Assembly: GCF_000426645.1 (NCBI RefSeq)
Contig: NZ_AUFT01000001.1
Location: forward strand, 558,001-622,000
Direction: 5' to 3'
Source: Nakamurella lactea DSM 19367
GTDB taxonomy: Bacteria; Actinomycetota; Actinomycetes; Mycobacteriales; Nakamurellaceae
Length of the DNA: 64,000 nt
Shown: one piece after another, positions 1 through 64,000 of the stretch
How the letters are laid out: each line of letters opens with the position of its first letter
How positions within the stretch are numbered: the stretch's first letter is position 1
The notes under the pieces: model-generated
The model's input: the letters and a program-made list of their open reading frames with translations, nothing else
Told to the model about the DNA's origin: nothing
Databases searched by the model: none
Program-made: the position numbers and the translations under genes

Positions 1-153
1 ACGGCCGGCGTCATCCGCGGGGTTCCCGGTGGCGCCTGCCTGCTCCGGGTGCGGCCGCCATCCTCATCGGCGCCCGAGGCGGCGTCCGTGCCCCTGCGCG
101 GGGCCGACCTGGCCCCTGGCCTGATCGCCGCCCTGCAGGCGACCTTCCACTAG
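1..153 (+). CDS. 3' end of an unrecognised gene (partial)
   Basis: The first 153 bases read as an open frame in frame 1, ending in TAG. The frame gives about 50 C-terminal residues and has strongly GC-biased third positions, as expected for a real gene of this genome. The peptide is rich in Ala, Pro and Leu and ends in ADLAPGLIAALQATFH. No motif is recognisable and I cannot assign a function. It converges on the PDZ protease gene that follows on the opposite strand, 37 bases away. The rest lies outside the window. Confidence 0.6.
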   Translation, partial: TAGVIRGVPGGACLLRVRPPSSSAPEAASVPLRGADLAPGLIAALQATFH

Positions 154-190
154 TGGGTGCACCGGGCATCGGGTGCCGGCGGTCACCGCG

Positions 191-1261
191 TCAGCAGCCG
201 GCCGGGGTCTTGCCGTTCTTGAGATCCGTCATCGCCGCCATCGCATCGTCGAGGGTGGACACCTTCACCAGCTCGAGTCCGCTCGGCACCCTGGTGAGCG
301 CCTCCTGACAGTTCGGCGCCGGCACCAGGAACACCGTCGCGCCGGCATCCCTGGCGGTGATCAGTTTCTGCACGATGCCGCCGATCGCCCCCACCGCAGG
401 CGATTTGGAGGCATCGGCGTACGGCTGGATCTCGCCGGTGCCGGCGATGAAGTGCCCACTGGTCAGTTCGCCCGGCGTCAGTTTGTCGATGATGCCGAGG
501 GTGAACATCAGGCCGGCCGACGGCCCGCCGATCCGGTCGAGGGTGATGTTCACCTGGAATGGCGCCGACGGCCGTTGCTGCGGCTCGATGCCCAGGCCCT
601 TGGTCTTGTCCTGCGGGTTTTCGCCGAGGGTGATGGTCTCGGTCAGCTTCTTGCCGTCGCGGTCGACCACCAGCTCGACAGCGTCACCGGGTTTGGTGCC
701 GGCCATCACCGTCAGCAGGCCTTTCAGGTCGTTGACGGCGGTGCCGTTGACCGACAGGATCCGGTCCTGCGGCTCGAGTTTCCCGGCGCTCGGGGAGTTG
801 TCGATGACGTTGCCCACGTACAGCACCTGGGGGTAGCCGAGATAGGTGAGGGCGGAGATCTCGGCCGCCGACTGGGACTCCGCGAACATCTGGGCGTTCT
901 CCTTGTTCACCTGCTCGACGGACTTGTTCGGCGGGAACTGGTCCTCCCGCGGAATCAGCGCGTAGCTGCCCTTGCCCCAGAGGCCGAGGGCGGCGAACAG
1001 CGGCAGCCGGTCGGTGATCGAGATCGCCGTCATGTTCAGGTGTCCGGACGGCTTCTCGTCGACCGACGCCGGGATGTCGTCGCCGGTGAAGGAGATCATC
1101 TCGGTCCCGTTGACCGAGCCGAGCGTGTCGAAGGTGACTCCCGGTCCTTCCGCGACGTAGGGCACCGGGATGGCCGCGCCCACCGCGATCAACGCCAGCG
1201 TCAGCACACTGCCCACCAGCAGGACGCGGCCGCGCACGGACATTCGGGTGAACCAATCCAT
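191..1261 (-). CDS. membrane-anchored PDZ / Lon-type serine protease (YlbL family)
   Basis: The 356-residue protein has one N-terminal transmembrane segment (about residues 12-32), an extracytoplasmic PDZ domain (about 140-215) and a C-terminal S16 (Lon-like) proteolytic domain. The GGPSAGL motif places the nucleophile at Ser248, and GAIGGIVQKL places the general base at Lys299, the Ser-Lys dyad of the YlbL family. I chose the ATG at 1261 because the membrane anchor follows directly; the frame upstream reads antisense to the next gene. It is the counterpart of M. tuberculosis Rv3194c and is divergent from the zincin gene, as in that organism. The family's role is proteolysis at the outer face of the membrane; the substrate is unknown. 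Confidence 0.88.
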   Translation of the reverse strand: MDWFTRMSVRGRVLLVGSVLTLALIAVGAAIPVPYVAEGPGVTFDTLGSVNGTEMISFTGDDIPASVDEKPSGHLNMTAISITDRLPLFAALGLWGKGSYALIPREDQFPPNKSVEQVNKENAQMFAESQSAAEISALTYLGYPQVLYVGNVIDNSPSAGKLEPQDRILSVNGTAVNDLKGLLTVMAGTKPGDAVELVVDRDGKKLTETITLGENPQDKTKGLGIEPQQRPSAPFQVNITLDRIGGPSAGLMFTLGIIDKLTPGELTSGHFIAGTGEIQPYADASKSPAVGAIGGIVQKLITARDAGATVFLVPAPNCQEALTRVPSGLELVKVSTLDDAMAAMTDLKNGKTPAGC

Positions 1262-1396
1262 CCGGCAACTGTAGGAGGTCGGTCCGGGTGCGGCCGCCAC
1301 CGCGCTGCCGACCCGCGGGCGCTGGACCGTTCGCTCTGCGCGATAGCGAAGGCAATCAGCTGCCCGTCGGCGCGCTCGGCTGCGTACCGTGGAGAC

Positions 1397-2830
1397 ATGA
1401 CGAACCTGCCATTCGGCTTCAACACCGGCGACGGCGACGACGACCCGGACCAACGTCCCGGCGGTTCCGGCGCGGGCGGCTTCGGGCCGGAAGGCTTCGA
1501 CCTGAGCCAGTTGGGCAGCATGCTGTCCCAACTCGGACAGATGATGTCCGAGGCGGGCGGGCCCGGCGGCACCGCGGCCGGTCCGGTGAACTACGAGATG
1601 GCACAGAAGATCGCTCTGCAGGCGATTCCGGCCTCGCACCCGGCCAGTGCGGTCGACGTCGACAAGGTGCGGGAGGCGGTCCAGCTGGCCGAACTGTGGC
1701 TGGACGCCGCCACCTCGATGCCGGTCGCCACCCGCACGGCGACCGCCTGGTCGGCCCGCCAGTGGGTGGAGCAGACGATGCCGAACTGGCAGGCGCTGTG
1801 CACCCCGATCGCCGAGCGGGTCGCCTCGTCCTGGACCGAATCGCTGCCGCAGGAGATGGCCAGCCAGGTCGGGCCGCTGCTCGGCATGCTGGGTTCGATG
1901 GGCGCGATGACGTTCGGCACCCAGCTCGGCCAGGGTCTGGCGCAACTGTCCGGCGAGGTGCTCACCTCCACCGACGTCGGCCTCCCGCTCGGCCCGTCCG
2001 GGACGGCCGCGCTGCTCCCCCGCGCGATCGCCGAGTTCTCCCAGGGTCTGAGCATCGACGAGGACCAGGTCCGGCTGTACCTGGCTGCCCGCGAGGCAGC
2101 CCACCACCGGCTCTACGCCGCGGCCCCGTGGCTGCGCGACCGGGTGATCGCCTTGGTGCAGGCCTACGCCTCCGGCATCGCCGTCGACTTCTCCGAGATG
2201 GAGGATCTGGCGCAGAAGTTCGACCCGCAGAATCCGGCAGCCATCCAGGAGCTGCTGAGCGGTCAGGGCATGGCCGAGGGCATGTTCGAACCGAAGATCA
2301 GCGCCGGCCAGCAGACCGCGCTGCGCAACCTGGAAACCCTGCTCGCGCTGGTCGAGGGCTGGGTGGACACCGTGGTGACGCAGGCGGTCGGCGAACGCCT
2401 GCCCGGCGCCGGCGCCCTGCAGGAGACCATGCGCCGCCGGCGGGCCGCCGGCGGTCCCAGCGAGCAGGCCTTCGAAAGCCTCATCGGGCTGCAGATGCGA
2501 CCCCGTCGGCTGCGTGCCGCCGCCGAGCTCTGGCAGGCGGTCGGCGAGTCCCGGGGCAACGACGGCAGGGATGCCCTGTGGGCCGATCCTGACCTGCTGC
2601 CGGGCGCTGACGATCTGGACGACCCGACCGGATTCGTCAAGCGCGACAAGGAGTTCAACGAACTGTTGGCCGGTCTCGACGGGCTCGACGACCTCAGCGG
2701 GCTGACCATCGGCGACGAGGCGAAGTCCGAGACCGAGAACGACGGGGATGACGAGACCGGCGGCGATGACGGAGAGGCCAGCGGGTCCGGCGACCAGCAG
2801 CCGCCGGACCCGACGCTGCGCGACGTCTGA
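1397..2830 (+). CDS. zinc-dependent metalloprotease-like protein (Zincin_2 / TIGR03624 type)
   Basis: This 477-residue protein has an acidic Gly-rich N-terminus (1-60), a long helical body and an acidic disordered tail (about 435-477). The family signature REAAHHRLY lies at about 232-240 and is the presumed metal site, a shortened version of HExxH. It corresponds to M. tuberculosis Rv3195, also a neighbour of the PDZ protease. The ATG at 1397 follows a GGAG box; the open frame upstream of it is antisense to the protease gene. Metal-dependent hydrolysis is predicted from the family only, and substrate and localisation are unknown. The gene ends one base before the convergent aldo/keto reductase gene. 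Confidence 0.8.
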   Translation: MTNLPFGFNTGDGDDDPDQRPGGSGAGGFGPEGFDLSQLGSMLSQLGQMMSEAGGPGGTAAGPVNYEMAQKIALQAIPASHPASAVDVDKVREAVQLAELWLDAATSMPVATRTATAWSARQWVEQTMPNWQALCTPIAERVASSWTESLPQEMASQVGPLLGMLGSMGAMTFGTQLGQGLAQLSGEVLTSTDVGLPLGPSGTAALLPRAIAEFSQGLSIDEDQVRLYLAAREAAHHRLYAAAPWLRDRVIALVQAYASGIAVDFSEMEDLAQKFDPQNPAAIQELLSGQGMAEGMFEPKISAGQQTALRNLETLLALVEGWVDTVVTQAVGERLPGAGALQETMRRRRAAGGPSEQAFESLIGLQMRPRRLRAAAELWQAVGESRGNDGRDALWADPDLLPGADDLDDPTGFVKRDKEFNELLAGLDGLDDLSGLTIGDEAKSETENDGDDETGGDDGEASGSGDQQPPDPTLRDV

Positions 2831-2831
2831 G

Positions 2832-3860
2832 CTACACGGCGCTGGAGGACTTCCAGAGGTTGATGCCGCCGTCGACGGCGTGCTCGTCGATGGCCGTCAG
2901 CTCGTCGGCGGTGAACTCGAGGTTGCCGAGCGCGCCGAGGTTGTCCTGGAGCTGACGCACCGAGCTGGCACCGACCAGCACGCTGGTCACCCGTTCGTCC
3001 CGCAGCGCCCAGGCCAGCGCCAGCTGGGCCAGCGACTGGCCGCGGCCGGCGGCGATGTCGTTGAGCGCACCGATGTGACCGAGTGCCTCGTCGGACAACA
3101 GGCTCTTGCTCAGCGATCCCTCCCTTGCCGCCCTCGAGTCAGCCGGCACGCCCTTGAGGTAGCGGTCGGTCAGCATCCCCTGGGCCAGCGGGGAGAACGC
3201 GATGCAGCCGATTCCGCCCTCGCCGAGCACATCCAGCAGGCCGTTCTCGATCCACCGGTTGAGCATCGAGTACGACGGCTGGTGGATCAGCAGCGGTGTC
3301 CCCATCTCGGCCAACAGCTGCGCCGCCTGCTCGGTGCGCTCCGGTGAGTACGAGGAGATGCCGGCATACAACGCCCGGCCCGACTGCACGGCGGTGTGCA
3401 GCGCCCCCATCGTCTCCTCGAGCGGGGTATCCGGATCGGCGCGATGCGAGTAGAAGATGTCGACATAGTCCAGCTTCATCCGGCGCAGCGAATCGTCCAG
3501 GCTGTTCAGCAGGTACTTGCGGGAACCCCAGTTGCCGTACGGGCCCGGCCACATGTCGTAGCCGGCCTTGCTGGAGATCACCAGCTCGTTGCGGTACGGC
3601 CGGAAGTCCTGGGTGTAGATCTGCCCGAAGTTCGACTCGGCGGTGCCGTACGGCGGGCCGTAGTTGTTGGCCAGGTCGAAATGGGTGACGCCGAGGTCGA
3701 AGGCGCGGCGCAGGATCGAGCGCTGGGTGTCCAGCGGAGTCACCTCGCCGAAGTTCTGCCACAGACCCAGCGACACGGCGGGCAGCAGCAGCCCGCTGCG
3801 TCCGGTCCTTCGGTACTGCATGGCGGATTCGTAACGGTTTTCGGCGGCAACGTAGGTCAT
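2832..3860 (-). CDS. aldo/keto reductase, L-glyceraldehyde 3-phosphate reductase type (YghZ-like)
   Basis: A full-length 342-residue TIM-barrel NADPH-dependent reductase. The AKR catalytic tetrad is visible: Asp62 and Tyr67 in HFDLANNYG, Lys98 in SSKAGY and His139 in YSHR. The insert MWPGPYGNWGSRKYL (about 103-117) and the LANNYGPPYGTAE region are typical of the YghZ/Kv-beta branch, which reduces L-glyceraldehyde 3-phosphate and methylglyoxal-like aldehydes. A detoxification role is inferred from that branch. It stands alone, 30 bases downstream of the end of the response regulator gene, and could be read from the same transcript. Confidence 0.88.
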   Translation of the reverse strand: MTYVAAENRYESAMQYRRTGRSGLLLPAVSLGLWQNFGEVTPLDTQRSILRRAFDLGVTHFDLANNYGPPYGTAESNFGQIYTQDFRPYRNELVISSKAGYDMWPGPYGNWGSRKYLLNSLDDSLRRMKLDYVDIFYSHRADPDTPLEETMGALHTAVQSGRALYAGISSYSPERTEQAAQLLAEMGTPLLIHQPSYSMLNRWIENGLLDVLGEGGIGCIAFSPLAQGMLTDRYLKGVPADSRAAREGSLSKSLLSDEALGHIGALNDIAAGRGQSLAQLALAWALRDERVTSVLVGASSVRQLQDNLGALGNLEFTADELTAIDEHAVDGGINLWKSSSAV

Positions 3861-3890
3861 GGTGCAAATCCTGCCACCGATCCAGCCGGC

Positions 3891-4550
3891 TCAGCCCAGC
3901 AGCCCGGCCTCGTGCGCCAGGATGGCGACCTGCACCCTGTTGGTGGATCCGGTCTTCTCCAGCAGCTTGGAGACATGGGCCTTGACCGTCGCCTCACTCA
4001 TGTACAACTCGCGGCCGATCTGGGCATTCGGCCAGCCGCGACCGACCGCGACCAGAACCTCCGACTCACGATCCGTCAACGCCGTGAGCCTGTGCAGCGC
4101 AGTCTGTTTGCGCCGATCACGGGAGTCGGCGGCGTAGTGGGTGATCAGCCGGCGGGTGACCGTCGGGGCCAACATCGCCTCGCCGGCCGCGATCACCCGG
4201 ACGGCGTTCAGCAGTTCCAACGGCGGCGTGTCCTTGAGCAGAAAACCGGACGCCCCTGCCTGCAGCGCCCGGAAAACGTAGTCGTCGAGATCGAAGGTGG
4301 TCAGTACCAACACCTTCGGACCGTTCGCCAGGTCAGCCAGCTGACGGGTTGCCGTCAGCCCGTCGGTGCCGGGCATCCGGATGTCCATCAGCACCACGTC
4401 CGGCCGGTGCTCGGCGACCGCCCGCAGTGCCTGAGCGCCGTCGCCGGCCTCGCCCACCACCTCCAGGTCGGCGGCCGACTGCAGGATCATCCGCAGGCCG
4501 GCCCTGACCAGCTGCTCGTCATCGACGATCAGTACTCGGGTGGCAGTCAT
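3891..4550 (-). CDS. NarL/LuxR-family response regulator
   Basis: A 219-residue two-domain regulator. The receiver domain (1-120) has the acidic pair Asp10/Asp11, phospho-acceptor Asp56 (VLMDIRMPG) and the conserved Lys near 106. The LuxR helix-turn-helix occupies about 150-215 (LTDRESEVLVAVGRG, then MSEATVKAHVSKLLEK). Its ATG overlaps the kinase stop in ATGA, so the two genes are translationally coupled. The cognate kinase is the upstream gene. The ABC exporter genes at 5897-7621, read divergently from the kinase, are the most likely target; this is inferred from the neighbourhood. Confidence 0.92.
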   Translation of the reverse strand: MTATRVLIVDDEQLVRAGLRMILQSAADLEVVGEAGDGAQALRAVAEHRPDVVLMDIRMPGTDGLTATRQLADLANGPKVLVLTTFDLDDYVFRALQAGASGFLLKDTPPLELLNAVRVIAAGEAMLAPTVTRRLITHYAADSRDRRKQTALHRLTALTDRESEVLVAVGRGWPNAQIGRELYMSEATVKAHVSKLLEKTGSTNRVQVAILAHEAGLLG

Positions 4551-5755
4551 GACCGCCCAGTCTGCGCCAGGGTCACCCTGGCCGGCCAGGGCAGGTCCAC
4601 TCGGAGCTGCCAGCCACCGTCGTCGGTCGGGCCGGACGAGAACGTCCCGTCGAGCAGGTCGACCCGTTCCCGCAGGCTGTCCAGGCCCGACCCGGAGCCG
4701 GGCAGCAGCGTCTCCGCACTGACCGGCCGCCGGTTGGCCACCACGACGATCAACCGGGAACCGGCGGATCCGCTCACCCGCACGCTGGTCGCTGCACCTC
4801 GCGCATGCTTGTGCACATTGGTCAGCGACTCCTGAATGACGCGAAATGCGGTGCGCCCCAAGGCCTCCGGCAGATCTGCGACGATCAGTTCGGAGTCGAT
4901 GCGAATGCCGGCCGCGCGGGAAGCTGCGATCAGGCGCGGCACGTCGCTGTATCCGGGCTGCGGAGCGAGGGCCGTCCGCTCACCGTCGGCGCCGGCGGTG
5001 CGGAGCACCCCGAGCACGCCGCGCAGGTCCTGCAGCGCCTCGTGCGCCGTCGAGCGGATGAGCGCGGCGGTGTGTTCGACCTGTTCGGCCGGCGCCGACG
5101 CATTCACCTCAAGTCCGCCGGCATGCAGCGCGATCAGCGAAACCTTGTGGGCCAGCACATCGTGCATCTCGCCGGCGATCCTGGACCGCTCCGAGACCCT
5201 TGCCTGGGCCGCCCGCAGTTCTCGTTCGGACTCGGCCCGCTCGGCCCGATCCCGCAGCGACATCAGCAGATCGCGTCTGGCGCCGATGTAGGCGCCGCCG
5301 GCCGCCAGCGCGATGGTGAAGATGGCGAAGAAGACCACCGCATCCCAGGATTCACCGTCAGCCCCCCACGCGCCCAGGTTGTAGGCGCCCAGGTGAACGA
5401 TCGCCAGCACGAACAGCGCCGGCCCACGGCGCCTGATCGCGGTCGAGAACAGCCCGATGGAGGCCAGCGGGAACACGCTCGTCAGAGCCATCACCAGGCA
5501 GCCGACGACGGTCAGCAGCACCGGGCGGCTGCGACGCCACCACAGCAGGACGATGGCCGATCCGGCCAGCACGATCGACCACTGCCGCCCGACGATACCG
5601 AGCTGAACTCCGTCGGACAGCGTCATCCCCGCGGTGATCGCCACCGCGACCGCGATGAAGACGACGTCGTGCGTGCGCGGACTGATCCGTCGCCAGATCG
5701 CGGTCGCGGCAATCCATCTGCCGCGGCCCCAGCGCAGCAACGCCCAGTCGTCCAC
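4547..5755 (-). CDS. sensor histidine kinase, HisKA_3 (NarL-partner) type
   Basis: The 402-residue kinase has an N-terminal membrane domain with about five or six hydrophobic segments between residues 30 and 158 and no large extracytoplasmic sensor. A short coiled linker (165-190) follows. The dimerisation box has phospho-acceptor His198 in AGEMHDVLAHK, and the HATPase domain has an N-box NVHKHA and a G-box GSGLDSLRERV. Small intramembrane sensors like this often respond to envelope damage or drugs together with an adjacent ABC transporter. The start codon is GTG. It is coupled to the response regulator gene by a 4-base overlap. Confidence 0.9.
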   Translation of the reverse strand: MDDWALLRWGRGRWIAATAIWRRISPRTHDVVFIAVAVAITAGMTLSDGVQLGIVGRQWSIVLAGSAIVLLWWRRSRPVLLTVVGCLVMALTSVFPLASIGLFSTAIRRRGPALFVLAIVHLGAYNLGAWGADGESWDAVVFFAIFTIALAAGGAYIGARRDLLMSLRDRAERAESERELRAAQARVSERSRIAGEMHDVLAHKVSLIALHAGGLEVNASAPAEQVEHTAALIRSTAHEALQDLRGVLGVLRTAGADGERTALAPQPGYSDVPRLIAASRAAGIRIDSELIVADLPEALGRTAFRVIQESLTNVHKHARGAATSVRVSGSAGSRLIVVVANRRPVSAETLLPGSGSGLDSLRERVDLLDGTFSSGPTDDGGWQLRVDLPWPARVTLAQTGRS

Positions 5756-5896
5756 CCGCCCAGCCTACGAAGCAACCGCGCCCGGCGCCGCCGCCGAAGG
5801 TTCAACAGACCGCCGGCGAACCGCTACTTTCGTCGGGGGTAGCCGCAGACGAAGAGTCGATGTGCCGGGCTGGGTGCTGCGGCAACACTCGATTCC

Positions 5897-6787
5897 ATGA
5901 TCACCGTTGAGCACCTGACCAGACGCTACGGCCGCTTCACCGCCGTCGACGACATCTCCTTCCACTGCGCACCCGGCACCGTTACCGGCTTCCTCGGACC
6001 GAACGGCGCCGGCAAGTCCACCGCACTGCGCGCGCTGACCGGGCTCACCCCGCCGACCTCCGGAACCGCGACGATCGCCGATCGCCGGTACGTCGACCTG
6101 CCGAACCCCGGCCGGGTGGTCGGCGTGATGCTGGACGCCGCCGCCCAGCACCCCGGCCGGACCGGCCTCGAGACCCTGCGACTGTCGGCCACCATGCTTC
6201 GGGTGCCGACGGCCAGGGCCGGCGAAATGCTGGAGCGGGTCGGGCTGGCCGACGCCGGCAAGCGCCGGGTCGGCAACTACTCGCTGGGCATGCGACAGCG
6301 GCTGGGCATCGCCAGCACCTTGATGGGCGATCCGGAGGTGCTGATCCTGGACGAACCGGCCAACGGGATGGACCCGGAAGGCATCCGCTGGATGCGTGGG
6401 CTGCTGCAGGACTTCGCCGCCCGCGGCGGCACCGTCCTGCTCTCCAGTCATCTGCTGGGCGAGGTGCAGGCAACGGTCGATCACCTGGTGGTGATCGGCC
6501 AGGGCCGGATCGTCGCCCAGGGCGCGTTGAGCGAGCTGCTCAGTGGCCACGGCACCGTCGTGCTCGGGCTCTCGCCGGCGGGTCTGCGGACCGCGTTGGA
6601 ATCCGCCGGGCTCAGCACGGTGCCGGCCGCCGACGGTCGGTGGAAGGTCGACGGCACCGCCGAGCAGGTCGGCCGGGCCGCGGCTGCGGCCGGCGAGGTG
6701 CTGCTGGAGTTGCGAGATGCCGACTCCGCTCTCGAGGACCTGTTCTTCGAGCTCACCGACTCCGTCGATCGACGGCACGCAGCCTGA
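5897..6787 (+). CDS. ABC transporter ATP-binding protein (CcmA/DrrA-like)
   Basis: A 296-residue ATPase with Walker A GPNGAGKST (34-42), ABC signature YSLGMRQRLGIA, Walker B VLILDEPANGMDP and H-loop LSSHLL. The C-terminal extension of about 80 residues is typical of daunorubicin/bacitracin-type exporter ATPases. It is the first gene of a two-gene unit with the permease 48 bases downstream, and is divergent from the two-component system. No Shine-Dalgarno sequence is visible directly before the ATG, so a leaderless message is possible. Likely role: export of a drug or antimicrobial peptide. Confidence 0.9.
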   Translation: MITVEHLTRRYGRFTAVDDISFHCAPGTVTGFLGPNGAGKSTALRALTGLTPPTSGTATIADRRYVDLPNPGRVVGVMLDAAAQHPGRTGLETLRLSATMLRVPTARAGEMLERVGLADAGKRRVGNYSLGMRQRLGIASTLMGDPEVLILDEPANGMDPEGIRWMRGLLQDFAARGGTVLLSSHLLGEVQATVDHLVVIGQGRIVAQGALSELLSGHGTVVLGLSPAGLRTALESAGLSTVPAADGRWKVDGTAEQVGRAAAAAGEVLLELRDADSALEDLFFELTDSVDRRHAA

Positions 6788-6835
6788 TCCCGTCAGCCAC
6801 CCTCACCACCGAACACCCCCTTCAGGAGATTCCTC

Positions 6836-7621
6836 ATGAGCACCGCAACTGCCCCAGCGGTACGCACACCGCAACCGGTCCGTTCACCGATCCGACCCGT
6901 CTCGTTCCTGTCGATGCTGCGGGTCGAGACCCGCAAGCAGATCGATACCAGGGGCGGCCGCTCGCTGCTGGCGATGATTCTGGCCTTCGTGGTGATCATC
7001 ACCGCCTGGTACGGCATCGACCCACCGGACGGCACCATCCGGTTCAACCAGTTCGCTCCCCCGGCGCTGCAGATCCTGGTGATGTTCGTGCCGGTGATCG
7101 CGATGCTGGCGATGACGGTGGAGTGGACCCAGCGGACCGCGCTCACCACCTTCACCTTGGCGCCCCGCCGGCTGCCGGTGATCGCCGCGAAGTATCTGTC
7201 CGCTATCGGGCTGACGATGGCCGTGGTGGCCGCCTCTATCGCGCTGATGGCCGCCGGCGCGTGGCTGGCCGGAACCGTCAGCGGCGTCGGCACCGATTTC
7301 TCCGGCCTCGGCACCGTGGTGCTCGGACCGGTGATCAACGGCCTGCTGACGACGATCATGGCCGCCTCGATCGCGCTGGCCATCGGTCAGACCGCTATCG
7401 CGATCGCCGTCTACTTCGTCCTGCCGACGGCGTTCTCGTTCCTGGCCTTCTCGCTGCTGAAGGGCGCCGCCCCGTGGTTCGACGTCTTCACCGCGTTCGA
7501 GCGGCTGTCCGGCTCCGATCCCTGGACGGACCTGCCCAAGACGCTCACCTCGGTCGGAATCTGGGTGGTGTTGCCGGCAGCGATCGGCATCACCAGAGCT
7601 CTGCGGCGCGAGGTGAAGTAG
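6836..7621 (+). CDS. ABC-2 type transporter permease
   Basis: A 261-residue integral membrane protein with about six hydrophobic segments (roughly 40-60, 75-95, 120-145, 160-180, 185-205, 235-255), the usual size for an ABC-2 permease paired with a separate ATPase. The ATG lies 6 bases after AGGAG, a clear ribosome-binding site. It partners with the ATPase encoded just upstream. Substrate specificity cannot be read from the sequence. Confidence 0.85.
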   Translation: MSTATAPAVRTPQPVRSPIRPVSFLSMLRVETRKQIDTRGGRSLLAMILAFVVIITAWYGIDPPDGTIRFNQFAPPALQILVMFVPVIAMLAMTVEWTQRTALTTFTLAPRRLPVIAAKYLSAIGLTMAVVAASIALMAAGAWLAGTVSGVGTDFSGLGTVVLGPVINGLLTTIMAASIALAIGQTAIAIAVYFVLPTAFSFLAFSLLKGAAPWFDVFTAFERLSGSDPWTDLPKTLTSVGIWVVLPAAIGITRALRREVK

Positions 7622-7850
7622 CCATTTCTCGCCCCGGCGGTCGCGCCGGTCAAGTCACAGGCGTCACAATCGGCCCGCAGATCACGTCGAACGCCTGCCG
7701 TTTTGTTCCTAACGCCTCATTTATCATTGACTGTCCGAAACCTAAGCGTGCGCCTACGCTCCGCCGAGCGTGCGGACAGGTAGCGTGAGCGGCGATTCCG
7801 AGCACGATGCGCTCGGACCCCCTCGGGGAAGACAGCAGAGAGGAAGTGCC

Positions 7851-8000
7851 ATGGCTGAGACCTACAACGGCTACTGCGTCAAGTGCAAGGAGAAGCGCGA
7901 CTTCGAGGGCGAGGTGCACGAGACCAACGGCCGCCGGATGGCCAAGGGCATCTGTCCGGTCTGCGGGACCAAGATGAACCGGATCCTCGGCAAGGCCTGA
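7851..8000 (+). CDS. DUF5679-type small zinc-ribbon protein
   Basis: A 49-residue protein with two CxxC pairs, Cys9/Cys12 and Cys35/Cys38, spaced as a zinc ribbon (CVKC and CPVC). Length and layout match the small DUF5679 family found across actinobacteria and archaea, whose function is not known. An AGAGGAAG ribosome-binding site precedes the ATG. It is a single-gene unit: about 230 non-coding bases lie upstream and a strong hairpin lies 34 bases downstream. Nucleic-acid or ribosome association is a guess from the fold. Confidence 0.85.
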   Translation: MAETYNGYCVKCKEKRDFEGEVHETNGRRMAKGICPVCGTKMNRILGKA

Positions 8001-8033
8001 CCCACCTCCTTGCCGGCGCCCGCCGGCACGCTC

Positions 8034-8069
8034 CTCGACGCCGGATCGCTCACGCGGTCCGGCGTCGAG
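8034..8069 (+). terminator. intrinsic terminator-like hairpin
   Basis: A perfect 12-bp inverted repeat (CTCGACGCCGGA at 8034-8045 and its complement at 8058-8069) has a 12-base loop. CAGTTT follows it. It ends the unit of the small zinc-ribbon gene. Confidence 0.7.
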
Positions 8070-8194
8070 CAGTTTCCGGTCACTGCTCGGGTCCGGCTCA
8101 CGTCGATCGCCTCGCGGTTGCCTGTGGACAACTCGGGGTCGGGCCCGGCGAATGTGCCAGGCTGCCCAGAACGTCGAGACTGAGGGGGCGGGCG

Positions 8195-9256
8195 ATGACC
8201 ACGATCGGGATCCCGGCACAACCCGCAGCCGGCCGGCCACCGGTCCCGACAGGTCCGCAGCTGCGGCTCGGCGCCGGCGTCCGGGTCATTCAACGCGACC
8301 GCCGCCGGCTGCAGATCGGCACCGATGCACCGCGCCGGGTGATCGTGCAGAACCCGCCACCGGCCGCGGCCGAGGTGCTGTCCGGGCTGGACGGGAACGA
8401 ACCGGCCGGGCAGGTGATGGACCGGGTCGGCAGCCATCCGCAGCTGTGGGGCGATCTACTGGTCCAGCTGGTCGACGCCGGGCTGCTCGGTCGATCCGGC
8501 ACCGGACCGGTCGCCGACCGGTTGCTCGGCCACGAGGCGGAACGCGCCCACCTCACGCACCGGTACGGAACGCACCAGGCTGACGTGCTGCTCGGCCGGC
8601 GGGCCGACGCCATGGTCGAGATCCGTGGCACCGGTCCGGTCGCCTGCGCGATGGCCCTGCAGTTGGCGGCCAGCGGCATCGGGCACGTCTACCACGCCCC
8701 CGACCGACAGCTGCGGCCGCACGACCTGCTGCCACCGGATGCCTCGCCCGGCGGCGTCGACGACCGGGCCAGGCTGGCGGCCCGGCTACGCGCGGTGTCC
8801 GAGCGGATCCAGGTGCATCCGGTGGCCGGGCATCAACGGGCCGGTTTCATCGTGCTGGCCGGTGACGGGCCGGCGGATGCCGCGGCGGCCCGGGCCCTGG
8901 TCGCCGAGGACGTCCCGCACCTGGCCGTCTCGGCCGGTGCCGCCCGGGCAGTGGTCGGGCCGCTGGTGCTGCCCGGCATCTCCAGCTGCCTGTGGTGTGC
9001 CGAGTTGACCAGGACCGACGCCGATCCGGGCTGGCCACTGGTGCGGCAGGCCATGCTCGACCGGCCGCAGCCGCCGCCCGCGGTGCTGGCGGCCGGTGCC
9101 GCCGCGATTGCCACCGCCGAGGTCCTCGACCTGGTGCAGGGGGTGCAACAGCCCAGCACGGTCGACGGCACCGTCGAATGGGGGGCGGCCGGCCTGCCAC
9201 GCCGGCGGAGCTGGCCGCGGCGTCCCGACTGCGGCTGCGGCGCGAACCACGGATGA
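8195..9256 (+). CDS. ThiF/E1-like protein related to TOMM leader-binding cyclodehydratase subunits (Rv3196-like)
   Basis: This 353-residue protein has an N-terminal winged-helix-like region (about 20-110), a Rossmann-like E1 core and a Cys pair in SCLWCAELTRTDADPGWP (about 267-284). That pair and motif are characteristic of the ThiF-like partner proteins of azoline-forming cyclodehydratases. It corresponds to M. tuberculosis Rv3196 and keeps the same neighbours (zincin upstream, ABC1 kinase downstream). No YcaO gene, dehydrogenase or precursor peptide is nearby, so it is not part of a visible RiPP cluster. A C-terminal CGCG motif (DCGCGANHG) may bind metal. Function unknown. The ATG at 8195 is taken from the first in-frame start after the stretch of non-coding sequence. 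Confidence 0.75.
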   Translation: MTTIGIPAQPAAGRPPVPTGPQLRLGAGVRVIQRDRRRLQIGTDAPRRVIVQNPPPAAAEVLSGLDGNEPAGQVMDRVGSHPQLWGDLLVQLVDAGLLGRSGTGPVADRLLGHEAERAHLTHRYGTHQADVLLGRRADAMVEIRGTGPVACAMALQLAASGIGHVYHAPDRQLRPHDLLPPDASPGGVDDRARLAARLRAVSERIQVHPVAGHQRAGFIVLAGDGPADAAAARALVAEDVPHLAVSAGAARAVVGPLVLPGISSCLWCAELTRTDADPGWPLVRQAMLDRPQPPPAVLAAGAAAIATAEVLDLVQGVQQPSTVDGTVEWGAAGLPRRRSWPRRPDCGCGANHG

Positions 9257-9345
9257 CGGGCCGCGGTCGGACGGGCCGCGGTCGGCTGCGCGGCGCGAGC
9301 GCGATTTCGGCACCCTGCGCCGCAGTCGACTGACACAATGGCCTG

Positions 9346-10656
9346 GTGTCCGAGATTCCACGGGGTGCCCTGGGAAGGACTGCCCGTCTCGCCAGCCTGC
9401 CGCTGTCCGCCGCCGGCCGGTTCACCATGGGCTGGGGACAGCGGATGCTCGGCGCCGACCGCGCCGAAGTGAGCGTTGAGCTGCAGCGCCGGACGGCCGA
9501 GCAGCTGTTCGAGGTGCTGGGCACTCTCAAGGGCGGCGCGATGAAGTTCGGCCAGGCCCTCTCGGTGTACGAGGCGGCCATCCCCGACGAGTTCGCCGAG
9601 CCGTACCGGGAAGCACTGACCAAGCTGCAGAACGCCGCTCCGCCGATGCCGGCCGAGCGGGTGCACCGGGTGATGGCCGAACAGCTGGGCCGCGGCTGGC
9701 GGTCGCATTTCGCCGAGTTCGACGCCGGCGCCGCGGCCGCAGCCAGCATCGGCCAGGTGCACAAGGCCACCTGGAAGGACGGCCGCGAGGTCGCCGTCAA
9801 GATCCAGTACCCGCGGGCGGAGGCGGCCCTGCGGGCAGACCTGACCCAGCTCAGCCGGGTCGCCCCGCTGTTCGGCCTGCTGATCCCCGGGGTGGCGGTG
9901 AAGCCGCTGCTGGCCGAGATGCGGGATCGGCTGATGGAGGAGCTGGACTACGCGGCCGAGGCCGACAACCAGCGGGCGTTCGCCGCCGAGTACGACGGCG
10001 ATCCCGACATTTTCGTCCCGAAGATCGTCGCCAGCGCTCCCCAGGTACTGGTGTCCGAATGGGTTGACGGCGTCGGCGTGTCATCGATCATCGCCACCGG
10101 CACCACACCGCAGCGTGACCTGGTCGGACGGCTGCTCACCGAGTTGCACTTCGGTGCCCCGGCCAGGGTGGGGCTGCTGCACGCCGACCCGCACCCGGGC
10201 AACTACCTGCTGACGCCAGACAACCGGCTCGGTGTCATCGATTTCGGCTCGATCGCCCGGTTGCCGGACGGCTCTCCCCCGGTGATCGGCGAGGTGTCCC
10301 GGCTGGCGCTGGAACGGCGGGCGGACGAGGTCCTGGATCTGCTGCGCGCCGAGGGTTTCGTTCCCGACAGGTTCGAACCGGACCCGGTGGAACTGATGGA
10401 GTACGTCGCACCGTTCGTAGAGCCGTTGCGGCACGCGACATTTCACTTCACCCGAAGCTGGATGCAGCAACAGGCCGCCAGGATGACGGACCTGTCGAGC
10501 ACCGAGTCCAAGCTTGCCCGCAACCTCAACCTGCCACCGAGTTTTCTGATGATCCACCGGGTCACCTTCGGCTCCATCGGCGTGCTGTGTCAGTTGGGAG
10601 CGACCGCGCCGTTCCGGGAGATCGTGGAGCGCTGGCAGCCAGGTTTCGCCCGGTAG
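9346..10656 (+). CDS. ABC1/AarF/UbiB-family atypical kinase (Rv3197-like)
   Basis: The 436-residue protein has the marks of the UbiB family: the KxGQ motif in GGAMKFGQALS (about 59-69) that occludes the active site, the Ala-rich nucleotide loop AAAAASIGQVHKA with the following KIQYP lysine, catalytic HADPHPGNY and metal-binding IDFGS. Such proteins are ATPases linked to isoprenoid-lipid or quinone metabolism. In mycobacteria the orthologue Rv3197 sits next to whiB7 and has been linked to macrolide tolerance, which fits the neighbour here. The start is GTG at 9346; an ATG at 9338 is out of frame. Confidence 0.87.
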   Translation: MSEIPRGALGRTARLASLPLSAAGRFTMGWGQRMLGADRAEVSVELQRRTAEQLFEVLGTLKGGAMKFGQALSVYEAAIPDEFAEPYREALTKLQNAAPPMPAERVHRVMAEQLGRGWRSHFAEFDAGAAAAASIGQVHKATWKDGREVAVKIQYPRAEAALRADLTQLSRVAPLFGLLIPGVAVKPLLAEMRDRLMEELDYAAEADNQRAFAAEYDGDPDIFVPKIVASAPQVLVSEWVDGVGVSSIIATGTTPQRDLVGRLLTELHFGAPARVGLLHADPHPGNYLLTPDNRLGVIDFGSIARLPDGSPPVIGEVSRLALERRADEVLDLLRAEGFVPDRFEPDPVELMEYVAPFVEPLRHATFHFTRSWMQQQAARMTDLSSTESKLARNLNLPPSFLMIHRVTFGSIGVLCQLGATAPFREIVERWQPGFAR

Positions 10657-10684
10657 CGAGCAGATCGGTGGCAGGCCCGTCGGG

Positions 10685-10870
10685 CTACCACCACTGCTGG
10701 TCGAGCCTGGATTCGATCGCCCGCAGATGTTGCCGGGCACAGTCGTCGCAGTAGTACACCGGACCGCGGCGCGGATCGGATTCGAGTACCCAGGTGATCG
10801 GCGGCCCCGCCTGCTGCCGCCCGCACCACGCGCAGCTGACGACCGGCTGCCGACCGTCGGCGTCATCCAT
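10685..10870 (-). CDS. small double-CxxC zinc-ribbon protein
   Basis: A 61-residue protein with CAWC (about 13-16) and CDDC (about 41-44), so probably a treble-clef or ribbon zinc fold. The acidic start and the amphipathic C-terminal helix QHLRAIESRLDQQWW are notable. The family is not recognised. It converges on the ABC1 kinase gene and lies downstream of a very strong hairpin, so it needs its own promoter or read-through. GC-biased codons and the paired cysteines make it a credible gene. Confidence 0.7.
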   Translation of the reverse strand: MDDADGRQPVVSCAWCGRQQAGPPITWVLESDPRRGPVYYCDDCARQHLRAIESRLDQQWW

Positions 10871-10911
10871 CCGACCACCGTACCCAGCACCACCGACCGG
10901 CCAGGGGAACG

Positions 10912-10950
10912 CCGCTACCCCCGCCGGCGGACGGCCGGCGGGGGTAGCGG
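10912..10950 (-). terminator. 17-bp perfect hairpin, factor-independent terminator without U tract
   Basis: A perfect 17-bp inverted repeat (10912-10928 and 10934-10950, outer bases CCGCTACCCCC) has a 5-base loop. It lies 44 bases past the end of the 42-residue peptide gene that follows whiB7. It probably ends the whiB7 transcript; there is no T run, which is common for actinobacterial terminators. Confidence 0.7.
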
Positions 10951-10993
10951 TACTGATGCTCGTCGCGACGCGGCGAGCGGTTGCCGATCACTA

Positions 10994-11122
10994 TCAGCCA
11001 TGACGGCTGGAACGGCGTTGCTTCCGAGTGGAACGCAGTCGGCGAGCCATTCGGATGGCCTCGAGATCCCGCTGCGTCTGACGCATTCGGTCCCTCGACA
11101 GTTCTTCCATGAGCAAATGCAT
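10994..11122 (-). CDS. 42-residue basic, helix-prone peptide gene downstream of whiB7
   Basis: The peptide starts MHLLMEELSRDRMRQ and ends in a cluster of Arg, Lys and Ser; 11 of the last 18 residues are Arg, Lys or His. The start at 11122 is set by an AGGAG box at 11130-11134, 7 bases before the ATG. The same frame is open further up to an ATG at 11278 that overlaps the whiB7 stop in ATGA. That would give a 94-residue product with a low-complexity Ser/Thr/Arg front half, so coupled translation from whiB7 is an alternative. The N-terminal part resembles the many short actinobacterial proteins with an acidic-then-basic helix, but I cannot assign a family or function. Confidence 0.6.
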   Translation of the reverse strand: MHLLMEELSRDRMRQTQRDLEAIRMARRLRSTRKQRRSSRHG

Positions 11123-11274
11123 GGTGTGACTCCTGTAGGTGTGGGCGGACGACCGGCGGCCGTTCGCAGTGGCGCTGAGCGATTGCTCATCGCTGGTGGT
11201 GCTTCGACTTCTTCCCGATGCCTTCAATCCGTTGGGCTGCAGGGCCTTTCGGATCAGTGCGGGACGGGTGGTGG

Positions 11275-11550
11275 TCATGCCGCGACCTTGCGTGGCCGCC
11301 CGCGAGGCCGCTTGCGGGCGATCACGGTGCCGCGATCGATGATCTCGCCGCCCCAGACGCCCCACGGCTCACCCCGGTCCAGGGCGCCCTCGAGGCACAG
11401 GGCCTTGGCCGGGCAGTCGGCACACAGTGCCTTTGCCCGCTCCAGGTCGTCCGGCTTCTCGGCGAACCACAGGTCCGGATCGCCGATGTGACAGGGGAGA
11501 TCCTCGGTGAAGATCGGGTCGATCTCGTCTGGCAAGAGCGTCTCGATCAT
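11275..11550 (-). CDS. whiB7: WhiB7 Fe-S transcriptional regulator with AT-hook
   Basis: A 91-residue WhiB-family protein. Four cysteines bind the [4Fe-4S] cluster: Cys20 and Cys43-x2-Cys46-x5-Cys52. The sigma-factor contact motif GVWGGE follows, and the C-terminal AT-hook RGRPRK identifies the WhiB7/WblC branch, which binds sigma-A and AT-rich DNA upstream of -35 boxes to induce intrinsic antibiotic resistance. Position between the ABC1 kinase gene and uvrD2 is the same as in M. tuberculosis (Rv3197A). The GGAGGTGAGGCAGTC stretch before the ATG is a good ribosome-binding site. It is preceded by a long structured leader and a WhiB7-type promoter (separate entries). Confidence 0.95.
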   Translation of the reverse strand: MIETLLPDEIDPIFTEDLPCHIGDPDLWFAEKPDDLERAKALCADCPAKALCLEGALDRGEPWGVWGGEIIDRGTVIARKRPRGRPRKVAA

Positions 11551-11586
11551 GACTGCCTCACCTCCATGGTGTTGGTGTGTTGAGCA

Positions 11587-11681
11587 CGGAACCGGTTGGA
11601 ACCGCGCAGGTTTGGCGGGTTCTAGGTCGGTTCCGATACACCACGGCCGCGGTGTCCCGAACTGCTCGGGGACCCGCGGCC
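11587..11681 (-). promoter_or_regulatory. structured leader between the 65-codon ORF and whiB7, with alternative pairings
   Basis: On the minus strand, an 8-bp stem GGCCGCGG/CCGCGGCC (11674-11681 with 11645-11652) has a further 5-bp inner stem GTCCC/GGGAC. It is followed by the segment CGGAACCG (11628-11635), which can pair with either CGGTTCC at 11598-11604 or CGGTTCCG at 11587-11594, but not both. Another CGGTTCCG copy lies upstream at 11936-11943. whiB7/wblC genes are known to be controlled by leader ORFs and conditional termination, so this is read as a candidate attenuator. The switching is inferred. Confidence 0.5.
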
Positions 11682-11702
11682 GGAGGAGAGGCGACTGGTG
11701 AG

Positions 11703-11900
11703 CTAACCCAGTTGACCCCCGGTCCGACCCAGGGTGGCGTCGACGACGCCGAAGACTTCGCCGGCGGCGAGGACACCGATCGTGCCCTGCGCGGCCCGCT
11801 GACGCACCGGAACGGTGGTCGGCATTGCCTTCTGAGAATCCGCAACGAAGAAGGCAGAGCTGTCGCCACCGTCCAGGAACTTGATGATGGTGGTGTTCAC
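11703..11900 (-). CDS. 65-residue leader ORF upstream of whiB7
   Basis: A GTG start at 11900 follows an excellent AGAGGAGG box. The product, starting VNTTIIKFLDGGDSSAFF, is 65 residues long, has no Cys or Trp and no membrane segment, and ends in a Gly-rich tail. Codon use is GC-biased but less extreme than in neighbours (several T-ending codons). It lies between the putative WhiB7-type promoter and whiB7, where other actinobacteria carry a short regulatory ORF. It may act in cis through its translation, encode a functional small protein, or both. No family recognised. Confidence 0.6.
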   Translation of the reverse strand: MNTTIIKFLDGGDSSAFFVADSQKAMPTTVPVRQRAAQGTIGVLAAGEVFGVVDATLGRTGGQLG

Positions 11901-12001
11901 GACCTTGCCTCCTCTCGTTGCGGCCTGGTTCTGGTCGGAACCGGGCAGTCTCGGATGTAGCTGACGTTCAGATGTGGTGCCACGCGAAGCGGGCAAGAGC
12001 A

Positions 12002-12039
12002 AGACTACGACGCGTACACCCCGGTCACAACCGAATAAA
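12002..12039 (-). promoter_or_regulatory. candidate WhiB7-dependent promoter of the whiB7 unit
   Basis: On the minus strand the order is TTTATT (12034-12039), CGG, the -35 box TTGTGA (12025-12030), a 17-base spacer, and the -10 box TAGTCT (12002-12007). An AT-rich block 3 bp upstream of the -35 box is the known architecture of the autoregulated whiB7 promoter in mycobacteria. Transcription would start near 11995, giving a leader of about 445 bases to whiB7 that includes the 65-codon ORF. Confidence 0.7.
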
Positions 12040-12120
12040 CGGTGATTCCGAGAAAAAGTTCTCCGGCATCCGGGTGAATCGGTGGAAGACCTACGGCGCT
12101 CGGCCCGATCGGCCGCCGGC

Positions 12121-14277
12121 TCACCTGGTTCGGGTCACCAGTTCGAGTACGTCCGTCCCATAGTGATCGAGTTTCGAGCGCCCGATTCCCGGAATCGCCA
12201 GCAGCGCATCGGCATCCGTCGGCCGACGCTCGGCAATCGCGAACAGGGTCGCGTCCGAGAACACCACGTACGCCGGGACCGAGTCGTCGCTTGACCGCTG
12301 TCGACGCCAGTCCCGCAGCGCCTCCACCAACTCCGGATCGGCGGTCGACGGGCAGTTCTCGCACCGCCCGATCTTGATCGCCGCCGGTGTGGCCAGCGGC
12401 CCGCCACAGATCCGGCACCGTCCCGCCGCGCGGGTCCGGCTGCCGACCGGCAGATCCGGTGCCAGCCCGGTCAGGAACCGGCTGCGGCGGCGACTGCGCC
12501 GGCCGCCCTCGGTCCGCGACAACGCCCACGACATGGCCAGCCTGGTCCTGGCTCTGGTCACGCCGACGTAGAACAGCCGGCGTTCCTCCTCCACCTGTTC
12601 CGGGGTATCGGCGTGCTGGATCGGCAGGGTGCCGTCGGTCAGGCCTACCAGGAACACCGAATCCCACTCGAGCCCCTTGGCCGCGTGTAGCGAGGCCAGC
12701 GTCACCCCGTCGATGCTCGGCGCATGCTGCGCCTCCGCACGTTGTTCGAGTTCGCCGACCAATTGGGGTAGCCCGGCGGTTGCCTCGGCGTCGGCCAGTT
12801 CCTCGGCGATCGACACCACGCCGAGCAGCGAGTCCCACCGGTCGCGCAGCGCTCCGGCCGGTGGCGGATCGTCGGACAGCCCGATCGGCGCCAGCAGTCG
12901 GCGCACCGTCGTCACCAACTCGGGGTCGACGGCTGCCGCGTCCGGATCGTCGGCCTGGCCGTTGGCGGCCCCGGCCTGCTGCGCCGCACCGCGCAGGGTG
13001 ACCATCGCCTGGCGCACTTCGGCCCTGGCGAAGAACCGCTGCCCACCCCGCACCACATACGGCACCTTCGCCGCCGTCAGCGCCTGCTCGTAAGCCTCCG
13101 ACTGGGCGTTGATCCGGAACAGCACCGCCATCGACGACGCCGGGCTGCCGCCGTCGATCCTGGCGGCGATCTGCCCGGCCACCGCGGCCGCCTCGGCCGG
13201 CTCGTCCGGGAACTCGTTGAATGTTGCCTCGGGCCCGTCCGGCAGCACCGCCGTCAACTTGAGCCGCAGCCGGGCGGCCGAGCCGGTGGCGCCGGCGATG
13301 ATCCGGTTGGCCAGCGTCACCACCTGCGGGGTGGACCGGTAGTCGCGTTCCAGCCGGACAACCGTCGCCTCCGGGTACTTGCGGTCGAAACCGAGCAGGT
13401 ACTTCGGCGACGCACCGGCGAAGGAGTAGATCGTCTGGTTGGCGTCGCCGACAACGGTCAGCTGGTCGCGGCCGCCGAGCCAGGCATCCAGCATCCGCTG
13501 CTGCAGCGGCGTCACGTCCTGGTACTCGTCGACCACGAAACACCGGTAGCGGGCCCGGAACTCGCGGGCCACCGACTCGTCGGTCTCCAGGATCGCGCAC
13601 GCGTGCAGCAAAAGGTCGTCGAAGTCCAACTGCTCCGACTCGCTCTTGATCGACTCGTACACCGCGAACACCTTCGCCGCGGTCTCGACCGCAACCGGGG
13701 TGTCCCGCAGGGTGGCGGCGACCGCCTGTTGGTAGGTGTCGGGCGCGGCCAACGTCGCCTTCGCCCACTCGATCTCCCCCGCCAGGTCGCGCAGGGTGGC
13801 GGTGTCGGTGCCGGCGCCGACCCGGCGCGAGGCCATCGCGACCAATCGCATCTTGTTCTCCAGCACCGGCCACAGGCTGCCGCCGACCGACCGCGGCCAG
13901 AAATAGCGCAGCTGCTTGAGGGCCGCCGAGTGGAAGGTGCGGGCCTGCACGCCGGGCACGCCCAGCGCGCGGAGCCGAAGGCGCATCTCGCCGGCCGCCC
14001 TGGTGGTGAAGGTGACCGCCAGCACCTCGGACACCGGGTGCGCGCCGGTGGAGATCAGCCTGGCGATCCGGTGGGTGATGGTGCGGGTCTTGCCGGTGCC
14101 GGCGCCGGCCAGCACACAGACCGGGCCGGACGGTGCGAGCACCGCCCCTCGTTGCCCGTCGTCCAGGCCGGCCAGCAGATCCGTCACGAGAGCCGCCCTC
14201 TCGCGCCTCGGGGACTGCCCTCCCTCGGTGCTGACGGTTCGTTCGTCAACTCGCTCACGCCCGCCAGTTTCGCACAC
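12121..14277 (-). CDS. uvrD2: ATP-dependent DNA helicase UvrD2, with HRDC domain
   Basis: A superfamily 1 helicase of up to 718 residues. Walker A is AGAGTGKT (57-64), Walker B VVDEYQDVTPLQQ, and late motifs ERRLFYVGVTRARTRL. After the helicase core come a tetracysteine motif CRICG...CENC (about 620-645) and an HRDC domain at the C-terminus, as in mycobacterial UvrD2. It probably acts in DNA repair and replication and is essential in M. tuberculosis. A GTG at 14187 (VTDLLAGLDD) behind GAGAGG would give 688 residues and is at least as likely a start as the ATG at 14277. It lies upstream of whiB7 on the same strand, and nudC precedes it. Confidence 0.92.
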   Translation of the reverse strand: MCETGGRERVDERTVSTEGGQSPRRERAALVTDLLAGLDDGQRGAVLAPSGPVCVLAGAGTGKTRTITHRIARLISTGAHPVSEVLAVTFTTRAAGEMRLRLRALGVPGVQARTFHSAALKQLRYFWPRSVGGSLWPVLENKMRLVAMASRRVGAGTDTATLRDLAGEIEWAKATLAAPDTYQQAVAATLRDTPVAVETAAKVFAVYESIKSESEQLDFDDLLLHACAILETDESVAREFRARYRCFVVDEYQDVTPLQQRMLDAWLGGRDQLTVVGDANQTIYSFAGASPKYLLGFDRKYPEATVVRLERDYRSTPQVVTLANRIIAGATGSAARLRLKLTAVLPDGPEATFNEFPDEPAEAAAVAGQIAARIDGGSPASSMAVLFRINAQSEAYEQALTAAKVPYVVRGGQRFFARAEVRQAMVTLRGAAQQAGAANGQADDPDAAAVDPELVTTVRRLLAPIGLSDDPPPAGALRDRWDSLLGVVSIAEELADAEATAGLPQLVGELEQRAEAQHAPSIDGVTLASLHAAKGLEWDSVFLVGLTDGTLPIQHADTPEQVEEERRLFYVGVTRARTRLAMSWALSRTEGGRRSRRRSRFLTGLAPDLPVGSRTRAAGRCRICGGPLATPAAIKIGRCENCPSTADPELVEALRDWRRQRSSDDSVPAYVVFSDATLFAIAERRPTDADALLAIPGIGRSKLDHYGTDVLELVTRTR

Positions 14278-14325
14278 CTGTACTACCGAGGGTCAAGTTG
14301 TCCACACAGCTCGGTCGCTGACGGC

Positions 14326-15267
14326 TCACCCCGCCGCGGCCCAGCCTTCGATCATCCGGCGGGCGATCGAGATCGAACCGGACAACACGATCTCGGCGCC
14401 GCCGGTACCGGGCCCGGCCCAACCGGCGCCGTTGCCGTCGCCGGCCAGGATCCGCCGGACCGTTTCCCGGCTGACCCAGTGCGCCTCGGAGATCTCCCCG
14501 GCCCGCGGATGCAGCTCGATGCCCGGCTCGGCCCGGGCGGCGAAGCCGATCATCAACGAACGGGGAAACGGCCAGGGCTGGGAGGCCAGGTAGTGCACGT
14601 CGGTGACGGGGATGCCGATCTCCTCGCCGATCTCCCTGACCACCGTCTGCTCCAACGACTCACCGGCCTCGGTGAAGCCGGCCAGCACCGAGAACCGGCC
14701 CTTGGGCCAGTTCGGTTGGCTGGCCAGCACCATCTTGTCGGCACCGTCGTGCACCAGCACGATCGCGGCCGGGTCGGTCCGCGGGAACTCCTGATGGCCC
14801 TGCCCACAGGTGCGCGACCAGCCGTCCGGTGCCGGCACACTCGGCTGCCCGCAGGTCGGGCAGAACGCTCCCCTGGCGTGCCAGCCGAGCACCGCGACGG
14901 CACTGACCAGCAGGCCGGCGTCGGTGTCGTCCAGCAGTAGTCCGAGTTCGCGGAGCGTGGGTCCCTCGACGTCGACGTCGGGGATCGCCCAGTGATCGAC
15001 GCCGTCGACAACGCCGAGCAGCACGCCCCGGTGGGGCAACCCCGGCCCGGTGGCCGGCTGCCAGTCGGGCCGGCCGTCGACGGCCGCGATGGCGCCGGTC
15101 GGCCCCACCCGCAGCACCCTCGCATCGGGCCAGGCTGCCGTCATCCGCTCCGGCACGCGCAGGTCCTCGTCCCGGTCTGCGGTGCCACGGCTGAGCGTCG
15201 GCAGTTCGATGTCGAACGGCGCGCCGGCGCTGCCCTGCCGGGTGATACCCGGGTGCTGCTCTGTCAC
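14326..15267 (-). CDS. nudC: NAD(+)/NADH diphosphatase NudC
   Basis: A 313-residue Nudix hydrolase. The zinc site has Cys136, Cys139, Cys154 and probably His158. The Nudix box GFTEAGESLEQTVVREIGEE begins at residue 197. The NADH-pyrophosphatase motif SQPWPFPRS follows at about 229-237. It cleaves NAD(H) to NMN and AMP and may also remove NAD caps from RNA. The GTG start at 15267 overlaps the stop of the upstream M16 peptidase gene (GTGA), so translation is coupled; the open frame upstream is antisense-like and was not used. Same position as M. tuberculosis Rv3199c, next to uvrD2. Confidence 0.93.
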   Translation of the reverse strand: MTEQHPGITRQGSAGAPFDIELPTLSRGTADRDEDLRVPERMTAAWPDARVLRVGPTGAIAAVDGRPDWQPATGPGLPHRGVLLGVVDGVDHWAIPDVDVEGPTLRELGLLLDDTDAGLLVSAVAVLGWHARGAFCPTCGQPSVPAPDGWSRTCGQGHQEFPRTDPAAIVLVHDGADKMVLASQPNWPKGRFSVLAGFTEAGESLEQTVVREIGEEIGIPVTDVHYLASQPWPFPRSLMIGFAARAEPGIELHPRAGEISEAHWVSRETVRRILAGDGNGAGWAGPGTGGAEIVLSGSISIARRMIEGWAAAG

Positions 15268-16658
15268 CCGGGATCCACGTCGCCGAGCCGTTGCAACGAC
15301 GCCTCGACGGCCCCCCGGTCGCCGACCACCACCCCGGTGAAGGCGCTGGGCGCCAGATACTTCGCCGAGACCGCCGCCACCTCGTCGGCGGTGACCGCGG
15401 CCAGCCTGGCCGGGTGATCGCGCAGCCACTGCAGGTCCTGACCGGCGCCGTGGATCGCCGATACGGTCGAGGCGTAACCGGCCTGCGTCGCCAGCGAGAT
15501 CGCCAGCGAGCCCAACGCGTAGTTGCGGGCGGACTCGACCTCGGCGGCGCCCGGCGCGGTCAGGGCGATCCTGCCGAGCTCGTACCGTGTTTCCAGCAGC
15601 GCAGCGGCGGTCGCGTCGGTGGCACAGTCGAAGGACACCGTCATCGCGGCGGTCCCCGGCCAGAACTCGATCGCCGAGTGGGCACTGTAGGTGTAGCCCT
15701 TGTCCTCGCGGATGTTCTCCACCAGGCGGGACGAGAAGTACCCGCCGAACACCAGGTTGGCGATCTGCAGGGCGGCATAGTCCGGCGATCCGCGACCGAC
15801 CGCCGGAGCGGTCAGCCGAACCTGGGATTGCACCGACCCGTTGCGGTGCACCAATTGCACTGGCCCGCCGGTGATCGGCGGCGGGGTCGCCAGCGTGGTG
15901 GCCGGGTGGTCGGCCGCCCAGCCGGCCAACGTCGCGGCGGCCAGCCCGACCGCCTTGCCCGGCTGCAGGTCGCCGACCAGTACCAGGGTGGCGCCGTCCG
16001 GGACCACCGATCGCCGGTGCAGGCCGCCGACGGCAGCCGGCCCGACCGTGTTCACCAGCTCGGCGTCTGGCATCTCCCAGGCCGCCGGGTGGTCGCCGAA
16101 TCGGCGATGCTGCAACGCCATCCTGGCCACCACGCCGGGCTGCGCCTTCGCCAGCCGCAGGTACTCGACCAGCCGGTCGCGTTCGCCGAGCACGTCCCGC
16201 CTGCGGTATGCCGGCGACGTCAGCAGCTCGGTCAGCAACCCCAGCAAGTCGGGGAGCCCGTTGGACAGCACCGACCCGCTGTACAGCAGGCGTTGCGGAT
16301 CGACCGCGGTGTCCAGGTGCGCACCGAGGTCGGCCAACGCCATGTCCACCTGGAAACGATCCCGGTCGGCGGTGCCGAGCATCGCACTCGCGGCCAGTAC
16401 CTCGGCCCTGGCCGCGCGCAGTTCGGTGCGCCCGCCGAACGGGATGCGCAGTCGGACCTCCACCAGCGGGGCTCCGGGTCGGCGCACCGCGACCACGCGC
16501 AGTCCGTTGTCCAGCACCGCACTTTCGGCGGCTGGTACCCGGGAGGCGCGGACCTTCATCAGCGGCGGCACCGGCCGCGGGCCGATGTCGGTCCTGGCGA
16601 TCTGCTCGGCGGTCCGTGCGACGGTCCTTCTGCGCCCGGCGGCGGTCCTGGCCATCAC
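15264..16658 (-). CDS. M16 (insulinase) family protein, non-catalytic partner subunit
   Basis: The 464-residue protein has the two-domain M16 fold (conserved VLDNGLRVVAVRRPGAPLVEV near the start, and the C-terminal GYTYSAHS region). It lacks the HxxEH zinc motif; the corresponding segment reads AARAEVLAAS. Such proteins pair with an active M16 subunit, as in PqqF/mitochondrial processing peptidase-type heterodimers. The active partner is encoded 0.7 kb upstream (17339-18679) on the same strand, with a small membrane protein gene between. It overlaps nudC by 4 bases. Two Met codons open the frame; either could be used. Confidence 0.85.
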   Translation of the reverse strand: MMARTAAGRRRTVARTAEQIARTDIGPRPVPPLMKVRASRVPAAESAVLDNGLRVVAVRRPGAPLVEVRLRIPFGGRTELRAARAEVLAASAMLGTADRDRFQVDMALADLGAHLDTAVDPQRLLYSGSVLSNGLPDLLGLLTELLTSPAYRRRDVLGERDRLVEYLRLAKAQPGVVARMALQHRRFGDHPAAWEMPDAELVNTVGPAAVGGLHRRSVVPDGATLVLVGDLQPGKAVGLAAATLAGWAADHPATTLATPPPITGGPVQLVHRNGSVQSQVRLTAPAVGRGSPDYAALQIANLVFGGYFSSRLVENIREDKGYTYSAHSAIEFWPGTAAMTVSFDCATDATAAALLETRYELGRIALTAPGAAEVESARNYALGSLAISLATQAGYASTVSAIHGAGQDLQWLRDHPARLAAVTADEVAAVSAKYLAPSAFTGVVVGDRGAVEASLQRLGDVDPG

Positions 16659-16797
16659 TCGTTCTCCCCCGCTGCCTGTCTATCCGGGTCGACTGCTCGG
16701 AGCCGCCGGCCTGATCCGGCGATCATGGCTCAGGCTAGCGCCTGGGTGACCGGCGCCTGGCCCCTGGTCGGCATCCGGACGCGACGCCGGGCACAAG

Positions 16798-16831
16798 CGT
16801 GGCCCGACATGCACCAGCATGACGGGCCACG
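16798..16831 (-). terminator. two-tier hairpin after the PLDc_N/SHOCT gene
   Basis: The outer stem CGTGGCCCG/CGGGCCACG (9 bp) and the inner stem ATGC/GCAT are separated by a small internal loop. It lies 26 bases past the stop of the small membrane protein gene and upstream of the inactive M16 gene, so it probably separates the two. Confidence 0.6.
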
Positions 16832-16856
16832 TTCGCTTCGCCCTGAGGGCCTCGAT

Positions 16857-17234
16857 TCAGGCCAGGGCCTTCGCCTTGAGGCTGTCGAATTCGGGCTGGG
16901 TGATCGCACCGGAGTCCAACAACTCCTTGGCCCGGGCGATCTGGTCGGCAGGACTGGTCTGGGCCACCGACTGGATGTACGAGTCGGCCGCCCTCCGCGC
17001 GTCCTGGGCGGCCGCGATCTGGCGGTCACCCATCCCCTTTCCGCGGACGATGAGATACACCAGCATGGTGATCAACGGGACGATCAGCAGGCAGACGATC
17101 CAGATCGCCTTCCACCATCCGGACAGTTCGCGGTCACGGAACAGGTCTGCGATGACCTGGAACAGCATCATCAGATAGCAGACGAAGAAGAAGGCCCATA
17201 CCAAAAGCCAGAAGAACTGCCAGAAGCTAGTCAC
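16857..17234 (-). CDS. small membrane protein with PLDc_N and SHOCT domains
   Basis: A 125-residue protein with two transmembrane helices (about 3-27 and 42-62) framing the PLDc_N signature (DRELSGWWKAIWIV), a short hydrophilic linker and a C-terminal SHOCT motif (about 95-124: IARAKELLDSGAITQPEFDSL). Such proteins are common in actinobacteria; SHOCT is thought to mediate oligomerisation. The start is GTG at 17234, behind AAAGGGG. It sits between the two M16 subunit genes but has its own terminator. Function unknown. Confidence 0.8.
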   Translation of the reverse strand: MTSFWQFFWLLVWAFFFVCYLMMLFQVIADLFRDRELSGWWKAIWIVCLLIVPLITMLVYLIVRGKGMGDRQIAAAQDARRAADSYIQSVAQTSPADQIARAKELLDSGAITQPEFDSLKAKALA

Positions 17235-17338
17235 GTCATACCCCTTTACGGTCGGCGCGGATCGCCACTCGTCGAAGCAGAGCGTACGACGTCACCCCCG
17301 ACAAATGCGCGATTGGCCCGGCGTGTGAGGTTTGTTCG

Positions 17339-18679
17339 TTATTGGTCGTCCGGTCCGCACCGGATCTCCAGCACGGCACAGCGTTCCGGATCCAGGCTAC
17401 GGGCGGCGCCCGCGACATCCGCCGGGGTGATCTCGGCGAGCATCGCCGGCAACTCGTTCAGCAGCTCGGCCCGCCCGTACAGCAGCTCAAGTCCGCCGAG
17501 GGAGCGGGTCCTGGTACCGATGTCGTCGTTCTCCCGGTAGAGGCCGGAGCAGAACCGGATCAACGCCCGGTTCAACTCGTCCGGGTGCGGCCCCGACCGT
17601 GCGACCTGGTCGATCTGGGCGGTGCAGGCATCGATCACCTCGTCGGCGGTGTGCTCGGGGGTGTGGATCGCGCCGAGCACGAACACGTCCGGGTCCCTGG
17701 ATTCCAACGGCCCGCCCATCAGTCCGGGCGCGGCCCAGGCCTGGGTCGCCAACCCTTCGGTGACCACGTGCTCCTGCAGCCGGGAGGCCTCGCCGTCCGA
17801 GAGCACCCCGCCCAGCAACACGTGCGCCAGGTAGCCCGGCAGATCGTCGGCCGGGTCGGGCAGCCGCCAGCCGACGGCCAGTGCCGGTGCGGTGGCCAGC
17901 TCGTCGTGGTGCACGACCCGGTTCACCGCCGACGGGCCCGGTTCGGCGAACGATGGTCGCACCGGCGCCGGCCGGTGCGGAACGTCCGCGAAGTGCGAAC
18001 CAGCCAGGTCCAGCGCCATCCCCGGATCGAAATCGCCGCAGACGGTGAGCACCGCATTGGCCGGCGTGTAGTACGAATCGAAGAACTCGGCGCAGTCTGC
18101 GACGGTTGCCGCCTTCAGGTCGACGAAGTCGCCGTATCCGTTGTGTGCGTTGGCGAACGAGTTGAACAACACCGGTGGCAGCAGGATCCACGGGAACCCG
18201 CCGTATGGCCGGTTCAGTACGTTCAGCCGGATCTCCTCGCTCACCACATCGACCTGGTTCGCCAGGTTCTCGGCGGTGATCATCGGCGCGCGCATCCGGT
18301 CCGCCTCAAGGAACAGACCGCGTTCCAGACCCGCTGCCGGCAGCACCTCGTAGTAGTCGGTGTAGTCGAAATGGGTCGACCCGTTGAACACTCCGCCCGA
18401 GGACTGCACGAGCCGGAAGTGCTCGAGCTTGGGCAGCGACTCGCTGCCCTGGAACATCAGGTGCTCGAAGAGGTGGGCGAACCCGGTGCGGCCCTGCGGC
18501 TCCGACCGGAACCCGACGTCGTAGTGCACCGCGATCCCGACCACCCCAGCACCACGCTCGGGTGAGAGCACCACCCGCAGCCCGTTGTCCAACACGTGGC
18601 GCTCGATCGGGAACTGCGGCGGCGGGATCCGTCGCTGTTTGCGGGCACGTTTCGCCGTCACGCCGGTGCTAGTTTCCAC
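17339..18679 (-). CDS. M16 (insulinase) family zinc peptidase, catalytic subunit
   Basis: A 446-residue M16 peptidase with the inverted zinc motif HLFEH at 69-73. The downstream glutamate region (NEEIRLNVLNRPYGG equivalent, VVSEEIRLNV) supplies the third zinc ligand. I chose GTG at 18679 because it overlaps the end of the upstream M20 peptidase gene by 11 bases; further upstream the frame is antisense-like. It probably forms a heterodimer with the HxxEH-lacking protein encoded at 15264-16658. The family degrades small peptides; the substrate is unknown. Confidence 0.9.
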   Translation of the reverse strand: METSTGVTAKRARKQRRIPPPQFPIERHVLDNGLRVVLSPERGAGVVGIAVHYDVGFRSEPQGRTGFAHLFEHLMFQGSESLPKLEHFRLVQSSGGVFNGSTHFDYTDYYEVLPAAGLERGLFLEADRMRAPMITAENLANQVDVVSEEIRLNVLNRPYGGFPWILLPPVLFNSFANAHNGYGDFVDLKAATVADCAEFFDSYYTPANAVLTVCGDFDPGMALDLAGSHFADVPHRPAPVRPSFAEPGPSAVNRVVHHDELATAPALAVGWRLPDPADDLPGYLAHVLLGGVLSDGEASRLQEHVVTEGLATQAWAAPGLMGGPLESRDPDVFVLGAIHTPEHTADEVIDACTAQIDQVARSGPHPDELNRALIRFCSGLYRENDDIGTRTRSLGGLELLYGRAELLNELPAMLAEITPADVAGAARSLDPERCAVLEIRCGPDDQ

Positions 18680-20087
18680 GGGATGCTCCCAGTCCGGTCC
18701 GGCCCAGTTCGGCCAGCTCCCGCCAGAGCAGCGCAACCGCCTCACAACCCTTGCGCAGCAATGCCAACGGTGCCCTCTCGTTCGGCGCGTGGACCTGGTC
18801 GTCGTCCGTCATCACGCCCAGGAACACCATCGGGGCGCCGATCGCGGCTACCAGGTCCGCCTCCGGCCCGGACCCGCCTTCCCTGGTGAGCAGCACGGTG
18901 TCGGTGTCGAAGGCCCCGCCGAGTGCGCGCTGGGTGGCCGCCGTCGCCGGATGCTGCGGATCGGTGAACAGGGGCGAGACGCCGTCCCCTTCCCAGGTCA
19001 GCTCGGCCATCAGCCCGGCCCGCACCTGGTCGGCGAAGTATCCGGTGATGGCCGCGCGGATGGCTGCCGGGTCCTGCCGGCCGACCAGCCGGAAGCTGAG
19101 CTTGGCGTAGGCGTCCGTGGGAATGATCGTCTTGCCACCTGGACCGGTGTAGCCACCGTAGATGCCGTTGATCTCGGCGGTCGGCCGGATACCGATCCGC
19201 TCGAGCGTCGAGTAGCCCGCCTCGCCCCAGGTTGCCCGCGAGTGCGCGGGACCGGCCAGCCAGGCCGTTTCGTCGAAGGGCAGTGCTGCGGTGGTCGTCC
19301 GGTCCGCTTCGGTCGGCTCGATCACACCCTGGTAGAAGCCCGGGATGGTGATGTGGCCGTGCTCGTCGTGCATTCCGGCGAGCAGCCGGGCCAGCTCGGT
19401 GATCGGGTTCGGTACCGCCCCGCCGAAGATGCCCGAATGCAGGTCGACCTCCGGCCCGTGCACATGCAGTTCGCCGCTGACCATGCCGCGCATGCCGACG
19501 CACAGCGAGGGAGTCTGGGCATCGAAGATGCCGGTGTCGCTCACCACGATCAGGTCGGCGTCCAACCGACCGTCCAGATCGGCCAGCAGGTCGGCGATGT
19601 GCGGGCTGCCGGACTCTTCCTCGCCCTCGACCAGCAGAGTCAGGTCGACCGCGGGGGCGCTCCGCCCGGTGGCGGCAAGGTGCGCGGTGAGACCGAGCAG
19701 GTGAAGGCCGATGTTGCCCTTGTCGTCGCTGGCGCCGCGACCGTACAGCACCTCGTCGATCACCATCGGTTCGAACGGCGGGTGGGTCCAGCGGTCCTCG
19801 CCGTCGGCCGGCTGGACGTCGTGGTGGCCGTAGACCACCACCCGCACGGCATTCGCGTCGCCGGAGGGCCAGTGCGCGTAGACCGCCGGCTGGTAGGGAC
19901 CCGAATCCAGCACCTCGACCTGTGGAAACCCGGTACGCCGCAAGGCCTGTGCCAGGAATTCGGCGCTGGCCCCCACTTCCGGCAGTCGGTCCGGGTCGGC
20001 GCTCACCGAGGGGATCGCCACCCATTGCGACAGGGTCGTCACCCAGGCGTCGAATCCGTCGGCCACAGCCTGGCGTTCGCTCGTCAT
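18669..20087 (-). CDS. M20 family dipeptidase
   Basis: The 472-residue metallopeptidase has the M20 zinc motifs YGHHDVQPAD (about 86-95), GRGASDDKGN (about 117-126), VEGEEESGSP (about 153-162) and VSDTGIFD, plus a central dimerisation domain (about 200-370). Layout is that of the dinuclear-zinc dipeptidase/CNDP-like group. ATG at 20087 was chosen over more upstream frame that overlaps the divergent DinB gene region. The following M16 peptidase gene overlaps it, suggesting one peptide-degradation operon with the M16 pair. Confidence 0.88.
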   Translation of the reverse strand: MTSERQAVADGFDAWVTTLSQWVAIPSVSADPDRLPEVGASAEFLAQALRRTGFPQVEVLDSGPYQPAVYAHWPSGDANAVRVVVYGHHDVQPADGEDRWTHPPFEPMVIDEVLYGRGASDDKGNIGLHLLGLTAHLAATGRSAPAVDLTLLVEGEEESGSPHIADLLADLDGRLDADLIVVSDTGIFDAQTPSLCVGMRGMVSGELHVHGPEVDLHSGIFGGAVPNPITELARLLAGMHDEHGHITIPGFYQGVIEPTEADRTTTAALPFDETAWLAGPAHSRATWGEAGYSTLERIGIRPTAEINGIYGGYTGPGGKTIIPTDAYAKLSFRLVGRQDPAAIRAAITGYFADQVRAGLMAELTWEGDGVSPLFTDPQHPATAATQRALGGAFDTDTVLLTREGGSGPEADLVAAIGAPMVFLGVMTDDDQVHAPNERAPLALLRKGCEAVALLWRELAELGRTGLGASRGN

Positions 20088-20163
20088 GCCCCTGACCCTA
20101 TGCCCGCGCCCCGGGCCGGTCCGCAGCCGGGCGCGGCGGCCATTGTCGGTGTGTCGGAGCAGG

Positions 20164-20781
20164 ATGAACGGCATGAACACAGCCCTGCCTGCTGATCCCA
20201 AGGACGTCCTGCAGCGCTATCTGAACCGGAACCGCGAGGCCCTGGTGTGGAAGGTGCAGGGACTGTCCGAGTACGACGTACGGCGCCCGATGACACCGAC
20301 CGGCACCAACCTGCTCGGCCTGATCAAGCATCTTGCCGGTATCGAGGCGGGCTACCTGGGTAGTTGCTTCGGCCGGCCGCTGCCGGACGAACCGGCCTGG
20401 TTTGCGGCGATGGACGAGGAGGAATCGGAGCCGAACCTCGACATGTGGGCGACGCCGGACGAATCTACCGACGACATCGTGGAGCTGTATCGCCGGGCCT
20501 GTGCCCACGCCGACGAAACAATCGCCGCGCTGGATCTGGAAACGGTGGGCGAAGTTCCCTGGTGGGGGCCGCAGGCCGGACCGGCCACCCTGCACCGCCT
20601 GTTGGTGCACATGATCGACGAGACGGCCAGGCACTGCGGCCAGGCGGACATCGTTCGCGAACTGATCGACGGGGCGGCCGGCGTCCGGCCTGGCGGCAGC
20701 AACCTCCCGAGCGAAGACCCCGGCTGGTGGACGACCTACCGGGCGAAGGTGCAGGCCGCGGCCGATCGGTTCGCGCCCTGA
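20164..20781 (+). CDS. DinB-superfamily protein (DUF664), putative mycothiol-dependent transferase
   Basis: A 205-residue four-helix-bundle protein (202 if the second ATG at 20173 is used; both are close to GGAGCAGG). Conserved features are SEYDVRRPMTPTGTNLLGLIKHL with its metal-binding His, and the C-terminal HMIDETARHCGQADIVRE, which supplies two further histidines. DinB-fold proteins of actinobacteria are mycothiol S-transferases or related enzymes. It is convergent with the SIS gene, 13 bases apart. The exact substrate is unknown. Confidence 0.82.
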   Translation: MNGMNTALPADPKDVLQRYLNRNREALVWKVQGLSEYDVRRPMTPTGTNLLGLIKHLAGIEAGYLGSCFGRPLPDEPAWFAAMDEEESEPNLDMWATPDESTDDIVELYRRACAHADETIAALDLETVGEVPWWGPQAGPATLHRLLVHMIDETARHCGQADIVRELIDGAAGVRPGGSNLPSEDPGWWTTYRAKVQAAADRFAP

Positions 20782-20794
20782 GCGGCCGTCCCGG

Positions 20795-21859
20795 TCAGTG
20801 GGTGGCTGTCACCTTGTTCAGCCCCTGCGGGGCGTCCGGATCCGAGCCCAGCGCGAGCGTGGTGCGGATGGCCAATTGCTGGCCGCGGACCACCAAGGGG
20901 ATGACGGCCAGCGCCTCACCGAGGTTCTGCGGCGTCGGCACGCCGACCGCACCCGGGACACCCTCGGCGACGTCCGGGTGCCCGACGCCGATCACCGGGG
21001 AGCCGAGATCGACCGCGGCCCTGACGGTATCGGCGACGTCGGCCAGCACCGGGCCACGCGCGCCGTAGGCGACCACCACCACATCAGGGGAGGAAACCGT
21101 CAGCGGACCGTGCAGGAAGTCGGCGCTGGAAAAGCCCTCGTGGATCCGCCGGGTGGTCTCCTTCGCCTTGAGCGCTCCCTCGAGCGCCGCGGCATAGGTC
21201 AGACCGCGAGCCAGGTGGATGCCGACCGGGTGCGCGGCCAGCAGTTCCACGGCCCGATCCAGTGGGGCGACGTCTGCGAGGGTGTCGGCAACCGTGTCCG
21301 ACAGTGCCCGCCAGGCGGCGGTTCCGCCGGTGTACGCGTCCAGATCGGTGCCGTCCGCGCACACCGCCTCGGCCAGCAGGCAGACCAACGCGAGCTGTCC
21401 GGTCACCGTCTTGGTGGCCGGCACGGCCAGTTCCTTGCCGGTACCTACCGCGAGGGTGACGGACGCCGCCTCGGCCAGCGGCGAGTCGGCCTCGTTCGTC
21501 ACCGCGACGACGGTCGCGCCGACCGCGGCCGATTGCTGTGCCACGTCAACGATCTCGGGGGTACGTCCGCTCTGCGACAGGGCAACCACGAGGTGATCGC
21601 GGAGGTCGGCGACCCGGTGGTAGCGGGTGATGATGGACGGCGCTACCATGCTGACCGGCAGGCCGGTGGCCAGCTCCAGCAGGTATCTGGCGTGCACCGC
21701 GACGTTGTCGCTGGAACCGCGGGCGATCATGCTGATTCCGCGGAGCCGATCGGGAAGCACGGCCCGGATGCCGGCCTGGATCTCCTCGCGCCTGGCCACC
21801 AGTCGGGCCAGTACCTCCCGCTGCTCTGCCATCTCAGCGGTGACCTGTGTTCCGGGCAT
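20795..21859 (-). CDS. double SIS-domain sugar isomerase (GlmS C-terminal/AgaS-like)
   Basis: A 354-residue protein consisting of two sugar isomerase (SIS) domains without the glutaminase half of GlmS. Typical motifs are ARGSSDNVA, ALSQSGRTPEIVD, TNEADSPLAE, KELAVPATKTVTGQ and HGPLTV. It probably deaminates or isomerises an amino-sugar phosphate. The ATG at 21859 has GGAG 7 bases upstream. The gene is alone, with 307 non-coding bases upstream. GntR-type regulation is common for such genes, but no GntR gene is present here. Confidence 0.85.
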   Translation of the reverse strand: MPGTQVTAEMAEQREVLARLVARREEIQAGIRAVLPDRLRGISMIARGSSDNVAVHARYLLELATGLPVSMVAPSIITRYHRVADLRDHLVVALSQSGRTPEIVDVAQQSAAVGATVVAVTNEADSPLAEAASVTLAVGTGKELAVPATKTVTGQLALVCLLAEAVCADGTDLDAYTGGTAAWRALSDTVADTLADVAPLDRAVELLAAHPVGIHLARGLTYAAALEGALKAKETTRRIHEGFSSADFLHGPLTVSSPDVVVVAYGARGPVLADVADTVRAAVDLGSPVIGVGHPDVAEGVPGAVGVPTPQNLGEALAVIPLVVRGQQLAIRTTLALGSDPDAPQGLNKVTATH

Positions 21860-22166
21860 CTGCACTCCGCTCCTACGTCGCTCTGTCCAGTGTGTTCGGC
21901 GGCCGGACCACCCGCACGGCGTGCTCACTCGCTGTTTGCCGCTGCGCGATACGCTCACCAAATCAGCAATATCGTACAACGCTTGCCACCGCGCGGCGGC
22001 GTCCGATCCGTGGCGGCATGGCAGCCCGGGGTACGAGAACCAGATGTTGGTGCTGATTGGGCCGCCCGCGGCGAACGGCGGGCCGTCGCCGCTGCCCTGC
22101 AGGACGCGCATCGTCTGCAGAGCGCGGGTCAGGTCGGCGTGCCAGGAGGATCAGGGATCGCCCACA
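21860..22166. other. 307-base gap between era and the SIS gene
   Basis: No credible gene on either strand. A small hairpin GCCCGC/GCGGGC at 22064-22083 may end the era transcript. An AT-richer patch at about 21955-21985 contains TACGAT on the minus strand, a possible -10 box for the SIS gene, but no matching -35 box is evident. Confidence 0.4.
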
Positions 22167-23066
22167 TCAGCGGTCGAAGCCGAGCTTGCGCAACTGCTTC
22201 GGATCCCGTTGCCAGTCTTTGGCGATGGTCACATGCACATTGAGGTACACCTTGGTACCGATCAACGGCTCGATCCCCGCCCTGGCCCGCCGGCCGATCG
22301 CCGCCAGCCGGGAACCCTTGGGGCCCAGCACGATCGGCTTCTGCGAATCACGCTCCACGTACAGCGTGACAAACACATCGGTCAAGTCGTCGCGGCCCTC
22401 GCGGGGCAGGATCTCGTCGACGGCGGCGGCCAGCGAGTGCGGCAGTTCGTCGCGGACCCCTTCCAGCGCGGCCTCCCGGACCAGCTCGGCGATCAGCGAT
22501 TCGAGCGGCTCGTCGGTGAGCTCGCCGTCCAGGTACAGCGGTGGGCCCTGCGGCAGGTGCCGCATCAGCACGTCGGTGACCTGGTCGACCTGGAAACCGG
22601 ACTTCGCCGAGACCGGGATCAGGTCGGCGAACTCGCGGACCTTGGACAGCGCCAGTAGCTGTTCGGCCACCTGCTGCTGGGAGACCTTGTCGGTCTTGGT
22701 GACCACACCGATCACCGGCGTGCGCGGTGCCAGTTCGGACAGCTCACCGGCGATCCGGCGATCGCCGGGCCCGATTCGCTCGTCGGCCGGGATGCACAAC
22801 CCGATCACGTCCACCTCGGCGAAGGTACTGCGCACGACGTCGCCGAGCCGCTCGCCGAGCAACGTGCGCGGCTTGTGCAGCCCAGGGGTGTCGACAATCA
22901 CCAGCTGCCCGTCGTCGCGGGTGACGATGCCGCGGATCGCCCGCCGGGTGGTCTGTGGCTTGTCCGAGGTAATGGCGATCTTGCTGCCCACCATGGCATT
23001 GAGCAGGGTCGATTTCCCAGCGTTCGGGCGGCCGACGAAGCAGGCGAACCCGCTGCGGTGCGTCAT
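22167..23066 (-). CDS. era: GTPase Era
   Basis: The 299-residue GTPase has G1 GRPNAGKS (12-19), G3 DTPGLH, G4 TKTD and G5 SAKSG, followed by the C-terminal KH domain with GPKGSRLAAIGRRAR. Era binds 16S rRNA and helps mature the 30S subunit. The ATG overlaps the stop of the CorC-type gene in ATGA. It is the last gene of the phoH-ybeY-corC-era operon, the usual actinobacterial order. Confidence 0.96.
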   Translation of the reverse strand: MTHRSGFACFVGRPNAGKSTLLNAMVGSKIAITSDKPQTTRRAIRGIVTRDDGQLVIVDTPGLHKPRTLLGERLGDVVRSTFAEVDVIGLCIPADERIGPGDRRIAGELSELAPRTPVIGVVTKTDKVSQQQVAEQLLALSKVREFADLIPVSAKSGFQVDQVTDVLMRHLPQGPPLYLDGELTDEPLESLIAELVREAALEGVRDELPHSLAAAVDEILPREGRDDLTDVFVTLYVERDSQKPIVLGPKGSRLAAIGRRARAGIEPLIGTKVYLNVHVTIAKDWQRDPKQLRKLGFDR

Positions 23067-24550
23067 TCGCCGCGTCCGGCGTCGACCCGCTTGCCGCCGC
23101 GGCGACGGAGCTCGGGTTCGGTGCGCACGGCGTCCTCCGTAGGTTCGTCCGGACCAGGTCCGGAGGGGTTGGTGCTGGATCCGTCGACGGTATCGGTCGT
23201 CTCGGTCTCGCCGGCGGAGTCGGCACTGGTGCCGCCGGCCCGGCCAACTCGACCCTGCGCATCGTGCTCGCTCGGTGCGGTGATCCGCCGCACCAACACG
23301 CTGGTGACCCGCGGCCGGCCGCGACGATCGACGCCGGGTTCACCGATCAGCTCCAGACCCTCGATCTCGGCGCGGGCGCCGGGCAATGGCACCCGGCCGA
23401 GGAGTTGGCCGAGCAGGCCGCCCACCGTTTCCACGTCCTCGTCCGGCAGCTCGACGTCGAAGATCTCGCCCAGATCCTCCACCGGCAACCGGCTGGACAC
23501 CCGCACCCGGCCTTCGGCCAGGTGCTCGATCGGGTCCGGGGTCTCGACGTCGTACTCGTCGGTGATCTCGCCGACGATCTCTTCCAGGATGTCCTCGATG
23601 GTGACGATCCCCGCGGTGCCGCCGTATTCGTCGACCACGACCGCGAAATGTGTGCGGCTGCGCTGCATCTCGGCCAGCAGGTCGTCGACCGGTTTGGAGT
23701 CCGGGACGAACACCGGCTCGCGCATCAGTTCGGAGACGACCGGCCCCTTCTCCCCCGGTTGCAGGGTCAAGGTGCGGGCGATCAGGTCCTTGATGTAGAT
23801 GATGCCGACGATGTCGTCGATATCCTCGCCGGTCACCGGAACCCTGGACAGACCGGACTTCGAGGCCAGCTGCAGCGCCTGCCGCATTGTCTTGCGCTGT
23901 TCGATCCAGACCATCTCGGTACGCGGCACCATCACCTCGCGGACGATGGTGTCGCCGAGCGAGAACACCGAGTGCAGCATCTCGCGTTCGGACTCCTCGA
24001 CCACCCCGTTGAGTTGCGCCATGTCGACCAGTTCGCGCAGTTCGATGTCGGAGGAGAACGGCCCCTCCCGGAAGCCGCGGCCCGGGGTGATGGCATTGCC
24101 GACCAGGATCAGCAGGCCGGCGATCGGCGACAGGAAGGTGGCCAGCCTGGCCACCGTGCCGGCGGTGAACAGCGCGATCGGGGTCGGGTGTTGGCGGCCG
24201 AGGGTGCGCGGCAGCACCCCGATCACCACGTAGGTGACGACCAGCATCACCACGACCACGCCGAACAGCACCAGCGGCCGGAAACCCCAGGTGGACAAGG
24301 CAACTGCCGCAACCAGCACGGTCGCGGTCAACTCTGCGCCGACCCGCAGCAACAGCAGCAGGTTCGTGTAGCGCGGCTTGTCGGCCACGATCCGGCGCAG
24401 CGCCTGGGCGCCTCGTCGACCGTCGCGCTCGGCTTCCTCCACCCTGGCCGGCGAGACCATGGTGATGGCCGCGTCGGAGGCTGCCATCAGCCCGGCGAAC
24501 GGGACCAGCAACGCTGCGATCACCAGCAGGACAACGTCCACGGTGCTCAC
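23063..24550 (-). CDS. CNNM/CorC-type membrane protein (DUF21, CBS pair, CorC_HlyC)
   Basis: A 495-residue protein with an N-terminal DUF21 membrane domain (about four helices within 1-150), two CBS domains (about 190-315, including the segment IVGIIYIKDLIA), an acidic linker, and the CorC_HlyC domain (about 330-410). A charged low-complexity tail (about 430-495) follows. The family takes part in Mg2+/Co2+ homeostasis. The start is placed at GTG 24550 (VSTVDVVLLV); an ATG at 24595 would add 15 hydrophilic residues and overlap ybeY. It overlaps era by 4 bases. Confidence 0.88.
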   Translation of the reverse strand: MSTVDVVLLVIAALLVPFAGLMAASDAAITMVSPARVEEAERDGRRGAQALRRIVADKPRYTNLLLLLRVGAELTATVLVAAVALSTWGFRPLVLFGVVVVMLVVTYVVIGVLPRTLGRQHPTPIALFTAGTVARLATFLSPIAGLLILVGNAITPGRGFREGPFSSDIELRELVDMAQLNGVVEESEREMLHSVFSLGDTIVREVMVPRTEMVWIEQRKTMRQALQLASKSGLSRVPVTGEDIDDIVGIIYIKDLIARTLTLQPGEKGPVVSELMREPVFVPDSKPVDDLLAEMQRSRTHFAVVVDEYGGTAGIVTIEDILEEIVGEITDEYDVETPDPIEHLAEGRVRVSSRLPVEDLGEIFDVELPDEDVETVGGLLGQLLGRVPLPGARAEIEGLELIGEPGVDRRGRPRVTSVLVRRITAPSEHDAQGRVGRAGGTSADSAGETETTDTVDGSSTNPSGPGPDEPTEDAVRTEPELRRRGGKRVDAGRGE

Positions 24551-24560
24551 GATCTGTTGC

Positions 24561-25046
24561 TCACTCCCTGCCGGCCGGCCGCCCGGTCGCGACATCGTCG
24601 CGCCAGGCGTCGAGTATGTCGTTCTGCAGGCCGAACATCTCGCGTTCCTCTTCTGGCTCCGCGTGGTCGTAACCCAACAGGTGCAGCACGCCGTGCACCG
24701 TCAGCAGGTGCAGTTCGTCGTCCAGCCCGTGGCCGGCCTGCTCGGCCTGGGTGGAAGCGACTGCCGGGCAGAGCACCACGTCGCCGAGCAGCGCCGGACC
24801 CGGCCCGGCCTCGTCCGGCCGTCGTGCCGTGTCCAACTCGTCCATCGGGAAACTCATCACGTCGGTCGGACCGGGTTCGTCCATCCACTTGATGTGCAGT
24901 TCCGTCATCGCCTCGACGTCCAGCAGCAGCAGGCTCAGTTCGGCCTGCGGGTGAATGTCCATGCGGTCCAACGTGTATCGCGCGACGGAGATCAGCGCGT
25001 GTTCGTCGACGCCGATACCGGATTCGTTGGCGACCTCGATCGTCAT
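24561..25046 (-). CDS. ybeY: endoribonuclease YbeY
   Basis: A 161-residue metalloprotein with the family zinc motif [11 protein letters not shown] (118-128; ligands His118, His122, His128) near the C-terminus. YbeY acts in 16S rRNA 3'-end maturation and 70S quality control. The ATG at 25046 overlaps the phoH stop (ATGA), so translation is coupled. The longer open frame upstream is phoH in another frame. Confidence 0.95.
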
Positions 25047-27334
25047 CGGTGTCCTCGAGAGCCGCGGGAGTCGAACCGGGACCGGTCCTGCCGGTCCGGC
25101 GCCGGCGGATTGTCGACGTCCCACCGTTCGTAGGCCCCGACAATGTCGCCGACCAGCCTGTGCCGCACCACATCCGCCGAGGTGAGCGTCGGGAAGGCGA
25201 TGTCCTCGACGCCGGTGAGGATCTCCCGGACGACCTGCAGGCCGGATTTCTGTCCACCGGGCAGGTCGATCTGGGTGACGTCGCCCGTCACTACGATCTG
25301 CGAGCCGAACCCGAGCCGGGTGAGGAACATCTTCATCTGCTCGGGCGTGGTGTTCTGCGCCTCGTCCAGGATGATGAACGCGTCATTGAGGGTGTTGTGG
25401 GTGACCAGGAAATCGTCAGTCACGTACAGCGAATCCGCGGCGGCCACCTGGATGCACAGAGTGTCCTGGACGCCGACCGGTTCGATGGAGTCGATGAAAC
25501 GCATCGGCCGGCCGCCGCCACCAGATGTCGTGAAGAGTTCCTGTTTGCGGGTGAGGCGAAACGGTTCGACGCCGGGCGGCAGTCTGATGTCCAGTACGTG
25601 CGCGTCATGGTTGTACGGCGCGGGGCGGCCATTGGCTCTCCCCGGAGTGCGGGCGTCGGCAGGGCCGGTGCGGGCGTAGACGACGCCACCCAGCGACTGC
25701 ACGAGAAAGACGACATCGTCGCGCAACTGGTCGGAGTTCGTCGTGTACTGGATGCGGCAGGAGCGCCCACGCTGGGTTACCGGGCCACCGTCGGTATCGA
25801 GCAGTCCCTGCAGGATCGCGTGCCGGACGGCAAACGAGTTGTGCAGGTAACTCGTCGGAATGAATCTCGTGGATGAGTTGGCACCGGCAAGTTCCAGCTC
25901 ACGCAGCACCGCAGTGAGGGGGTTTGCGACGATGACGCCGCCACGTCCGCCGCCTCGGCTCCGCAGCGTGTAGTCGTATCCGCCGAGACCGACGACCTCG
26001 ACGCCGTCGCCGCGTAGACCACTCGCATCGAGAGCGTCCTGAAGTCGTTCGACGAGTTCCGGATCCGCTGACGAAAAGGCGGGGGTCGTTGTCGTCGTGA
26101 TACCGCCGTCACCGAGCAGCAGGCCAAGGGCATATGGATCGAGAGGGATGTCCTGCGGCACCATCTCGCACGGACCCATCACAGGCAACTCGTAACGATG
26201 GAAGTGTGCCTGACGCAGCGAGCCGATCATGTCCTTGGTCTGCACAACACGGGAGCGCGTAGCTCGGCCGTCTTCCCGAGTACTCACCTGCCACAGGTGC
26301 TCGCCGCAGGCCAGCGTTGAGGCACCGTCCTGGGTGCTCACCCGATAGACGTCGCGAGGACCCTGCGGATAAACCCCGAGAACTGGCGTAGGCCCGCCGT
26401 CGGAACCGATCACCAGATCGCCCACCCGCAGCGATCCGATGGCGCGGAATCCGTCCGGCGTGAGCACCTTCGCGTTGTAGGGCTGCGCGCGGCCACGCAT
26501 GTATGCCAGCGGTGCGACCTCGATGGTGCCGGCGGCCATCAGCCGCGGGATCGACTCCGGGTCCAACATGTCGTGCAACGCGTCGTACAGCGGCCGCAGG
26601 TAGGGATCGATCTTCTCGTTCAACGTGCCCGGCAGGTAGCCGAGCCGCTCGCCGGCCTCCACCGCCGGCCTGGTCAGGATGATCCTGGTGACCTGCTTGG
26701 CCTGCAGGGACTGGACCGCTTTGGCCATTGCCAGGTATGTCTTGCCGGTACCGGCCGGGCCGATCCCGAAGACCACGGTGTGCTTGTCGATGGCGTCGAC
26801 GTAGCGCCGCTGGTTGAGGGTCTTGGGCCGGATGGTGCGGCCACGCCGGGAGATGATGTTGAGTCCGAGTACTTCGCTCGGGCTCTCGGCTCCCGACGCA
26901 TGGGCTCCGGCGTTCTCGGCGGTCGCAGTGGCGTCCAGCATGCCGACGGTGCGGCTGACGGCGTCCTCGGTGAGCACCGATCCGGACTCCTGCAGCGCGA
27001 TCAGCTCCTGCAGCACCTTCTCGGCGAAGGCGACATCGGCGGCCGAACCCTTCAGGGTGATCCGATTGCCCCGCACGTGGATGTCGGCGGCCAACTGCTG
27101 CTCGAGCCGACGCAGGATCACGTCCCGGGAGCCGAGCAGCCCGAGCATTGCCCTCTCGTCGGGGACGACTACGGCTGATTCGGTGGGTCCAGAGGCATTC
27201 TTCGACCGTCGTGGCGTTGCCACCGAGGTGTCGACCGCCTGTGCGAACGGGTCCTGACCGTGGGAGAGACCGCGATCGCTCGCGGCCGAACTGGTGTCCG
27301 GCACCTGGGTCGTTGCCTGCTTCCTGCCCTGCAC
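25043..27334 (-). CDS. phoH: PhoH-family ATPase interrupted by an intein
   Basis: The reading frame is 763 residues, against about 350 for PhoH proteins, because 365 residues of intein lie in frame. The mature extein is residues 1-282 plus 648-763. It contains an N-terminal RNA-binding-like domain (about 60-115), P-loop GPAGTGKT (192-199) and, after the intein, Walker [10 protein letters not shown] and the sensor motif [12 protein letters not shown]. PhoH is an ATPase linked to RNA metabolism and is commonly operonic with ybeY, as here. Start is GTG at 27334; other starts further in are possible because the first 55 residues are low-complexity. Splicing must occur for the ATPase to be complete, since the intein separates Walker A from Walker B. 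Confidence 0.93.
25394..26488 (-). other. in-frame intein in PhoH, class 3 features with LAGLIDADG endonuclease
   Basis: Residues 283-647 of the phoH product. The insertion is between RGR282 and T648 (consensus PhoH MRGRTLNDAF). The intein begins with Ala283 ([14 protein letters not shown]) rather than Cys or Ser. Block B is ACGEHLWQV with His346 and Trp348, block F has Cys627 (DTLCIQV), and block G is FLVTHN with Thr645, His646, Asn647. Trp-Cys-Thr at these places is the WCT triplet of class 3 inteins, which use the block F Cys instead of residue 1. Two LAGLIDADG-like blocks, [12 protein letters not shown] (401-412) and [11 protein letters not shown] (508-518), indicate a homing endonuclease. 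+1 residue is Thr. Confidence 0.92.
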
Positions 27335-27444
27335 GGGCGCTGCCTGCGGAATCTGATCCTCCCATTCTAACGGCGCGGTCGGACGTTGGCCCGACAGTTT
27401 CGCCGAGCGCGATCTTCGCCCACGGGACAGCGCCGGGATCCGGA

Positions 27445-28194
27445 TCAGAACATTGCGACCGCCGGGTCGATGCCCGGGAGGGTGGCGCGGCCGGCCAGCG
27501 CTCGGGCGAACGCGATCGCGTCGTAGGTCGGTAGACCTACGCCGTCGAGCCCGATGGCGCCGGTCGCCGGAAAGTCACCGCCAGCCGGCCCGGTGAGTCG
27601 CACCGACCGCCTGTTGTCGACGCTCCACTCGGACACCAGGTCGCCGACGATCACCCCGTCGTGCCCGGCGGTCGGCGCCGGGTCCCGGCCGACGGCGCGA
27701 CAGATGTCCAGCCGATGCATCCAGCAGTCGCGGGTGTAGATCGGTCCCAGCAGGTAACCGAACGACGCCGCACCCAATGGTGCGGGGAAGCGGACGGTCA
27801 GCCGGCGGATCGGCGCCGGGATCCTGGACCGGGCGCGTACACCGCGGGCCGCCGCATCGGCCAGCGCGGCTCGCAGTTCCACCAGCGACATCGACTCCCG
27901 CTCCTGGATCTGTGTCTCGTTGACCGCCGCCATCCGTTCCCGATCCCCCTGGCGCGCCTTGCCTTTGCGCTGCTGACGAATCTGCTCACGGATCGACGCG
28001 GTGGCCTCGGCGGCACCGATCAGGTGAGCGACCACGTCGCGCACCGTCCACAGTTCGCAGTCGGTCGGCCTGTTCCACTCTTCGTCACCCAGCTCGGGCA
28101 GCAGCGCCAACACCTTCCGATACTCGTGTTCGGCGAGACTCATCCATTGCGCATGGGTCAGGACGTCACGGGCCCGTTGCGGTGTATGTGTCAT
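27445..28194 (-). CDS. maleylpyruvate isomerase-family, mycothiol-dependent enzyme
   Basis: A 249-residue DinB-fold protein. The motifs LWTVRDVVAHLIGAAE (His metal ligand, about 45-60) and the late RDCWMHRLDICRAVG (about 162-176) are those of the actinobacterial maleylpyruvate isomerase/mycothiol transferase family. The ATG at 28194 overlaps the TetR stop (ATGA), so it is expressed with that regulator. The substrate is not known; the link with TetR and the divergent exporter suggests xenobiotic handling. Confidence 0.82.
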   Translation of the reverse strand: MTHTPQRARDVLTHAQWMSLAEHEYRKVLALLPELGDEEWNRPTDCELWTVRDVVAHLIGAAEATASIREQIRQQRKGKARQGDRERMAAVNETQIQERESMSLVELRAALADAAARGVRARSRIPAPIRRLTVRFPAPLGAASFGYLLGPIYTRDCWMHRLDICRAVGRDPAPTAGHDGVIVGDLVSEWSVDNRRSVRLTGPAGGDFPATGAIGLDGVGLPTYDAIAFARALAGRATLPGIDPAVAMF

Positions 28195-28766
28195 CTCGAC
28201 TCCCGGAGAACATGGTCGGCGTACATCTGGACGGCCGGCCCGACCAACGCGGTCCACCGGCTGCCGCCCGGATCGTTGGACAGCTGTTGGGCGGCAAGGC
28301 CACTGACCAGGGCCGTCCAGATATCGAGGTGCGCCGGATCGGTGATGCCGAACTTGGCGAACTCCTCTCGTTGGACGGCGACAACTTCCTGGGCGACGGC
28401 GTACGCCGGGGCGGACGGCTCGAAACCGGGAACGGTGCGTTGGAACAACAATTGATGCCGGACCGGGTCACTGACGCAGAAATCGAGAAACGCCGTTGCG
28501 GCCGATCGCAACGCCTCACGGGGCGTCCCGTCGACATGCACAGCACGCATGGCGGCGAGGAACTGGCGGTTCCCGTCGGCGAACATCTCGTCGTAGATGG
28601 CGTGTTTCGACCGGAAGTAGGAATACAGGCTGGGCGCTGTCACACCGACGGCGGCGGCGACGTCCTTCAGCGAGAACCCCGTCAGTCCCTTCAGCCGGGC
28701 GAGCGACCAACAGGCGGCGAGGATCTGCTCGCGGGCTCGTTGATGACGCGATGGCGCACTGAGCAC
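28191..28766 (-). CDS. TetR-family transcriptional regulator
   Basis: A 191-residue regulator with an N-terminal helix-turn-helix (about 12-58: FSLKDVAAAVGVTAPSLYSYFRSK) and a C-terminal ligand-binding domain of the TetR_C_33-like type. GTG start. It is coupled to the mycothiol-type enzyme gene and divergent from the MFS exporter, with 116 bases between. That region holds three ATTCG words (28790, 28801, 28820) but no clear palindrome. Most likely it represses its own operon and the exporter. Confidence 0.88.
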   Translation of the reverse strand: MLSAPSRHQRAREQILAACWSLARLKGLTGFSLKDVAAAVGVTAPSLYSYFRSKHAIYDEMFADGNRQFLAAMRAVHVDGTPREALRSAATAFLDFCVSDPVRHQLLFQRTVPGFEPSAPAYAVAQEVVAVQREEFAKFGITDPAHLDIWTALVSGLAAQQLSNDPGGSRWTALVGPAVQMYADHVLRESR

Positions 28767-28882
28767 GATGTCGACCTAAGTCCGACCGGATTCGAACTGC
28801 ATTCGGCAATCCTAATACCATTCGATACCGGACACCAGACCGCACCGACCATTTGTCAGCGAACGCATGATCCACTGGGTAG

Positions 28883-30124
28883 GTGGCGCACAACGGGGTC
28901 CTGACGTACCCGGCATTTGTCCGCTTCTGGATCGCCGATGCCGTGTCGAATCTCGGCACCTTCGTTTCCGGGCTGGCCCTGCAGCTGCTGCTGATCCAGA
29001 CGATGCACGCGAACCAGACCGAGCTCGGGCTGATCCGGACCGCGCAGTGGCTGCCGTACCTGTTGTTCGGCCTGTTGGCCGGCGTGCTGGTCGACCGGGT
29101 GCGGCGCCGGCCGGTGCTGATCGTCACCGACGTGTGCTGCGCGCTGCTGTTCTGCGCGGTGGGTGTGCTGGCGCTCGCCGGCGTGCTGACGGTGCCGGCG
29201 TTGGCGGTGCTGGTGTTTCTGGCCGGCGTCGCATCGATGTTCTTCCGGGCCGCTCACCAGTCGTTGCTGCCGAGCCTGGTTCCGTTGCCACTGCTGCCGG
29301 CGGCGACTTCCCGACTGGAGCAGACCTGGAACGCGGCGCAGTCGGTGGGTCCGCTGGTGGCTGGAGCGCTGGTGCGGTTCCTGTCCGCGCCGATCGCCGT
29401 GCTGGCGGACGCGGCGACCTACGCCGTCTCCGCAGCGGTGCTCGGCACTGTCCGGGTGGCCGAGCCGGTTCCGGAGCGGGCACCGGACCGGCACCTCTGG
29501 CGGGAGCTGAAGGAAGGCGCCGGTTGGGTGTATCGGCACCGAACACTTGCGCCGTATGCGATCTCGCTGCACCTGTGGTTCTTCTTCAATTCCCTGGTGA
29601 CCACGGTGCTGGTCTTCTTCGCGGCCGTGGACCTACAACTGGACGCGCTGACCATCGGACTGGTCCTGGCCTGCGCTGGGGTCACCGGGGTGTTGGGCGC
29701 CGGTCTGGCGCCGCGGCTGGGCGATCGGTTCGGGCTCGGCCGGGTGTACACGGCGGCCGAGTGGCTGAGCCCGGTCGCCTACCTGGTGGTGCTATTCGCC
29801 CGACCGGGCTGGGCGGGGATCGCCGCCCTGGTCTGCAGCCAATTGCTGTTCGGGCTCAGCCTCGGCCTGAAGGGCCCACTGGAGGGCAGCTATCGCAACG
29901 CGGTGACGCCGGATCGCTTGCGGGGACGGATGAATGCCACCATCCGTTCGCTGAACTGGGGGTCGATCGCGGTTTCCGCTCCGCTCGGCGGGCTGATCGC
30001 TGCCACCTGGGGCAATCGCCCGGCCATCGCGGTCGGGATCGTGGGGTTGTCGGTCGCGGCGCTGGTGGTGAACGTGTCTCCGTTCCGCTCGGCCAGGATG
30101 CCAGAAGAAGTGGCCGGAAGCTGA
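28883..30124 (+). CDS. MFS exporter (MFS_3 / enterobactin-exporter EntS-like)
   Basis: The 413-residue protein has about 12 hydrophobic segments and the motif A-like loop VDRVRRRPVLI (about 73-83). The overall pattern (FRFWIADAVSNLG-like start, long central loop RHLWRELKEGAGWVYRH) matches the MFS_3 group of drug/siderophore exporters. The GTG start has no strong ribosome-binding site. Divergent from tetR, and convergent with the membrane protein gene 2 bases downstream. Confidence 0.87.
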   Translation: MAHNGVLTYPAFVRFWIADAVSNLGTFVSGLALQLLLIQTMHANQTELGLIRTAQWLPYLLFGLLAGVLVDRVRRRPVLIVTDVCCALLFCAVGVLALAGVLTVPALAVLVFLAGVASMFFRAAHQSLLPSLVPLPLLPAATSRLEQTWNAAQSVGPLVAGALVRFLSAPIAVLADAATYAVSAAVLGTVRVAEPVPERAPDRHLWRELKEGAGWVYRHRTLAPYAISLHLWFFFNSLVTTVLVFFAAVDLQLDALTIGLVLACAGVTGVLGAGLAPRLGDRFGLGRVYTAAEWLSPVAYLVVLFARPGWAGIAALVCSQLLFGLSLGLKGPLEGSYRNAVTPDRLRGRMNATIRSLNWGSIAVSAPLGGLIAATWGNRPAIAVGIVGLSVAALVVNVSPFRSARMPEEVAGS

Positions 30125-30126
30125 CC

Positions 30127-31200
30127 TCAGCCGGTGGCCCCCGGGCCGAGGCGACCGGCGCTGTAAGAAACGATCGGGAGCCGGTGCAGGCCCCGGATAC
30201 CGACCACCGCCGCCGGGATACCAACCGCAGCCACCACCAGCATTTGCACCACGCAGGTGACAAGAACGGTGTCGCGCAGCGGGTCTTCGACGGAGAGGAC
30301 GACAGCCAGGTCGGCAGCGGTGGCCGCGCGCCACAACAGAGCGGCCGCGGCAAGGCTGGCGATCGCAAGCAGCCGTCCGACGTCTGCCTCATCGCAGGGG
30401 CGTCGCCGTGACAGCAGCAAGGCCGGTGCCGCGACGACTACGGCGACGCACCACAGGCCAGGTTCGTCGATCAGCGCCGCGGTCACGCCGACCGGGAAGT
30501 GCCGAGCCAACGGGAGCGCCTGCAGCGCAACGATTCCCGCAGTCCAGGCGATCAGCCAGGGTCGCCGCACAACCTGTGGCGTGTCACGCCGGAAGGCGCC
30601 GATCGCTGCGATGACGGTCACTTGTACCAGCAACGGCACCCAATAGCCGAGCAGTCCAACGAACTCCAGGCTGCCCGCCAACAATGGCACCATCGCGATC
30701 GCTCCGAGCAGTTGGGCAATCCTGGCCCGACCGAAGACGACGAACACGAAGGCCGGAATCCACAACACCGGCGCATTCGGGGCGATGACCTGCCAGAGGT
30801 TGCCGCTATTGATCGGCTCCGCAACCTCCGGCTTCGGCCACCACGGCGTGCCGCCCCAACGGGCCTGCAGCATCAGCGCGGCCCACAACGCCAGCATCAG
30901 CAGACCGAGCAGCGCGACGTTTCTGGTGGCCTCGGCGCGGACCCGGTACCGCGCGGGCGCATCGACGCCACCCCACCGCAGACGCAGCGCCAGGCTCAGC
31001 ACACTGACCTTCTCGGCCAGGCTGGGCCGACCATAGGTTGCGGTGACGTCGGCGAGCTCGGGCTGTTCGGAGTAACGACTCTCCACGAAGGTGTCGACCA
31101 TTTCCTGTTCGCGAACAGCTCGATAGGCCGGCGGCAGCACCCGCAGCAGCCGTCGATAGCGAGCTTCCAGCAGGCCGGAGTCGGCGTCCTGATTCGTCAT
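30127..31200 (-). CDS. PadR-linked integral membrane protein, unknown function
   Basis: A 357-residue protein with a hydrophilic N-terminal 85 residues (an RRLLRVLPPAYRAVREQEMVDTF segment like that of anti-sigma/permease-associated proteins) and about eight transmembrane segments from residue 85 to 350. The ATG at 31200 overlaps the padR stop in ATGA. Proteins with this layout are often encoded directly after PadR regulators in actinobacteria and may form part of an envelope-stress or ABC-related system. No transporter motif is visible. Confidence 0.75.
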   Translation of the reverse strand: MTNQDADSGLLEARYRRLLRVLPPAYRAVREQEMVDTFVESRYSEQPELADVTATYGRPSLAEKVSVLSLALRLRWGGVDAPARYRVRAEATRNVALLGLLMLALWAALMLQARWGGTPWWPKPEVAEPINSGNLWQVIAPNAPVLWIPAFVFVVFGRARIAQLLGAIAMVPLLAGSLEFVGLLGYWVPLLVQVTVIAAIGAFRRDTPQVVRRPWLIAWTAGIVALQALPLARHFPVGVTAALIDEPGLWCVAVVVAAPALLLSRRRPCDEADVGRLLAIASLAAAALLWRAATAADLAVVLSVEDPLRDTVLVTCVVQMLVVAAVGIPAAVVGIRGLHRLPIVSYSAGRLGPGATG

Positions 31201-31559
31201 ACCGCCTCCCCGGCCGCAGGTTCGGCGCCAACGCCGGCCGCCCACCCGGCCAGCCGCTCGGTGGCAGTCCTGGCGTTCGCCGCCTGCCGGGCAGCCTCTC
31301 GCGCCAGCAGGCGATGCCCGTCGTCGGTGAGTCGGTAGTAGCGCCGGAACCTGCCGCTGACAACCTCTTCCCGGTCGAGTTCGACCGCGCCTTCGGCGGC
31401 CATTCGGTCCAGGACGCCGTACAGCGTGCCGACCCGTGGTTTCACCCGCCCGTCGGACAGCTCGGTCACGGCTTTGAGAATCGAGTAGCCGTGCAGCGGC
31501 TGTCCAACGAGCGCCGTCAGCACGAAAAACGCCTGTTCGGTCATCCAGCGTGGTGGCAT
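31197..31559 (-). CDS. PadR-family transcriptional regulator
   Basis: A 120-residue winged-helix regulator with the PadR core HGYSILKAVTELSDGRVKPR, VGTLYGVLDRMAAEG and the wing SGRFRRYYRLTDDG, then a short C-terminal helix (PadR s1 subgroup length). The ATG is about 6 bases after a good -10 box, so the message may be leaderless. It is coupled to the membrane protein gene and probably autoregulates. Confidence 0.9.
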   Translation of the reverse strand: MPPRWMTEQAFFVLTALVGQPLHGYSILKAVTELSDGRVKPRVGTLYGVLDRMAAEGAVELDREEVVSGRFRRYYRLTDDGHRLLAREAARQAANARTATERLAGWAAGVGAEPAAGEAV

Positions 31560-31565
31560 TCACCG

Positions 31566-31594
31566 AATATACTGCTGAACAGACTATTGGCCAA
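31566..31594 (-). promoter_or_regulatory. padR promoter, probably leaderless
   Basis: On the minus strand: -35 TTGGCC (31589-31594), a 17-base spacer, -10 TATATT (31566-31571), then 6 bases to the padR ATG. The distance puts the transcription start at or next to the A of the start codon. Confidence 0.6.
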
Positions 31595-31607
31595 CGGGGC
31601 TGACGAT

Positions 31608-32717
31608 TCAGCCGGCGGACCGCAGCACGCCGAGCAATCCGTGGGCCTCATCGTCGGGCCCTGCGCTGAACCACACGTCCGAGGTGGCGGCGGAGGTGCC
31701 GTTGCCCGGCATCAATGCCCAGAGCCCGTCGATCTCGAGCGGCCGGCCGGCGGTGTTGCGCAGCGTTGCCAGCTGCCGTCCGGTCCACGGGTTGTAGGCG
31801 TGGATCCGACCGTCACCGAAGTTGCCCACCAGCAGGGCGCCACTGAGGCCCCCGAAACCGGCCGGGGCGATGGTCATTCCCCAGGGCGAGTTGAGCGCGC
31901 CACGCCGGATCAGGTGCGCGACGAACCGGCCGCTGCGGTCGTAGGCATTGACGAAGCCGTGACCGGCGCCGGCCACGTCGTCCTTGCCCGCCCGGTCCTG
32001 CTTGGCGTAACTGACCAGGACCCGATCGCCGACGACCGCGACGTTGAACGGCGCGTACCCGTGCGGGATACCGATGCTGCGGAACGCGTGGTTCCCGGTG
32101 ACCCGCTGGAAGTTCGCGTCGAACACATCGATCCGGGCGTGGTGGAAGTCAGCTGCCAACAGCCGCGGCGCCATCGGATCGGCGATCAGCGCGAGCCCCT
32201 TGTAGACGGCGCCGGGGCTGTGCGCTACCGTCACCGCCTCCGTGGCGGTGCCGGTTGGATTCCAGCCCGCCAACTCACCGTTCTCGGTGGCGAACAGGAA
32301 GCGCGCGGCGCCCGTCTTGCCGCCGGTCGACAGGGTGAATCCGGTGGTGCTGTTGAAGACCGTTCCGGTCGGCGCGCCGTCCGGAATGCTGACCACCAGC
32401 GGGTTGATCGTCGGCGGGTCGCCGGCCAGGTACAGCGTGGACAGACCGGTACCGTTGTCGGCTGCCCAGACCGGCGTGGTCGGGCCGGCCGTCAAGCCCC
32501 ACGGGTTCACCAGGTTCGGGTCGGTGACGGCCGCCCATCCCGGCACGTCGGACACCAGATTGACCTGGCTGTACTCGATGTCGGCCGGATGATGGTGCCG
32601 GTGATTCGGATGCGTCGCTGCTGCCGCCGGAGCTGTGGCGCTGACGATCAGGGCGGCAGCCGCCGCGATTCCCGTCACCACTGATGTGCGTCGCAAGTGC
32701 GCTGACGATGTGCTCAT
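31608..32717 (-). CDS. secreted TIGR03118-family beta-propeller-like protein
   Basis: A 369-residue exported protein. The signal peptide is residues 1-37 (Arg-rich start, Ala-rich core, ending PAAAAT). The mature part has repeated blade-like segments: VNPWGLTAGPTTPVWAADNG, FLFATENGELAGWNP, YKGLALI, FHHARIDVFDANF and NSPWGMTIAPAGFG, the pattern of TIGR03118. Function of the family is unknown; a six-blade propeller is expected. ATG at 32717 has GAGGAGG upstream. A His-rich patch follows the signal peptide (HPNHRHHHP). Confidence 0.82.
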   Translation of the reverse strand: MSTSSAHLRRTSVVTGIAAAAALIVSATAPAAAATHPNHRHHHPADIEYSQVNLVSDVPGWAAVTDPNLVNPWGLTAGPTTPVWAADNGTGLSTLYLAGDPPTINPLVVSIPDGAPTGTVFNSTTGFTLSTGGKTGAARFLFATENGELAGWNPTGTATEAVTVAHSPGAVYKGLALIADPMAPRLLAADFHHARIDVFDANFQRVTGNHAFRSIGIPHGYAPFNVAVVGDRVLVSYAKQDRAGKDDVAGAGHGFVNAYDRSGRFVAHLIRRGALNSPWGMTIAPAGFGGLSGALLVGNFGDGRIHAYNPWTGRQLATLRNTAGRPLEIDGLWALMPGNGTSAATSDVWFSAGPDDEAHGLLGVLRSAG

Positions 32718-32831
32718 CGGGCCTCCTCGGGGCCGGGCGCAGCGCGCCTCGGCCGGCCGCTGTGACACCCACCCATCACCACGAGGCAGCATTCCTCCGG
32801 GTTCACCGCCACCCGCCGTCGCTCGGGCCGC

Positions 32832-32863
32832 GGGCCGTTCGGCCCGGCCGGGCCGAACGGCCC
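32832..32863. terminator. 32-bp perfect palindrome between HIT and TIGR03118 genes
   Basis: GGGCCGTTCGGCCCGG is followed directly by its exact complement, giving a 32-bp uninterrupted palindrome. It lies about 50 bases past the HIT gene stop and 115 bases before the next gene, so it probably terminates the HIT transcript. A dyad-symmetric protein site is an alternative. Confidence 0.55.
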
Positions 32864-32878
32864 AGCCGGGGCGACCCC

Positions 32879-32932
32879 CAGCTGTGCGGCCAAGATCAGC
32901 CGCGCGGCCAGGCTCAGCCGGGCGGCCAGTCG
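32879..32932. repeat. three imperfect 18-bp tandem repeats at the 3' end of the HIT gene
   Basis: Units start at 32879, 32897 and 32915 and share CAGC..GCGGCCA with a few substitutions. The third unit contains the HIT stop codon and last codons; the first two lie just downstream. It looks like slipped-strand duplication of the gene's end. Confidence 0.55.
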
Positions 32933-33261
32933 AACGGTCGGCCACCCAGCAGGTGCAGGTGGGTGTGGTGCACGGTCTGTCCGGCGTCATCCCCGGTGTT
33001 GAATACCATCCGGTAGCCGGGCTCGACGATGCCCTCGTCGGCGGCGATCCGACCGGCCGCCTGCACCAGCTCGCCGACCGCAGCCGGGTCGGCGGCGGCC
33101 AGGGACGCAGCGTTCGGCGTGTGCTCGAGCGGTATCACCAGGATGTGGGTCGGGGCCTTTGGATCGATGTCCCGGAAGGCGAGTACGTGCGCGTCCCGAT
33201 GGACGACGTCGGCCGGGATGTCGCCGGTGATGATCTTGCAGAACAGGCAATCTGCGCTCAT
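32914..33261 (-). CDS. HIT-family (HINT-like) nucleotide hydrolase
   Basis: A 115-residue HIT protein with zinc-like Cys5/Cys8 at the N-terminus (CLFC) and the histidine triad HTHLHLL (His99, His101, His103) at the C-terminus. It hydrolyses nucleoside phosphoramidates or adenylates. The length and C-terminal GGRPFDWPPG are typical of bacterial HINT proteins. HIT genes often lie near rsmE and phoH, which fits the flanking blocks. Confidence 0.92.
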   Translation of the reverse strand: MSADCLFCKIITGDIPADVVHRDAHVLAFRDIDPKAPTHILVIPLEHTPNAASLAAADPAAVGELVQAAGRIAADEGIVEPGYRMVFNTGDDAGQTVHHTHLHLLGGRPFDWPPG

Positions 33262-33361
33262 GCTGGCGACGCTACCGCTCGACGGAGGGCGCGCTGCTAC
33301 TCGTGTGCAGGGTCAGACGCGTCCTGGGTCAGACGCCGTGCTGGCCGGAAGAGGTGCCGGG

Positions 33362-33625
33362 TCAGCCGTTGATGGCGATCGTTCCCGAATAGTCGGGAAG
33401 CGCGGACGGCAGTGACGCCGTCCTCGCCCGACCGGAGTCGATCTCGTTCGCGAGGGTCAGGGTCGCATAGGTGTCCCCGACGGTTCGGGCCGGCGGTCCG
33501 GGGGGCGGAATCGGTGCGCTGGTAACTCCGGCGCCGATCGGCGAGGCGCCGGCCGTGCCACCCGGGCCGAGCAGAACTGCGGCCGCGGCGATCGGAACAG
33601 CCAGTCCGGCAACTACTTTCCTCAT
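33362..33625 (-). CDS. small secreted protein, unknown
   Basis: An 87-residue protein with a signal peptide (1-28, MRKVVAGLAVPIAAAAVLL, cleavage near GASP) and a short Pro-rich then hydrophilic mature part of about 58 residues. No Cys. The ATG at 33625 has GGAGGTCAGC upstream, a strong ribosome-binding site. No family recognised. It is alone between the HIT gene and a 319-base gap. Confidence 0.65.
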   Translation of the reverse strand: MRKVVAGLAVPIAAAAVLLGPGGTAGASPIGAGVTSAPIPPPGPPARTVGDTYATLTLANEIDSGRARTASLPSALPDYSGTIAING

Positions 33626-33944
33626 GCTGACCTCCAGCTCGGTGGGGCGGTGAACCGGCCATGCGCAGGCCGGCATGAGTGGCGTCCGCCACGGAAGACA
33701 GTGTCCGGCACGCGACATCGGTGGATGGCCCGCCGGGGTGACTGTCTTCCGTGGCGACAACACCAACTCTGGTCGGCGTCGCTGAGCTCGGGCTGTGCGA
33801 GCGCCCAGCGGCACCTTCGAGGATTCAGTTCAGGTGCGGCCAGTCGAGTATCTCGATCATCTGGCGGCGTTTTCGGCCGACTGACCGCAGCTGAGCTGAA
33901 CCCGGTTGGTGCAGACAGTGGTCTCGACCGTCACCACCGCACCG
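33626..33944. other. 319-base gap with a long-arm inverted repeat
   Basis: Contains no supported gene. The only notable element is the 16-bp inverted repeat at 33687-33756 (separate entry), lying upstream of the small secreted protein gene. Confidence 0.5.
33687..33756. repeat. perfect 16-bp inverted repeat, arms 38 bases apart
   Basis: CGCCACGGAAGACAGT at 33687-33702 and its exact complement at 33741-33756. It lies 60-130 bases upstream of the small secreted protein gene. No transposase, target duplication or coding frame is seen with it. It could be a remnant of a mobile element or a regulatory structure. Confidence 0.7.
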
Positions 33945-34796
33945 TCAGGTCTGACCCGGCCCGCCGAGCATCTCCAGCGCCAGGTCGCGGCAGCGGAACC
34001 AGGCCGGATCGCCGGGTTCGATCATGTCGTAGTGGCCGATGTCCGGAACCTCGTACAGCTCAACGGGATCGCCCGCAGCCACCGCCGCCGCGGCGTACCG
34101 GCGGGACTGGTCGACCGGCACCTCGTCGTCGTCGAGGCCGTGCACCAGGGTGATCCGGGCGCCGTCACCGACGTAGTTGATCGGCGAGGCGTGCCGGTAT
34201 CGCTGGGCGACCGAGCCCGGCTCCCCACCGAGCAGGTCGACGACCGCGCCGTGCCCGACCCCGCCGTTCGCGGCCGCGACCAGGTCGAGCACCCCGGCCT
34301 GACAGACCGCACCGAGGATCGGGTTGTGATGGTCTCCCGGCGCCACCGCACCCGGGGTGGCCGGCCGCAATGCTTCGCGGTGGGCCAACCAAGCCGCCAG
34401 GTGCCCGCCGGCCGAGTGGCCGAGGGCGACGATCCTGGCCACGTCGAGCCGTCCACGTGCGGTCAGCTGGCCGAGGGTGTCCAGTGAGTCGACGGCCCTG
34501 GCGACATCGGTGAGCGTCATCGGCCAACCGCCACCGGCCGGGTCGGCCACGTCACCGCGATTGGACCCGACGAACGGCCGGCCCACCCGCCGGTATTCGA
34601 TCGCTGCCGCGGCCACCCCCTGCTCGACCAGGCTGCGGCACAACGGATCCGCGTATTCGATGCCGTACCGCTGACGCCAGAAGCCGCCGTGGATCACCAG
34701 CACCACGGGGAGCGCGTCGCCGGCCTCCGGCAGGTGCAGGCGGACGATCTGACTGGGGTGGTCGCCGTAGGCATAGTCGCGAGGAGCGGGGGTCAC
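33945..34796 (-). CDS. alpha/beta hydrolase (prolyl oligopeptidase/esterase-like)
   Basis: A 283-residue hydrolase with oxyanion motif VIHGGFW (about 34-40), nucleophile elbow GHSAGG with Ser128, acidic residue in HGLDDDEVP and catalytic His in IGHYDMIE. The BD-FAE/hormone-sensitive-lipase-like layout suggests a carboxylesterase or kynurenine formamidase-like activity. GTG at 34796 was chosen as the start, 31 bases past the rsmE stop; no strong ribosome-binding site precedes it. Probably co-transcribed with rsmE. Confidence 0.82.
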   Translation of the reverse strand: MTPAPRDYAYGDHPSQIVRLHLPEAGDALPVVLVIHGGFWRQRYGIEYADPLCRSLVEQGVAAAAIEYRRVGRPFVGSNRGDVADPAGGGWPMTLTDVARAVDSLDTLGQLTARGRLDVARIVALGHSAGGHLAAWLAHREALRPATPGAVAPGDHHNPILGAVCQAGVLDLVAAANGGVGHGAVVDLLGGEPGSVAQRYRHASPINYVGDGARITLVHGLDDDEVPVDQSRRYAAAAVAAGDPVELYEVPDIGHYDMIEPGDPAWFRCRDLALEMLGGPGQT

Positions 34797-34827
34797 AGCA
34801 CGATCAGACCAGATTCCGGCGCCTGGG

Positions 34828-35571
34828 TCACGCCCAGCGGGGGGTGAGGACGCCGAGGGCGCCGAGGGCGACGGCGCCGGCGGTGGACGTCCGCAGCACC
34901 TCGTGGCCGAGCCGGACGGCGATCGCACCGGCGGCGGCGAACGCCTCGATCTCCTCGGGGGCGACCCCGCCTTCCGGCCCGACGACCAGCAGTACCCGGC
35001 CGGAGGTCGGCAGCGTGACGTCGGTCAACGGACGCGACTGCGCCTCGTGCAGCACCAACGCCAGGTCGAACCCGGCGATCAGCTCGGTCACCTCGGCCGT
35101 CGACGCCAGCTCACCGACCGCCGGCAGCCAGGGTCTCCGCGATTGCTTACCCGCCTCCCTGGCCACCGTCCGCCACTTCTGCACGCCGCGGTCGGCCTTC
35201 GGGCCCGCCCAGCGGGCCACGCACCTGGCCGCCTGCCAGGGCACGATCGCGTCGACGCCGGCCTCGGTGAGCAGGTCGACGGCCAGGTCGCTGCGCTCCC
35301 CCTTGGGCAGCGCCTGCACGACGGTGACGGTGACGACCGGCTGCGGCACCCGGGTGACCGCCTCGACCCGCAGGTCCAGCGTCCCCTTGCCGGCCGAACC
35401 GTCTCCGACAACCGTTGCCAGGCAACGTGTTCCCCGGCCGTCGGTGAGCACCAGCCGTTCGCCGGGTCGGGTCCGCCGGACCGTCGCCGCATGCCTGCCC
35501 TCGACCCCGTCGAGGACGAAACTGCCGACACCGGGAGCCTGGTCGACCAGGTACCAGGCCTCTCCACTCAC
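34828..35571 (-). CDS. rsmE: 16S rRNA (uracil1498-N3)-methyltransferase RsmE
   Basis: A 247-residue SPOUT methyltransferase: N-terminal PUA-like domain (about 1-75) and C-terminal trefoil-knot domain with LLVVGPEGG (about 194-203) and LRTSTAGAVAL near the end. It methylates U1498 of 16S rRNA. GTG start, 7 bases after the dnaJ stop, so it is in the hrcA-dnaJ-rsmE operon, the usual order in actinobacteria. Confidence 0.94.
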   Translation of the reverse strand: MSGEAWYLVDQAPGVGSFVLDGVEGRHAATVRRTRPGERLVLTDGRGTRCLATVVGDGSAGKGTLDLRVEAVTRVPQPVVTVTVVQALPKGERSDLAVDLLTEAGVDAIVPWQAARCVARWAGPKADRGVQKWRTVAREAGKQSRRPWLPAVGELASTAEVTELIAGFDLALVLHEAQSRPLTDVTLPTSGRVLLVVGPEGGVAPEEIEAFAAAGAIAVRLGHEVLRTSTAGAVALGALGVLTPRWA

Positions 35572-35578
35572 GATGAGC

Positions 35579-36733
35579 TCAGCGGCCGACGAAGGAGTCC
35601 CGGATCCTGGAGAACAACCCGCCGGACGTCCTGGTCGCCAGCTGCGGTTGTTCCTCGCCGCGCAGAGTGGCCAGCTCGCGCAGCAGCTCGGACTGCCGAC
35701 CGTCCAGACGAACCGGCGTGACCACCTCGATGTGCACCATCAGGTTGCCGGCCCCTGACCCTCGCAACCGCGGCATGCCCAGCCCGCGCAGGGTGATCAC
35801 GGTGCCGGACTGTGTCCCCGGCTGGATGTCCAGTTCCTGGGTGGTCTGCAGGGTCTGCAGCTGCATCGAGGTGCCCAGCGCCGCCGCAGTCATCGGCACC
35901 TGCACCGTGCAGTGCAGGTCGATGCCGTCACGGGTGAACGACTCGTGCGGGATCTCCTGGACCTCGACGTACAGATCGCCGGGCGCGCCGCCACCGGGTC
36001 CGACCTCGCCCTGGCCGGCCATCCGGACCCGGACACCGTCGCCGACGCCGGCCGGGATCACCGCGCGGACGGTGCGCCGGGTGCGCACCCGGCCGTCGCC
36101 CTGGCACTGCTGGCACGGCTCCGGGATGACCTCGCCGAACCCGCGGCAGACCGGGCAGGCCCGGGAGGTGACGACCTGGCCGAGCAACGACCGCTGGACC
36201 TGCTGGATCTCGCCGGTGCCGTCGCAGGTGTCGCAGCGGGTCGGCGAGGTGCCGGGAGCACAACCGGTGCCGGTGCACATGCTGCACAGCGCTGCGGTGT
36301 CGACCACCAGGTCCTTGGCCACTCCGGTGGCGCACTCCTGCAGGGTCAGTTCGACCCCGATCAGTGCGTCGTCACCCTGCCGGGTCCGCGACCGCGGACC
36401 ACGGGATCGTCCGCCGCCTCCGCCGCCGCCGAAGAACGCGTCCATGATGTCGCCGAGGCCCATCCCGCCGAACGGATCGCCCATCCCGCCCATGCCGCCG
36501 TTGCCGCCGGACAGCGGGTCGCCACCAAGGTCGACAACCTGACGCTTGGCCGGGTCGGAGAGCACCTCGTAGGCGGCGGTGACCTCCTTGAACTTCTGCT
36601 GTGCCCCAGGATCCGGGTTCACATCCGGGTGCAGTTCCCGGGCGAGCTTGCGATAGGCCCGCTTGATCTCGTCCGCACCGGCGCTCTTGGAGACGCCGAG
36701 CAGGCCGTAATAGTCACGTGCCACCTGCTGCAC
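35579..36733 (-). CDS. dnaJ: chaperone DnaJ (DnaJ2 type)
   Basis: A 384-residue type I J-protein: J-domain with HPD at 35-37, Gly-rich linker (about 75-110), four CxxCxGxG zinc motifs ([32 protein letters not shown]) and C-terminal substrate-binding domains. It works with DnaK in protein folding. The GTG at 36733 has GGAAGG 7 bases upstream; a GTG three codons later is less well placed. It follows hrcA, so it is DnaJ2 and not the dnaK-linked copy. Confidence 0.95.
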
Positions 36734-36807
36734 CGATTGCCTTCCGTTCGCTGAATCTTCAGATATTGCCGACTGCTGGGTGTCGCTGGTTCAGGCTGCC
36801 GTGCCGG

Positions 36808-37827
36808 TCACCGGCCGGCGACGATCTCGCCGACATACTGCGCAACGGCCCGGACCGCCGCCATGGTTCCCGGATAGTCCATCCGAGTGGGACCGACCAC
36901 AGCCAGCCCGCCCATCAGCACCTGACCGCTGCCGTATCCGCCGGCCACCAACGACGAGGCCGACAGGTTCGCGTCGTCATTCTCCTCGCCGATCGACACC
37001 CGCATGGCCGCCGGGTGTTCCAGCACGGCCAGCAGCTTGAGCAGGGTGACCTGTTCGTCGAGGGCCTCGAGCACGCCGCGCAGGGACGGCCAGTCGGCGA
37101 ACCCACCGGTGATGTTGGAGGTGCCGGACAGCACCAGCCGTTCCTCCGGGTGCTCGACCAGGGTCTCCAGCAGCGCCGCCACCAGGTCGGTGAGGACCTG
37201 GCGTTCGTGCGGTTCGGCCGCCTCGGGCAGGTCTCTAATAGCCTCTGCGGCGTCGGCGAGTCGGCGGTCGGTGACGTGCTCGGCCACCAGGCGGCGGAGG
37301 GCGGAAACGGCCTCGGCATCGACCGGTTCCGGCGTCTCGACGATCCGTTGCTCGACCCGGCCGGTGTCGGTGATCACCACGGCCAGCAACCGGCGCGGAG
37401 CCAGCCCGACCAACTCGATGTGCCGGACCACCGACTGGGTCAGCGTCGGGTACTGCACCACTGCGGCCTGGTGGGTGAGCTGGGCCAGCAACCGGACCGA
37501 CCGACGGAGCACGTCGTCCAGGTCGACCGCCTCGGACAGGAACGACTGGATCGCCTTGCGTTCCCCCGCCGACAGCGGCTTCACCTGCGAGAGCCGGTCG
37601 ACGAACAGCCGGTAACCCTTGTCGGTCGGGATCCGGCCGGCCGAGGTGTGCGGCTGGGCGATGTAGCCCTCGTCCTCCAGGATCGCCATGTCGTTGCGGA
37701 TGGTCGCCGAGGAGACGCCCAATCGATGTCGTTCGACAAGATTCTTAGAGCCGACGGGCTCGTGGGTGGCGACGTAATCGGCGACGATCGCCCGCAGCAC
37801 GTCGAAGCGGCGGTCGTCCGCGCTCAT
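36808..37827 (-). CDS. hrcA: heat-inducible transcription repressor HrcA
   Basis: A 339-residue repressor with the N-terminal winged helix ([31 protein letters not shown] and [14 protein letters not shown]) and the C-terminal HrcA domain with GMSN-like LSGTSNI and IGEEN motifs. HrcA binds CIRCE elements to repress groESL and similar genes. ATG at 37827 with GGAGG upstream. No CIRCE sequence is visible before this gene or dnaJ, so its targets are probably elsewhere in the genome. Confidence 0.94.
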
Positions 37828-37980
37828 CTCGCCGTCACCTCCTACCGACCTCACCCGCCCTGTTGGGCGCCCACCGCGACGCGGGGGACCACGGCGGGTT
37901 GGCAGTCAGGTGCCCTGCTTGCCAGTGTAGTCGGACTCCCCGGCCCGATAGGCTGACGCTCTTCGGATGAGAGGCAGTAG

Positions 37981-38295
37981 ATGATCTTCAAGGACGTCCG
38001 CGAGGGCTGCCCGTATCCGGACCATGGCATGTCGGCCCGCGATTGGGCCCGGTTTCCACCCCGCCAGGTGCGGCTGGACGAGCTGATCGCCACCAAGCGC
38101 GAGCTCCGGCTGGACACCCTGCTTGCCGAGGACTCGACGTTCTACGGGGACCTGTTCCCGCACGCGGTGCTCTGGCAGGGGTCGATGTACCTGGAGGACG
38201 GCCTGCACCGGGCACTGCGGGCGGCGCTGCAGCGGCGCACCGTCATCCACGTCCGGCTGCTCGACCTGGACGACCTGCGCGGCACCACCGGCTGA
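37981..38295 (+). CDS. conserved actinobacterial protein (Rv2375-like)
   Basis: The 104-residue protein has the conserved segments PPRQVRLDELIATKREL, DSTFYGDLFPHAVLWQG and YLEDGLHRALRAAL. The last resembles the ParB/Srx-type core (GxHR). A protein of the same size and position, divergent from hrcA, occurs in M. tuberculosis (Rv2375). The ATG has GAGG upstream. Function unknown; DNA- or nucleotide-related activity would be a guess from the ParB-like motif. Confidence 0.75.
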   Translation: MIFKDVREGCPYPDHGMSARDWARFPPRQVRLDELIATKRELRLDTLLAEDSTFYGDLFPHAVLWQGSMYLEDGLHRALRAALQRRTVIHVRLLDLDDLRGTTG

Positions 38296-38303
38296 ATTGG
38301 ATT

Positions 38304-38387
38304 GTTCGCCGGCGGCGCTCGACTGCGGTCACCAGCCGGGCTCCTTCGTCGCCCTGCTTGTGTCCTCGCTTCGCTGTGCCGGCGAAC
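38304..38387. repeat. 84-bp structured repeat, copy A (downstream of hemW)
   Basis: Bounded by the 10-bp inverted repeat GTTCGCCGGC/GCCGGCGAAC, with conserved inner words GCGCTCGACTGCGGTC, CTCCTTCGTCGCCC and TCCTCGCTTCGCTGTGCC. Copy B (39684-39767) has the same length, aligned without gaps. Two internal stretches differ between the copies but remain largely complementary to each other. Confidence 0.8.
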
Positions 38388-38401
38388 GGGAAGGATCCTC
38401 G

Positions 38402-39628
38402 CTATTGCAATAGGCGGAGGGTCAGGCCGTCGGCGAGCAGCCGGCCGCGGACCGTCAGCACCAGCCGACCGGCCTGCAGTGCGTCCGGGTCCAGCAAGCC
38501 GCCATCTGCTTCCCGAACCGCTCGCTGCCGGCCCGCGGCGTCAAGGGTGGCCACCGGGAGACCCTCGGCCAGCCGCAGCCGGAGCAGCACGTCCTCGAGG
38601 TGCCTGGCCGCCGGCGTCAGCAGCTCCCGCGAATGCGCCGGGGTGCCGCCGCCGGAGAGCCGGGAGCCGTAGGTCGCCGGGTGTTTGACGTTCCACCAGC
38701 GCACGCCGCCGACGTGTGAATGTGCCCCCGGCCCGATCCCCCACCAGTCGCCGCCGCGCCAGTAGGCAAGGTTGTGCCGGCAGCGGGCGGCCGCCGAGCG
38801 CGCCCAGTTCGACACCTCGTACCACTGGAAACCCGCTGCGGTCAACAGGTTGTCGGCGAGCAGGTACCGATCGGCGAGCACATCGTCGTCGGGCATCGGC
38901 AGCTGCCCGGAGGCCACCTGGCGGGCCATCCTGGTGCCTGGCTCGACGATCAGCGAGTAGGCCGAGACGTGGTCGACCCCGGCATCGACGGCCGCCTGCA
39001 GCGAACCGCGGAAATCGTCGTCGGTCTCGCCGGGGGTGCCGTAGATCAGGTCGAGACTCAGGTGCTGCAGGCCGGCCGCGCGGGCCCAGCCGACCACTTG
39101 CGCCGGTCGGCCCGGGGTGTGGGTGCGGTCCAGAGTGGCCAGCACCTGCGGTGCGGTGGACTGCATGCCCAGGGACAGCCGGGTGAACCCGCCTGCCCTG
39201 ATCCCCTGCAGGAAGGCCTGGTCGGTGCTCTCCGGATTCGCCTCGGTGGTCAGTTCGGCGTCGTCCGTCAGCCCGAATTCGTCGCGGATCGCGTCGACCA
39301 CGGTGACCAGTGGGCCGGCACCGATCAGCGACGGTGTGCCGCCGCCGACGAACACCGTGCTGACCTCGCGTTCGTCGCCGAGTGCCCGCAGCGTCCGGCC
39401 GGCCAGCGCCACCTCGGACAGGGCCGCATCCAGCCACGAATCCGGGGATGACGAACTGCCGAGTTCGCCGGCCGTGTACGTATTGAAATCGCAGTAGCCG
39501 CAACGGGTCGCGCAGAACGGCACGTGCAGGTACATCGACAGGGTGCGATCGGCGAGCCCGTCGGCCGCCGATTCCGGAAGCGACCCGTCGGCGGGGACCG
39601 GATCGCCGATCGGCAGGGTTGATGGCAC
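38402..39628 (-). CDS. hemW: radical SAM heme chaperone HemW
   Basis: The 408-residue protein has radical SAM motif CATRCGYCDF (Cys39, Cys43, Cys46), followed by the SAM-binding GGGTPS, ESTDQ and LSLGMQS motifs and the C-terminal HemN domain region with GIGPGAHSHVGG. The CNF-type extension FNTYTAG after the cluster is typical of HemW, a heme-transfer protein, rather than a true coproporphyrinogen dehydrogenase. GTG start at 39628. The gene lies between two copies of a structured repeat. Confidence 0.9.
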   Translation of the reverse strand: MPSTLPIGDPVPADGSLPESAADGLADRTLSMYLHVPFCATRCGYCDFNTYTAGELGSSSSPDSWLDAALSEVALAGRTLRALGDEREVSTVFVGGGTPSLIGAGPLVTVVDAIRDEFGLTDDAELTTEANPESTDQAFLQGIRAGGFTRLSLGMQSTAPQVLATLDRTHTPGRPAQVVGWARAAGLQHLSLDLIYGTPGETDDDFRGSLQAAVDAGVDHVSAYSLIVEPGTRMARQVASGQLPMPDDDVLADRYLLADNLLTAAGFQWYEVSNWARSAAARCRHNLAYWRGGDWWGIGPGAHSHVGGVRWWNVKHPATYGSRLSGGGTPAHSRELLTPAARHLEDVLLRLRLAEGLPVATLDAAGRQRAVREADGGLLDPDALQAGRLVLTVRGRLLADGLTLRLLQ

Positions 39629-39648
39629 CTACCCAGTGTCCTCTGGCT

Positions 39649-39672
39649 CGCCGGCCGCGCTCGACTGCGGTC
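39649..39672. repeat. 24-bp partial copy of the structured repeat
   Basis: CGCCGGCCGCGCTCGACTGC plus GGTC is identical to 39687-39710, the left end of copy B, 38 bases further on. Only the left end of the element is present here. Confidence 0.75.
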
Positions 39673-39683
39673 GGTATCTTTTG

Positions 39684-39767
39684 GTCCGCCGGCCGCGCTC
39701 GACTGCGGTCGCGCGTCAGGCTCCTTCGTCGCCCGACGCGCGTCCTCGCTTCGCTGTGCCGGCGAAC
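39684..39767. repeat. 84-bp structured repeat, copy B (upstream of hemW)
   Basis: Same layout as copy A at 38304-38387, exactly 1380 bp away. The internal variable arms are CGCGCGTC and GACGCGCG, an exact 8-bp complement here. In copy A the same positions read CACCAGCC and TGCTTGTG and keep six of eight pairs. Confidence 0.8.
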
Positions 39768-39790
39768 GAAGGCGTAGCGGGGTTGTCCCA

Positions 39791-42034
39791 CTACCTCGCT
39801 GCCACTGCCCTCTGTGCCTTGTCCTGCTTCTCGATGGCCGCGCCCTCGACGTCGACGTGCGGCAGTACCCGGTGCAGCCACTTCGGCATCCACCAGGCGC
39901 CCTTGCCCAGCAGCGTCAGAACCGCCGGGATGACGATCATCCGCACCAGGAACGCATCGGCAAGCACACCGACGGTCAGGGCCAGCGCGATGGACTTGAT
40001 CATCGAGTCGCCGCTGCCGACGAACCCGCCGAACACCGCGGCCATGATGGTCGCCGCCGCGATCACCACCGGTGCGGACCGACGGAAACCGTGCCGGATG
40101 GCAGCGACCGGGTCGTCGCCGTGGGCATAGGCCTCGTGGATCCGGGACACCAGGAAGACCTGGTAGTCCATCGACAGGCCGAACAGGATGCCGACCACGA
40201 TGATCGGCAACAGGCTCATCAGCGGCGCCGGTTGCGTCACCCCGAAGACGTCACCCAGCCAGCCCCACTGGAACACCGCGGTGGTGACGCCCAGCGCCGC
40301 GCCGTAGGACAGCAGGAAGCCGATGGTCGCGGTCACCGGGACCAGGATCGAGCGGAACACCAACAGCAGCAACAGCAACGCAAGACCGACGACGACCACC
40401 AGGTACAGCGGCAGCGCCGAGGCCAACGTCTCGTCGACATCGATACCGACCGCGGTGGTACCGGTGACCCGCACCTCGACCCCGGCGCCGAAGTTCTTGT
40501 CCCGCAGCGTGTTGACCAGATTCGCCGTGGCATCGTCGGTGGGTCCGGTGGTCGGGATCGCGGTGAACAGCGCGACGCTGCCGTCGGCACTGGCCTGCGG
40601 CGCGGTCACCAGAGCCACTCCGGGGGTGGTCTGCACCTGCTGGGCGACGGCGGCGGCCTGGGCCGGGCCGTTGTCACCCTCGACCAGGATCAGCAGCGGC
40701 GCGCTGAGTCCGGCGCCGAAGTTCTCGGAGATCAGGTCGTACGCCTGCCGCTGCTGGCTGGCCGGATCGGCGGTGCCGTCGTTGGGCAACGCGGTCTGCA
40801 TCGACAGCACCGGCGCCGCCAGGACGCCGAGCAGCACGACGCCGCCGACCGCGGCGAGCCCGGCCCGGCCGGTCAGCAGGTTCGCCCAGCGCTGCAGGAA
40901 TCCGGTCCTGCCCGTCTTCTCGACCGCGTTCCCCACCGTGGTCCCGTGGGCGCTGTCGACCGGGGCTGCCCCTGCACCCGGATCGACGGCCGCGGCCTCG
41001 GCAGCCCTGCGCTCGGACTTGCGCAGTACCCGGGCGCCCATGGTCGTCAGCAGGGCGGGAACCAGCGTCAATGCGACCAACACCGCGATCACCACGGTGG
41101 CTGCGGCGGCCAACCCCATCTCGGCCAGGAACGGGATACCGACGACCGAGAGCCCGGCCAGCGCGATCACCACGGTGAGACCGGCGACCACGACCGCGGA
41201 CCCGGCGGTGCCGGTGGCCCGGCCGATCGCCTCCTCCACCCCCCGGCCGTCCCGCAATTCGGATCGGAACCGGGCGAAGATGAACAAGGCATAGTCGATC
41301 CCGACCGCCAGGCCCAGCATGATCGCCAGGATCGGGGTGGTCGACTGCAGGTCGATGACGCCGGTCAGTGCGGTGATCCCAGCGGCGCCGATGCCAACGC
41401 CGATCAGCGCGGTGAGCAGGTTGGCACCCGCCGCGGCCAGTGACCCGTAGGTGAGCAGCAGCACCAGGAAAGCGATCACCACCCCGCCGATCTCGGCGGG
41501 GCCGGCCACCTCGGGCACCTGCTGGAAGGCGTTCCCGCCGACCTTGACCTCGAACCCGGCCGACCGCGCCGCCTCGACGGCCTGCTGGACAGCGGCCAGC
41601 GACTCGTCCGAGACGTTGCCCTGGGTCTGCGCGAACGTCACCCTGGAGAAGACGATCCGGCCGTCCTTCGAGACGATCGGCTGCTGCGGATCCAGCGGAT
41701 TACTGGCGCTCTCCACCTCGGGCGCGGCGCCCAGCGCCGCGACCGTCCGGCCGATCTCGGCGGCGACCTGCGGATCCTTGACCGTCGTGCCGTCAGGGGC
41801 AACCATCACCACCGTCGCCGTCGCGCCCTGCGCCGCGGTCGCCGGGAACTTCTGTTCCACCGTGGTCAGTGCCTGACTGGACTCGGCGCTCGGGATGGAG
41901 AAGGAATTGGCGGTCGGCCCGGACAGGGTGACGGCTGCCACCCCGACGCCGGCGAGCACCAACAGCCAGGCGATGATCACTGCGATCCGGTGCCGGGCGA
42001 CCGACAGGCCGAGTCGTTGCAGCATTCGTGCCAT
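39791..42034 (-). CDS. MMPL/RND-family transporter
   Basis: A 747-residue transporter with about 12 transmembrane helices in two halves, each with a large periplasmic loop (about 35-165 and 400-525). MMPL signatures are LAVGIDYALFIFARFRSEL and its counterpart GLSMDYQVFLVSRIHEAY, carrying the intramembrane Asp-Tyr pairs used for proton coupling. Substrates of such actinobacterial proteins are lipids or drugs. ATG with AGGAG 6 bases upstream, 82 bases after the TetR gene, so both are likely one operon. Confidence 0.92.
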   Translation of the reverse strand: MARMLQRLGLSVARHRIAVIIAWLLVLAGVGVAAVTLSGPTANSFSIPSAESSQALTTVEQKFPATAAQGATATVVMVAPDGTTVKDPQVAAEIGRTVAALGAAPEVESASNPLDPQQPIVSKDGRIVFSRVTFAQTQGNVSDESLAAVQQAVEAARSAGFEVKVGGNAFQQVPEVAGPAEIGGVVIAFLVLLLTYGSLAAAGANLLTALIGVGIGAAGITALTGVIDLQSTTPILAIMLGLAVGIDYALFIFARFRSELRDGRGVEEAIGRATGTAGSAVVVAGLTVVIALAGLSVVGIPFLAEMGLAAAATVVIAVLVALTLVPALLTTMGARVLRKSERRAAEAAAVDPGAGAAPVDSAHGTTVGNAVEKTGRTGFLQRWANLLTGRAGLAAVGGVVLLGVLAAPVLSMQTALPNDGTADPASQQRQAYDLISENFGAGLSAPLLILVEGDNGPAQAAAVAQQVQTTPGVALVTAPQASADGSVALFTAIPTTGPTDDATANLVNTLRDKNFGAGVEVRVTGTTAVGIDVDETLASALPLYLVVVVGLALLLLLLVFRSILVPVTATIGFLLSYGAALGVTTAVFQWGWLGDVFGVTQPAPLMSLLPIIVVGILFGLSMDYQVFLVSRIHEAYAHGDDPVAAIRHGFRRSAPVVIAAATIMAAVFGGFVGSGDSMIKSIALALTVGVLADAFLVRMIVIPAVLTLLGKGAWWMPKWLHRVLPHVDVEGAAIEKQDKAQRAVAAR

Positions 42035-42116
42035 TGCTTGCTCCTCGTTCGATGCCCGGTGCGGGCGGTCTGTCAGGGTGACGTGCGGATGTCGGGCGTG
42101 CGGATCCGGTGTCCGG

Positions 42117-42704
42117 TCAGGCTTTCGGGTTCTGCTCGGCGGCGAGCGGCCCGATGACGCCGGCCGCCAGTTCCACCAGTAGGGGTTCGAGCCGGCCGCC
42201 CAGGTCCCGGTGTTCCGGATGTCGGGCGACCACCACCCCGGTGCAGATCAGTTCCAGGGCGAGGATCGCCCGGACCCGAAGTTCCACAGACGGCGCTGGG
42301 CCGGCGACCAGCTCGATGATCCGGTCCCCGGTGTCCCTCATCTTCGAGGCGAACGATTCGGGACCGGGCTGCAGTTCGTTCAGATCACGCAGCAGGTACT
42401 GGACCAGCCCCGGGTACTTGACGGCCGACTCGGTGATCAGGGCGAGCAGCCGACGGCGGCGATCCGGACCCTCGGGCAGCGCCGCGCCCAGCGACTGGAT
42501 GTCGCTGACGGCACCTGCGATCAGCCCGTCCACCGCGTTCAGCAGCGCCTGCTTGCTCGGGAAGCGATGCAGCAGACCGGTCTTCGAGTAACCGACCGCG
42601 TCGGCGATCTGCTGGACGGAGGTGCGCTCGAAGCCGTGCACGGCGAACAGACCGGCGGCGGTATCGACGATCTCGGTATCGATCTGCTCGTGCGTCGGCC
42701 GCAC
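42117..42704 (-). CDS. TetR-family regulator of the MMPL exporter
   Basis: A 195-residue TetR protein; helix-turn-helix at about 10-55 (ERTSVQQIADAVGYSKTGLLHRFPSKQAL). GTG start at 42704, with GGGAGG before it. It probably represses its own operon with the MMPL gene via the twin palindromes at 42746-42782, and may also control the divergent crotonase gene. Ligand unknown. Confidence 0.88.
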   Translation of the reverse strand: MRPTHEQIDTEIVDTAAGLFAVHGFERTSVQQIADAVGYSKTGLLHRFPSKQALLNAVDGLIAGAVSDIQSLGAALPEGPDRRRRLLALITESAVKYPGLVQYLLRDLNELQPGPESFASKMRDTGDRIIELVAGPAPSVELRVRAILALELICTGVVVARHPEHRDLGGRLEPLLVELAAGVIGPLAAEQNPKA

Positions 42705-42745
42705 CCGACCTCCCTTGCAGTGCGCTTCCGGCCAGCCGGCCGGCC

Positions 42746-42782
42746 GGGACCATATTGGTCCCTCCTGGACCAGGATGGTCCA
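42746..42782. promoter_or_regulatory. two TetR-type operators
   Basis: Site 1, GGGACCATATTGGTCCC (42746-42762), and site 2, TGGACCAGGATGGTCCA (42766-42782), are 7-3-7 perfect palindromes sharing GGACCA-N3-TGGTCC. Their centres are 20 bp apart, two helical turns, placing both on one face of the DNA. They lie 41 bases upstream of the TetR GTG. Confidence 0.75.
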
Positions 42783-42895
42783 TCTGGCATCGGAAGGCAA
42801 GACGCGCCCGGGTGGTGTGCGCAACGTCTCCACACCCGATGGCAGGATCGGCAGCACCGCGCGGCGCTCCGGCCGCCCAGGCTCTTGGAGGCTCG

Positions 42896-43696
42896 ATGGA
42901 TCCGCTGGTGCGCACCGATATCGCCGGCGATGTCGCCACGATCACCCTCGACTCGCCGCGGAACCGCAACGCGTTGTCCCGACAGCTGCGCGCCGAACTG
43001 ACCGCCGCATTGGATCGGGTGACCGACGATCCCGCCGTCCGGGTGGTGGTCCTGACCCACAGCGGACCGGTGTTCTGCGCAGGGATGGACCTCAAGGAGG
43101 CCGCCGACGAGCAGCCGGGAGCCGAGGGCGTCCGCGAGCTGCCGGCCATCCTGCAGCGCATCAGCCGATGTCCGAAGCCGGTGATCGCCAGGGTGGCCGG
43201 GCCGGCCAGGGCCGGTGGCATCGGCATCATGGCCGCCGCGGACATCGTGCTGGCGGTACCGTCCGCGACGTTCGCCTTCTCCGAGGTGCGGATCGGCGTG
43301 ATCCCGGCGGTGATCAGCGTGCCGGTACTGCGTCGGATGGATCCGGTCGCTGCCCGCGAGCTGTTCCTGACCGGCGCGGTGTTCGACGCCCGCCGGGCGG
43401 TCGAGACCGGCTTGGTGAATGCCGTTGCCGAAGTCGATCACCGCGACGGTTCGAGCGAGCCCGACGATGCCACCGCCGTCCTGGACGACCTGGTCGGCCG
43501 GTTCGTCAGCGACCTATTGGCCGGCGGACCGACCGCACTCGCCGGGACAAAAGCGTTGCTGGGCACCGGCAACGACGATTCGGACGAGCTGTATTCCGGT
43601 CTGCTGGAGCTGTCGGCGAGGCAGTTCGCCACCGACGAGGCGAAGGAAGGCGCCCGTTCGTTCGCCGACAAGCGGCCGGCGTCCTGGACGCACTGA
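42896..43696 (+). CDS. enoyl-CoA hydratase/isomerase-family protein (methylglutaconyl-CoA hydratase-like)
   Basis: A 266-residue crotonase. The oxyanion hole residues lie in FCAGMDLKE and ARAGGIGIMAA. The position of the first catalytic Glu of hydratases (Glu144 in rat enzyme) is Gly here, while the second is kept in FAFSEVRIGVIPAVIS (about 127-142). This pattern, and the SEVRIGVIPAVIS motif, are typical of methylglutaconyl/isohexenylglutaconyl-CoA hydratases such as LiuC and AtuE. No other leucine- or terpene-pathway gene is nearby, so the substrate is open. ATG with TTGGAGG upstream. Divergent from tetR. Confidence 0.82.
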   Translation: MDPLVRTDIAGDVATITLDSPRNRNALSRQLRAELTAALDRVTDDPAVRVVVLTHSGPVFCAGMDLKEAADEQPGAEGVRELPAILQRISRCPKPVIARVAGPARAGGIGIMAAADIVLAVPSATFAFSEVRIGVIPAVISVPVLRRMDPVAARELFLTGAVFDARRAVETGLVNAVAEVDHRDGSSEPDDATAVLDDLVGRFVSDLLAGGPTALAGTKALLGTGNDDSDELYSGLLELSARQFATDEAKEGARSFADKRPASWTH

Positions 43697-43710
43697 CCGG
43701 CTGCCGTTCG

Positions 43711-43809
43711 TCAGCCCCAGGTGGCGAAACCCACCGCGATCAGCAGCAGCAGTACCAGGGCGATCGTCATCCAACGCCGGGTGACGGCCGGCAACGGGCG
43801 GCGACTCAC
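43711..43809 (-). CDS. 32-residue single-span membrane peptide
   Basis: VSRRPLPAVTRRWMTIALVL and a further 12 mainly hydrophobic residues: a basic N-terminus followed by one transmembrane helix and a two-residue tail (WG). GTG start overlaps the stop of the 82-residue gene (GTGA), so it is translationally coupled. It is too short for family assignment. Probably an inner-membrane microprotein acting with its neighbour. Confidence 0.6.
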   Translation of the reverse strand: MSRRPLPAVTRRWMTIALVLLLLIAVGFATWG

Positions 43810-44054
43810 CGTCGGCCGCCGGTCGCAGCGTCCACCGGTTCGGTGTCGGTCCGGGCCTGCAGCGCCGCGTCCCGGCGGGTGTGACGGCGTAGCGCCAATT
43901 CGACGATCCGGTCGACCAGCCCGGCCAGCAACCAGCAGATCGGCACCAGCACGACCAGCAGGATCGGGATCTGCACCCAGAACGACTGGCCGGCGAGCCA
44001 GGACTCGACGGCATCGATCACGGCGTTCACGTCCACCACCGTAGTCGTCGACAT
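43806..44054 (-). CDS. 82-residue membrane protein, unknown
   Basis: The protein has one strong transmembrane segment (about 29-50, WVQIPILLVVLVPICWLLAGL) after an acidic amphipathic N-terminus and a basic C-terminal tail (LRRHTRRDAALQARTDTEP). The ATG lies 47 bases from the divergent alcohol dehydrogenase. The following 32-residue membrane peptide is coupled to it. No family recognised; a two-component small membrane complex is possible. Confidence 0.65.
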   Translation of the reverse strand: MSTTTVVDVNAVIDAVESWLAGQSFWVQIPILLVVLVPICWLLAGLVDRIVELALRRHTRRDAALQARTDTEPVDAATGGRR

Positions 44055-44101
44055 CCGGGTCGCCGGTCGAGGACGGCCGGGCCCGTGCCAGGCTGGTCGT
44101 T

Positions 44102-45145
44102 GTGCGCGCCATCGAGTTCAGCAAGCCCACCGGTCCGCTCACCCTGACCCAGCTGCCCTCTCCGCCCTGCCCGGACGACGGAGTGCTGATCCAGGTCCGG
44201 GCCACCGGGGTCTGCCGATCCGATTGGCATGCCTGGCGTGGTCACGAGCCGGTGCCGCTGCCCCACGTCCCCGGGCACGAACTGGCCGGAACGGTGGCCG
44301 TGGTCGGCCGCTCCGTCCGGCGCTTCGCCCCCGGCGACCGGGTGACGGTACCGTTCGTCTGCGGCTGCGGCCGGTGCGAGTTCTGCATCGCCGGCGATGC
44401 CCAGGTCTGCCCACAGCAGACCCAACCGGGTTTCACCCACGACGGCTCGTTCGCCGACCTGGTGGCGATCCACGCCGCCGACTTCAATCTGGTCGCCCTC
44501 CCGGACTCGATCGACTTCATCTCGGCGGCCGGCCTGGGCTGCCGGTTCGCCACTGCCTACCGGGCACTGGCCACCCACGGTCGCCCGGGCGCCGGCGACT
44601 GGGTGACCGTGCACGGCTGCGGCGGCGTCGGGCTGTCCGCGGTGATGATCGCGAAGGCGTTGGGCGCCAAAGTGATTGCCGTCGACATCTCGGTCGTGGC
44701 GCTGGCCAGGGCGTCCGAACTCGGCGCGGACGTCACGCTCGATGCCGGCGGACTGGCCGGGCCGGACGCCGTCGCCGACGAGATCCACCGGATCACCGAC
44801 GGCGGCGCACAGGTATCCGTTGACGCGCTCGGATCGGTGCCGACGGCGACCGCATCAGTGCTGTGCCTGCGCCGACGCGGACGGCACGTCCAGGTCGGCC
44901 TGTTGCTCGGCGAGCATGCCCGGCCAGCCTTGCCGATGGATCGGGTGATCGGCTGGGAGCTGTCGATCCACGGCTCGCATGGCATGCCGGCCCGCGACTA
45001 TCCGGGTCTGCTCGAGTTGATCACCACCGGGCGGCTCGATCCCCGCCGGCTCGTCGGCCGGGTGATCGGCCTCGACGAGGCAGGAGAAGCATTGGCCGGT
45101 ATGGATTCCGGTACCGGGGCCGGGATGACGATCGTCGAGCTGTGA
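44102..45145 (+). CDS. zinc-dependent alcohol dehydrogenase family protein
   Basis: A 347-residue medium-chain dehydrogenase. Catalytic zinc ligands are Cys38 and His59/Glu60 (GHE). The structural zinc loop is CGCGRCEFCIAGDAQVC (Cys89, Cys92, Cys95, Cys103). The coenzyme motif is VHGCGGVGLSAV. The best match by motif is a broad alcohol/aldehyde dehydrogenase type; the substrate cannot be stated. GTG start at 44102; single gene, with a terminator hairpin 31 bases downstream. Confidence 0.88.
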   Translation: MRAIEFSKPTGPLTLTQLPSPPCPDDGVLIQVRATGVCRSDWHAWRGHEPVPLPHVPGHELAGTVAVVGRSVRRFAPGDRVTVPFVCGCGRCEFCIAGDAQVCPQQTQPGFTHDGSFADLVAIHAADFNLVALPDSIDFISAAGLGCRFATAYRALATHGRPGAGDWVTVHGCGGVGLSAVMIAKALGAKVIAVDISVVALARASELGADVTLDAGGLAGPDAVADEIHRITDGGAQVSVDALGSVPTATASVLCLRRRGRHVQVGLLLGEHARPALPMDRVIGWELSIHGSHGMPARDYPGLLELITTGRLDPRRLVGRVIGLDEAGEALAGMDSGTGAGMTIVEL

Positions 45146-45175
45146 CCCGATAGTTCCGGCACCCGTAGTCGAGCA

Positions 45176-45212
45176 GGGACCGGCCGACCGCCGAAGGGCG
45201 TCGACCGGTCCC
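45176..45212. terminator. bidirectional hairpin between convergent genes
   Basis: GGGACCGG at 45176-45183 and CCGGTCCC at 45205-45212 form an 8-bp stem with a further CGAC/GTCG stem inside. It lies between the convergent dehydrogenase and SH3-like gene ends, so it can serve both. Confidence 0.55.
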
Positions 45213-45231
45213 CGACCGCGGTGGTCGCTGG

Positions 45232-45636
45232 TCAGCAATGGTGGGTGGCGCCGTGGTCGTTCAGGTAGTAGTCGCTCACCCAGCCCTGTCGATTGGTGCC
45301 GGCGATCCGGACATGCGTCCAGGAGTAGTAGTTGCCGACCTTCGTCCCGGAGACCCAGCAGTGGTAGTAGAGCTTGGTGCTCTTGCCCGCCCACCAGTTG
45401 GCGTCGCAGCCCGTGTGCGGCCCGCTGCGGACGTTCACCGAGGTGGTCGGATGGCCGGAGCCGGCGTCCTTGTTCGGGTGGCTCACCGAACAGTCAAGAA
45501 CGTTCGGTCCGACGGATCCGGACGGCCCGGCCATGGCCGGGGCGGCCGACGCGGCGCCGGCGCCCGCGGTGACGATGCCTGCCGCAAAGACGAATGCTGT
45601 CAACGTCTTCGCTGCGGAGTTGAAACGGGTACCCAT
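45232..45636 (-). CDS. small secreted SH3-like domain protein
   Basis: A 134-residue exported protein: signal peptide 1-31 (ending ASAAP) and a bacterial SH3-like domain with NVRSGPHTGC, KLYYHCWVSG and WTHVRIAGTNRQGWVSDYYL. Four cysteines in the mature part probably make two disulfides. Such proteins bind cell-wall peptides or act as hydrolase modules. ATG with GGGAGGACAC upstream. Confidence 0.8.
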   Translation of the reverse strand: MGTRFNSAAKTLTAFVFAAGIVTAGAGAASAAPAMAGPSGSVGPNVLDCSVSHPNKDAGSGHPTTSVNVRSGPHTGCDANWWAGKSTKLYYHCWVSGTKVGNYYSWTHVRIAGTNRQGWVSDYYLNDHGATHHC

Positions 45637-45713
45637 GTGTCCTCCCGGACAAGTCGTGGCTTCTGACGGTCGCGGATCGACCGCCCGCCGAATGTCTACC
45701 GATGGTCGGCGGC

Positions 45714-46751
45714 TCAGCACGACACCTTTGCCCACTGGGGAAAACACTCGCGATCGGTGACGTCGATGTCCCGGAGCAACGCCCTGCCGAGGCCGGTCAG
45801 CCGATGCACCACCGCCGAACCGTCGCGCGAGCTGGCAACCAGACCGGCATCGCGCAACACCGTCATCTGCTTACTGGCGGCGCTCACCGACGACCCGACG
45901 AACCGTGCGATTCCACTGGTGGTCCTTGGCCGCACCAGCGCCTGCAAGCTCTGCGCCCGTGTTCGGCCGAAGAGCGCGACCAACTTCGGTGGCGGGTCCG
46001 CCGGGAAATCGGCCGCCGGCGCCGCGGGCGTTGGTGCGGCGGGATAGACCAGGATCGGCGGCAGCTCGGGATCGATCAACGTCACCGGTCGCCCCCAGCA
46101 GAAGTACGACGGCAGCAGGGTGATGCCCCGACCACCCAGTCGGATGGTGCGCTGCACGGGATAGGCGATGGTCAGGACCTCCCCGTCCCAACTGATGATC
46201 CCGGGCAGATTCGCCAGCAGGTGTCCGACTCCCAGATCGCCGACCTGTTGTCGGCGGACCGCGCGGTCGGCCGCCACCGCCTCATCGGTCCACTCCCGGA
46301 ACGGCCCGATCAGCCAGTCGTGGACCCGCCGGACGGCCGCCACCAGGTCACCGCGCCGGCCGCGATCGCCGTCGGCGAGCTGTTTCACCCACTGCGGCGC
46401 CGGCCGCGATCGGTACACCGACTCCAGATCCGCCGACAGCCGGGGCCGGCCGACGGCGGCGATGGCCCCGCAGCCGGCATCCAACTCGGTGACGGACGGC
46501 GCCGGCGTCAAGGTGTCCGGGAAACTCCCGGTCGGTGGGATCAACTCGCCCAACATCGCCAGGCTGCGGCCGAGATCCTGGCTAGGCCGGCCACGCTGCC
46601 GGATCGCCTCCCGCCACGGCCGGAACTGCGGCGCGACCTGTCGCGCCCGCGCCCGGTTCAGCCCGAGCACGAGTTCCCACATCGGGTCGGCACCCGGTGC
46701 CACCCGCACCCGCTCCAGATCCTCCCGGTCGAAAATGAGTCGAAGTGTCAT
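45714..46751 (-). CDS. ArsR/winged-helix-type regulator with DUF5937-like N-terminus
   Basis: The 345-residue protein starts MTLRLIFDREDLERVRVAPG, the typical opening of the family, and ends with an ArsR-like helix-turn-helix (about 260-330: RTTSGIARFVGSSVSAASKQMTVLRDAGLV). The central region (about 60-250) may be a ligand-binding domain. The effector is unknown. ATG with AAGGAGGGGCGC upstream. It is divergent from the mycothiol-type enzyme gene, which may be its target. Confidence 0.8.
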   Translation of the reverse strand: MTLRLIFDREDLERVRVAPGADPMWELVLGLNRARARQVAPQFRPWREAIRQRGRPSQDLGRSLAMLGELIPPTGSFPDTLTPAPSVTELDAGCGAIAAVGRPRLSADLESVYRSRPAPQWVKQLADGDRGRRGDLVAAVRRVHDWLIGPFREWTDEAVAADRAVRRQQVGDLGVGHLLANLPGIISWDGEVLTIAYPVQRTIRLGGRGITLLPSYFCWGRPVTLIDPELPPILVYPAAPTPAAPAADFPADPPPKLVALFGRTRAQSLQALVRPRTTSGIARFVGSSVSAASKQMTVLRDAGLVASSRDGSAVVHRLTGLGRALLRDIDVTDRECFPQWAKVSC

Positions 46752-46976
46752 GCGCCCCTCCTTGTTCGACGTAGGAAAGAGTGCAGTTCGCGAAGGATTG
46801 ATGTCGCTACGTACGCCGCTTCCACCCGTTTGCCGAGCAGTCGCGCTGGATCGGCCGTATCGCCGGCCTAAATTCGGGTGATCCGTCCTCGTAAGGAGCA
46901 ACGACCGCGCTGCGGCGGGAGAAGGACACACGCACCCGGCCGGCCCGGCGCCTCGTCCGGACGGCAGGATGTTCTG

Positions 46977-47495
46977 ATGACCGAGATCGACGCAGCCCGA
47001 GCCATTCTCCGCGACGCCTTCGACCGGGTCGCCGAACAGGTATCGGCGGTGACCGACGGCCTGTCCACCGACGACGCGAAATGGCGTCCCGATCCCGGCG
47101 CCAATTCCATCGCCTGGCTGATCTGGCACCTGACGAGGGTGCAGGACGACCATCTCGCCGATCTGGCCGGCACCGATCAACTGTGGACGAACGACGGCTG
47201 GCACACCAGATTCAGCCTGCCATTCGATGCCGCTGAGACCGGCTACGGCCAGAGCAGCGATCAGGTCGGTCAGGTGGTGGTCGATCCGGCCGACCTCGCG
47301 GGCTATCAGCAGGCGGTGCACCGGGCCACGCTGGAGTACCTGGACACGCTCACCGAGGCCGAACTGGAGCGGGTCGTGGACACCCGGTGGGATCCACCGG
47401 TCACCGCGTCGGTGCGGTTGGTCAGCATCGTCAACGACTGCACGGAGCACGTCGGGCAGGCGGCCTATGTCAAGGGGATGCTCGGCCGCCGGTGA
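46977..47495 (+). CDS. mycothiol transferase-like DinB-fold protein (DUF664)
   Basis: A 172-residue four-helix protein with GANSIAWLIWHLTRVQDDHLADLAG (His metal ligand) and NDCTEHVGQAAYVKGML with two late histidines of the DinB metal site. Similar to mycothiol S-transferase-type proteins. ATG at 46977 with AGGA upstream. It is the third DinB-type protein in the window. Divergent from the winged-helix regulator and convergent with the lipoprotein gene. Confidence 0.82.
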   Translation: MTEIDAARAILRDAFDRVAEQVSAVTDGLSTDDAKWRPDPGANSIAWLIWHLTRVQDDHLADLAGTDQLWTNDGWHTRFSLPFDAAETGYGQSSDQVGQVVVDPADLAGYQQAVHRATLEYLDTLTEAELERVVDTRWDPPVTASVRLVSIVNDCTEHVGQAAYVKGMLGRR

Positions 47496-47502
47496 TCAGT
47501 TG

Positions 47503-47536
47503 GCGCTGTTGTTCAGTAGGCACTGTTGTTCAGTAG
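47503..47536. repeat. 17-bp tandem duplication between convergent genes
   Basis: GCGCTGTTGTTCAGTAG at 47503-47519 and GCACTGTTGTTCAGTAG at 47520-47536 differ by one base. The second copy includes the lipoprotein gene's stop codon, so the duplication involves its 3' end. Confidence 0.7.
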
Positions 47537-48987
47537 GCGCTGTGCGCTGTGACCACCAGGTTGTCGCGCCCGGTGATGGTCAGGAACGCGCCGTCCCTGG
47601 CCACGGTCAGCGGACCGCTGAGGATGTAGCGCAGGGCATCGGCCAGCGCCGAGCGGTTCGGCGGGCACTGCAGGAGCCAGGTGCCGTCGTAGGCGCCGGC
47701 GGTGAGGTTCGGGAAGGTTCCCGTGGTGTCGGACCACAGTTGCCCGCAGCCGACGTCGAAGACCAGGGCTCCGTGCTCGATGGTCAGCCTCGGTGGCTGA
47801 TCCCAGAATTCTCCCTTTTCCAACGCGGGAAGTGGTTGCACGCCACGGGGTGTGACTATCTCGTCGATGGTGGCCATCAGCAGCTCCGGCGGGGAATCAC
47901 CGGACGCAGCCGGGGATTCGGTCGGACCGGCGCCAGGTTCCTGGGAGCGCTGCGGCGTCGCGTCGGCCGGCTTCTCGGTGAGCACCATGGTCTGACCGTT
48001 CGCGGTGAGCCGCAACGTGGAGCCGGACAGTTGGAACTGCGCCGAGCCGCCGGTGAAGCCGAGTAGCCAGCTCTCCTGCTCTCCCCTGGCGTCCACGCAA
48101 CCCATCGCCGTCCACGCCCCGGGGGTGAAGGTGACGGTGGACCCGTCCACCGAGTATCCGGCGCCGCCACCATTGCACCCGGCGGACAGCCCGACCTGGT
48201 CGGTGCCGAACGTCATCCTGATCCCGGGCTTCGCGATGGTCCGGCCGGTGATTTTGGTCGCGACGAAGTCGCGACCGGCCAACGGGTTCGCCAGCTTCTC
48301 CCGGATGGTCTGGCCGGTCGGCGGCGCCAGGAACGACAGGTCGACAGTGGTCGGCACGGCTGGCGGCTCGGGCTTCGTGCCGGAAAAGATGAGCACGTGC
48401 TTGTTCGCCCCTTCGTCGACCGAGATACGCAGTTCGTCGTCGCCCACGACAGCGGCCCGGACCTTTCCGGGCGCAAACGTGCCGATTCGCGCGCCGCAGA
48501 TGTTGTTGGCCTCCGGGACCTGCGCCGCACCCTCGCCGAACACCACCACACCGTCGGTGACGGTCGCCGGCAGCGTCAGGGTCGGGCACGGCAGCGGCCC
48601 GCTGCCGAGCTGATGCTCCGTGGTGCCGTTGACGGTGAGAGTCTCGTTGGTGAACCTGATCCAGGCATCCGGATCGGCCGGCAGGCGCATCGGCAGGTCG
48701 TTGTTGATTCGTTCCGTGTAGTACCAGGTGGTGCCGAGAACCGGTCGGCTCAGACTGGAGAACGATTCGGACGAACTGGTGGCCGGCGAACTGACCGACG
48801 AAGAACCCGGTGACGAAGGCCCGGCGGACGAGGAAGCCGGCGAGTCGGGTGAGCTCTGCCCGACGGGGCCATCGGTCGGACGTGATGACCCGCCCTCGCC
48901 CGGGGGCTCCGGCGCCACCGCACATCCGGCCAGCAGGATCGCCGTCAGCAGCACTCCCGCACCGATCCGACCGCAACGACGACCCAT
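47530..48987 (-). CDS. META-domain lipoprotein
   Basis: A 485-residue exported lipoprotein. Signal sequence with lipobox ILLAGC (Cys at about 22); a Ser/Pro/Gly-rich linker (about 25-85); then domains with the META (HslJ-like) pattern RMTFGTDQVGLSAGCNGGGAG (about 270-290), WTAMGC and FLAG-like LLGFTGGSAQFQ. The last 100 residues form another META-like module (LVFDVGCGQLW). HslJ/META domains are linked to envelope stress. ATG at 48987 chosen as the start; the longer frame upstream begins inside the non-coding region. Confidence 0.82.
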   Translation of the reverse strand: MGRRCGRIGAGVLLTAILLAGCAVAPEPPGEGGSSRPTDGPVGQSSPDSPASSSAGPSSPGSSSVSSPATSSSESFSSLSRPVLGTTWYYTERINNDLPMRLPADPDAWIRFTNETLTVNGTTEHQLGSGPLPCPTLTLPATVTDGVVVFGEGAAQVPEANNICGARIGTFAPGKVRAAVVGDDELRISVDEGANKHVLIFSGTKPEPPAVPTTVDLSFLAPPTGQTIREKLANPLAGRDFVATKITGRTIAKPGIRMTFGTDQVGLSAGCNGGGAGYSVDGSTVTFTPGAWTAMGCVDARGEQESWLLGFTGGSAQFQLSGSTLRLTANGQTMVLTEKPADATPQRSQEPGAGPTESPAASGDSPPELLMATIDEIVTPRGVQPLPALEKGEFWDQPPRLTIEHGALVFDVGCGQLWSDTTGTFPNLTAGAYDGTWLLQCPPNRSALADALRYILSGPLTVARDGAFLTITGRDNLVVTAHSAY

Positions 48988-49081
48988 CGCTTTCCCTTCG
49001 CCGCACGCAGGGGTAGGGCCGGAACAGCCCGTCAGCACCTGGACGGTACCGACCCGGCCGCCGGTTGCACGACTGCTGCGG

Positions 49082-50980
49082 CTACTTCTTCCCCGGGTCC
49101 TTGCCGCCGGTATCGGTGGACAGTGCGGCGATGAAGGCCTCCTGGGGCACCTCGACCCTGCCGACCATCTTCATCCGCTTCTTGCCCTCTTTCTGCTTCT
49201 CCAGCAGCTTGCGCTTACGGGTGATGTCGCCGCCGTAACACTTGGCCAGCACGTCCTTGCGCATCGCCCGGATGTTCTCGCGAGCGATCACCCGGGAGCC
49301 GACGGCCGCCTGGATCGGCACCTCGAACTGCTGCCGCGGGATCAGCTCACGCAGCTTTCCCGTCATCGAAACGCCGTAGGCGTAGGCGGAATCGCGGTGC
49401 ACGATCGCCGAGAAGGCATCGACGGGCTCGCCCTGCAACAGGATGTCGACCTTCACCAGGTCGGCCACCTGCGTGCCCGACTCCTCGTAGTCGAGCGAGG
49501 CGTAACCGCGGGTGCGGGACTTGAGCGAATCGAAGAAGTCGAAGATGATCTCGGCCAACGGCATGGTGTATCGCAACTCGACCCTGGACTCCGACAGGTA
49601 GTCCATCCCGCCGAGCTGGCCACGACGGTTCTGGCAGAGTTCCATGATCGCGCCGATGTACTCGCTGGGGCTGATGATCGTCACCTTGACCACCGGCTCG
49701 CGCACCTCGGCGATCTTGCCGGCCGGCCAGTCGCTCGGGTTGGTCACCACCAGTTCGCTTCGATCCTCCATCGTCACCGTGTAGACCACCGTCGGCGCCG
49801 TCGAGATCAGCTCGAGATCGAACTCCCTTTCCAGGCGATCACGGGTGATCTCCAGATGCAGCAGCCCGAGATAGCCGCAGCGGTAACCGAAGCCGAGCGC
49901 GGTGGAATTCTCTGGCTCGTAGGTCAGGGCCGCGTCGTTGAGCCGCAGTTTGTCCAGCGCGTCGCGCAGCAGTGGGTAGTCGCTGCCGTCGATCGGGAAG
50001 AGGCCGGAATAGACCATCGGCCGCGGATCGGAGTAGCCGCCGAGGGATTCGGCCGCCGGTTTGACGGCCGAGGTGATGGTGTCGCCGACCTTGGACTGTC
50101 GGACGTCCTTCACCCCGGTGATCAGATAGCCGACCTCACCGACGCCCAATCCCTTGGTCGGCACCGGTTCCGGCGAGATCACCCCGACCTCGAGCAGCTC
50201 GTGGGTTGCCCTGGTGGACATCATCTGGATGCGTTCGCGCGGCACGATCTTGCCGTCCACCACCCGGATGTAGGTGATCACCCCCCGGTAGATGTCGTAG
50301 ACCGAGTCGAAGATCATCGCCCTGGCCGGGGCGTCGGGGTCACCGACCGGCGGCGGTACGTCCCGCACCACCCGGTCCAGCAGCGCGCCGACGCCTTCGC
50401 CGGTCTTGCCGGAGACCCGCAGCACGTCGTCCGGGTCGGTACCCAGGATGTGCGCGATCTCGGCGGCGTAGCGCTCCGGCTGGGCCGCCGGCAGGTCGAT
50501 CTTGTTGAGAACCGGGATGATGGTCAGGTCGTTCTCCATCGCCAGGTACAGGTTGGCCAGGGTCTGCGCCTCGATACCCTGGGCGGCATCGACCAGCAGC
50601 ACGGCACCCTCGCAGGCGGCCAGCGACCGGGACACCTCGTAGGTGAAGTCGACGTGGCCAGGGGTGTCGATCAGGTGCAGCACGTACTCACCCTCGGCCG
50701 CGACGGTTGCTGCATCGGCCGTGGCCGGATCGGCCCGCACCGTCCAGGGAAGCCGGATGCTCTGGCTCTTGATGGTGATGCCACGTTCGCGCTCGATGTC
50801 CATCCGGTCCAGGTACTGGGCCCGCATCGCCCGCCCGTCGACCACCCCGGTGAGCTGCAGCATCCGATCGGCCAGCGTCGACTTGCCATGGTCGATGTGC
50901 GCGATGATGCAGAAGTTCCGGATCTGCTCGGGCGGCGTGAAGGTCGTCCGGTGAGCGATCGAGGGGGCGGGCTGATTCAC
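49082..50980 (-). CDS. lepA: translation elongation factor 4 (LepA)
   Basis: A 632-residue GTPase with G1 [10 protein letters not shown]3 DTPGHVDF, G4 NKID, followed by domain II, domain III and the LepA-specific C-terminal domain ([17 protein letters not shown]). It promotes ribosome function under stress and in initiation. The GTG at 50980 ([12 protein letters not shown]) is the best start although its ribosome-binding site is weak; frame extends further upstream over the divergent HdeD-like promoter. It is separated by 158 bases from that gene. Confidence 0.95.
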
Positions 50981-51126
50981 GGTGTGGACGCGGTCTCTCC
51001 TGGTCGGGACTGGCCGGCGGGGCGCCGGTGGTCTCCAGTTTCCCACGACCTGTCCGCACGGGAAGCCATCGGTGAATTTGGCACTCTCACGGCCGTGTCG
51101 GTGCGATTCCGACCGTTTTGACTGCT

Positions 51127-51132
51127 TAGATT
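51127..51132 (+). promoter_or_regulatory. -10 box of the HdeD-like gene, leaderless candidate
   Basis: TAGATT lies 6 bases before the ATG at 51139, a spacing that would start transcription at the start codon itself. No good -35 box was found. Confidence 0.4.
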
Positions 51133-51138
51133 CACGGT

Positions 51139-51702
51139 ATGACACAAATCTCGATCCAGCGGCGCCGCACCGTGTGGGACGTCGTGCTGGGCATCCTGCT
51201 CTTCATCGGCGGACTCGTGGTGCTGGGCGACGTGGTGGTCGCGACCGCAGTGAGCGTCCTGTTCATCGGATGGGTCGCGGTGATCACCGGCGTCATCGGC
51301 GTCATCGGGTCCCTGTTCAAGATCGGCAAGGGCGGTGGCTTCTGGTCCGCCCTGATCGGCGGCGCGCTGGTCGGCGTGCTCGGCGTGCTCATCCTGCGGT
51401 TCCCGTTGGCCAGTGCCGGCGCGATCACCCTGATAGCCGGCATGGTCTTCCTGGTCAGCGGGGTTGTCCGACTGATTGCGGGCTTCGAGCGCACGCCGGC
51501 CCGGTGGGCACTGCTCATCAGCGGCGTGGCCAGCATCATCCTTGGCCTGATCGTGGTGTTCAACCCGCTGCAAGCGACCCTCACCCTGCTGGGCGTCCTG
51601 CTCGGGATTCAGCTGCTGATCGACGGGCTCACCATGCTCATGTTCGGCCGGGTGCGGGTCGAGACCAGCACGCAGCCCGCCGCCTCCGACTCGGCCGTCT
51701 GA
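51139..51702 (+). CDS. HdeD/DUF308-family membrane protein
   Basis: A 187-residue protein with six transmembrane helices in three hairpins (about 14-34, 38-60, 68-87, 92-112, 122-140, 147-168), the HdeD/DUF308 layout associated with acid resistance in enterobacteria. Cytoplasmic C-terminus. Function in actinobacteria is not established. Possibly leaderless. A strong terminator follows 15 bases downstream. Confidence 0.85.
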
Positions 51703-51716
51703 CTCCCTGACTCAGC

Positions 51717-51756
51717 CCGGGCTGACGCCGGCCGCTCGACGGCGGCGTCAGCCCGG
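51717..51756 (+). terminator. 14-bp hairpin terminator
   Basis: CCGGGCTGACGCCG at 51717-51730 and its complement at 51743-51756 have a 12-base loop. It ends the HdeD-like gene and, from the other strand, may stop transcription of the subtilase gene, whose stop is 83 bases further on. Confidence 0.7.
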
Positions 51757-51838
51757 AGCCCAGAGTCGATCGGCGTCCCCGGCGGCGAGCCGACCGCGGT
51801 AGACGTCGATCTTGTGATCGATGTCCCTGGTAGCCCGG

Positions 51839-54800
51839 TCAGCCGCCGATGCCGTAGCCACGGATCACCTTCTGATCGACCTTGTTTCCCTCGGTGTCGG
51901 TTCCGCTGGCCCAGAAGGACACGGTTGACGCGCCCTCCTTCGGCGCAGAGAACCGGTAGTGATACGTCGATCCGGACGTGCTGACCGGCCTGACCGTGGT
52001 CCAGTGGGAACCGTCGTCGAAGCTGACCCGCAGCTTCAACGTCGCAATCCTGGCCCGAACCGTGTTGTCGAAGGGGTGGTAGCCGGTGATCGTGAAGGTC
52101 CGGGTTCGGCCGGCCGGCACGGAGTTGTCGAGATCGACCCCGGCGTCATAACGAAGGCCGAACACCCGAAGCGGCGCACACGGGGTGGCGTAGAAGGCGA
52201 AGTAGCCCGCCAGGCAATTGGCATACTTTGGCCCGGTGGCCGCCGGAACGGCTGATCTGAACGTCCAGGCAGATTCGACCTGCTGCGGGTAGCTGCTGAT
52301 GTCCCAGGCCCGCCGCGCAGTACCCGTGATGCGATATCTTGCCGGCGCGTCGGGCACCCGGAATGTCACGAACGGGATGGTGAACCAGAGTACGGGGAAC
52401 TTGCGCACCTCAGGAGGTACCACCTTCCCGTTCCGAGTCAGTTGGAATTCGTTGTCCAGCCGACCTGGGGCGACCGCTTTACCGTCCGGACCGACGTAGT
52501 CCGCGAACGGCAGAATCACCGAGCCGGACCGACAGAAATTGCAGGTGTTCACTGCGATCGGCGCGCTCAGTTCAGTCCTCGTGTAGACAGCGGCACCTGG
52601 TACCTGCGGTGCAGCAAACCACTTCTGGGTCCGGGCGCCGGCACGATCGAACACGTCGAGAGAGGATTCCTTCGGCGTGATCGCAGGTTGGTACTGATAG
52701 AGGTCTTCGACGTCCCGGGTCCAACCGACGTCGGCAGTCACCGGGCCGATGTACTCGGTCACTACATCCTGGCTATTCACCTGGACCGGCGCCGGCATGA
52801 CACCCACGACGCCGCTGGGCAGATTCACCTGCCAGGTCAGGGCAGCTTGACCGGGATGCTCGGAATAGATGCGGTCGTCGATGCGGAACAGCTGCCGTTC
52901 GGAGACCTGGTGCCTGGCTACGAAGGTCCCGCTTCTGCTGAAGACGAGTGGATACAGATACTGCGGACTGTCGTGAGCATCGACCGACACCTGCGCCGGT
53001 CGATGCGCCAGACGCGCGGCCAGACTCTTCCCTTCCCGGAATGACAGTCCGAGGGTCGGGATCGGGTACTCCGGCCAGCCGACGGTCTGGGAGTACCCGA
53101 GGAACTCCACGCCGGGCGCGGCGTAGGCGATCACCGCGCGGGCGCCGGCTGCCTGCGCGAGTTGCACGCGGTCCAACGCGTTGCCGGTGCAACCGTTAAA
53201 TGGGCACAGGTCCGTGAGATCGAGTAGCGCGACTTTGCCGCGCAGGTTCGCCTCCGCGAAACCCGCTGCGGTTCCGTTGCCGACCGATACGAGATCGGTA
53301 CTGAACCGGCCGTCCAACATCGCCGGCTCGACATCCGAATACCCGGACCGGCCGTACTCCCGGTACCAAGGATGCAGGGTGATCGCTCTCGAGTTCTGCC
53401 CCTTGGCGTGCACCTTCATGGTGACCGGCGAAGATCCCAGCAGGGTCACCGTGTGAGTGTCAAGGGTGCCGATGGTCGGCCTTGGTACCGGCAGTACCCA
53501 GGCGTGCTGGTGGGGGTAATACACACTGACCGACGGGGCGATCGAGCCGATGGTGTCGATGCCCTTGCGGATATAGCCGGTGTGCAACACGACTGACGTC
53601 GCGGGCTTCGGGGTGGACACCGTCACTTCCTTGGCGCGGCGCAGGTCCAAGGTCACCGTGGTGTCGCCGTCCACCGTGAATTGAGCATTGGTCGCCACGA
53701 TGGCGTTGGCCTGCCCGTCGGCGTCGATCCAGACCACCGGCACGTGGAAGCTCCACGGCCCCGGAACGAGTTGCGTCGTCGTGTCCGGTCCACTATCGCC
53801 GAAGACCGCGTAGCCGAGGTCGTCGCGATCGTCCACTCGCATGAAGATGCCAGTGCCGAAACGGATGTCGTGGGCTCCTGCTGGGGCAATGATGCGGACC
53901 CGGGTGGCAGCCCTGACCGGTGCCACGCTCACCGCCAGGGCCGTAGCCACCTGGACGTCGCCGGCCGGATCGCCGGCCACGATGCGACCCTGGTACCAGC
54001 CGGCCTTCGCCAGGATGGGATCGAAACGAACCGGGACCTCGGCCGTGGCGTGAGCGGGAACAGCGACGCTGGATGCTGCGCTCAGGGTTCCCGGTGGCGC
54101 GACCTGCCCACGCCGGTCCGTGATACTCAGCTGCAGGGCCAGCGTGACCGGACGGTCGGTGTTGTTGGTGTAGGACACATTTCGGGTGACCGGGCCACCG
54201 TCGGCGTCGACCTCACCGAAGCTGATGTTGCCGCCGCCGTAGATGTTCTGCGAAGCGGCCCTGGCGACGTCGAGGCGGCCCGAGCCCTGGCCGAAGGCCT
54301 GGTAGCCATCGTCCTTGCCGGTGCTGACCAGCGCGCCCTTGAGCTGCCGGCCGGTCCAGTCGGGGTGTTGCTGCACCAGCAGGGCGGCCGCCCCGGCAAC
54401 GTGCGGGGTGGCCATCGAGGTGCCGGACAACGTTGCGTAGCTGGTGCCGACCCGCGGACCGAGGTCCGTGCCGGCGGCGCGTGCCGCCGTGATCGAGACA
54501 CCGGGGGCGGCGATGTCGGGCTTCACCGTCCGGAAGTCGGACTTGCCCGCGCCGAAGTCGATTCTCGGGCCCCGGCTGGAGAACTCCGCGAGGTGATCGG
54601 CCTTGTCGACGGCGGCGACCGTGAGTGCCGAGTCGGCGACGCCCGGACTGTTCAACGTCCCCGTTGCCGGACCGGTGTTGCCGGCTGCGACCACGAACAA
54701 CGTCCCGTACTGCGCGGACAGGGCGTCAAGGGCCTGGCTCTTCAGATCGTCGAGCCCGTCGGCCCTCAGCTCCGAGCCGAGGCTGAGGTTCACCACCTTG

Positions 54801-55849
54801 GCACCGTTCTCGGCCGCCCACTCCATGCCCTCGATGATGTCGGAGTCGATTCCGAACCCGGTGTCGGTGAGGACCTTGCCGATCATCAGCTTCGCCTTGG
54901 GAGCGACGCCCTGGTATTTGCCGCCGGAGGCGGCGCCGGAGCCCGCGATGATCGAGGCAACATGGGTTCCGTGACCGTAGGCGTCCTGAACAGACGGCTC
55001 CCGGGTGAAGATCTTGGTCGCCGCGATCCGTCCGGCGAAGTCAGGGTGCTGCAGGTCGATGCCGGTATCCAGGACGGCAACCGCGACCCCCGCGCCGTCG
55101 TAGCCGGCGGCCCACACCTGCGGTGCCCCGACCATCGGCACGCTGGTGTCGAGCGAGGCGGTGACCCGACCATCGAGCCATACCTTGGTGACACCTGCGG
55201 CCAGGGTCGACCGGCCGGACCTGGCGGTCGGCGGGTTCAGCGTGGACCACAGCTGTTCGACGTCGTCCTTCGCCGCCGTCACCACGACGGCGTCGACACT
55301 GGGCAGCGCTGTGCCGGCCTTGGTTGCAGGCAAGGCGGCGGCGGCCTTGGCCAGGCGACCTGACCGGCGGGTCGCGTCGCTGTAGCCGACGATCAGCGGC
55401 AGCGACTGGGTTTCCGCATCGGTGTAGCCGTTGTGCGCCAGGTATGCCACGTCGAACAGCCGCGGGTCGAGCCGATCGGCAGCCAGCAACCCCAGTGCAT
55501 CAGAAGGCACCACGTTCAACTGATCCCCATGACGCATCGTCATGAAGGTGACGGGTAGTCCGTCCGGTCGGGGCGCCGTTGTCACCACCGTTGCCGTCGC
55601 ATCGCCGCCGTCCGCCGCCTGGTGGAATGCGACGACGTCGCCGGTGATCAGCGTGACGGTCACCTCGCCCGCCACCGGAGCCGTCGAGACCGTCGGCTGC
55701 GCAACGCTTTGCGACGCGGTGACGGCCTGCTGCGGCACGGGCGGCGCAGAACGAGTTGCGGCCGTGGCCGAACCACCGAACCCGGGCGTCAGAACGACGG
55801 CGGCAGCGCACCATGCTGCCATCCATCTCCACCGTCTCGCCGATGTCAT
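51839..55849 (-). CDS. large secreted S8 (subtilisin-like) serine protease with PA domain
   Basis: The 1336-residue protein starts with a signal peptide (1-31) and a propeptide-like region (about 60-210). The S8 catalytic domain (about 235-525) has triad Asp261 (VLDTGID), His293 (YGHGTHVA) and Ser478 (GTSMATPHVAG), with Asn391 (AAGN) in the oxyanion hole. A Fn3-like segment (about 540-640) and a PA domain (about 815-910, with LCPFNGCTGNALDRV and its Cys pair) follow; the remaining 400 residues are beta-rich. Resembles the large actinomycete subtilases. ATG at 55849 with GGAG 5 bases upstream. It has no cell-wall anchor or membrane tail, so release to the medium is expected. Divergent from two LuxR-like regulator genes. 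Confidence 0.92.
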   Translation of the reverse strand: MTSARRWRWMAAWCAAAVVLTPGFGGSATAATRSAPPVPQQAVTASQSVAQPTVSTAPVAGEVTVTLITGDVVAFHQAADGGDATATVVTTAPRPDGLPVTFMTMRHGDQLNVVPSDALGLLAADRLDPRLFDVAYLAHNGYTDAETQSLPLIVGYSDATRRSGRLAKAAAALPATKAGTALPSVDAVVVTAAKDDVEQLWSTLNPPTARSGRSTLAAGVTKVWLDGRVTASLDTSVPMVGAPQVWAAGYDGAGVAVAVLDTGIDLQHPDFAGRIAATKIFTREPSVQDAYGHGTHVASIIAGSGAASGGKYQGVAPKAKLMIGKVLTDTGFGIDSDIIEGMEWAAENGAKVVNLSLGSELRADGLDDLKSQALDALSAQYGTLFVVAAGNTGPATGTLNSPGVADSALTVAAVDKADHLAEFSSRGPRIDFGAGKSDFRTVKPDIAAPGVSITAARAAGTDLGPRVGTSYATLSGTSMATPHVAGAAALLVQQHPDWTGRQLKGALVSTGKDDGYQAFGQGSGRLDVARAASQNIYGGGNISFGEVDADGGPVTRNVSYTNNTDRPVTLALQLSITDRRGQVAPPGTLSAASSVAVPAHATAEVPVRFDPILAKAGWYQGRIVAGDPAGDVQVATALAVSVAPVRAATRVRIIAPAGAHDIRFGTGIFMRVDDRDDLGYAVFGDSGPDTTTQLVPGPWSFHVPVVWIDADGQANAIVATNAQFTVDGDTTVTLDLRRAKEVTVSTPKPATSVVLHTGYIRKGIDTIGSIAPSVSVYYPHQHAWVLPVPRPTIGTLDTHTVTLLGSSPVTMKVHAKGQNSRAITLHPWYREYGRSGYSDVEPAMLDGRFSTDLVSVGNGTAAGFAEANLRGKVALLDLTDLCPFNGCTGNALDRVQLAQAAGARAVIAYAAPGVEFLGYSQTVGWPEYPIPTLGLSFREGKSLAARLAHRPAQVSVDAHDSPQYLYPLVFSRSGTFVARHQVSERQLFRIDDRIYSEHPGQAALTWQVNLPSGVVGVMPAPVQVNSQDVVTEYIGPVTADVGWTRDVEDLYQYQPAITPKESSLDVFDRAGARTQKWFAAPQVPGAAVYTRTELSAPIAVNTCNFCRSGSVILPFADYVGPDGKAVAPGRLDNEFQLTRNGKVVPPEVRKFPVLWFTIPFVTFRVPDAPARYRITGTARRAWDISSYPQQVESAWTFRSAVPAATGPKYANCLAGYFAFYATPCAPLRVFGLRYDAGVDLDNSVPAGRTRTFTITGYHPFDNTVRARIATLKLRVSFDDGSHWTTVRPVSTSGSTYHYRFSAPKEGASTVSFWASGTDTEGNKVDQKVIRGYGIGG

Positions 55850-55989
55850 CAATGCTCCGTTCCGTTGGGCCGACCGCCGCCGAAGAGGCGGCTGCACCCG
55901 GACTATCGCAGCGATGCACCACGCGGCGGAACAGCCCGAACCCGCCTGAGTACGCCGTGGCGCAAACAGGACACCGACCGTGAACCCGA

Positions 55990-55995
55990 TAGCGT
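55990..55995 (+). promoter_or_regulatory. -10 box before the first LuxR-like gene, leaderless candidate
   Basis: TAGCGT is followed by 7 bases and then the ATG at 56003, so the message would start at the start codon. No clear -35 box. Confidence 0.35.
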
Positions 55996-56002
55996 GCGGT
56001 TC

Positions 56003-57010
56003 ATGTCGGGAAACCACCACGCTCTTCACGTCCTCGGGATCACCGGCGACGCACTTCGGGTCTACGAAGCACTCCTGGCCAGATCGCCGGCGAGTGCCGA
56101 TGATCTGGCCGGAGTTCTCAACGAGCCGGCTCCGGGCGTGATCACTGGGCTGCTCGCCGATCTCGATCGGCTCGGCTTGGCCACGTCACTTGCCGATCGA
56201 CCGGACGAGCACATTGCCATCCGACCAGACATCGCGATCGAGGCTCTCCTGCTCGGCGCCGAACTGGCGTTGGCCGAAACCCGTCGGGACCTGACGCGGT
56301 TGGCCACTCGTCATCTGGCCTCCCTGGCGGAGCCGGAGTCGGGCATCGGCGTACAGGTGCTGATCGGCGCGGAGAACATCCTGCAATGCCAGGACAATTG
56401 CTTTCGCACCGAACACTCCGACATCTGTTACGTCGATGCGCCGCCCTACATCTCGGACCCCAATCAGCTGAACACCCTGGAAGTCGACCAACTGGCCAGT
56501 GGGTGTCGGGTGCGGGTCCTCTACAACCGAGGGTCGCTGAACCTGCCGACCAGGCTGCCCGATCTGGAAGCCGGGATCAGCGCGGGAGAGGAGGCCCGGA
56601 TCGGGGACCTCCCGATCAAGATGTCGATCTACGACAACACCCAGGCGATCCTGATCGGCGCCGGCAACGGGGTTCCCGAACATGCCCTCTACCTGCGCAA
56701 CCCCATCTTGGTGCGCGGTCTCCGGGATCTCTTCGATGCGAGCTGGGAGGATTCGGTCGGGTTGAAACTCGGGGAGCACACCACCTTCCAGGACCCCGGA
56801 CCGAACGACACCGATCGAATACTGCTGACCAAGCTCGCCGCGGGAGCCACCGATACCGAGATCGGTGCAGAACTGGGCTGGACGGAGCGAACGGTGCGCC
56901 GGCATCTGGTCGCGATCTGCGAGCGGCTCGGCGCCACCACCAGGTTCCAGGCCGGCTACCAAGCGTATCGCCGTGGCTGGCTCCGCGATGCCGATCGGTC
57001 CACGGCATGA
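56003..57010 (+). CDS. LuxR-type regulator with TrmB-like N-terminus
   Basis: A 335-residue protein: N-terminal winged-helix TrmB-like region (about 5-75: ITGDALRVYEALLARSPASADDLAGVLNEPAPGV), a central domain (about 95-250) and a C-terminal LuxR helix-turn-helix (about 270-330: LAAGATDTEIGAELGWTERTVRRHL). Such proteins are typical orphan regulators of actinomycetes. The ATG at 56003 was chosen because a -10 box precedes it; upstream frame overlaps the subtilase start on the other strand. It shares its stop region with the next gene. Confidence 0.8.
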   Translation: MSGNHHALHVLGITGDALRVYEALLARSPASADDLAGVLNEPAPGVITGLLADLDRLGLATSLADRPDEHIAIRPDIAIEALLLGAELALAETRRDLTRLATRHLASLAEPESGIGVQVLIGAENILQCQDNCFRTEHSDICYVDAPPYISDPNQLNTLEVDQLASGCRVRVLYNRGSLNLPTRLPDLEAGISAGEEARIGDLPIKMSIYDNTQAILIGAGNGVPEHALYLRNPILVRGLRDLFDASWEDSVGLKLGEHTTFQDPGPNDTDRILLTKLAAGATDTEIGAELGWTERTVRRHLVAICERLGATTRFQAGYQAYRRGWLRDADRSTA

Positions 57011-57972
57011 TCGCGTTGGATCCGGTGGACCTGGCTGTCTACGAACGGGTGTTACGCCGACCCGGTATCACCGGCGACCAACTGGTCGTGGATCCGGCCG
57101 AATCCGGAGCTGTCGGGGCCGCACTGGACCGATTGCTGCAGAACGGCTACCTCAGTCCGACCGGGACCGGGTACACCGCCACTCCGCCTGCCGCGGCGCT
57201 GGATTCCATCCTCGGCCGGCACGTCAACTCACTGACGAAGGCCAGGGCCTACACCTCGGAGCTGTTGCAGGACAGACAACACGCATTCACCGGTCAGCCT
57301 GCGGTCGTCGAGGTGAAGAGTGCGCCGGGCCTGCACCGGCAGCTCACGCAGATCAGGGCGACGGCCGAGCGGCAGGTCCGGTACCTGGGCGGATCCCCGG
57401 ATCACGACGGACTGACGATCGGTGAGGATCGCGACCTGCTCGCCCGCGGAATCACCGTGCGTGCCATCCACGATCGAAGGATCGTCGGCGATCCGGCCGC
57501 CCTCACCGGTCTGTCCCTGCTGATCGAGAACGGTTACTCGGCGCGGGTCTCACCGCGCATCCCGCTTCGGATCTGTCTGGTCGATGATCGCGTTTGTGTG
57601 GTCACGCTGTCTGCCGCCGAGGCGCCACCGCAAGCCTTGATCGTGAATGCCGGTGTGCTGTTGAACGCACTCGCTGCCTTGTTCGAAATTTGGTGGGCGC
57701 GATCGATCCCGCTGCAGATCCCGAGCGCACCTGCCGAACCCCAGGCCGACCAGCGCGATCCCAACACCGACCATCAGTTGGTCGCAATGATGCTGTCCGG
57801 CTTGACGGATCAAGCGATCGCTCGTCAATTGGGCGTCAGCCCCCGCACCGCCCAGCGCCGCTCGGCAGACCTGATGAGGACGCTGGGAGCGAGCAGCCGA
57901 TTCCAGGCCGGCGTCCAGGCGGCGATTCGCGGGTGGCCAGCACCCGGCAACCGCGACGGCACGCAGCGCTAG
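57007..57972 (+). CDS. LuxR-type regulator, paralogue of the preceding gene
   Basis: A 321-residue protein of the same design: short winged-helix N-terminus (MIALDPVDLAVYERVLRRPGITG), central domain (about 80-230) and C-terminal LuxR helix-turn-helix (about 255-315: LSGLTDQAIARQLGVSPRTAQRRSADL). Sequence similarity to the preceding protein is visible in the C-terminal region, where both have ATTRFQAG/ASSRFQAG. The ATG overlaps the previous stop in ATGA. It converges on the ABC exporter genes. Confidence 0.8.
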   Translation: MIALDPVDLAVYERVLRRPGITGDQLVVDPAESGAVGAALDRLLQNGYLSPTGTGYTATPPAAALDSILGRHVNSLTKARAYTSELLQDRQHAFTGQPAVVEVKSAPGLHRQLTQIRATAERQVRYLGGSPDHDGLTIGEDRDLLARGITVRAIHDRRIVGDPAALTGLSLLIENGYSARVSPRIPLRICLVDDRVCVVTLSAAEAPPQALIVNAGVLLNALAALFEIWWARSIPLQIPSAPAEPQADQRDPNTDHQLVAMMLSGLTDQAIARQLGVSPRTAQRRSADLMRTLGASSRFQAGVQAAIRGWPAPGNRDGTQR

Positions 57973-57996
57973 CCTCCGGCGTGTACGGACGTCGGT

Positions 57997-59859
57997 TCAC
58001 GCGTACGAGCTGGCCTGCATGGTGTACAGCTCGGCGTAGGTACCTCCGGCGGCCATCAACTCCTCATGGCTGCCCACTTCGGCGACCCTGGAGCCGTCGA
58101 GGACCACGATCAGGTCGGCCATCCGCACGGTGGAGAACCGGTGCGACACCAGGATGGTGATCCGCCCGACGTCATGGCCATCGGTGCCCACGGTGCCGGC
58201 GTCTCCTCTGGCCGCGGCGGCGAACCGTTCGAAGAGGGCATGTTCGGTCTCCGCATCCAGCGCCGCCGTCGGCTCGTCCAGCAGCAGCAACAGGGGCCCG
58301 TGGCGCATGTAGCCCCTGGCCAGCGCGAGCTTCTGCCACTGACCGAAGCTGACATCGACGCCGTCGTCCCAGGACGGGCCGAGCTGGGTGGACAGCCCCG
58401 ACGACAGCTCGTCGATCACGCCGGCGGCCCCGGCCCGATCGAGCGCACCGGACACCTCGGCGGTGTCGGCGAGGTGCGGCAGGTCGCCGAGGCCGACGGT
58501 GTCCTGCGCCCGGAACTCCAGCCGGGCAAAGTCCTGGAACGCCCCGGCCAGCCGGTCCCGCCACTGCTGGACGTCGATGTGGCTGATGTCGACGCCGTCC
58601 GCCGTGATCCGCCCGCCGGTCGGCGCGTACATCCGGGCCAGCAGCTTGACCAGGGTCGACTTGCCCGCGCCGTTCTCCCCCACCACCGCGACCACCAACC
58701 CGGCCGGCAACGTCAGGTCGATGTTCTCCAACACCGGTCGCAGGGTGCCGGGGTAGGCAAAGGTCACCGACTCGAAGGTGACGCCGTCCCGCAACCGGTC
58801 CGGCGCCGCCAGCTCGGAGTGGGAATTGGCCGCCGCGGCGAAGTCCTCCAGCCAGCACAGCCGCTGCGCCGAGTCGAGCCAAATGCCGCGCAGGAAGCCG
58901 AGTTCGCCGACCGCGCTGCCCACGTAGGCGGACAACCGGCCGCCGGCGGTGAGCACCAGCACCACGGCGCCGGGTCCGGCGCCGTGCGGCCCGGCCACCC
59001 ACCAGACGGCGGCCACGAAGGCCAGGCCGAAGACCGCCCACGCCGCCGTCAGCCAGCCGGCGCTGGCCAGCTGCACGGTCCGCTGCGGTCCGAACCAGCG
59101 CCACCACGCCTCCCGCCGCCGTCGGAGCAGATCATCCTGGTTGCCGGTGACCCTGAGCTCCTTACCGGCCGGCGCTCCGGTAGCCGTGGTGAACAGGTGC
59201 CGGCCCAGCCGGCCGTGGATGGCGACCGATTCCTCGGTCGCCTTCTCCACCTTCGGCCGCCAGGTCGCCACCACCAACAGCGGCAGGGCGGCGACCGGAA
59301 GGAACAGCAGCAGCGGGTGGATCGCCGCCAGCAATACCGCGACGAAGGCGAGCCGGACCAGCCAGCCGAGCATGGTGAACATCGAGCCGAACAGATGGTC
59401 GAGCGCGAACACCCCGGTCCGCAACACCGCGATCCGGTCCAGATAGCTGGGCCGTTCGTGATGTTCGACAGTGGCCACGCCGGCCTGCAACGCGGCGACG
59501 TGGCCCTGGAACATGATGTTGAGGCGGTCGCCGAGCCGCCGTTTGGTGCGGTCGAGAGTCACCTGCAACGCCCACATCAGGGTGGCCGAGATGGCCAGTC
59601 CGAGGGCACCGACCAGCAGCTGGCCCCGGCTGTGCTCGACGACGCCGTTGGTCATCAATGCCAGCCAGATTGCCACCAGCACATCGGGCAGCGCCTGCAG
59701 CAGGGTCACCGCCAACGACGTCAGCAGCAGTCTGGGCTCCGCCCGATAGCCCAGCCGCAGCACCCGCAGCATCGAGGCCAACGGGGCAGGCATCGGCCCG
59801 GCATCGTCCGCCGGCGGGCCGGCCGCCGCGTCATCCCGAGCATGATCAGAGCGACTCAT
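57997..59859 (-). CDS. ABC transporter, fused permease-ATPase, subunit 2 of a heterodimer
   Basis: A 620-residue exporter half: six-helix membrane domain (about 30-330) and nucleotide-binding domain (about 355-615) with Walker A VGENGAGKSTL, Walker B LLLLDEPTAALDAE and H-loop LVSHRFST. The ABC signature is VSFGQWQ instead of LSGGQ. The ATG overlaps the end of the preceding ABC gene by 14 bases. Heterodimeric exporters commonly carry one degenerate ATP site. Probable substrates: drugs, lipids or peptides; unknown here. Confidence 0.9.
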   Translation of the reverse strand: MSRSDHARDDAAAGPPADDAGPMPAPLASMLRVLRLGYRAEPRLLLTSLAVTLLQALPDVLVAIWLALMTNGVVEHSRGQLLVGALGLAISATLMWALQVTLDRTKRRLGDRLNIMFQGHVAALQAGVATVEHHERPSYLDRIAVLRTGVFALDHLFGSMFTMLGWLVRLAFVAVLLAAIHPLLLFLPVAALPLLVVATWRPKVEKATEESVAIHGRLGRHLFTTATGAPAGKELRVTGNQDDLLRRRREAWWRWFGPQRTVQLASAGWLTAAWAVFGLAFVAAVWWVAGPHGAGPGAVVLVLTAGGRLSAYVGSAVGELGFLRGIWLDSAQRLCWLEDFAAAANSHSELAAPDRLRDGVTFESVTFAYPGTLRPVLENIDLTLPAGLVVAVVGENGAGKSTLVKLLARMYAPTGGRITADGVDISHIDVQQWRDRLAGAFQDFARLEFRAQDTVGLGDLPHLADTAEVSGALDRAGAAGVIDELSSGLSTQLGPSWDDGVDVSFGQWQKLALARGYMRHGPLLLLLDEPTAALDAETEHALFERFAAAARGDAGTVGTDGHDVGRITILVSHRFSTVRMADLIVVLDGSRVAEVGSHEELMAAGGTYAELYTMQASSYA

Positions 59860-61675
59860 GCACGACCTCCTCGCCGTGCTCGTCGACCTCGACGAACCTG
59901 CTGGCCTGCAGCTCGTACATGTGCCGATACCGGCCGCCGAGGGCGATCAGCTCGTCGTGACTGCCGGTCTCGACCACCTGTCCGTGCTCGACAACGCAGA
60001 TCCGCTGGGCCAACCGCACGGTCGAGAACCGGTGCGAAACAAGGATCGTCGTCGTGTCGACGGTGGCCTCCAGCAGGCGCCGGAAGATCTCGTGCTCGCC
60101 GCGCACGTCGAGCATCGCGGTCGGTTCGTCCAGCAGTACCACCTTCGCGCCGCTGCCCACCTTGGCGACCGCTCGGGCCAGCGCGATCCGTTGCCATTGA
60201 CCGCCGGACACATCGATACCGCCCGGATAGCCCTTGGCCATCGGCGTGTCCGGCTCGGCCAGCCGTTCGGCACCGGCGGCGCGCAGCGCGTCGGCGAGCA
60301 GCGCGTCGTCAGCCCCGAGCGGTGCGACGTTCAACCGCAGCGGCAGTTCGTAGCGGACGAAGTCCTGGAACACGGCCGCCAACCGCTCACGCCATCGCGG
60401 CAGGTCCAGGTCGCGCAGATCGACACCGTCGATCTCGATGGCACCGGAATCGGGGTCGTACAGCCGGCACAGCAGTTTGGCGACGGTGGTCTTGCCGGCG
60501 CCGTTCTGGCCGACGATCGCCATCGAGGTGCCGGCCGGAATGGTCAGGTCGAAGTGTTCCAGCACCGGGTGCCCGACACCGGGATAACCGAAAGTCACGT
60601 CCCGGAAACGGATCTCCGGCGCGGACGCGGGCGCAACCGCCCCGCCGGCCGGCCGGCCCGGCGACAGCGCCCCGCCGGCGGCCATCGCCGGTTCCAGCGT
60701 GTTGAGTGCGACCACGGGCGCCGCAGCACCGTCCATCGCCCAGCTCAGTCCGCCGAACGCGGTGGCGCTGGCGCCGAAGGCCGCCCCGGCGTAGGTGACG
60801 ACGGCCTGCAACCCGATCGCGCCGTCAAAGGCCCGGCCGGCCAGCACCCAGAACACCAGCACGTTGCCGGCCAACACGAGCACCAGCGCACCGACCAGCG
60901 AACGTTCCCGGATCTTCGTCGCCCGGTACTGCAGGTCGTGCAGCTGCAGGCGGTGCCGGGTGAACCGCTCCAGCAACCACTCGCCCAGACCGAACAGCCG
61001 AACCTCCTTGGCTGCAGGCGGTTCGGTGGCGAGATTGTAGGCATAGTCGGTATGCCGGCGGGCCGTCTTGACCTCGGCCGTGTTCCGATCGCGCCACACC
61101 CCACTCTCCCGGAGCAGCCAGTGCGTGCTACCCCAGGCGGCCAGCAGCACCAGTGGCGCCCACCAGACCAGGCCGAACAGCACCACCGCCGAGGCGATCC
61201 CGCCGAGCAGCGTCACCAGACCGGCCGCAATGAAGTCCATGTTCAGGTACATCGGCGGGCCGGTCCAGCCCAGATCGAAGTCACGCGCGGTGGTCAGATC
61301 GTTGGTCAGGTCGCCGCGTTCCAGATGACCGATGCCGTCGGGACCGGTGGTTGCCGTCATCAACCGCTCGTTGAGCACTCCGCTGAACCGGTGTCCGAGC
61401 AGCGTGCCCACCACCTGGTGCACCGGCGGCGCCACCTGCGAGGCCAGGAAGACAACCGCGAACCCGACCAACGGCGGGCCGAGTTCGGCGCCCTGCTGGA
61501 CGCTGCCGACCAGCCACCCGGTGGTGACGGCGATAGCCGCCGGGATCAGCGCCCGCACCAGCAGGATCGCCCACCAGAGTGTCGCCATCCCGGTGACGGA
61601 TTTCGCCATCGCCGCGAAGAACTGCCACGACGGTCGCTCCCGCACACTTCCTAGGCTGGCCACCCGGCACACCAT
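59846..61675 (-). CDS. ABC transporter, fused permease-ATPase, subunit 1 of a heterodimer
   Basis: A 609-residue exporter half: membrane domain (about 20-320), then nucleotide-binding domain with Walker A VGQNGAGKTTV, signature DVSGGQWQRIALARA, Walker B VVLLDEPTAMLDVR and H-loop LVSHRFSTVRL. It is the first gene of the two-gene exporter unit. The linker ahead of the ATPase domain is Ala/Gly/Pro-rich (about 330-350). Both halves have catalytic Glu after Walker B. Confidence 0.9.
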   Translation of the reverse strand: MVCRVASLGSVRERPSWQFFAAMAKSVTGMATLWWAILLVRALIPAAIAVTTGWLVGSVQQGAELGPPLVGFAVVFLASQVAPPVHQVVGTLLGHRFSGVLNERLMTATTGPDGIGHLERGDLTNDLTTARDFDLGWTGPPMYLNMDFIAAGLVTLLGGIASAVVLFGLVWWAPLVLLAAWGSTHWLLRESGVWRDRNTAEVKTARRHTDYAYNLATEPPAAKEVRLFGLGEWLLERFTRHRLQLHDLQYRATKIRERSLVGALVLVLAGNVLVFWVLAGRAFDGAIGLQAVVTYAGAAFGASATAFGGLSWAMDGAAAPVVALNTLEPAMAAGGALSPGRPAGGAVAPASAPEIRFRDVTFGYPGVGHPVLEHFDLTIPAGTSMAIVGQNGAGKTTVAKLLCRLYDPDSGAIEIDGVDLRDLDLPRWRERLAAVFQDFVRYELPLRLNVAPLGADDALLADALRAAGAERLAEPDTPMAKGYPGGIDVSGGQWQRIALARAVAKVGSGAKVVLLDEPTAMLDVRGEHEIFRRLLEATVDTTTILVSHRFSTVRLAQRICVVEHGQVVETGSHDELIALGGRYRHMYELQASRFVEVDEHGEEVVHESL

Positions 61676-61715
61676 AGACAGTGCCTACGACAGCCGCTTG
61701 GCCGAACCGGCTGCC

Positions 61716-61742
61716 GGCCCGGCCCGGCCCGGCCCGGCCCGG
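61716..61742. repeat. (GGCCC)5 microsatellite
   Basis: Five perfect copies of GGCCC followed by GG lie in the 225-base gap between the ABC exporter and the M20 amidohydrolase genes. A slippage-prone tract; no coding role. Confidence 0.8.
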
Positions 61743-61900
61743 AGAGTCGGCGGCTCGGGCAGCGTCCCGCAGCCAACCGTGTGATGCTGGCGTGGTGACA
61801 CGTCCGAGACCCGGTGCCCGCCGGTCCAGATTGGTGCTGCTCTCGACGGATGAGCTCCCGGTCGCCGCGCTCGGCGTGACACTCCGACGAGGAGATCCCG

Positions 61901-63145
61901 ATGGCTGATCACCAGAACGTCCCGATCGATCCGACGCTGACGGACCTGTACAAGGATCTGCATCGGCATCCGGAACTCGGCTTCCAGGAGCACCGCACCG
62001 CGGAGATCGTCGCCGATCGCCTCCGGAAGTCCGGGTACGACGTGACCAGCGGCATCGGTCGGACCGGTGTGGTCGGAATCCTCAAGAACGGGTCAGGGCC
62101 GACCGCGTTGCTGCGCGCGGACATGGATGCACTGCCGGTCAAGGAGGACACCGGCCTGGACTACGCCAGCACCGCGACCGCGACCGACGGGAGCGGCAAG
62201 ACGGTCCCGGTCGACCATGCCTGCGGGCACGACCTGCACACCACGTGTCTGCTCGGTGCCGCCGACGTGCTCGCTCAGGATCGGGCGAGTTGGGCCGGCA
62301 CCTTGCTCGTGGTGTTCCAGCCCGCCGAGGAACTCGGCAGTGGCGCGCAGGCGATGGTGGACGACGGACTGTACGACCGATTCCCCAAGCCCGACATCGT
62401 CCTCGGCCAGCACGTGGCACCGCTGCCGGCGGGAAAGATCGCTGGCCACCCCGGAGCCTCCTATGCGGGATCGGATTCGCTGCGGGTCCGACTGATCGGA
62501 CGAGGGGCGCACGGCTCCATGCCGCAGGCGTCGATCGACCCGATCGTGATGGCCGCGGAGACGGTGCTACGTCTCCAGACTGTCATTTCCCGTGAGATCC
62601 CGAGTACCGCGACAGCCGTCTTGACCGTCGGGTCGATCCACGCCGGTGACGCGGCGAACGTCATCCCCGGCGAGGCCGAGTTGCAGCTCAACATCCGCAG
62701 CTACACCGACGACGTTCGGCAGCGCATCCTCGGCGCGGTCGACCGGATCGTCCGGGGCGAGGCCTCGACGGCGGGCGCCACCGAGGAGCCAACCATCACC
62801 GAGATCGAACGGTTCCCCGTCGTCATCAACGATCCAGCCGCTTTGGCCCGGACGCTGGACACGTTTGCTGCGTGGTTGGGGGCCGACAACATCCTGGACC
62901 CCGGTGCGGGAGCGGGCAGCGAGGATGTGGGCATCCTGGCGACGGCGGCGGGTGCGCCGCTGTCGTACTGGCTGCTCGGCGGCACCGACCCGTCGCTGTT
63001 CACCACCGGCGACATGAACGATCCCGCGCTGCTCACGGTGCCGTCGAACCATTCGCCGCACTACGCGCCGGTGATCGACCCCACCCTGGCGAACGGGGTC
63101 ACCGCGCTCGTCGCCGCGACCCGGACGTGGCTGCCGGCCTCTTAG
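61901..63145 (+). CDS. M20D amidohydrolase (hippurate/IAA-amino acid hydrolase type)
   Basis: A 414-residue metalloamidase. Metal ligands are Cys108 and His110 in DHACGHDLH, Glu143/Glu144 in PAEELGSG, and the late His in PSNHSPHY. The dimerisation (lid) domain lies at about 190-300. Such enzymes release amino acids from N-acyl or N-aroyl conjugates. ATG with GAGGAG upstream. Single gene between the exporter and the 2-oxoacid dehydrogenase genes. Confidence 0.9.
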   Translation: MADHQNVPIDPTLTDLYKDLHRHPELGFQEHRTAEIVADRLRKSGYDVTSGIGRTGVVGILKNGSGPTALLRADMDALPVKEDTGLDYASTATATDGSGKTVPVDHACGHDLHTTCLLGAADVLAQDRASWAGTLLVVFQPAEELGSGAQAMVDDGLYDRFPKPDIVLGQHVAPLPAGKIAGHPGASYAGSDSLRVRLIGRGAHGSMPQASIDPIVMAAETVLRLQTVISREIPSTATAVLTVGSIHAGDAANVIPGEAELQLNIRSYTDDVRQRILGAVDRIVRGEASTAGATEEPTITEIERFPVVINDPAALARTLDTFAAWLGADNILDPGAGAGSEDVGILATAAGAPLSYWLLGGTDPSLFTTGDMNDPALLTVPSNHSPHYAPVIDPTLANGVTALVAATRTWLPAS

Positions 63146-63165
63146 GGCGATCCGCTGCCCGGGAG

Positions 63166-63399
63166 TCAGTCGATCCTGGCGATCACCGTCCCCTGGCTGA
63201 CCTCGCTCTCCTCCGCCACCAGCAGATGGATCACCCCGGCAACCGGCGCCACCACCTCGGCATCCACCTTGTCCATCTGCACCTCGGCCAGCAGCGTCTC
63301 GGCGGCGACCTGCTGCCCGTCGGTGACGTACCAGGTGGAGAGCAACCCGGTGGCTTCCTGTTTCTCCTGCGAGAGCACCGGGAACACGACGTCCGTCAC
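63166..63399 (-). CDS. stand-alone lipoyl-domain protein
   Basis: A 77-residue single-domain protein. The lipoyl/biotinyl domain has the attachment lysine Lys44 in EVQMDKVDAEV. It lacks the peripheral-subunit-binding and catalytic domains of an E2. The GTG start at 63399 overlaps the stop of the E1 beta gene (GTGA). It probably carries the lipoyl arm for the adjacent 2-oxoacid dehydrogenase; a true E2 may be encoded elsewhere. Confidence 0.8.
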   Translation of the reverse strand: MTDVVFPVLSQEKQEATGLLSTWYVTDGQQVAAETLLAEVQMDKVDAEVVAPVAGVIHLLVAEESEVSQGTVIARID

Positions 63400-64000
63400 G
63401 CCATCACCGCCCTGATCGCAGCAGCGATCCGGTCCTGGCGCGGCAGTGCCGCGTACTCCAATGCCCTGGCATACGGGATCGGCACGTCCGGCACCGCCAC
63501 CCGCTGCACCGGTGCGCGCAGCATGCCGGGATCGACATCGGTGACGGTGGAGGCGATCTCGGCCGATAGTCCGAACGAGAGATAGTCCTCGTCCACCACC
63601 ACCAGCCGGCCGGTCTTGCTCACCGAATCCAGGACTGCCTGCCGGTCCAGCGGCACCAGCGACCGCAGGTCGATCACCTCGGCGTCGATCCCGCTGCCGG
63701 CGAGTTCGTCGGCCACGTCCAGGCAGTGGTGTACCGACAAGGAGACCGTGACAACTGTTACGTCGCTTCCTTCCCGCACCACGTTGGCCTTGCCGATCGG
63801 CACCAGATACTCGCCCTCTGGCACCACATCGATCGACCGGCGGTTCTTCGACATCCACGGCAGTCCCATCACCCCCTTGTGGAACATGTAGACCACCGGC
63901 GAATCGTCCCGGATCGCCGACGCCATCAGTCCTTTCGCGTCCGCCGGGTTCGATGGCACCACCACCTTCATGCCGGGCAGATGGGCGAACGTGCCCCACA
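63396..64000 (-). CDS. 2-oxoacid dehydrogenase E1 beta subunit (partial, 5' end outside window)
   Basis: The last 201 codons of a transketolase-like beta subunit; it reads from the right edge as WGTFAHLPGMKVVVPSNPADAKGL and continues with FHKGVMGLPW, GKANVVREGSDVTVVTVSL, EVIDLRSLVPLD and the C-terminal VVDEDYLSFGLSAEI. The family includes the branched-chain, acetoin and pyruvate dehydrogenases. It is coupled to the lipoyl-domain gene. The start lies beyond base 64000. Confidence 0.88.
   Translation of the reverse strand, partial: WGTFAHLPGMKVVVPSNPADAKGLMASAIRDDSPVVYMFHKGVMGLPWMSKNRRSIDVVPEGEYLVPIGKANVVREGSDVTVVTVSLSVHHCLDVADELAGSGIDAEVIDLRSLVPLDRQAVLDSVSKTGRLVVVDEDYLSFGLSAEIASTVTDVDPGMLRAPVQRVAVPDVPIPYARALEYAALPRQDRIAAAIRAVMA

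Follow-up and report, generated by a model that had tools for sequence, protein, structure and literature searches.

The question raised by this locus was whether the 365 residues that interrupt a PhoH ATPase of Nakamurella are an intein that is spliced out, and whether such an element serves its host gene or only itself. The window is the whole stretch of DNA that was analysed, 64,000 nucleotides of Nakamurella lactea DSM 19367 (contig NZ_AUFT01000001.1, positions 558,001 to 622,000); coordinates are those of the window, and all features described lie on its minus strand. The phoH precursor frame (763 codons, GTG start) was read from 27334 to 25043. It is of the ybeZ type, its ATPase domain flanking the insert in two stretches, one on each side (PF02562, PhoH; Pfam, E 4.4e-89). 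The insert, 365 residues read from 26488 to 25394, lies between an N-extein of PhoH residues 1-282, ending in MRGR (26489..27334), and a C-extein of residues 648-763 plus stop codon (25043..25393) that has Walker B near its start. Frame and insert agreed with the first-pass annotation, in which a PhoH of 763 residues with 365 extra ones had been claimed; the site had also been placed exactly ahead of Walker B, and of this the closeness stood and the exactness did not, the DE of ILDEAQN (Walker B) being residues 657-658, nine beyond T648. The further claim that the ATP site is split unless splicing takes place was borne out by the position of the insert, from which it follows that a continuous PhoH ATPase domain needs splicing. 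Downstream of phoH were found ybeY and genes for a CorC-like CBS protein and an Era-like GTPase; PhoH/YbeZ beside ybeY and era is a neighbourhood described in PMC10582724, and an interaction of YbeY with YbeZ in E. coli is reported in PMC5101352.

The class of the insert was assigned from its residues. According to PMC5050341, the class 3 triplet consists of W, C and T at block positions B12, F4 and G5; found were Trp66 (B12; 26291..26293), Cys345 (F4, the class 3 nucleophile; 25454..25456) and Thr363 (G5), the last within Thr363-His364-Asn365 at the end of block G (25394..25402). Position 1 is Ala, with no Cys or Ser nucleophile there; the block B histidine is His64 (26297..26299), the terminal pair is His364-Asn365, and the +1 nucleophile is Thr. 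The same residues had been named at the outset in precursor numbering, and correctly so (His346, Trp348, Cys627, THN 645-647 and T648, that is, 64, 66, 345, 363-365 and +1 of the intein). For comparison, 132 PhoH inteins were taken (52 from the order, in which 397 genomes were searched, and the best 80 of 388 genome_contigs relatives), 116 of them distinct. His64, Trp66, Cys345, Thr363, His364 and Asn365 were each invariant (116/116), and the triplet was complete in all 116; Ala1 was present in 115/116, and Thr at +1 in 131/132 copies. The one exception at +1, L060 (G018:C1, from a different family within the order), has all class 3 residues followed by Pro (THN-PLND); splicing is therefore not required of every copy, and this one, lacking a +1 nucleophile, may not splice or may carry a base-call error. 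The PhoH intein of Streptomyces sp. CC208A (L162) combines Ser1, a class 1 feature, with the W-C-T triplet of class 3.

The Hint splicing domain was assigned, with approximate boundaries, to intein residues 1-116 (N-terminal part and linker; 26141..26488) and 311-365 (C-terminal part; 25394..25558). The profile HMM check of the insert that the first-pass annotation had proposed gave a divided answer: LAGLIDADG_3 (PF14528, Pfam) was matched above cut-off (E 2.8e-9), and the Hint models only weakly and below cut-off (Hint_2, E 0.0021). NCBIfam gave partial matches to the intein-bearing DnaB, GyrA, Tes and RecA models, far below their cut-offs; Pfam and NCBIfam alone give no class name for the intein. 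Despite the weak Hint matches, the Hedgehog/intein fold was clear in the predicted structure (VIA-align comparison). The initial assignment to class 3 was thus supported by the residues, by their conservation throughout the family and by the predicted fold, and the presence of such an intein at a conserved site in PhoH is confirmed.

Between the two splicing parts lies a LAGLIDADG homing endonuclease domain (intein 117-310, approximate boundary; 25559..26140; PF14528 and PI-SceI alignment). Two motifs with both aspartates were found: Asp127 of the first (26108..26110) aligns with PI-SceI Asp218 and is kept in 110/116 distinct PhoH inteins; Asp233 of the second (25790..25792) aligns with PI-SceI Asp326 and is kept in 112/116. 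An endonuclease had been claimed from the start, and residues, family conservation and predicted fold indicate that it is probably intact; it probably also works, the window copy's own evidence being the intact frame and the intact motifs. For relatives, dN/dS was calculated over 38 non-overlapping intein pairs of 80-97% identity, the window copy being in none: endonuclease part, 0.03 to 0.42; N-terminal splicing part, 0.01 to 0.26 (37 computable pairs); dN was larger in the endonuclease part in 33/38 pairs. These values show purifying selection on the endonuclease in the relatives. In four shortened PhoH inteins of 257-328 residues (L082-L085), one or more LAGLIDADG motifs are damaged and the splicing residues intact, so that they represent stages of endonuclease loss; two full-length inteins (L074, L078) have lost the first LAGLIDADG aspartate.

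Among the 397 genomes of the order that were searched, at least 51 besides the window's own have a relative inserted at this position in PhoH (45-70% identity by blastp), four of these relatives being shortened; with the window included, the PhoH intein is present in at least 52/397 genomes (at most 5 candidates scored per genome). The next 8 weaker matches fetched (L086-L093) were located outside PhoH. In the set of 52 copies and the best 80 of 388 relatives, the records bear the labels of 18 named actinobacterial families. Within Nakamurella the intein is present in 2/17 genomes, the window's included, and absent in 15/17. Comparison with intein-free relatives, likewise proposed in the first-pass annotation, gave a PhoH continuous across the site in 15/15 congeners: PLAYMRGR-(T or S)LN(D or E)A(F or Y)IILDEAQN was read unbroken, with T in 14 and S in 1 (L011). 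The joined DNA flanks of the window matched 14 of these empty sites (L011, the S variant, was left out) in 47 to 58 of 60 bases, with 58 in L010, and identity of the extein to the PhoH proteins of these 15 congeners is 69-83%. The insert is therefore no chance event, given its relatives at the same site in at least 51 genomes and the continuous PhoH of every intein-free congener. No second intein relative was found in the window's own genome (protein search, E 0.01), and LAGLIDADG_3 was matched there at one place only, the PhoH intein itself. Empty, full and endonuclease-decayed copies across families together form a natural series well suited to study of the homing cycle.

Intein and extein trees were compared by grouping. 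The inteins of Promicromonosporaceae cluster with inteins from Micromonospora and near kin (starred 99 in one tree; 100/99 in another), and Quadrisphaera inteins fall among those of Geodermatophilaceae (starred 99 in one tree; 98/99 in another); the Promicromonosporaceae and Quadrisphaera exteins lie apart from the extein groups of Micromonosporaceae and Geodermatophilaceae (both starred 100; quick tree with long-branch warnings). Copies from Thermoleophilia, among the best 80 of 388 relatives, have very distant exteins, yet their inteins are 64-66% identical. The disagreement, as judged by grouping and from a quick extein tree with long-branch warnings, appears to fit the pattern expected from horizontal homing. 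In the tree, inteins from other families stand closer to the window intein than the one in its congener does; separate gains within Nakamurella were considered, but a single clade for the pair was not rejected (AU test, p 0.466), so no claim of separate gains is made. GC3 was 0.75 for the intein and 0.87 for the extein (extein, ybeY, corC and era: 0.82-0.89). Intein GC3 is below extein GC3 in 129/132 copies, the window copy being the 11th lowest, and the lower value is therefore by itself no sign of recent arrival. One copy on a contig labelled Candidatus Melainabacteria (L135) groups with Pseudonocardiaceae in both the intein and the extein tree; the label is probably a binning error.

The explanation built on the sequence, the site, the invariant residues, the predicted fold, the empty sites and the disagreeing intein and extein trees is that the YbeZ-type PhoH ATPase of Nakamurella is host to a mobile intein of class 3, spliced out and spread by homing, and it is held with high confidence. 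By analogy with known members of the class, block F Cys345 would attack the Arg282-Ala1 bond after translation, the N-extein would then be transferred to Thr+1, and Asn365 would cyclise with the assistance of His364; the products would be a continuous PhoH of 398 residues and the free intein of 365 residues. The latter, as a LAGLIDADG endonuclease, would cleave phoH alleles at the empty site and thereby spread by homing.

How far the element also serves the cell was considered next to this. It is likely to be purely selfish, with fast, unconditional splicing, persistence by homing and no benefit to the cell: its presence is patchy, in Nakamurella as in the order, the endonuclease of relatives is under purifying selection, intein and extein trees disagree, and in L082-L085 the endonuclease has decayed with the splicing residues intact. 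Patchy presence and the signs of horizontal spread mean that selfish homing fits without a regulatory role; nothing was found directly against it, and an added regulatory effect would be compatible with it.

The first-pass annotation had also suggested that the intein gates PhoH activity, and by analogy it might conceivably act as such a regulator. In the form of a post-translational switch, oxidants or metals would slow splicing, PhoH would be active when conditions allow, and Cys345 might pair with Cys61; this is rather unlikely, and it would add to the mobile-intein explanation, not replace it. The thought comes from a related class 3 intein that is described as blocked by the Cys48-Cys118 disulfide and by zinc (PMC6195587, PMC7360933); in this intein, M. 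smegmatis DnaBi1, the thiols of the inhibiting disulfide are given as 11-12 Å apart in the crystal (PMC6195587). Cys61 of the window copy is at block B position 7 (26306..26308), three residues before His64 (CxxH.W), and Cys is found there in 96/116 PhoH inteins versus 6/28 other class 3 frames (Asp 13, Gly 7, Cys 6, Ala 2; fetched loci matching nearly the whole intein, a few of them repeating one locus or coming from near-identical contigs). Against the switch, the position is Ser in 18/116 and Thr in 2/116, some non-mycobacterial copies among them, so Cys61 is not essential to the lineage; it is also the position of the Thr of class 1 TxxH, where a small side chain (C, S or T) may simply help catalysis; and 15/17 Nakamurella do without the intein. 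That the CxxH.W cysteine of most non-mycobacterial PhoH inteins would form with the block F cysteine a redox trap restraining a ribosome-assembly ATPase under oxidative stress is, on the same grounds of analogy, distinctly improbable. Should the block B cysteine be a redox partner of the nucleophile, the PhoH inteins would add a further natural example of conditional splicing in class 3, here in a gene with a link to the assembly of ribosomes.

It is hardly credible that the insert is dead and never splices, leaving PhoH inactive and its function supplied by another PhoH-family protein encoded in the genome (G000:C10:172547-173158), since all splicing residues are kept, the frame is open, the extein has the identity to the PhoH of intein-free congeners given above, and that other protein is only distantly paralogous (about 31% identity), is listed also in 14/16 other congeners and is therefore no special replacement.

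Set beside known systems, the mobile class 3 intein of the window is about 20% identical to PI-SceI, the VMA1 intein of yeast, which is a Cys1 (class 1) intein. Phage class 3 inteins, such as that of Mycobacterium phage Phrappuccino gene 2, are similar over the full length, with the WCT triplet and endonuclease motifs; identity of phage and viral inteins to the window intein was at most 43% among the matches listed (40 of 544 phage records; 14 viral contigs). The Phrappuccino gene 2 intein (L095) has the highest identity among the 40 of 544 phage records listed (41%); the gene is annotated as DarB-like antirestriction in the RefSeq record and as terminase in the GenBank record. Each of two near-identical viral contigs (L176, L177) carries a pair of distinct class 3 inteins, one per open frame. 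In one of eight scans of viral contigs, a PhoH extein match (blastp) in the intein-bearing frame was found in 0/14. A phage origin of the PhoH intein was considered for GX15bay, the sole PhoH-annotated record among the 40 listed of 544, and was set aside, its frame giving no PhoH extein match by blastp. The GX15bay intein gene (L094 2026-4848, MK557849.1) sits between terminase and portal genes; its 'PhoH' annotation seems wrong, the class 3 intein seemingly lying inside an apparent portal-type protein.

The DnaB inteins of mycobacteria (M. smegmatis DnaBi1, M. chimaera DnaB1) have the splicing fold and the WCT active site of the window intein; their identity to it over the splicing part is 27%, they reside in another host gene, and DnaBi1 is described as having no endonuclease, with Asp62 in place of the window's Cys61 (PMC6195587). 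The same host protein is occupied in mycobacteria, where PhoH inteins are assigned to class 3 by the WCT triplet (PMC6195587, PMC7360933): those of M. fortuitum and M. xenopi stand in the alignment of Fig. 6a of PMC6195587, and that of M. smegmatis is reported in PMC7360933. These three are known here from the text of the papers, and their host genus differs from that of the window copy, Nakamurella; a study of PhoH intein splicing was not found in the literature searched, which took in few subscription papers. Five fetched copies from named Mycobacteriaceae have the insertion site and the splicing residues in common with the window copy and differ from it at block B position 7 (Cys in the window, Ser in 5/5). 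The window copy is one more member of the PhoH class 3 inteins known from mycobacteria.
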